NCBI GenBank assembly: GCA_001797815.1 | Contig: MGQK01000003.1 | Coordinates: 1 to 22,568 of the forward strand | Length of the DNA: 22,568 nt | DNA from: Deltaproteobacteria bacterium RBG_13_61_14 | Lineage (GTDB): Bacteria; RBG-13-61-14 | Reading direction: 5' to 3' | Shown here: positions 1 through 22,568 of the stretch, one piece after another | Layout of the letters: each line of letters opens with the position of its first letter | Position numbering within the stretch: the first letter of the stretch is position 1 | Program-made: the position numbers and the translations under genes | Notes under the pieces: model-generated | Seen by the model: only the letters and a program-made list of their open reading frames with translations | What the model was told of the DNA's origin: nothing | The model's database searches: none

Positions 1-227
1 GATTTTTCCTTTGAGTCGAAAAAACTTTCCGCTTCCGCCGTGATCCGCCGCAGCTCATTCTCCAGCTCTTGGCGCTTGGCTTCCAGAACCCGGTCATCGG
101 CGTCGGCCGGCACAGAGACCGCCTTTCCCACCTGGCAGATGGCGCGGGCAAAGGGGTGGGGGATGATAAAGCGGTCCCAGCTATTCAGGCGCGTAACCGG
201 ATCGCAATTCCTCCGGGAAACGCCCCA
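1..227 (-). pseudogene. 3' relic of a second DUF374 acyltransferase gene
   Basis: Read on the minus strand, this stretch encodes a peptide closely matching the C-terminal third of the intact DUF374 protein just upstream in the transcription direction. It has SWDRFIIPHPFARAI, then VPADADD, then ELENELRRITAEAES, against SWDRMVIPHPFARAI, VPADADE and AENELKRITAEAES in the intact copy. An in-frame stop at 228-230 lies only about 13 codons before the homology begins. No ATG, GTG or TTG is available before the conserved block, and the catalytic N-terminal two thirds are missing. The reading frame is still open at base 1, so the true 3' end is outside the window. The copies differ at many codons, so the duplication is not recent. 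I read it as a truncated tandem paralogue; a fusion continuing to the left is possible. Confidence 0.75.
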
Positions 228-254
228 TTAAGTATAGTGTCCCTGAAGCAGGGA

Positions 255-956
255 TCAAGAATAGCGGCTTTCGGCCTCCGCGGTGATTCGCTTGAGTTCG
301 TTTTCCGCTTCCACCCGTTTGGCTTCGATGGTGGCCTCATCGGCGTCGGCCGGGACCCAGATGGCTTTGCCGATGATGAAAATGGCGCGGGCAAAGGGAT
401 GGGGAATGACCATCCGGTCCCAACTGCGAAGCCGGGTGACTTTGTCGGCGTAGCAAGAAAACGGAACAATGGGGTAACCGGTGCCGGCGGCCATCCGCAC
501 CGCCCCGGGCTTCATCTCCTCGGCCGGGCCGCGCGGACCGTCCACCGTCAAGCACAGGCAATGGCCCTGCCGGCCGGAAGCGATCATCTCCTCCTGACCC
601 TCCTTGCCGCCCCGGGAGCTGGAACCATAAATAGGCGTGAAACCGTATTGCGCAAGCAGGGCGCCGGCGAAGCGGCCGTCAAAGGACTGGCTGACCAGCA
701 CCGAGATGGGCCGGTAGCACACCCAATGGTAATGGCGGGGCAGGATAATGGAGCGGCTGTGCCAGCAGACTCCGACAAATTGCTTTCCAGCGCGCAGGCG
801 CTCCTGCAATTCCTCGTGGCCCTTAAATTCCTTGCGTAAACTCCAAAACAGCAACGTGGTGACCAGCCAGGCCACCGGCGGCAACAGCGTCAGCATCAGC
901 CATTGTTTGATTTTCTTGCCCAACGCTGCCTCAATCTTTCGGATACATCGCGTCAA
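255..956 (-). CDS. DUF374 lysophospholipid acyltransferase-like protein
   Basis: The predicted 233-residue protein belongs to the DUF374 family (PF04028), relatives of lipid A and lysophospholipid acyltransferases that act at the inner membrane. Visible features are a hydrophobic N-terminal segment (about residues 18-40), a CWHSRSIILP block holding the acyltransferase-type His, the GSSSRGG motif, the VDGPRGP motif and the SWDRMVIPHPF block near the C-terminus. Length is normal for the family. The farthest start is a TTG at 956, overlapping the acyl-CoA synthetase stop by 26 bases with a weak AGGGCGAG upstream. An internal TTG or ATG (codons 12 and 21) is also possible. It is the third gene of the operon after a HAD phosphatase and an acyl-CoA synthetase, which suggests membrane lipid assembly using activated acyl chains. 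The exact acyl acceptor is unknown. Confidence 0.85.
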   Translation of the reverse strand: MTRCIRKIEAALGKKIKQWLMLTLLPPVAWLVTTLLFWSLRKEFKGHEELQERLRAGKQFVGVCWHSRSIILPRHYHWVCYRPISVLVSQSFDGRFAGALLAQYGFTPIYGSSSRGGKEGQEEMIASGRQGHCLCLTVDGPRGPAEEMKPGAVRMAAGTGYPIVPFSCYADKVTRLRSWDRMVIPHPFARAIFIIGKAIWVPADADEATIEAKRVEAENELKRITAEAESRYS

Positions 957-2760
957 TCTCGCCCTTGAACTTCTGCTCGATGATCCGCCGCTTGAGCTTC
1001 TGGGTGGGGGTCAGCTCGCCGGTGGCCTCGGAGAAAGGCGCGGTCATCACCGAGAACTTCTTGATCTGTTCATACTTGGCCAGCCGCTGGTTCACTTCCG
1101 CCACGTGTTTTTCCATCAGCGCTTTGACCTTGGGATGGTCCACCAACTCGCGCCGGTCCTGGTAGGCGATCCCCTGCTCCTTGGCCCAGGCCTCCAGCGC
1201 CCCGAACTCGGGCACTACCAGCGCGGTCACGAACTTGCGGCCGTCGCCCACCACCGCCACCTGCTCGATGAAGCGGTCGGTGTTGAACTCGTTCTCGATC
1301 GGCTGGGGCGCGATGTTCTTGCCCGCGCTGGTGATGATCAGCTCCTTCTTGCGGTCGGTGATGGTCAAAAAACCCTCTTCGTCAATCTTCCCGATATCCC
1401 CGGTGCGGAAAAAGCCGTCCGCAGTCATGGCCTCGGCCGTGGCTTGCGGATTATTGCAATAGCCTTTCATGACCTGCGGGCCTTTGATCAGGATTTCGCC
1501 GTCCACGTCAATCCGTTGTTCCACGCCGGGGAAGGGCTTGCCCACCGTGCCCAGCTTATGAAAACGCGGGGTGTTGACGTGGGTGGTGGGCGCGGTCTCG
1601 GTCAGGCCGAAGCCCTGGTAGAGGTCAATCCCCATGGAGCCGAAGAAGAGGATCAGCTCCGGGTTGATCGGGCCGCCGCCGGTGGAACACATCCGCAGCC
1701 GGTCCAGCCCGGCCTGCTTCTTGACCACGGCAAAGAGCCGGTTGGCCGCGGCCATCTTCAAATTCAGTCCGGTCGGCACGGGCTTGGCCTGGTCCCGCAG
1801 CAAATAGGCCTGCTTGCCCGCTGCCATGGCCCAGCCGAACAGGCGCTGCACCGCCGGCGGCCGGGTGCCCAGGATGGAGTTGATCTGGATGTAGAGCTTC
1901 TCCCACAAGCGGGGCACCGAGTTCATCACCGTGGGCCGGGCCGCGAGCAGGCCCTGCCGGATCTCCTCGGTCTCCAGCGAATCCAGCAGGAACATGGTCC
2001 CGGCCTGATATCCGGCGTTCATCAAGTCGGAAGTAAAACCATAAGAGTGGCACAGGGGCAGGTGGGCCATCCAGACATCGCGGGAAGTAAAGTTGAACTC
2101 CGGCGCGATCACCCGTTGGCAGACGATGTTCCGGTGGGTGAGCATCACGCCCTTGGGCCGGCCGGTGGTGCCCGAAGTGTAGATGATCGCGGCCACGTCC
2201 TCTTCCTTGGTCCGCTGGATTCTCTCGTCCAGCTCGGCTTCAGGAAAAGGATGCTCGGCCCCCAGCGCGCAGACTTCCTCGAACGAGGAGACCATGGGGT
2301 CGGGGTGCTCGCCGATCGGGTCCATCACCACGATCCGGGAGAGGTTGGGCAGCCGCTCCCGCACCGACAGCACTTTCTTCAGGTGCTCGTCCGATCCCAC
2401 CACCACCGCCCGCGCCCCGGAGTCGTGCAGGATCCACCACACGTCGTCGGGCTTGCTCGACGGGTAGATGGGCACGAACGTCCCGCCCAGAATCCCGGCC
2501 ATGGTCGCGGCGATCCAGCGGGGCCGGTTGGGCGAGAACACCGCCAGCCGGTCGCCCTCCTGGCCGCCCAGGGCCCGCAAACCCTGGGCCAAGTTGCGGG
2601 TGAGCGCATCCATCTCTCCCCAGGTCAGGCCGTGCCAGCCCTGGGTGCGCTTGCCCTGCAGGTAACGCGAGATCACGTAAACCTTATCGGGGAACTGCCG
2701 GGCCCGGTTGAGGGTGGTCGCCGAGATGGTGTTCTCATCATACAACTTGACTGAATTCAC
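931..2760 (-). CDS. Long-chain acyl-CoA synthetase (AMP-forming)
   Basis: This 609-residue protein is an ANL-superfamily adenylating enzyme of the FadD15/long-chain fatty acid CoA ligase type. It activates fatty acids with ATP to acyl-AMP and then acyl-CoA. The P-loop YTSGTTGRPKG lies near residues 194-204, followed by the GFGLTETAPTTHVN block, the GDIGKIDEEGF hinge region and ITDRKKELIITSAGKNIAPQPIE with the C-terminal-domain Lys. Length matches the family. I chose the GTG at 2760 as start: it has an ideal AAGGAGG seven bases upstream and overlaps the HAD stop as GTGA. An in-frame TTG at 2779-2781 would sit inside the ribosome-binding site region. Translational coupling to the HAD gene is likely. 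No membrane segment is obvious. Confidence 0.93.
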   Translation of the reverse strand: MNSVKLYDENTISATTLNRARQFPDKVYVISRYLQGKRTQGWHGLTWGEMDALTRNLAQGLRALGGQEGDRLAVFSPNRPRWIAATMAGILGGTFVPIYPSSKPDDVWWILHDSGARAVVVGSDEHLKKVLSVRERLPNLSRIVVMDPIGEHPDPMVSSFEEVCALGAEHPFPEAELDERIQRTKEEDVAAIIYTSGTTGRPKGVMLTHRNIVCQRVIAPEFNFTSRDVWMAHLPLCHSYGFTSDLMNAGYQAGTMFLLDSLETEEIRQGLLAARPTVMNSVPRLWEKLYIQINSILGTRPPAVQRLFGWAMAAGKQAYLLRDQAKPVPTGLNLKMAAANRLFAVVKKQAGLDRLRMCSTGGGPINPELILFFGSMGIDLYQGFGLTETAPTTHVNTPRFHKLGTVGKPFPGVEQRIDVDGEILIKGPQVMKGYCNNPQATAEAMTADGFFRTGDIGKIDEEGFLTITDRKKELIITSAGKNIAPQPIENEFNTDRFIEQVAVVGDGRKFVTALVVPEFGALEAWAKEQGIAYQDRRELVDHPKVKALMEKHVAEVNQRLAKYEQIKKFSVMTAPFSEATGELTPTQKLKRRIIEQKFKGEIDAMYPKD

Positions 2761-3374
2761 TTCTTTTTCCTCCTTGAACAAGGCATCCCCCCGCCGGACG
2801 CCGAAAGAATCTCGATCAACTCATCCAGGCGGGAAATGCAATAATCCGCCGGCAGGTCCGGCGCCGCTGGCTTGCCGTTCTGGAGATAGGCGCATTTCGC
2901 GCCCGCGGCCCGGCCCGCGAAGACGTCGTCCTGGTAGTCGCCCACCATCAGCACTTCCGCGGGTTTCAACGCCCAGTGCCGGCAAATGTGCAGGACCGGC
3001 TCGGGCGAGGGCTTGACCGGGAGACCCGAGTCGCGGCCGATCACCGGGTCGCAGCGGAGGCCCAGGCGCTCGAGGGTGCGCCGGGCATTCGCCGAGGCGT
3101 TGCGGGTGACCACCGCCCGAGGCATCCGTTCCTGCTCCAGGTAGGCGAAGAGCGCCGCGCCGCCTTCGTTCAACTCCGCGATTTGGCAGGCCCGTTCTTC
3201 ATGCCGGCAGAGAATCGCCCAAGCCCGTTCCTGCTCGACCCCGCAAAGGGTTTCGATCCGGGCCAACAGGTGAGGCGGGCCCAGGGGAAAGCCGATCTCT
3301 TGGCGGATGGCAATAAAATCCAGGACCGGCCGGGTGAGGGTTCCGTCCAGGTCAAAGATCACGCCGCGGATCAT
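2757..3374 (-). CDS. HAD-superfamily phosphatase (phosphoglycolate phosphatase-like)
   Basis: The 205-residue protein is a HAD hydrolase with all four motifs. Motif I is FDLDGTLT near the N-terminus, with the nucleophile Asp and the acid-base Asp. Motif II is VVTRNAS, where Thr takes the usual Ser/Thr place. Motif III is the Lys in VKPSPEP, and motif IV is MVGDYQDDVFAG. A small helical cap lies between motifs I and II. It probably cleaves a small phosphomonoester, but the substrate cannot be read from the sequence. The ATG at 3374 places MIRGVIFDLDG at the N-terminus as in relatives; longer versions add a low-complexity extension. No Shine-Dalgarno is visible, and a good promoter -10 ends nine bases before the ATG, so the mRNA may be nearly leaderless. 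It heads the operon with the acyl-CoA synthetase and DUF374 genes. Confidence 0.88.
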   Translation of the reverse strand: MIRGVIFDLDGTLTRPVLDFIAIRQEIGFPLGPPHLLARIETLCGVEQERAWAILCRHEERACQIAELNEGGAALFAYLEQERMPRAVVTRNASANARRTLERLGLRCDPVIGRDSGLPVKPSPEPVLHICRHWALKPAEVLMVGDYQDDVFAGRAAGAKCAYLQNGKPAAPDLPADYCISRLDELIEILSASGGGMPCSRRKKK

Positions 3375-3383
3375 GACGCGTTC

Positions 3384-3412
3384 AGCATATCCAATCCGCG
3401 GGCGGTTGGCAA
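3384..3412 (-). promoter_or_regulatory. Candidate sigma70-type promoter for the HAD operon
   Basis: On the minus strand TTGCCA (3412-3407) is followed after 17 bases by TATGCT (3389-3384). The -10 box ends nine bases before the HAD ATG, so a start point at normal spacing would give a leaderless or nearly leaderless transcript. This fits the lack of a ribosome-binding site. Assigned by eye only. Confidence 0.45.
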
Positions 3413-3497
3413 GCGAGCGGGAAAAGTTGCGGGTGAGGCTTTCGGCCGTGAGCTCAGCCGAACGGGCACCCGCACCACTCCGGGTGAAAGCTGATCT

Positions 3498-3525
3498 TTG
3501 CAAGTTGGACCAGTTGGGATATAGT
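3498..3525 (+). promoter_or_regulatory. Candidate sigma70-type promoter for the MaoC operon
   Basis: TTGCAA (3498-3503) and TATAGT (3520-3525) are separated by 16 bases, in the divergent intergenic region 45 bases before the MaoC ATG. A strong GGAGGAGGAGG ribosome-binding site follows at about 3552-3562. Confidence 0.5.
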
Positions 3526-3569
3526 CATTTTAATTGGGGCATGGGGTGAATGGAGGAGGAGGGGATTCC

Positions 3570-4049
3570 ATGAGCGATACCGTCAAGGGCAAATACTGGG
3601 AGGATTTTGAGATCGGGATGCGGTTCGTGACCCGCAGCCGCACGGTGACCGAGGCGGACATCGTCAATTTCGCCGGCCTCTCCGGGGATTGGAACCCGCT
3701 GCACGTGGACGTGGAACACGCGAAACAGGGACCGTTCGGCGAGCGCATCGCCCACGGCATGCTCGGGCTGACCATCGCCTCCGGGCTGATGCAGTCGCTC
3801 GAGCTTTACCCCGACACTCTGGTCGCCTTCCTCGGCCTCAACTGGCAATTCCGGGCTCCGATCAAGATCGGCGACACCATCCGGGTGGAACAGGTGATCG
3901 CGGAAAAGCGCGAGACCAAAAACCCGGAGCGCGGCATCCTCACCATCGCCACCAAGGTCTTGAACCAGCGCGACGAGGTGGTTCAGGAAGGCGACCGCCA
4001 GATCATGCTCCGGCGCCGGCCGGTGGTCGCCGGCAACCCAAGGACCTGA
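3570..4049 (+). CDS. MaoC-like (R)-specific enoyl-CoA hydratase
   Basis: The 159-residue protein has a single hot-dog fold of the MaoC/hydratase-2 family, which hydrates trans-2-enoyl-CoA to (R)-3-hydroxyacyl-CoA or the reverse. The signature is FAGLSGDWNPLHVDVEHA, containing the catalytic Asp and His, followed by FGERIAHGMLGLTIASGL. The last third contains the usual FRAPIKIGDTI strand. Length is right for a one-domain MaoC protein, which works as a dimer. The ATG at 3570 is preceded by a long GGAGGAGGAGGGG purine tract; an in-frame TTG at 3534 would add 12 Gly-rich residues and is less likely. It leads a three-gene operon and sits divergent from an acyl-CoA synthetase operon, which supports a role with acyl-CoA substrates. 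Confidence 0.9.
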   Translation: MSDTVKGKYWEDFEIGMRFVTRSRTVTEADIVNFAGLSGDWNPLHVDVEHAKQGPFGERIAHGMLGLTIASGLMQSLELYPDTLVAFLGLNWQFRAPIKIGDTIRVEQVIAEKRETKNPERGILTIATKVLNQRDEVVQEGDRQIMLRRRPVVAGNPRT

Positions 4050-4066
4050 TGTAAAGGAGGAGGGAC

Positions 4067-4810
4067 ATGCCGTCCTTGCATCCGAAAGCGGAAGCGTTGC
4101 TTCAAAAATTCAGCCACGAGCTGGAGCTGAAGCTCTTGGGCCAGCTCCGCAGCGTGGTGCTTTACGGCTCCGCCGCGGCCGGGACCTATGTTCCGGGCCA
4201 GTCGGACCTCAACTTCCTGATTGAGGTGGAGAAGGTGAGCGTCCAGGTGCTGGATGACCTGGCCCGGTTGGTCCAGCGCTATGCCGGCCAGGGTATCACC
4301 GCGCCCCTGGTGGTGGACCCCGAATACCTGCGCCGCTCGGCGGACGTGTTCGCCATCGAGTTCTCGGAGATGAAGGCCTATCATCGCGTGCTTTTTGGCT
4401 CGGACCCGCTTGAGGCAATTGAGATCAAACCCGAATATTTGCGGCTGCAGGCCGAGTCCGAGCTGAAGCAGAAACTCCTGCTGCTCCGCCGCCTCTACTT
4501 GACCGCGGCCGGCCACGGCAAAGACGAGGACCGGCTGTTGTTTCAATCCTTCAAGTCCTTCCTGGTCGTGACCCGGGCCTTGCTCCGGCATCTGGGCGAA
4601 GACCAGCTCTTGATCCCGCATGGCCAGTTGCTCGCCAAGATCGAGGCGCGGCTTCAGATCAAGCTGCCCAGTTTTCATCGGCTGGCCGAGGCCCGGGGCG
4701 GACCGCTGAAGCTGAAAGGGGATGAGCGGAAGCAACTGATCCGCGATTACCTGGAAGAGGTCGCGGATCTGGCCCGGGCGGTGGACCGGATGGGAGAGCC
4801 ATCGTCATGA
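4067..4810 (+). CDS. Nucleotidyltransferase-fold protein with an atypical SDLN active site
   Basis: This 247-residue protein has a pol-beta-type nucleotidyltransferase core in its first about 110 residues. LYGSAAAG gives the GS motif, and SDLNFLIEV follows where the paired metal-binding acids (SD-x-D/E) are expected, so the second acid is Asn here. The rest is helical, resembling the C-terminal helical domain of ANT-type or MNT-type enzymes, with Leu-rich and basic stretches. The natural substrate cannot be deduced. With one metal ligand replaced, it may bind rather than transfer nucleotides, or use a nearby acid such as VVDPE or FAIEF. The start follows an AAAGGAGGAGGG site. It lies 17 bases after the MaoC gene, and its stop overlaps the next start as ATGA. 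Confidence 0.75.
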   Translation: MPSLHPKAEALLQKFSHELELKLLGQLRSVVLYGSAAAGTYVPGQSDLNFLIEVEKVSVQVLDDLARLVQRYAGQGITAPLVVDPEYLRRSADVFAIEFSEMKAYHRVLFGSDPLEAIEIKPEYLRLQAESELKQKLLLLRRLYLTAAGHGKDEDRLLFQSFKSFLVVTRALLRHLGEDQLLIPHGQLLAKIEARLQIKLPSFHRLAEARGGPLKLKGDERKQLIRDYLEEVADLARAVDRMGEPSS

Positions 4811-5565
4811 TGCGTGCCTGGCGATTCTCGATTCTGGCAACCCTGGTCGGGATCAGCTTTTCGCCGGCGGCCCGGACCCAGGTGCCGCGCTACCAGGGCT
4901 GGGTCTCGGATTATGCGCGCGTGCTGGACGCGTCAAGCAAAGCTCATCTCTTCGCGCTGATCCAGGAGCTGAAGGACAAGACCGGCGCGGAGATCGCGGT
5001 GCTGACGGTGGACACGACCGGAGGGGAGGACATCGGCGATTATGCCCTGGCCGTGGCCGAGGAGTGGAAGCCGGGAGAGAAAGACAAGGATAACGGGGTG
5101 GTGTTTGTCAGCGCGGTCCAGGATCGCAAGATGTATATCCTGGTCGGCTATGGCCTGGAGGGAATTCTCCCGGACGGCAAGGTGGGCGGGATTGAAGATC
5201 AATATGTGATCCCGGCCTTTAAACGGGGGGACTACGGAGGCGGGATTCGGGCCGGGGTTTCGGCTTTGGCGGAGGTGATTGCGGAAGATGCCGGAGTGTC
5301 TCTCAATCAAGCGCCCCGATCTCCTCTGCGGCCAGATCGCGGACCGAACCTTAATCTCGGCCACTTTCTTCTTATCTTGATCGTTTTTCTTTTCCTCGGC
5401 CGACTCTTGTTTGTGCCTTTCTGGGGATGGGGCAGACCCGGCCGGCGATACTTCGGTTCTTCAGGGGGCTTCGGGGGCTTTGGCGGAGGCGGCTTTGGGG
5501 GCGGCGGGTTCGGAGGTTTTGGCGGCGGCGGTTTTGGCGGCGGCGGGGCCGGGAGGGGGTGGTAG
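4807..5565 (+). CDS. TPM-domain (YgcG-type) membrane protein with Gly/Phe-rich tail
   Basis: The 252-residue protein begins with a signal-like hydrophobic segment (residues 3-24). A TPM domain follows (PF04536, about 28-155) beginning VPRYQGWVSDYARVLD, with the typical AEIAVLTVDTT strand and NGVVFVSAVQDRKMYILVGYGLEG block. One transmembrane helix lies at about residues 182-202 (HFLLILIVFLFLGRLLF), and the tail is about 40 residues of GGFGG repeats. This layout is typical of YgcG-like proteins. TPM domains have been linked to acid phosphatase activity in plants and to photosystem II repair; the bacterial role is mostly unknown. The TPM domain should face the periplasm. The start is ATGATG, overlapping the previous stop, so translational coupling is expected. 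The tail looks native rather than degenerate. Confidence 0.85.
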   Translation: MMRAWRFSILATLVGISFSPAARTQVPRYQGWVSDYARVLDASSKAHLFALIQELKDKTGAEIAVLTVDTTGGEDIGDYALAVAEEWKPGEKDKDNGVVFVSAVQDRKMYILVGYGLEGILPDGKVGGIEDQYVIPAFKRGDYGGGIRAGVSALAEVIAEDAGVSLNQAPRSPLRPDRGPNLNLGHFLLILIVFLFLGRLLFVPFWGWGRPGRRYFGSSGGFGGFGGGGFGGGGFGGFGGGGFGGGGAGRGW

Positions 5566-5591
5566 CCAGTCTCAAAGGCATGAGGCGGAAG

Positions 5592-5669
5592 AATTTTAGA
5601 TTTTGGATTTTTGATTTTAGATTACCCCGAACCTTATAATCCAAAATCCAAAATCTAAAATCCAAAATT
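5592..5669. repeat. Inverted pair of GATTTTN heptanucleotide arrays
   Basis: The left arm (5592-5624) is about four copies of a GATTTTN heptamer (N is A, G or T). The right arm (5637-5669) is the same array on the other strand, read as CCAAAAT or CTAAAAT units. The arms match at about 29 of 33 positions around a 12-base centre, so the region can form a long AT-rich hairpin just after the TPM gene. It may help end transcription but lacks a classical GC-stem terminator. A related pair is at 9002-9081. Confidence 0.85.
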
Positions 5670-5676
5670 ACTGTTC

Positions 5677-5697
5677 CCTGCCTCTTGCCTCAAGCCT
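5677..5697. repeat. Three-unit heptanucleotide tandem repeat (NNNGCCT)
   Basis: Three heptamers in a row, CCTGCCT, CTTGCCT and CAAGCCT, directly follow the GATTTTN arrays. The same class in reverse orientation occurs at 19601-19635. Confidence 0.6.
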
Positions 5698-5729
5698 TTT
5701 TTGTTCACGTTCACGGAATTAAAGCAGGC

Positions 5730-5761
5730 AAAAAAAGCCCTGCGCAGAGAGCGGGGGCTTT
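5730..5761 (-). terminator. Terminator copy attached to the HU relic
   Basis: On the minus strand AAAGCCC and GGGCTTT flank a 14-base loop and are followed by a T run. The position relative to the HU relic and the flanking bases match the terminator of the intact HU gene at 7203-7233. The stem is shorter because the loop side has diverged. Confidence 0.55.
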
Positions 5762-5786
5762 CCTTCCCAGATCCGGGAAAATCGGG

Positions 5787-5885
5787 TTAGAGAGACTCCT
5801 TGAAGCCGGGCGAGGGCCGGAAACCCACGGTCTTGCTGGCCTTGAGCCCGTCTGGGGGTTGCGGCCGATCCGGGCCTGGCGCGAT
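5787..5885 (-). pseudogene. Relic of the 3' end of an HU gene
   Basis: The minus strand encodes KASKTVGFRPSPGFKESL and a stop, nearly identical to the C-terminus of the intact HU at 7259-7528 (KASKTVGFRPSPSFKKSL). DNA identity includes an uninterrupted stretch of nearly 40 bases. Farther upstream the match continues through GGGTTGCGGCCGA and CCGGGCCT but with a net deletion of roughly 10-14 bases, which breaks the frame. Homology ends near 5885, so the N-terminal dimerisation part is absent. The downstream terminator was copied too. It cannot encode a working HU protein. Confidence 0.85.
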
Positions 5886-5939
5886 TGCTTTTTTTGAGTT
5901 TGGCGCCAGCAAAGGGGGGTGGTTAAAGAGCATCGCGGC

Positions 5940-6070
5940 GTGTGCGAAAAATTTGGTGATTAGATGTCCCTGCCTTGAGGTAAAATCCTGCGCCGGCCGC
6001 GGTAGGGGTGACCGGCTGGTCGCCCCTACCCCCCGCGCGGCCATGGCAAGTCACCAAATTTGTCGCACAC
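5940..6070. repeat. Nested palindromic (MITE-like) element
   Basis: Outer arms 5940-5959 and 6051-6070 are inverted repeats matching at 19 of 20 positions, containing TCACCAAATTT. Between them, 6001-6030 is a second hairpin with 13-base arms (GGTAGGGGTGACC / GGTCGCCCCTACC, one mismatch). No coding sequence or obvious target-site duplication is present. The inner hairpin resembles GTAGGGGCGACC-type palindromes that I recall from other environmental genomes. It is probably a non-autonomous repeat. Confidence 0.8.
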
Positions 6071-6088
6071 CCGGGGTTCATTCTTTTC

Positions 6089-6117
6089 TTGACAGGGTTC
6101 GGGGACTGTGCTATAGA
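6089..6117 (+). promoter_or_regulatory. Strong sigma70-type promoter for the lipoprotein gene
   Basis: A consensus TTGACA (6089-6094) and TATAGA (6112-6117) are spaced by 17 bases. A start near 6124 would give an untranslated leader of about 220 bases before the lipoprotein ATG. Confidence 0.7.
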
Positions 6118-6124
6118 ATCACAT

Positions 6125-6347
6125 CACATTGGTAAAACAGACCAAAGTTTTGATTTCGTTTGCGAAAGCAAGCGTTGCCATGAAGAAGGGCCGGCGCCAA
6201 AAACTTAGGCCTGAGGCATCGGACCTGGGTCAGCAATAGATCGGCAAAAGGGTGGGCACGAGTTAATCGTGTCCAGGGGGAGCCGCTTTCTTGGGATCAG
6301 AGCGACAAGCGGCTTGGTAACACGGAATTCAAAAGGAGGAAACAAAA
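6125..6347 (+). promoter_or_regulatory. Hairpin-rich 5' leader of the lipoprotein gene
   Basis: The leader contains four local stems: 6129-6145 (TTGGT/ACCAA); 6157-6174 (CGTTTGC, GAAA tetraloop, GCAAGCG); 6253-6275 (nine pairs around GTTAA); and 6281-6314 (AGCCGCTT/AAGCGGCT around an 18-base loop). An AAAGGAGG site precedes the ATG. No known riboswitch core was recognised. It may be a cis-acting RNA of unknown type, an mRNA-stabilising leader, or carry a small RNA. Confidence 0.45.
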
Positions 6348-6797
6348 ATGAAAAAGGGAATGGTTTTGGCGTGCGCATTGGCTCTGGTCTTGGGGGTGAT
6401 GATCGGGTGCGCGGGTGACGACGACGACGGCGGCGGCGCAGTAATAAATTCTGCTAGAGGGCATTACACCGACCCCGACATCGCAGGTGGGCTTCCTGCG
6501 GCTTCGACAATTACCATCACTGACTCAAACTTTCCGACTGATTGCGGCCCTCAGGAAGGGGATGCTGATATTGTAAGTGTTGATGTTTTGACGGAGACCC
6601 TCATTACAATCTCCGCCATTGATGGTGATGCGGGCGTAGATACTGAAACTTTTGTAGGGTCAAGATCACCTGCCGGCGCTGCGGACAGTGTTGTGGGAAC
6701 CTGGCGGGGGTTTATAAACGTTGATGAACCCTGGACAATCATTTTGGAAGCGGACCTGGATATTATAGTCAGGACTCCTTGGGCGACTTGTCACTAA
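6348..6797 (+). CDS. Small secreted lipoprotein of unknown function
   Basis: The 149-residue protein starts with MKKGMVLACALALVLGV and a lipobox MIGC, putting the lipidated Cys at residue 21. The mature protein follows with AGDDDDGGG, an acidic and Gly-rich flexible linker. Residue +2 is Ala, which in the enteric rule points to the outer membrane. The rest is acidic, Thr-rich and probably beta-rich (STITITDSNF, TLITISAID, SVVGTWRGFINV, WTIILEADLDIIV); two Cys outside the lipobox (near residues 66 and 148) could pair. I do not recognise a family; VVGTWRG is only weakly reminiscent of lipocalin-like lipoproteins. Translation starts after AAAGGAGGAAACAAAA. The gene looks lower in GC than its neighbours, stands alone behind a strong promoter and long leader, and lies between the intact HU gene and the HU relic. 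Confidence 0.8.
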   Translation: MKKGMVLACALALVLGVMIGCAGDDDDGGGAVINSARGHYTDPDIAGGLPAASTITITDSNFPTDCGPQEGDADIVSVDVLTETLITISAIDGDAGVDTETFVGSRSPAGAADSVVGTWRGFINVDEPWTIILEADLDIIVRTPWATCH

Positions 6798-6879
6798 TCC
6801 TGAGACGTTGGGCCGGATGAGCGGCGGACAAATCATTCAGGGCTGAGCTGAAGAGTCGGCAGCGGGCGGCGAGGGGGGC

Positions 6880-6962
6880 ATCCCGCGTTTCGCGGGATCT
6901 TGGCCCTCATTAGGGCGCAAGGTTTATTGTGCCCCAAGCCCGCGACCGGGGAGCGGTCGCGG
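6880..6962. repeat. Two GC-rich hairpins downstream of the lipoprotein gene
   Basis: ATCCCGCG/CGCGGGAT (6880-6898, loop TTT) and CCGCGACC/GGTCGCGG (6940-6962) are perfect stems in the gene-free stretch 6798-7258. Neither is followed by a T run, so they are not clear terminators; they may slow 3' decay of the lipoprotein mRNA. Confidence 0.5.
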
Positions 6963-7032
6963 CCGCCATCTCTCCTGAAGCCTGAGGCCCCATGCCTCTT
7001 GATCTTGGCGGTTTCAGTGTCTCTGGGACACA

Positions 7033-7061
7033 CCCCTCTGCCGCAGAGAGGGGGGTTCTTT
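7033..7061 (+). terminator. Candidate intrinsic terminator after the lipoprotein gene
   Basis: CCCCTCT (7033-7039) and AGAGGGG (7047-7053) form a seven-pair stem, followed by GGTTCTTTTA. It lies 236 bases after the lipoprotein stop. Confidence 0.5.
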
Positions 7062-7090
7062 TACGGCAAGCTTGACATTGATGGATAGAC

Positions 7091-7127
7091 AAGCCGCGAC
7101 CCCGCGGGAAAAGGGGGTCGCGGCTTT
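7091..7127. terminator. Strong GC hairpin, possible terminator
   Basis: AAGCCGCGACCCC (7091-7103) and GGGGTCGCGGCTT (7114-7126) form a perfect 13-pair stem with a ten-base loop. The following TTTGTCGTT is only moderately T-rich. It sits between the ends of the lipoprotein and HU transcription units, so it may act on the plus strand or as a barrier in both directions. Confidence 0.5.
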
Positions 7128-7165
7128 GTCGTTCCTGCTCAGGTTCCGGTTCAAGTCTAAAGAAG

Positions 7166-7186
7166 GTATGTCGTATGTCGTAGGTA
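7166..7186. repeat. Three-unit heptanucleotide repeat (GTATGTC)
   Basis: GTATGTC, GTATGTC and GTAGGTA in tandem, in non-coding sequence after the HU terminator. No other feature is seen between 7128 and 7202. Confidence 0.55.
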
Positions 7187-7202
7187 CGGAGGTCATGTGG
7201 GC

Positions 7203-7233
7203 AAAAAAAAGCCCTGCGGAAGAGCAGGGCTTT
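7203..7233 (-). terminator. Intrinsic terminator of the HU gene
   Basis: On the minus strand AAAGCCCTGC and GCAGGGCTTT form a ten-pair stem around a six-base loop, followed by an uninterrupted run of T. It lies 26 bases after the HU stop. Confidence 0.9.
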
Positions 7234-7258
7234 CCTTCCCAGATCTGGGAAAATCTGG

Positions 7259-7528
7259 TTACAGAGACTTCTTGAAGCTGGGCGAGGGCCGGAAACCCAC
7301 GGTCTTGCTGGCCTTGATGTGAATTTCCTTGCCTGTCTGCGGGTTGCGGCCGAGCCGGGCCTTGCGCTGGCGGAGCTTGAAGGTCCCGAAGTCGGGAAGG
7401 GAGAGCGCCTTGTCCTTCTTGATCCCCTTCTTGAGGGCGGCAACTGCCGCCTCCAATGCATCCCCGGCCGCCTTCTTGGTCAACCCCGTTTCCTTGGCGA
7501 TGGCTTCAATGATTTCTGCTTTGGTCAT
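7259..7528 (-). CDS. hup: HU-family DNA-binding protein
   Basis: The 89-residue protein is a full-length HU/IHF-family histone-like protein that binds and bends DNA as a dimer in the nucleoid. MTKAEIIEAIAKETGLTKKAA forms the N-terminal helices of the dimerisation region. LSLPDFGTFKLRQRKARLGRNPQTGKEI is the signature region with the beta arm and the conserved RNPQTG tip, where Pro intercalates into DNA. The end is KASKTVGFRPSPSFKKSL. Sequence and length fit homodimeric HU better than IHF. The ATG has AAAGGAG upstream. It is monocistronic, with its own promoter (7630-7659) and terminator (7203-7233). A broken copy of its 3' end lies about 1.4 kb downstream at 5787-5885. Confidence 0.95.
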   Translation of the reverse strand: MTKAEIIEAIAKETGLTKKAAGDALEAAVAALKKGIKKDKALSLPDFGTFKLRQRKARLGRNPQTGKEIHIKASKTVGFRPSPSFKKSL

Positions 7529-7629
7529 CTTTTTCTCCTTTCATCGTCGGTTGCTTCCGCTTCCACTACTGAAACCTTGGCCTTTATCTAAACCGAGGAC
7601 CCTTGCTAAAATCCTCTATTTTCCGCGTT

Positions 7630-7659
7630 ACAATAGCATAGTCCCCTGCTCGAGGTCAA
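7630..7659 (-). promoter_or_regulatory. Promoter of the HU gene
   Basis: On the minus strand TTGACC (7659-7654) and TATTGT (7635-7630) are 18 bases apart. The -10 ends about 100 bases before the HU ATG. Confidence 0.6.
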
Positions 7660-7662
7660 GGA

Positions 7663-7700
7663 AAAAATGCATTTTCCCGAAAAAAATTTTTGGGGAAATT
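7663..7700 (-). terminator. Possible terminator downstream of the galactokinase gene
   Basis: On the minus strand ATTTCCCC and GGGAAAAT flank an A/T-rich centre and are followed by GCATTTTTTCC. The AT-rich stem lies 34 bases after the galactokinase stop and just before the HU promoter. Confidence 0.4.
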
Positions 7701-7733
7701 CAGGCCCCATGCGGATTTGAGCCAGGTGCGCGT

Positions 7734-8939
7734 TCAGCTTGATGCTTCTGCCCTAATCTCTTCCGGTCCGCCGCCGAGCCGGACCGCCATCGCACTCGCC
7801 TGCCTGCCGGTTTTATCACGATAAAGAGATACCACTTTTTTCATAAAGTTATCAAGGACTTCCGGTTGCAGCAGGCTGATCAGGCAGCCGCCCCAGCCGG
7901 CCCCGGCGATGCGGGTGCCCAGCACTCCGGGGAGGGAAGAAGCGATCCCATGGAGCCGGTCCAGCTCCGGGATCGAGATCTGGTAGTCATCGCGCGAGCT
8001 TTGGAACCCGGCCTCCATGATCCGGCCCAGGGCCGCCATATCGGCCCGGCTGAGGGCCGCGGCCGCTTCCCGGACCCGCCGATTCTCCGTGACCACGTGC
8101 CGGGCCCGGCGGAACAAGGTCTCCGGCATTAACGGGCCAATCGCCTCGAGATCTGCCTCGGTCACATCCCGCAGCGATTGCACTCGGGGCCGGTAGCGGC
8201 GGAAGTGCTCGGCCGCCTTTTGGCATTCGGCCACCCGGCCGGCATATTCCGAGGCCACCAACTCTCGGCCGACGCCGGAGTTGATCACCACCAGCGCCGC
8301 CTGGTCCGCGGGAAAAGGAAAGCGTTCGTATTCGAGGGAGCGGCAGTCCAGGAAGAGGGCGGTGTCGGGCCGGCCCATGATCACGGTGAACTGGTCGAGG
8401 ATGCCGCAGGGCAGGCCCACGAAATCGGTTTCCGCGCGCCGGCAGAGGTGGATGGTCTCCCAGGCGGCCAGCGACTCCTTGAGCAGGTCGAGCACGGCCC
8501 GGGCGGTCACCGCCTCCAGCGCCGCGGAGCTGGAGAGGTTGCCCCCGACGGGGATGGTGCCGTGCACGGCCAGATCCAGGCCGGTGAGGGGGAAGCCCAG
8601 CTTGTTCAGTTCGTGGATGACACCCTTGGGATAGTTGGCCCAGCCGTGGGCCGGCTCGGGCCGGAGCTGCGGGAGCCGCGTCCGCACTTCCTGGTCCAGG
8701 TTCTGCGAATAGAAGTTGAGCTGGCCGTCCGGTCGGAGCCGGGCCGCGGCCACGATCTCGCGGTCCACCGCCCCGGCCAGGATCAGACCCAGGTTGTAAT
8801 CGGTGTGCGACCCCATCAGGTCCACCCGGCCCGGCGCCCGAAAAAACCGGACCGGCTCGCCCGGGCCGAAGCGTTTCTCCAGTTCCTGCTCCAGCCGGTC
8901 GCAGCGGCCGCGGGTATCCTCGGGAAATATTTCTTTCAT
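7734..8939 (-). CDS. galK: Galactokinase-family GHMP sugar kinase
   Basis: The 401-residue protein has all GHMP kinase motifs. Motif 1 is APGRVDLMGSHTDYNLG (residues 35-51). The ATP-binding loop is VGGNLSSSAALEA, CGILDQF holds the likely catalytic Asp, and motif 3 is IAGAGWGGCLI. Length and motif order fit galactokinase, which makes sugar 1-phosphate from ATP and galactose. The usual GEHTDY signature is GSHTDY here, and N before the L-x-G is D. The replaced Glu is a sugar contact in studied galactokinases, so the substrate may be a modified galactose or other sugar. The ATG at 8939 has AAAGGCGG upstream. No Leloir-pathway gene (galT, galE) is adjacent; it may feed sugar nucleotides to the nearby glycan operon. 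Confidence 0.85.
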   Translation of the reverse strand: MKEIFPEDTRGRCDRLEQELEKRFGPGEPVRFFRAPGRVDLMGSHTDYNLGLILAGAVDREIVAAARLRPDGQLNFYSQNLDQEVRTRLPQLRPEPAHGWANYPKGVIHELNKLGFPLTGLDLAVHGTIPVGGNLSSSAALEAVTARAVLDLLKESLAAWETIHLCRRAETDFVGLPCGILDQFTVIMGRPDTALFLDCRSLEYERFPFPADQAALVVINSGVGRELVASEYAGRVAECQKAAEHFRRYRPRVQSLRDVTEADLEAIGPLMPETLFRRARHVVTENRRVREAAAALSRADMAALGRIMEAGFQSSRDDYQISIPELDRLHGIASSLPGVLGTRIAGAGWGGCLISLLQPEVLDNFMKKVVSLYRDKTGRQASAMAVRLGGGPEEIRAEASS

Positions 8940-8950
8940 GACCGCCTTTC

Positions 8951-8959
8951 ATTGTAGCA
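8951..8959 (-). promoter_or_regulatory. Candidate extended -10 element for the galactokinase gene
   Basis: The minus strand reads TGCTACAAT, an extended -10 box, ending 11 bases before the ATG. No good -35 is present at the right spacing. If it is used, the transcript would begin close to the start codon. Confidence 0.3.
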
Positions 8960-9001
8960 CACCCTCTGGCCCGGTTTCTTGCCAAGCTCGCCCGCTTTTG
9001 C

Positions 9002-9081
9002 TATTTTGGATTTTAGATTTTGGATTTTGGATTGGCAATGCTGAGAAAATCCCAAATCCGAAATCCCAAATCAAAAATCTT
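9002..9081. repeat. Second inverted pair of GATTTT-type heptad arrays
   Basis: The left arm (9002-9035) is tandem GATTTTG/GATTTTA heptamers. The right arm (9046-9081), read on the other strand, is GATTTTT, GATTTGG and GATTTCG heptamers. The arms are complementary with several mismatches. The array ends four bases before the PHP start codon. Confidence 0.8.
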
Positions 9082-9084
9082 CCC

Positions 9085-9969
9085 ATGATTGACCTCCACA
9101 TCCATACCACTGCCAGCTCGGACGGCCAGCACTCGCCCCGGGAAATTTTCGAGATGGCCCAGGCCCTCTCGCTCCGCGCCATCGCCTTTGCCGACCATAA
9201 CTCCGCGGACAGCCTGGCCGAGGGCGAGCGCCTCTCCGCACAGTTCGGCATCGCCTTCGTGCCCGGGATCGAGTTCGATACCGCCTTCCGCGACCGCGAC
9301 CTCCACTTGCTCGCCTATTTCCTCGACCATCGCTCGGCCGAGCTCAAGCGCTGGATCGCCCAAATCTTTCAGGCCAAGCTCGACCAGACCCGGAAACGGG
9401 TGCAGCGGCTTAATGCACTCGGCTTTGTCCTTGATTTTGACGAGCTGATGCAGGAATCCGGCGGCACGCTTCCCACCGGCAACACCTATGTCCGCGCCAT
9501 GTGGAAGCATCCGGAGAACCAGGACGATCCGCGGCTGCGCGCCTTCATTGACGGCCCGCGCTCGAACTCGCCCTTTCTCAACTTTTACCTGGACTACCTC
9601 CGCGCCGGCCAGCCCGCCTTCGTGCCCCTTTCGATCCAGGCCACCCCGGGTGCCATTCAAAAGATCCTGGGCCTGGCCGGCATCCCGGTCCTGGCCCACC
9701 CCTCCGACACGCCTCTCCCCGACGTCCACGCCTTGATTGACCTTGGGCTTCGCGGCCTGGAAGTTTATTCCAGCTATCACGATGCCGCGGCCACCGCGAA
9801 ATTTCTGGACCTGGCCCAAGCGCGGGGGGTGTTGATCACCGCCGGCTCGGACTTTCATGGCAAGAAAATCAAGCCGGACGTGGATCTGGCCGGGATCCCC
9901 GGCAACGAAGATGAGCTGTTCGAGCGGCTCTGCCAGGCCGCCGGCCGCTCTAGCTTCCGGCCTGGGTGA
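9085..9969 (+). CDS. PHP-domain phosphoesterase (RNase AM/YciV-like)
   Basis: The 294-residue protein is a PHP metal-dependent phosphoesterase. HIH at residues 5-7, ASSDG, ADH at 36-38, GIEF with Glu63, HLLAYF, VLAHPSD and GSDFHGKK give the usual His/Asp/Glu ligand set for a two- or three-metal centre. An inserted domain lies at about residues 105-185 (LPTGNTYVRAM). The closest characterised family is YciV/RNase AM and 3',5'-nucleoside bisphosphate phosphatases, which dephosphorylate pAp-type compounds or trim RNA 5' ends. This is a family-level inference. The ATG at 9085 is the only sensible start since MIDLHIHT is the conserved N-terminus, yet no Shine-Dalgarno lies before it, because the heptad repeat occupies that place. 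Confidence 0.88.
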   Translation: MIDLHIHTTASSDGQHSPREIFEMAQALSLRAIAFADHNSADSLAEGERLSAQFGIAFVPGIEFDTAFRDRDLHLLAYFLDHRSAELKRWIAQIFQAKLDQTRKRVQRLNALGFVLDFDELMQESGGTLPTGNTYVRAMWKHPENQDDPRLRAFIDGPRSNSPFLNFYLDYLRAGQPAFVPLSIQATPGAIQKILGLAGIPVLAHPSDTPLPDVHALIDLGLRGLEVYSSYHDAAATAKFLDLAQARGVLITAGSDFHGKKIKPDVDLAGIPGNEDELFERLCQAAGRSSFRPG

Positions 9970-9991
9970 TTTTCCGCACTTGGGTGATTAG

Positions 9992-10114
9992 CTAAGTCCT
10001 TCGATTCATAAGTTCGATGACGAACTTATTTACTCAGGACTTAGTGCTGAGTAAGCAAATAAGCATTTGCGAGAAAATAAATACCTCATTGTATTTGCGA
10101 ATCGAAGCACTAAG
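9992..10114. repeat. Compact AT-rich multi-hairpin element with terminal inverted repeats
   Basis: Ends 9992-10007 and 10099-10114 are inverted repeats (14 of 16). Inside are perfect stems at 10008-10029 (ATAAGTTCG, loop ATGA), 10030-10054 (TTACTCAG/CTGAGTAA), 10055-10070 (GCAAAT/ATTTGC) and about 10079-10096 (AAATAC/GTATTT). Alternative pairings exist: 9992-10000 with 10036-10044 and 10040-10048 with 10106-10114, each nine perfect pairs, so the two outer arms compete for the middle. It lies between two convergent genes and looks far poorer in GC than either. It has no ORF of its own. It could be a MITE, a recombination site or a structured RNA. Confidence 0.75.
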
Positions 10115-10147
10115 AGAGGTTGCAGCAATTTCGAGTGGGGGTAACTT

Positions 10148-10195
10148 AAAAAACGACTCCTGTTTTATGATCCCGCCCTCCGGTCCTATCGTTTT
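10148..10195 (-). terminator. Weak terminator candidate after the ceramidase-like gene
   Basis: On the minus strand AAAACGA right at the stop codon can pair with TCGTTTT, followed by more T. The loop is over 30 bases, so the case is weak. Confidence 0.25.
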
Positions 10196-11441
10196 ATTGG
10201 CCAGGGACCAGGTCGGCGAACCCCTTTTCCAGGTCCGCCGCGAACCCGCTCCCGTAAAAATTCATGCACGATTCGTAACCCCCGGTCCGGTAATCTTCCG
10301 CAGTGAGCACGTAGCCCAGGAGGTCGTTGCTGTGCACCGCCAGCATCACCGGCCGGCCCGGATGTTGGTCCTTGATCGCCTTTCCGACCTCCACCGCCAT
10401 CTCGGCCGGCGAAAACAGCAAGAGCGCGTCATTCAGTCCCATGCCCAAAAGCTCGGTCCGGGTCCGCACCAGGTTCCGGCCCACCCGCGGCATCAGCCAT
10501 CCCAGGCCGAAAAAGCAACCGGGCTTCACGCGCCCTTTAGGCACCGGCATGGTCTCGTGATACAAAGTCATCTCGACCTCGGCCGTCGGCTGAAGAGCGG
10601 CCAGGGCATTTTCCGCGATCCGGGCCAGGCCGTCGCCGATCTGGTCCACCGTGGCAAAATCCTCGTCCCCGCTCTCGAAGCAGGGCGCCTGGTCTCCGAG
10701 CGGGCCGGCCAGGAACAGGGCCACCGAGCCCGGCGCCGCGGCCTCGAGGTCCGCCTCCAGCCGGCCGGCGTAATCTCCGGAAAATTCAAAGTTGCTTTGA
10801 GGCAGCACGGTCGGGTGCGCCGCATAGTTCACCAGAAAGGCGATGGGCCTTCCCTCGGTCCCCATGAACTCGGCCACAAAGAACGACGGGTCCACCGGCC
10901 CTCCTGGGTGGCGACGGTTCCTGGCAAAGCCCGGCGCCTGGGTCACGGTGGCCGCGAAGCGCGCCGGCTGCAAATTCCCCGCCGCCTCGCGCACCGCCCG
11001 GGCGATGCCCGCGACCAGCTCTTCCCGGACCGAAGGGTCGTAGTGCCCCAACACCGCGAATTCCGCGATCCAGGCCGGATGGTAAGCGCCCGGACCGGAG
11101 TGGGTGTGAGTGGCCGAGAGGTCAACCCAGTCCAACTTCAAGTCCTGGATCCGGTCCAGCACCTCTTGTCGGAAATCGAGGGTGATGATCAGGAGGTCGG
11201 TGGAGACAATCGCGGTGCGTTGGCCCTCGGATTCCAGCACCAGCGCCCGGGCGTAAATCGGGTCGTGCACGCCCAGGGAGGGTTTGCTCCAGCGGGCTTG
11301 ATATCCGGCGAGGGGCGTGCCCTTCTTGGGGGTGATATCCACCCGGCCGGCCCCGGCCAAGAGCTCGCTGGAGACCGCGGAACCGGCATAGATCCAGAGC
11401 AGGGCAGAGAGGAATAAGGTCCAGGATTTTCTTTTCATCAT
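10194..11441 (-). CDS. Secreted neutral/alkaline ceramidase-like hydrolase (short form)
   Basis: The predicted 415-residue protein (414 if the second ATG is used) starts with MMKRKSWTLFLSALLWIYAGSAVSS, a Sec signal peptide. LLAGAGRVDITP..GTPLAGY is the typical beginning of neutral ceramidase (PF04734) domains. VHDPIYARALVLES, IVSTDLL and the zinc-site THTHSGPGAYHP follow, then NYAAHPTVL with a second His and AGPLGDQAP. Neutral ceramidases hydrolyse N-acyl sphingosines with a zinc centre. At about 415 residues this lacks the C-terminal domain of the classical ~650-residue enzymes, like many bacterial relatives whose substrates are unproven; another amidase or esterase activity is possible. GGGAG precedes the ATG pair. 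Its promoter overlaps that of the divergent glycan operon. Confidence 0.82.
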   Translation of the reverse strand: MMKRKSWTLFLSALLWIYAGSAVSSELLAGAGRVDITPKKGTPLAGYQARWSKPSLGVHDPIYARALVLESEGQRTAIVSTDLLIITLDFRQEVLDRIQDLKLDWVDLSATHTHSGPGAYHPAWIAEFAVLGHYDPSVREELVAGIARAVREAAGNLQPARFAATVTQAPGFARNRRHPGGPVDPSFFVAEFMGTEGRPIAFLVNYAAHPTVLPQSNFEFSGDYAGRLEADLEAAAPGSVALFLAGPLGDQAPCFESGDEDFATVDQIGDGLARIAENALAALQPTAEVEMTLYHETMPVPKGRVKPGCFFGLGWLMPRVGRNLVRTRTELLGMGLNDALLLFSPAEMAVEVGKAIKDQHPGRPVMLAVHSNDLLGYVLTAEDYRTGGYESCMNFYGSGFAADLEKGFADLVPGQ

Positions 11442-11472
11442 CGCTCCCGGAATAGCGGAGTTGAACTTTGAC

Positions 11473-11501
11473 AGTGTAAAAGCCCTGATCCAGCTTGTCA
11501 A
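11473..11501 (-). promoter_or_regulatory. Promoter of the ceramidase-like gene
   Basis: On the minus strand TTGACA (11501-11496) and TACACT (11478-11473) are 17 bases apart, about 30 bases before the ATG pair. The -35 overlaps the -35 of the opposing promoter at 11495-11523. Confidence 0.6.
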
Positions 11502-11523
11502 TCCGGCCCTGATGCAATAAAAT
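11495..11523 (+). promoter_or_regulatory. Promoter of the glycan operon
   Basis: TTGTCA (11495-11500), a 17-base spacer and TAAAAT (11518-11523) precede the GT2 gene by about 85 bases. Five bases of its -35 box are shared with the minus-strand -35. Confidence 0.55.
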
Positions 11524-11609
11524 TCAGTTGTGCGATCCCGCACGTTCATGATCCGCCGGGGGTTTGCCCCGCTTCTTTCCCCGACCCCGCCGCGCCGGGA
11601 GAATCGGCC

Positions 11610-12515
11610 GTGAAGTTTTCGGTGGTGATTCCCGCCTGCAATGCCGGCCGTTTTGTGGCCGACGCGGTGCTGAGCGCGCTTGACCAGGAGGGGGTGGAAA
11701 AAGAGGTGATCGTGGTGGACGACGGCTCCACCGACGATACCCCGCAGGCGCTCGAGCGCTTCGCCGGCCGCCTCCGCCTTCTCCGCCAGCCCAACCTGGG
11801 GGTTGCGGCCGCCCGCAACCGCGGCATCCGCGAGGCAACCTGCGAGTGGATCGCATTCCTCGACGGCGACGACCTCTTCCTGCCCGGCCATCTCGCCCGG
11901 GCCGGCCAGGGCATTGCCCGGCATCCGGAGGCCGTGATGTTCTACGCCGACGTGGAGGCGCGGGACGAAGAGCTCCGCTTCCGGAAAGTCCTGCGCTCGC
12001 CCCGCGATCCCGCCGCGTTCAAAGAACGTATTGTGCTTAACAATTTTATTTACTCCAACTCGGTGGTGGCCCGGCGGGACGCGCTTCTCCTCTGCGCCGG
12101 CTTTGCCGAAGACCTCCGCCACGCCGGCGAAGACTGGGAGCTCTGGGTCCGCCTGAGCCGGCGCGGACCCGTCTTCCACCTCGGCCACGTGGCCGGCGTC
12201 TATCGCTGGCACGAGCGGAGCAAGATCCGCTCGCCCGGCCCGGGGCTGCGGGAGGACAACCTCCGCGCGCTCGAACGCTTGAGCCGCGACCTCGCGCTCG
12301 AACCCGCCTTGGTCCGCCAGGCGCGCGCCCGCATCTACTACGAAAGCGGGGTGCGCTACCTGGCGGCCGGAGAGCGCCGGTTGAGCCGGGAGGAATTTCG
12401 CCGGGCCCTGGCTTTGGCGCCGACCGATGCCGGCTCCTGGGCCGGGTGGCTGCTTTCTCTTTTACCGGCTGCACTCACCCGCTGGCTGCGGCGAATGCGC
12501 GGGGCCGTTTCATGA
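11610..12515 (+). CDS. Family 2 glycosyltransferase
   Basis: The 301-residue protein has a GT-A fold of family GT2. It begins FSVVIPACNAGRFVADAV, has the nucleotide-binding VVDDGSTDDTP (residues 36-45) and the metal-binding DGDD at 85-88. AGEDWELWVRLSRRG is the acceptor-side ED motif with the catalytic base. The last about 90 residues are helical (YESGVRYLAAGERRLSREEF), like a short TPR-type tail. It transfers a sugar from a nucleotide-sugar donor, here likely to an undecaprenyl-linked glycan on the cytoplasmic face. The start is GTG at 11610 with GGGAG upstream; no in-frame ATG is better placed. It is first in the operon and overlaps the GT4 start by four bases (ATGA). Confidence 0.88.
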   Translation: MKFSVVIPACNAGRFVADAVLSALDQEGVEKEVIVVDDGSTDDTPQALERFAGRLRLLRQPNLGVAAARNRGIREATCEWIAFLDGDDLFLPGHLARAGQGIARHPEAVMFYADVEARDEELRFRKVLRSPRDPAAFKERIVLNNFIYSNSVVARRDALLLCAGFAEDLRHAGEDWELWVRLSRRGPVFHLGHVAGVYRWHERSKIRSPGPGLREDNLRALERLSRDLALEPALVRQARARIYYESGVRYLAAGERRLSREEFRRALALAPTDAGSWAGWLLSLLPAALTRWLRRMRGAVS

Positions 12516-13651
12516 AGCCGCTCCGCGTCACCTACCTGATCACCGACTCCGGCGTGGGCGGCGCCGAGAAAATGGCGGCCGCCTTGATCCGCGGTCTGGA
12601 CCGGACCCGGTTCGAGCCTTCTTTGTTAGCGATGAAGCCCTTGGGCGAAACCGCGGCCGGCCTGCTCGAAGAAGGCGTGCCGGTGGCGAGCCTGGGGCTT
12701 CCGGGCCGGGTCTCCGGGGCTTATTTTTTCCGCCTGCCCGGCGCTTTCCGTCGGCTTTGTCAGGAGCTCAAGCGCCAGAAGACCGATATCCTCCATTGCT
12801 TCCTTTTCCAGGCCAACTTCCTGGGCCGGATCGCGGCCCGGATCACCGGGGTGCCGAAGAACATCTCCTCGCTCCGGGTCATGGAAGCCGAGCATCGCTC
12901 CCAGTTCTTCCTGGATCGGCTCACCTCGTCCTGGGTCACTCGCTGGACCGCGGTGGGAGAAGCGGTCCGGCGTTTCGCTATCTCGGAGATCGGCCTCGAC
13001 CCTGCTCGAATCAAGGTCATCCCCAACGGCATTGCTCTGGCCGAACTCGATCGCGCGGACCGAGGCATAGTGCGGCGCGAATTCGGCATTTCATCCGAGG
13101 CCCCGCTGTTGGGAACCATCGGCCGGCTCCACCCTCAAAAAGGAGTGGATCTTCTGCTGCGGGCGCTCCGGGAACTTAAAGGGCAATTCCCCGCGCTCAA
13201 GACCCTGATCGTGGGTGAGGGTCCCGCGCTGCCGGCCCTGAGGGCATTAGCCTCGGATTTGGGACTGGTCCAGGATGTCATCTTTACCGGACTCCGCCGC
13301 GACGTGCCTAATATTCTCGCGGCCGCCGATCTCCTGGTGCTGGCTTCGCGCTGGGAGGGCATGCCTAACGTGGTGCTCGAGGCTTTTGCCGCGGGCAGAG
13401 CCGTGGTGGCGACCAGGGTGGGCGCGGTCGAGGAAATGGTGCAAGACGGCGAGACCGGCATCCTGGTGCCGGCCGAGGACCCTCCGGCCCTGGCCCGGGC
13501 TATCGGCAGTCTGTTGGCGGACCCGCCTGGTCGCGCGCGCCTGGCCGCGGCCGGCCGGGCGCGGGTGGAGAAAGAATTTTCCCTGGAAAAGATGGTTCGC
13601 CTGACCCAGGAGTTATACGAAGATGTGTGGCATTTGCGGCGAGCTCGCTGA
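12512..13651 (+). CDS. Family 4 glycosyltransferase
   Basis: The 379-residue protein is a GT-B retaining glycosyltransferase of family GT4. GVGGAEKMAAALIRGL near the N-terminus is the usual acceptor-side Gly loop. VIPNGI follows, then IGRLHPQKGVDLLLRAL, and near the C-terminus LASRWEGMPNVVLEAFAAGRAVVATRVGAVEEMV, which carries the E-x7-E donor-binding motif. Length is typical. The sugar transferred cannot be read from the sequence. The ATG at 12512 overlaps the GT2 stop (ATGA), and its own end overlaps the asnB-like gene by 29 bases, so all are probably co-translated. Confidence 0.9.
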   Translation: MKPLRVTYLITDSGVGGAEKMAAALIRGLDRTRFEPSLLAMKPLGETAAGLLEEGVPVASLGLPGRVSGAYFFRLPGAFRRLCQELKRQKTDILHCFLFQANFLGRIAARITGVPKNISSLRVMEAEHRSQFFLDRLTSSWVTRWTAVGEAVRRFAISEIGLDPARIKVIPNGIALAELDRADRGIVRREFGISSEAPLLGTIGRLHPQKGVDLLLRALRELKGQFPALKTLIVGEGPALPALRALASDLGLVQDVIFTGLRRDVPNILAAADLLVLASRWEGMPNVVLEAFAAGRAVVATRVGAVEEMVQDGETGILVPAEDPPALARAIGSLLADPPGRARLAAAGRARVEKEFSLEKMVRLTQELYEDVWHLRRAR

Positions 13652-15491
13652 CCGGCCGGCGGACCGGGCCAAGCTCCGGGCCATGACCGATGTCCTGCGC
13701 CATCGGGGCCCGGACGCGGAAGGCTTTTATTTCGATGACGCCGCGGGCTTAAGCTTCGGCCATCGCCGGCTCAAAGTCATTGACCTTTTGGGCGGGGTGC
13801 AGCCCATGGCCGATGAAGAAGGCTCGCGGGTGGTTATTTTCAACGGCGAGATCTACAACTTTCTGGAGTTGCGCGCCGAGCTCGAAGCCAAGGGCCACCG
13901 CTTCCGCACCCGTTCGGACACCGAGGTCATTCTTCATCAATACCTGGAAGACGGCCCGGACTGCGTGAAGCGCTTCAACGGCATGTTTGCCTTTGCCCTC
14001 TGGGACGCGAAAGCGCGGCGCCTGATGCTGGCCCGCGACCGCCTCGGGGTCAAGCCGCTCTACTATGCCTGGGACGGGAAGCGGTTCCTGTTTGCCTCCG
14101 AGCTGCGGCCGATCCTGATTGGCCTGGGCCGGACTCCCGAGTTGGACCAGCCGGCGCTTTTCGCTTACCTCGTTCTCCAGTATGTGCCGGCGCCGAAGAC
14201 CATCTTCCAGGGGATCCTGAAACTCTTGCCGGCCACGGTCATGCTGGTGGATGAAAACGGTCCCCGGTTTTCCACTTACTGGTCTCTGCCCCAGGTCGAG
14301 CCGGACCTCAGGGGCCCGGCCGCGGCCGAAGCGGTCCGGGAACTTTTAGCGGACAGCGTCCGCCTGCGCTTGATCTCCGATGTGCCCCTGGGCGCGTTCC
14401 TCAGCGGCGGCATTGACTCCTCCCTGGTGGTGGCCATGATGCGCCGGCACATGGGCGCCGGCTTGAAAACCTTTTCCGTGGATTTTGCCGGCGGGCCCGG
14501 CGCCGAGCAGTTCAATGAAACGGACTGGTCCCGGCTGGCCTCGGCTCATTTCGCCACCGAGCATCGGACATTGACCGTCACCGCCCCGGACCTGATCGCC
14601 GCGCTGCCGCAGGTGGTGGAGCGGCTGGACGACCCGGTCGCGGACCCGGCCGCGGTTCCTACCTATCTGCTCTCCAGGCTCGCCCGGGAGGAAGTGACCG
14701 TGGTCCTGACCGGCGAGGGCTCGGACGAGCTGTTCGGCGGCTACCTGCGCTATGCCCTGGGCCGGCTGGCAAGCTGGTATCAGCCGATCCCGGCCGCGCT
14801 GCGGAGAATCTTGCTGGAAAAGCCGGCTCGCGTCCTGCCCCACGGCCGGCGGGTCCGCAAGGCGCTCGCGGCGCTGGGCCAGGACTCTCCGCTCCGGCGC
14901 CACCTGGCCTGGGTCGCGGTTTTTCCCGACCAGGTGCTGGAGAGCCTGCTCGGCGGCTCTTCGGGCAAGGAATGGCTGGAGCAGACCTTGGCTTCGAGCT
15001 TCCAGGGGCAAGCTCAAGCCTACAGCCTGGACCGCACGCTGCGGGCCGATCTCGCCACCTGGCTTCCCGACGACCTGTTGGTCAAGGTGGACCGGATGAG
15101 CATGGCGGTCAGCCTGGAAGCGCGCACGCCTTTCTTGGATTATCGCCTGGTGGAGCTGGCCTTCCGCATCCCGGACCGCGACAAGATAAGCGGGCTCTCC
15201 GGCAAACTGGTGCTGAAGCAGGCGGCCGAGGGGATCGTGCCGGACGCGATTTGCCGGCGCCCGAAGGCCGGCTTTACCCTGCCCCTGGATGCGTGGTTCC
15301 GGAATGAATTGAAAAAGCTGATGCTTGACCGGCTCGAACCTGAGCGCTTGCGGCGGTCCGGACACCTGGCTCCCGGGCCGGTGCAGGCGCTGGTCGCGGA
15401 GCACCTCCAGGGCCGCGAGAACCACGGCCAGGAGCTGTGGAGCTTGTTGATCTTCGAGCTTTGGAAAGATACAATGGGGCTAAAATGCTGA
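13623..15491 (+). CDS. asnB: Glutamine-hydrolysing asparagine synthetase-type amidotransferase
   Basis: The 622-residue protein has the two-domain AsnB layout. The N-terminal Ntn glutaminase domain starts MCGICGE with Cys2 as nucleophile and contains LRHRGPD, IFNGEIYN and RDRLGVKPLYY. The C-terminal synthetase domain has the PPi loop SGGIDSS at 261-267 and the GEGSDELFGGY block. It adenylates a carboxylate and amidates it with ammonia from glutamine. It could make asparagine. However, many members in polysaccharide clusters are annotated as amidotransferases that may amidate uronic acid residues or precursors, and its position between a GT4 and a WecA-like gene favours that here. The start codon lies inside the GT4 gene, and the stop overlaps the next start by seven bases. 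Confidence 0.9.
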   Translation: MCGICGELADRPADRAKLRAMTDVLRHRGPDAEGFYFDDAAGLSFGHRRLKVIDLLGGVQPMADEEGSRVVIFNGEIYNFLELRAELEAKGHRFRTRSDTEVILHQYLEDGPDCVKRFNGMFAFALWDAKARRLMLARDRLGVKPLYYAWDGKRFLFASELRPILIGLGRTPELDQPALFAYLVLQYVPAPKTIFQGILKLLPATVMLVDENGPRFSTYWSLPQVEPDLRGPAAAEAVRELLADSVRLRLISDVPLGAFLSGGIDSSLVVAMMRRHMGAGLKTFSVDFAGGPGAEQFNETDWSRLASAHFATEHRTLTVTAPDLIAALPQVVERLDDPVADPAAVPTYLLSRLAREEVTVVLTGEGSDELFGGYLRYALGRLASWYQPIPAALRRILLEKPARVLPHGRRVRKALAALGQDSPLRRHLAWVAVFPDQVLESLLGGSSGKEWLEQTLASSFQGQAQAYSLDRTLRADLATWLPDDLLVKVDRMSMAVSLEARTPFLDYRLVELAFRIPDRDKISGLSGKLVLKQAAEGIVPDAICRRPKAGFTLPLDAWFRNELKKLMLDRLEPERLRRSGHLAPGPVQALVAEHLQGRENHGQELWSLLIFELWKDTMGLKC

Positions 15492-16531
15492 GGCACGCCT
15501 TCACCTTCATCCTGGCCGCTTCCCTCGCCCTTTACCTGACTCCCCTGGCCCGGCAAGCCGCGATCAAGTTCGGGCTCTCCTCCAAGCCCGACGGCGACCT
15601 CCGCCGGCATACCGAGCCGGTCCCTTACCTGGGCGGGGTCGCGGTCTATCTCGGGTTCCTCTTCGCCCTCACCTTTGTCTTCGACTTTGATAAGCAGGTG
15701 CTCGGCCTGCTCCTGGGCTCCACCATCATGCTCCTGGTCGGCCTGATTGACGACCTGGGCGTGATGACCCCGGGCGTGAAGCTCTTCGGCGAGGCGGTGG
15801 CGGTGCTCGCCCTGCTCAAGGCGGACATTGTGATCGAGCTTACATTTATTCCCTCCCTCAGCGTCTTCGGGATGGACCCCATCCCGGTGTTCAGCTACGT
15901 GCTCTCCGCCTTCTGGCTCCTGGCCCTGGCCAACGCCTTCAACTTCCTGGACGTGGAGGACGGGCTGGCCGCGGGCGTGGCCTTTTTCTCCGCGCTCGCG
16001 CTGTTCGCGGTGGCCGTGCTCAACCATCACGCGGCCATCGCCGCGGTGACCATCGCGCTGGCCGGCAGCCTGCTCGGGTTCCTTCGCTACAACTTCCGGC
16101 CGGCCCGGATTTACCTGGGCGACTCCGGCAGCCTCTTCCTCGGACTCCTGCTCGGCGCCCTGGCCATGATCGGCCAATATACCGAGAAAAACCTGGTGGC
16201 CGCGCTTTCCCCGGTCCTGCTCCTGGGCGTCGCCGGTTTCGAGCTGGGTTTCACCATGCTCGCCCGCACCCTGCGCGGCATCCCGGTGACCTGGGGCTCG
16301 CCCGACCACGTCTCCAAGCGCCTGCGGCGGCTGGGGTTCTCCGTTACCGCGGTGGCCGTGATTCATTACCTGGCGGCCGCTCTCCTGGGCGGGGCCGGCA
16401 TCTTGATCATGCTGGTGGACACCAGAATCGCGCTGATGGTCACGTCCGCAGTCGGAGTGCTCATGTTGGTCTTGGCCGTGCTCCTGCTCCGGGTGAAAGT
16501 GGAATGGAGGCCGAATGCCGAGCGAAAGTAA
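15485..16531 (+). CDS. WecA/MraY-family undecaprenyl-phosphate sugar-1-phosphate transferase
   Basis: The 348-residue polytopic protein (about ten membrane segments) belongs to PF00953. These enzymes transfer a sugar 1-phosphate, often GlcNAc-1-P, from UDP-sugar to undecaprenyl phosphate and start glycan synthesis. Motifs in order: HTEPVPYLGG (42-51); LIDDLG with Asp89-Asp90; NAFNFLDVEDGLAAG (150-164), whose family form is usually NxxNxxDGxDGLA; YLGDSGSLFLG; and GSPDHVSKRL with the cytoplasmic His loop. It resembles WecA and WbpL-like initiators more than MraY. The VE in place of GL/GI in the Asp motif is unusual. The ATG at 15485 overlaps the previous stop, and its own end overlaps the phosphodiesterase start by 17 bases. 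Confidence 0.88.
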   Translation: MLRHAFTFILAASLALYLTPLARQAAIKFGLSSKPDGDLRRHTEPVPYLGGVAVYLGFLFALTFVFDFDKQVLGLLLGSTIMLLVGLIDDLGVMTPGVKLFGEAVAVLALLKADIVIELTFIPSLSVFGMDPIPVFSYVLSAFWLLALANAFNFLDVEDGLAAGVAFFSALALFAVAVLNHHAAIAAVTIALAGSLLGFLRYNFRPARIYLGDSGSLFLGLLLGALAMIGQYTEKNLVAALSPVLLLGVAGFELGFTMLARTLRGIPVTWGSPDHVSKRLRRLGFSVTAVAVIHYLAAALLGGAGILIMLVDTRIALMVTSAVGVLMLVLAVLLLRVKVEWRPNAERK

Positions 16532-18476
16532 AATCCTGCTCAAGCGGGTGGGGGTCGAGCTCGCGATCGGCTTGGTCCTGATCGGGCTGCTTTCCTACCA
16601 TCTGTATTTCCGTTTCCGGAGCAAGCCGACGACCGTCCAACTGACCGACCCTCAAGTCCAGCGGGAGATTAAAGGGAACTCCGGGAAGGTCTTGCTGATC
16701 GGCCTGGACGGAGCGACCTGGGACGTGATCTTTCCCCTGATCGGCCAGGGCCGGATGCCCAACCTCGAAGCTTTGCTCGAACACGGCGCCCGGGGCGTGC
16801 TTCAGTCGGTTCCGCCCTTGATCTCGCCCGCGATCTGGACCAGCCTGGCCACCGGACAGCCCCGGGAGGTCCACGGCATCACCAATTTCCTGACCAAGCA
16901 GCCCTTCAGCTACCGGGAGGTGCCGATGGCGAGCGTCTATCGCCGGGCGCCGGCGCTGTGGAACATCGCGGCCGGCCAGGGCAAGAAAGTGGCGGTGGTC
17001 AACTGGAACGCGGCTTTTCCGGCCGAGGCGCTGCCGGGCGGGGTGTTCGTGGCCGAGGGAATTTCGCCGGAGCGGATCAAATTCAGCTACATCCAGCCGG
17101 CGGCCTGGGTGGACAAGGTCCTGTCCCTCACCCTGCTCCGCGACCTGGAGCTGGAAGCCAAGCTCAGCCGCTGGGACCACCCGGTGCCGGCCAAAGCTTA
17201 TGACCTGGACCGGCTGGTGGCCACGATCAGCCGCGAGATCCTCCTGGATGAGCGGCCGGACCTGATGATGGTTTATTTCCAGCACATTGACGTGATCTCG
17301 CACGGCTTCTGGAAATACCGCTGGCCCCTGGGGCTGGAATACCGCTACCCGCTTGAGCCGGGCGAGCCGGAGCGCTTCGGCGACGTGGTCGAGTCCTACT
17401 ACCAGTTCACCGACCGCCTGGTGGGAGAGCTTGTGCGGGCGGCCGCTGGCTACACCGTCTTCGTGGTCTCGGACCACGGCTTCGGGCCCACCTATCCGCC
17501 CCAGAACATCTTTATCGCCCTCGACCACCTGCTCGAGCGGCTGGGCTTTCTGGCCTATGAGGGCGCTACCTGCGAGGAGATGGTCGCGGGCCTGATCCGC
17601 GAGGGCGTGCTCCGCAAACCCGAGATCAAGACCGCGGGCATTTTTTACCTGTGCCAGGACCTGGAGCCGCTGGCCCGGGCGCAAGGACTCAAGGCGGTGG
17701 CAGGGGAGCTTATGCGGCGCGGGATGCTGGATCGGGAAAAGCTGGAGCCGGCCGCGGAGAAACTGGCCGGACTGACCGAGCGCCTGGCGCGGGGCCATTT
17801 CCGGGAGAAGGTGAACTGGCGAAGCACGCAGGTTTTCAATATTGAAGATTTTCACGACCCGGTCCAGGGTCTTTACCTCAACCTGCAAGGCCGCGAGCCG
17901 GAGGGGGTGGTGCCGGAGGACAAATACGATGGATTCCGCAAAGAAGTGTGCCGCGCTTTGAAGCGGCTGCGCACCGAGAACGGGCTGCCGGTTTTTGTCC
18001 GGGCCGAGCCTAACTCCCGCAAGCGCAAGCTGCCGGTGGGCCAGGAAGACCCGCCGGATATCCTGGTCCAGTTCAACCGGGAAGTGCTGGGCCGGGAATT
18101 CATCGAGCGCGGCCGGGGGGACCAGGACCCGATCCCGCTCGCGGCCATCCTCTGGTCTTACAGCGACGTTTCCGGCGACCACCAGCCCCGGGGCATCTGG
18201 CTGGTCTCCGGTCCGGCTACGGCCGGCTTCGAGCCGCTCGATGCCCGCCTCTTTGACGTGGCGCCCACGGTGCTGTGGTTCCTCGGCTTCCCGGTGGCCG
18301 CGGACATGCCGGGCCAGGTTCTGACCGAGGCTTTCGCTCCGGAAGCGCGGGCACGGCCGGTCCGCTACGTGGAGAGCTGGACCCCTCTGGCGCCCGCCCG
18401 GGTGGAAGGCGAAGCTCCGGGTTTGAGCGAAGAGACGAAGGAAAGGCTTAAGGCTCTCGGCTATATTCAGAAATAA
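16515..18476 (+). CDS. Membrane-anchored type I phosphodiesterase/alkaline phosphatase-superfamily protein
   Basis: The 653-residue protein has an N-terminal anchor (about residues 12-32) and a large domain of the type I phosphodiesterase/nucleotide pyrophosphatase family (PF01663), expected in the periplasm. Metal-site motifs are LIGLDGATWD with Asp65, QHIDVISHGFW (Asp259, His263) and VVSDHGFGP (Asp320, His321). In the nucleophile block PLISPAIWTSLATG, Ser104 occupies the place of the usual Thr. The C-terminus ends in LKALGYIQK, a tail I also recall from related sulfatases and phosphodiesterases. It probably hydrolyses or transfers a phosphodiester-linked group on the glycan or lipid made by the operon; the true substrate is unknown. 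It is the last gene of the operon. A short copy of its 3' end lies at 19461-19514. Confidence 0.85.
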   Translation: MPSESKILLKRVGVELAIGLVLIGLLSYHLYFRFRSKPTTVQLTDPQVQREIKGNSGKVLLIGLDGATWDVIFPLIGQGRMPNLEALLEHGARGVLQSVPPLISPAIWTSLATGQPREVHGITNFLTKQPFSYREVPMASVYRRAPALWNIAAGQGKKVAVVNWNAAFPAEALPGGVFVAEGISPERIKFSYIQPAAWVDKVLSLTLLRDLELEAKLSRWDHPVPAKAYDLDRLVATISREILLDERPDLMMVYFQHIDVISHGFWKYRWPLGLEYRYPLEPGEPERFGDVVESYYQFTDRLVGELVRAAAGYTVFVVSDHGFGPTYPPQNIFIALDHLLERLGFLAYEGATCEEMVAGLIREGVLRKPEIKTAGIFYLCQDLEPLARAQGLKAVAGELMRRGMLDREKLEPAAEKLAGLTERLARGHFREKVNWRSTQVFNIEDFHDPVQGLYLNLQGREPEGVVPEDKYDGFRKEVCRALKRLRTENGLPVFVRAEPNSRKRKLPVGQEDPPDILVQFNREVLGREFIERGRGDQDPIPLAAILWSYSDVSGDHQPRGIWLVSGPATAGFEPLDARLFDVAPTVLWFLGFPVAADMPGQVLTEAFAPEARARPVRYVESWTPLAPARVEGEAPGLSEETKERLKALGYIQK

Positions 18477-18480
18477 AAGC
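18459..18480 (+). repeat. 22-base direct repeat, left copy (phosphodiesterase 3' end)
   Basis: The last codons (GYIQK), the stop and four further bases of the phosphodiesterase gene recur without mismatch at 19497-19518. The two copies flank the PilZ-SRPBCC gene at a distance of 1,038 bases. Confidence 0.9.
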
Positions 18481-18532
18481 GGGGCAAAGGCCCGGTCGCG
18501 CCGCTGCAACCGGATGAGGAAAGCCGGACCGG

Positions 18533-19336
18533 TCAGTGCCGCGGTCGGTCCGGGGGCTTCAGCGCCTGTTGTTCCACGAAGCTTTTGAAGTTTTTCATTT
18601 CTTTTCGCATGAGGATATTGGTGACGTATTGGACCAGACGCGAGGAGGGGATGATAGAGAGAGTGACGTCCAGCGCGTAAGTGGCGTAGGTTGAGTCTTT
18701 CACCACGGATTTGAAAGTATAGCTGCCGGCGATGCTTACGATTTCCCGGTCGGCGCCGGCGCTGACCCAGCTCAGGATGTTCTTTTCATCGTGATAAGTG
18801 TAATCGAGGACGTAGCGGATTTTGCGGAAGAAGAAATCGTGCAAAAACTCGACGCGCTTGCCCCGCCCGTCCGGATAAGTCTCCAGCACTTGCGCCCGCT
18901 TCACCCCGCTCGCCCATTCGGGATATCTCGTATAACAAGAGAGCAACTCGTAACAGATCTTGGCTTCGGCGTTGATGACAACGGTGTGGGAAGGGGTGTA
19001 GCGGCTCCTTTCCACCCCGGCGGCGCTCGCAAAATCCTGCATCGGCCCTTCCACGAACTTGAGGCCGATCAGGTATTTCGCCGGGTTGGCGGCCGGGTCG
19101 GGGTTGGCGACGCAAAAGACGATTTCTCCTTTGGCGTCGATCTGGAGGGCGTCCGGGAAGAAGATCCGTAGGTCAACCATCTTCTCCGGACTGATTCCGC
19201 TTGGTGCAAAAAGCCCGGTCCCATAAGGCGAAAGGTCCCGGATCGCTCCACTCAAGTTGCCGTCTTGACTATAGAGGAAGTACTGATAGTCAACCGGGGA
19301 TCGCGGATGTTTGCGCTGTTCTATTAAGCCGGCCAT
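18533..19336 (-). CDS. PilZ domain - SRPBCC (COQ10/START-like) fusion protein
   Basis: The 267-residue protein combines two domains. Residues 1-105 form a PilZ domain with both c-di-GMP motifs intact: RKHPR (8-12) and DLSPYG (34-39). Residues 113-260 match the SRPBCC/polyketide cyclase-COQ10 fold. They begin HTVVINAEAKICYELLSCY, continue RYPEWASGVKRAQVLE, and have the FFFRKIRYVLDYTYH and TYALDVTLSIIPSS strands and a long C-terminal helix. No signal peptide is present, so it should be cytosolic and may bind a hydrophobic ligand under c-di-GMP control. The ATG at 19336 has AAGGAG eight bases upstream and its own promoter. Base composition looks less GC-rich than the glycan operon. It is convergent with the phosphodiesterase gene and flanked by 22-base direct repeats. 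Confidence 0.85.
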   Translation of the reverse strand: MAGLIEQRKHPRSPVDYQYFLYSQDGNLSGAIRDLSPYGTGLFAPSGISPEKMVDLRIFFPDALQIDAKGEIVFCVANPDPAANPAKYLIGLKFVEGPMQDFASAAGVERSRYTPSHTVVINAEAKICYELLSCYTRYPEWASGVKRAQVLETYPDGRGKRVEFLHDFFFRKIRYVLDYTYHDEKNILSWVSAGADREIVSIAGSYTFKSVVKDSTYATYALDVTLSIIPSSRLVQYVTNILMRKEMKNFKSFVEQQALKPPDRPRH

Positions 19337-19357
19337 CGCGTCTACTCCTTAAAATGG

Positions 19358-19386
19358 AGATTAGCGATAATTCCAGGGTTTGTCAA
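19358..19386 (-). promoter_or_regulatory. Promoter of the PilZ-SRPBCC gene
   Basis: On the minus strand a consensus TTGACA (19386-19381), a 17-base spacer and TAATCT (19363-19358), 21 bases before the ATG. Confidence 0.65.
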
Positions 19387-19460
19387 GGCCGATTAGAATC
19401 CCCTATTCAAGCCCCTCCCTTCAATCCCGGGTCCGCCTTCAAGCCTCGCGGGCTGCAGCG

Positions 19461-19514
19461 CTGACCGAGGAACGGCGCCGGCAGTTCGAGGCGCTGGGCT
19501 ATATTCAGAAATAA
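19461..19514 (+). pseudogene. Relic of the 3' end of a phosphodiesterase gene
   Basis: The plus strand encodes LTEERRRQFEALGYIQK and a stop, matching LSEETKERLKALGYIQK at the end of the intact phosphodiesterase about 1 kb upstream. The last 22 bases, including the stop and four bases beyond, are identical. Upstream of the Leu the similarity fades within about ten codons, so only a C-terminal stub remains and no start codon serves it. Confidence 0.75.
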
Positions 19515-19518
19515 AAGC
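19497..19518 (+). repeat. 22-base direct repeat, right copy
   Basis: Identical to 18459-18480; lies at the end of the phosphodiesterase relic. Confidence 0.9.
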
Positions 19519-19551
19519 AGAGTTGAAAAGAGAGTAGGGGCTTGCCGAAGT

Positions 19552-19578
19552 CAGAGAACACAGAGAAAGCAGAGAGAA
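19552..19578. repeat. Three-unit nine-base tandem repeat (CAGAGAACA-like)
   Basis: CAGAGAACA, CAGAGAAAG and CAGAGAGAA in tandem, in the gene-free stretch 19337-20085. Confidence 0.55.
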
Positions 19579-19600
19579 AAGGCTTCAGACCTCAGAGTTT

Positions 19601-19635
19601 AGGAAGAAGGCGTGAGGCAGGAGGACGAAGGCAAA
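19601..19635. repeat. Five-unit heptanucleotide repeat (AGGNNNN)
   Basis: AGGAAGA, AGGCGTG, AGGCAGG, AGGACGA and AGGCAAA follow each other with an exact period of seven. On the other strand this is the NNNNCCT class also seen at 5677-5697. Confidence 0.6.
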
Positions 19636-19667
19636 AAGCTGAAATTTTTCCCCTAAATAGCACATAC

Positions 19668-19794
19668 GTGTAATGCCTCATTACTTTAGCATACATCCAC
19701 CGGGCATGAATCCAATCGTGCCCTACGTTGGCAGGGCAGGTTCGGATACCTGCCCGATCCAAAATTCGTATGCTAACCTGATGAGGCATTACAC
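19668..19794. repeat. Nested palindromic element A
   Basis: Arms 19668-19694 and 19768-19794 are 27-base inverted repeats matching at 24 positions, with ends GTGTAATGCCTCAT and TTAGCATAC. Inside is a perfect hairpin GGGCAGG/CCTGCCC (19734-19755) and a looser GGGCA/TGCCC stem. There is no coding sequence. It is a probable MITE-like repeat. Confidence 0.8.
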
Positions 19795-19815
19795 CTACTT
19801 GCTTTGACAAACGAC

Positions 19816-19906
19816 GTTAGCATACAAAATGAGAATATCTGCTATCCGCAGCCCAGGTAGGGGCGGTTCGCGAACCGCCCCTGCCTCGCACGGCCTGTAT
19901 GCCAAC
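19816..19906. repeat. Nested palindromic element B, sharing the arm motif of element A
   Basis: GTTAGCATAC (19816-19825) and GTATGCCAAC (19897-19906) are inverted (9 of 10) and share TTAGCATAC with element A. Inside, 19855-19886 is a nearly perfect palindrome with 16-base arms of the AGGGGCGGTTCG type. From 19907 to 20085 I see only the ribosome-binding site of the next gene and no convincing promoter. Confidence 0.75.
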
Positions 19907-20085
19907 CTCAATTGTCAATACACGGACTGATATTCCGTTCACAGTTCAGGGCGGGCAGCGCATAGTCAAAAGCCTTGATTTTTGGACCTCAATCAGGCAC
20001 AATTGCTCCCCAAATGGGTGCAGGGGAAGAGGCAGACCTTCTGGCCGCGGTCTCAATCAAGCTCCCGTTGCTGGAAAGGAAAAAA

Positions 20086-21519
20086 ATGAAAAAGGGACAT
20101 AACCGCCGGGAATTTTTCAGGGATGGCGTCATTTCCGGAGCGGTCCTGGCAACCCAGCTCCGGAGCGCGCCGGCCGCGGCGGCCAAGCTCAAGGAGGCTT
20201 ACGCCATTTCGGAGGGGCCCCTTGTGCCGGAGGATTGGCGCCGGCTCAAGGCGATGTCGGAGCGGGTCTTTTCCGGCAACCGGGTGATCTTAGCCAACGG
20301 GACCGTCCACATGCCCAGCGCGGGCAAGTATGAATCGCTTTTTGGCTGGGACTCGGGCTGGCAGGCGATAGCCATGACCCGGATGGACCCCGCGATCGCG
20401 GCCTCGGAGATCGAGGTGCTCTTCTCTTTCCAGGAAGATAACGGCCGCGTGTCCCACAATACCCGGCTGTGCGCGCTCGAGGAGAATCCGGGGGACGATT
20501 CGCTGAAAAACAGGGTCCTGGGCAATTCCACCCAATGGGACGAGATGGGACGATCGGCCATGATTGACCCGCCGAGCTACATCATTGCCGCAGAGAAAAT
20601 CTACGCCCGAACCCAAGACCGGGAGTGGCTTTCCCGAATGTTGCCTCGGCTGGAGGCGTGCCTGGACTACCTGAGCCGCGAGCGCGACCTTTTCGGCGAC
20701 GGGCTAATCTCGGTGATCCATCCCTGGGAAACGGGGACCGACTCTTCGCCCGCGTATGACCAGCTCCTGGGGCTTAACTTCAACACTCCGCTCGGCGCTC
20801 CCCTTCGCGGTCTGTTATACCCGAGGCTGCTCAAGTTCAACGCCGAGTTCAACTGGGACCCGCCGGAAGCGAAGCAGCGGAACCGGTTCGTGCTGGAGGA
20901 CATCTGCTTCAACTCCATCACCGTCCGGGCGGTCCTGTCCGCGGCTAATCTCAACCGGGCGATAGGCGAGACCGGCAAGGCGGAGGAGTTCTCGAACCGG
21001 GCCAGCGCCATGGTCGCCGCCCTCGAGCGGATCAACTGGGTCGAGGCCGAGGGATGTTATTTCTCCCGCTACGATGCCAAGCATCCCCAGCTCGCCCTGC
21101 GGACCACGGCCTCGTCTCTGCTCCCCATGCTCACCGGGCTGATCCGTCCGGAGCGGGCCGAGCGGATCGTCACGGAACACCTCACCAACCCACAGGAGTT
21201 CTGGCTTCCGTTCGTGGTGAGCTTCAACGCCAAGGACGAGCTGGACCGGGAAAAGGTTTACCTGGAGGATCTCCTCTTGTGGCGAGGTCACTGCATCTGG
21301 ATTAACATGAACTGGATGATTACCGAGGCCCTTTTGGCCTACGGCTATACTGACCTGGCCCGGGAGGTCACCCGCCGGACGGCCCGGATGATTTTGCATG
21401 AAGGCTTGTATGAATTTTACGACTTCCGGAACGGGCAGGGGAAGGGAGCGGCCGATTTCAACTGGCCGGGGCTGATCCTGGACATGATCGCCGTCACCTG
21501 GCCCGAGATCGTGGCTTGA
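20086..21519 (+). CDS. Tat-exported GH63-like glycosidase
   Basis: The 477-residue protein has an N-terminal twin-arginine signal, NRREFF at residues 6-11 followed by a hydrophobic stretch and APAAAA. The rest is an (alpha/alpha)6-barrel glycosidase of the GH63/trehalase type. FGWDSGWQAIAM is near the start of the domain. HPWETGTDSSP (212-222) holds the likely acid Asp219, and WINMNWMITEALLAYGY comes later. GLYEFYD has Glu443 in the position of the catalytic base. Relatives include mannosylglycerate and glucosylglycerate hydrolases and alpha-glucosidases; the substrate is uncertain. GAAAGGA precedes the ATG at 20086. Longer in-frame versions start upstream but would bury the Tat motif. It is followed after 19 bases by a paralogous glycosidase, which suggests an operon for taking apart an alpha-linked glycan or compatible solute. 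Confidence 0.85.
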   Translation: MKKGHNRREFFRDGVISGAVLATQLRSAPAAAAKLKEAYAISEGPLVPEDWRRLKAMSERVFSGNRVILANGTVHMPSAGKYESLFGWDSGWQAIAMTRMDPAIAASEIEVLFSFQEDNGRVSHNTRLCALEENPGDDSLKNRVLGNSTQWDEMGRSAMIDPPSYIIAAEKIYARTQDREWLSRMLPRLEACLDYLSRERDLFGDGLISVIHPWETGTDSSPAYDQLLGLNFNTPLGAPLRGLLYPRLLKFNAEFNWDPPEAKQRNRFVLEDICFNSITVRAVLSAANLNRAIGETGKAEEFSNRASAMVAALERINWVEAEGCYFSRYDAKHPQLALRTTASSLLPMLTGLIRPERAERIVTEHLTNPQEFWLPFVVSFNAKDELDREKVYLEDLLLWRGHCIWINMNWMITEALLAYGYTDLAREVTRRTARMILHEGLYEFYDFRNGQGKGAADFNWPGLILDMIAVTWPEIVA

Positions 21520-21538
21520 GGAATAAAGAGGTGCTGAA

Positions 21539-22568
21539 ATGAAAGTTGAAGGGAAAAGACAGAGGATGCTTTTATTGCTGGCGCTGGTCCTGGCATCGGG
21601 ATTCATCCTGGCTTCCGATGCGCGTTCGGGTTCGGTGGCTCCCCAGAAAGGCGTGGGCTCTTCGTCCCCTGCGCTGGCCCTCGCCGAGGGAAAAGACCGG
21701 TCCGGATCTTGGGATCAAGGCTTCGCGGCCGTTTACCAGACCCTGCTCATGAATCTCAACCTGCCCAACGCTTACTTCCAGACCCGCTACGCCTGGCCTT
21801 CTCCCGGCTTCCGCAGCGCCTATCTTTGGGACACGGCTTTTATCTCCCAGGTGTGGAAACCCTGGGACGTGCGGGTGGCCGAGGAGGTCAACCAGGCGGT
21901 CATCGCCCATGCGGTGGACGGCCGGCTGCCTCACTTTGCCAACCCGCACAGCAAGAGCGAATGGACCCAGCCTCCGGTCATGACCTGGGCGGTATGGGAG
22001 AATTACCTCTGGAGCGGCGATCGCGACTACCTCGCCCGGGTCTATCCCGCGCTCAAGGACTACAACCGCTGGTATTACCGGAGCCGGCGGCTCCCGTGCG
22101 GCCTGTTTTATTGGCTCCACTCCTACGAGTCCGGGATTGACAACTCGCCCCGCTTCTCCTCGCGGGACGAGTCCAAGAAAAAGGATTTGACCCGGATTGC
22201 CGCCATTGACCTCAACTCCTACCTGGTGAGACAAAACGAAACCCTGGCCCTGATGGCGCGGGAGCTGGGTAAGGCGGAGGAGGCGGAAGAGTTCGAGGCC
22301 AAGGCCGGGGAACTGCGGGAGCTGATCAACCAAAGGATGTGGGACGAGAGCACGGGCTATTATTACGACCTGGATGTGGTCTCCGGCGAGCTTGAAAAAA
22401 TCCGAACCATCGCCTCCCTGTTTCCGCTGTTCGCGGGCGTGCCCGACCCGAAAAGGGCCGAGATCATCCGCGGGCACGTCCTGAATCCCGAGGAGTTCAA
22501 TACGCCGTTCCCCTTGCCCTCCACCGCGCTCAACGATCCCACCTTTGAAAAGGACTGCTGGCGCGGAC
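21539..22568 (+). CDS. Sec-exported GH63/trehalase-like glycosidase (3' end outside window)
   Basis: The first 343 residues are visible and the frame is open to the window edge. A Sec signal peptide (KRQRMLLLLALVLASGFILA, likely cleavage after ASDA) precedes an (alpha/alpha)6 glycosidase domain. AYLWDTAFISQVW matches the FGWDSGWQAIAM region of the gene before it, and SYESGIDNSP holds the likely acid Asp201. The SGxDNSP form is closer to the family consensus than that of its neighbour. The region with the catalytic base lies beyond the window. AAAGAGGTG precedes the ATG. Together with the upstream gene it forms a pair of related enzymes exported by different routes. Confidence 0.85.
   Translation, partial: MKVEGKRQRMLLLLALVLASGFILASDARSGSVAPQKGVGSSSPALALAEGKDRSGSWDQGFAAVYQTLLMNLNLPNAYFQTRYAWPSPGFRSAYLWDTAFISQVWKPWDVRVAEEVNQAVIAHAVDGRLPHFANPHSKSEWTQPPVMTWAVWENYLWSGDRDYLARVYPALKDYNRWYYRSRRLPCGLFYWLHSYESGIDNSPRFSSRDESKKKDLTRIAAIDLNSYLVRQNETLALMARELGKAEEAEEFEAKAGELRELINQRMWDESTGYYYDLDVVSGELEKIRTIASLFPLFAGVPDPKRAEIIRGHVLNPEEFNTPFPLPSTALNDPTFEKDCWRG

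Follow-up and report, generated by a model that had tools for sequence, protein, structure and literature searches.

Positions 9992-10114 of the window, by which we mean the whole 22,568-nucleotide stretch of DNA analysed, hold a 123-base segment with a GC content of 37%, against 62% across the whole window. The segment lies in a gap of 224 bases between two convergent genes. The sequence-only reading had given it these coordinates, which are correct, and had rightly described both its low GC content and its convergent neighbours. A direct repeat, TGGGTGATT, with its copies spaced 18 bases apart, occupies window positions 9963-9971, where the left-hand gene ends, and 9981-9989, just before the element. 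The true start of that gene probably lies downstream of 8803, and a second AT-rich dip (window 8940-9090) separates it from a galactokinase-like gene on the reverse strand. The features of the locus are the following.

Ends at 9969, forward strand: PHP-domain open reading frame (ORF), left neighbour of the element.
9993-9995, forward strand: left copy of the 3-bp target-site duplication, TAA within CTAAG (left/right TNA agreement across copies, p = 1.6e-13).
9996-10110, forward strand: body of the miniature element, about 115 nt (24 full-length and 2 partial own-genome copies that end at identical bases in unrelated flanks).
9996-10007, forward strand: left terminal inverted repeat GTCCTTCGATTC, kept in all full-length own-genome copies.
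10008-10029, forward strand: left subterminal hairpin H1, ATAAGTTCG-N4-CGAACTTAT (99% of cells paired; three pairs changed on both sides).
10030-10054, forward strand: middle hairpin M, with TTACTCAG/CTGAGTAA as stem and GACTTAGTG as loop (paired in 97% of cells; in other genomes the loop is 94% conserved).
10036-10048, forward strand: middle segment AGGACTTAGTGCT, a 13-mer that reverse-complements the right-end/left-end junction AGCAC-TAA-GTCCT exactly and can pair with either end.
10057-10077, forward strand: variable interior, including part of a third stem specific to the window (58% mean conservation outside the own genome).
10079-10096, forward strand: right subterminal hairpin, AAATAC-N6-GTATTT (88% of cells paired in alignment A1).
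10099-10110, forward strand: right terminal inverted repeat GAATCGAAGCAC, kept in nearly all full-length own-genome copies.
10111-10113, forward strand: right copy of the 3-bp target-site duplication, TAA (left/right TNA agreement).
Stop at 10194, reverse strand: ceramidase-domain (neutral-ceramidase) ORF, right neighbour of the element.

The terminal inverted repeats are 12 bp long and imperfect (GTCCTTCGATTC/GAATCGAAGCAC, also given as GTCCTTCGATTC/GTGCTTCGATTC), and the inverted outer arms, 9992-10035 and 10071-10114, are 75% complementary. The stem of H1 measures 9 bp. Two alternative 9-bp pairings, 9992-10000 with 10036-10044 and 10040-10048 with 10106-10114, are both present, which bears out the claim that the middle segment can pair with either end. 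Folded as RNA, the segment reached -43 kcal/mol, against a mean of -20.1 for shuffled sequences (z = -7.5; 0 of 200 shuffles as good), and its fold as DNA gave z = -8.3 against shuffled sequence.

Most of this structure is shared by the family. In alignment A1, which holds 34 copies, 95% of cells were paired in the outer stem, 99% in H1, 97% in the middle hairpin and 88% in the right-hand hairpin; the GTDB copies in A1 were seeded by the exact H1 pattern, and H1 conservation there is thus partly selection. Covariation was found in H1, where three pairs show compensatory changes on both sides in copies stemming from end-pattern searches rather than H1 seeding (L086, L098, L109 and L110), and in the outer stem, where one pair is doubly changed in two copies of genome G001. 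At one of these loci, L110 (12-115 and right flank), the flank on one side repeats the other almost identically in inverted orientation, which may reflect an assembly fold-back. The family has just four stems in common: the outer stem, H1, the middle hairpin and the right-hand hairpin. The third stem (10055-10070, GCAAAT/ATTTGC), which the sequence-only reading had counted among four perfect stems, is perfect in the window copy and imperfect in most sister copies; that part of the description does not extend to the family.

A BLAST-type search of the element's own genome (G000; 4.74 Mb, 95% complete) returned 34 matching pieces, which resolved into 24 full-length and 2 partial copies once they were read with their flanks. 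All full-length copies begin and end at identical bases, and their flanks share no general similarity, except for L024 and L039, which sit in a shared repeat, and a few copies in repeat-like sequence. By a rough ORF test, 23 of 24 copies are intergenic, and the copies occupy varied, unrelated intergenic contexts in both orientations. They include two interior subfamilies, and some carry a GC-rich hairpin of 28-80 bases inserted in the loop of H1 or of the middle hairpin. GC-rich hairpins of REP-like appearance (CCCTCGGCCATGAGCTCGGGCCGAATGG and variants) interrupt the middle hairpin at almost one and the same position in copies from different genomes (L037, L038, L039, L027, L028, L040 and L041, and also L047, L052, L059 and L068).

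The family extends well beyond this genome. In the GTDB contig collection, 25 stretches contain the motif AAGTTCG-N4..30-CGAACTTATTTAC. The majority come from deltaproteobacterial or Desulfobacterales metagenome-assembled genomes (MAGs), and Nitrospirae and NC10 are represented by a single MAG each; three stretches (Clostridia, Pyrinomonadaceae and Hyphomicrobiales) lack the element ends and look like chance matches. When 297 genomes from the phylum to which one host belongs were searched with a covariance model of 34 copies, 26 matched. Of two genomes in the same order as the window's, one held two copies and the other none. Searches of phages and plasmids by BLAST, and of IMG/VR with the family's own patterns, returned no copies. 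A sibling element with other ends (CTAAGTGCTCCATTTCATAAATACGG ... TATGAAATGACGTACTAAG) lies on the IMG/VR viral contig IMGVR_UViG_3300032173_000143 (L230). Copies in the same genome and relatives in Desulfobacterota, Nitrospirae and NC10 MAGs, both of which the sequence-only reading had proposed to look for, are thus at hand, and the family appears to be undescribed. The bodies parsed across copies range from 101 to 406 nt, the 406-nt case (L090) being a doubtful parse, and contain no transposase gene.

Every copy lies between direct repeats of TNA, set within a CTNAG target. Among copies outside the own genome, the first set, of 84 oriented copies, gave TAA on both sides in 32 cases, TTA on both sides in 14 and TAA against TTA in 4 (p = 1.4e-8). 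Adding 34 parsed copies raised the counts to 56, 18 and 4 mismatched (p = 1.6e-13), a tally in which a few copies entered twice via different loci with the outcome unchanged. Two further triplets flank single copies on both sides, TGA in NC10 and TCA in a deltaproteobacterium, with the left tip shifted by one base or changed. The next base outward was C on the left in 80 of 84 copies and G on the right in 75 of 84; no clear constraint was seen beyond, and the target is therefore CTNAG. In genomes with mixed triplets, the nearest relative carried the same TNA label in 18 of 35 cases, compared with a shuffled mean of 18.8. Because the triplet agrees left and right and does not follow the phylogeny of the element, it must come from the target at each insertion, and the TNA is a 3-bp target-site duplication at CTNAG, such as staggered-cut transposition would give. 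In one case, joining the flanks yields a site similar to a repeat unit that is found unbroken elsewhere and has CCAAG once; the empty-site search gave only short repeat-unit matches, 80-88% identical.

The agreement and non-inheritance of the TNA also bear on how the element integrates. Since they amount to a staggered-cut duplication, they leave the earlier suggestion of a recombination site folded as single-stranded DNA unsupported. A site-specific recombination cassette, integrated via a circle at a homologous CTNAG core by a tyrosine or serine recombinase, would fit an internal segment that exactly mirrors the circle junction over the shared core, as well as own-genome copies that all share TAA. 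Core exchange would, however, fix or segregate the TNA label, which is non-phylogenetic, and in one genome the close sister copies L065 and L069 carry TAA and TTA, with the triplets matched on each side. Core-homology recombination was rejected on the non-phylogenetic label, and we give the cassette only a very slight chance.

Dispersed copies in unrelated flanks, terminal inverted repeats, a target-site duplication and no internal transposase gene were all found, and the element is very probably a non-autonomous miniature transposon (MITE). The mobile-element proposal of the sequence-only reading is upheld by the many dispersed copies and the TNA duplication. Neither outcome that it had named as refuting arose, since further copies are numerous and H1 shows compensatory changes. 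We further considered that the locus might be a duplicated structured regulatory RNA or switch, to which the strong conserved fold, the compensatory changes in H1 and the two alternative pairings would be suited. A search of Rfam gave nothing at gathering thresholds, and scans of the element detected no promoter-like or terminator-like site. These results, together with the inverted ends, the target duplication and the many unrelated intergenic contexts in both orientations, make an RNA, including the switch once suggested, hardly credible. A GC-rich stem followed by a T run was likewise absent, consistent with the earlier view that the element is not a simple terminator.

For the MITE, we propose that a transposase acting in trans would recognise the 12-bp ends, probably together with sequences of the subterminal hairpins, and would excise or copy the element; insertion at CTNAG with a 3-bp stagger would then duplicate the TNA. 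Boundaries, inverted ends, TNA duplication, dispersal and conserved hairpins can be read directly from the sequences, whereas we infer that the mobilising enzyme would be a DDE transposase. Against this explanation stand the lack of an autonomous partner in the searches described below and a target bias: relative to element orientation, TAA is favoured over TTA by 56:18 outside the own genome (p = 1e-5) and by 23:0 among clean copies within it, and the ratio varies between genomes (p = 0.004). A simple symmetric target rule predicts neither the bias nor its difference between genomes.

The most unusual part of the element is its middle segment. Joining the right tip AGCAC to the left tip GTCCT across TAA gives a junction whose reverse complement is, base for base, the 13-mer at 10036-10048. 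Across the 34 aligned copies, all 13 positions match the junction in 18 and all ten end-tip positions in 21, and elsewhere in the copies the closest 13-mer agrees with the junction at 7 or 8 positions. Outside the own genome, the middle loop is 94% conserved, compared with 72% for the H1 loop, 77% for the right-hand loop and 58% for the interior. The layout TAA-[GTCC...GGAC]-TTA-[GTGC...GCAC]-TAA amounts to two end units back to back. The first end unit occurs alone at L049 (about 2558-2612) and L051 (about 4246-4300), in two Desulfobacterales genomes; these half-elements stop at the middle CTTAG, and a truncated ORF with the start MARKSR follows closely downstream. Three pairs between the middle segment and the left end are doubly changed, a number reached by 1 of 500 shuffles, and two pairs with the right end, reached by 48 of 500; this covariation is suggestive at most. 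The competing folds of the sequence-only reading thus stand in so far as both pairings exist and are conserved; covariation lends them little weight, and the pairing is best described as reflecting an inverted copy, inside the element, of its joined ends. The middle hairpin may be left over from an event that joined two end units back to back, or it may offer the transposase or a fold an additional end-like site.

A different enzyme could be imagined to use the same pairing. In an element of the IS200/IS605 or REP-like type, which a Y1 (HUH) transposase would move in single-stranded form, the middle loop would act as a guide by pairing with both cleavage sites. Subterminal hairpins at both ends (H1 and the right hairpin), a middle segment complementary to both ends, 19 Y1_Tnp matches in the own genome and the bias towards TAA, to which the middle loop is complementary, agree with this proposal, as does the short ORF downstream of the half-elements in two genomes, whose MARKSR start resembles that of Y1/RAYT proteins. 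IS200/IS605 insertion creates no target duplication, however, whereas here the TNA occurs twice, once on each side, and does not travel with the element. Furthermore, the ends are inverted repeats, the covariation between middle loop and ends is weak, and no Y1_Tnp match was seen in G066, which holds about 15 or more copies, although it is a draft MAG. Given the distribution of Y1_Tnp and the target duplication, Y1/RAYT is unsupported as the mobiliser, and we regard this type of element as highly improbable.

Within the MITE reading, the middle loop could serve as a built-in guide. On an intermediate that is single-stranded or circular, it would pair with the joined ends, or with the cleaved left end and the CTNAG target, steering insertion towards TAA and setting orientation. 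We consider such a guide unlikely and retain it because the favoured triplet, TAA, is complementary to the middle loop.

The source of the transposase was sought through the element ends. End-pattern searches found no autonomous partner with matching ends in the own genome, where nearly all matches to the 16-mer end pattern with up to two mismatches were ends of known copies and the few leftover two-mismatch matches formed no partner pair, nor in three single-chromosome-contig genomes (G060-G062). No matching ends were found near 59 loci with Y1 or DDE transposase matches, and a looser end-plus-hairpin scan of 730 kb of retrieved DNA revealed no facing end pairs of an autonomous element. As regards an IS1031-type transposase, PF13586 is present in one of nine genomes, and none of the PF01609 loci has matching ends. 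A parent element is not known for every MITE, and the one for this family may lie outside the genomes searched. The IS1031 subgroup of the IS5 family has a 3-bp TNA target duplication (PMC12016507); because IS1031-group elements also duplicate TNA, an IS1031-like IS5-family enzyme is the leading, unproven candidate mobiliser.

A sibling family with the ends GTGCAGGGTTTCATAAAT was observed in the own genome, at L033 about 2134-2279 (G000:C16:39933-40078) and at G000:C130:34949-35094. The C16 sibling has CTAAG on both sides and lies head to tail with a degraded third relative and a copy of the window family. This sibling family and the distant relatives L212-L215 share the TNA flank, GTGC-type tips and mostly subterminal hairpins, and lack the middle hairpin.

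In its general form the family resembles bacterial MITEs such as Chunjie of Geobacter uraniireducens: short, gene-less and AT-rich, with inverted ends and direct repeats, tens of mainly intergenic copies, stable stem-loops and interior size variants (PMC10969869). Chunjie-1 measures 235 bp (review PMC10969869), compared with about 115 nt here, and our family is set apart by the conserved internal inverted copy of its joined ends and by the lack of a parent insertion sequence (IS) in the searches above. It shares the 3-bp TNA target duplication with the IS1031 subgroup (PMC12016507), yet the published end of that group, GAACCTGTCTAGTATCT, is unlike the element end, GTSCTTCGATTC, the window element has no coding sequence, and no IS1031-type IS with ends of the window family was found. 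REP/BIME elements with RAYT (Y1) transposases are similar in their hairpins, tens of intergenic copies and Y1_Tnp genes in the own genome; the window family differs in its target duplication, its terminal inverted repeats and its abundance in a genome without a Y1_Tnp match. Eukaryotic Tourist MITEs and PIF-Harbinger elements are comparable in miniature size and 3-bp target duplication (PMC2213677), whereas the window family has a bacterial host and unrelated ends.

The family is thus a MITE of an ordinary kind, unusual in its conserved internal junction copy. We know of no described MITE with a conserved internal hairpin whose loop exactly complements the joined ends of the element itself. 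Since no transposase was found, the enzyme that moves the family may be distant or lost. The internal junction copy makes the role of DNA folding and end pairing in MITE movement directly testable, and the preference for TAA over TTA offers a second handle on the mechanism. Should the guide reading hold, it would represent a mode of self-guided transposition in a target-duplicating element, which to our knowledge is undescribed for elements of this kind.
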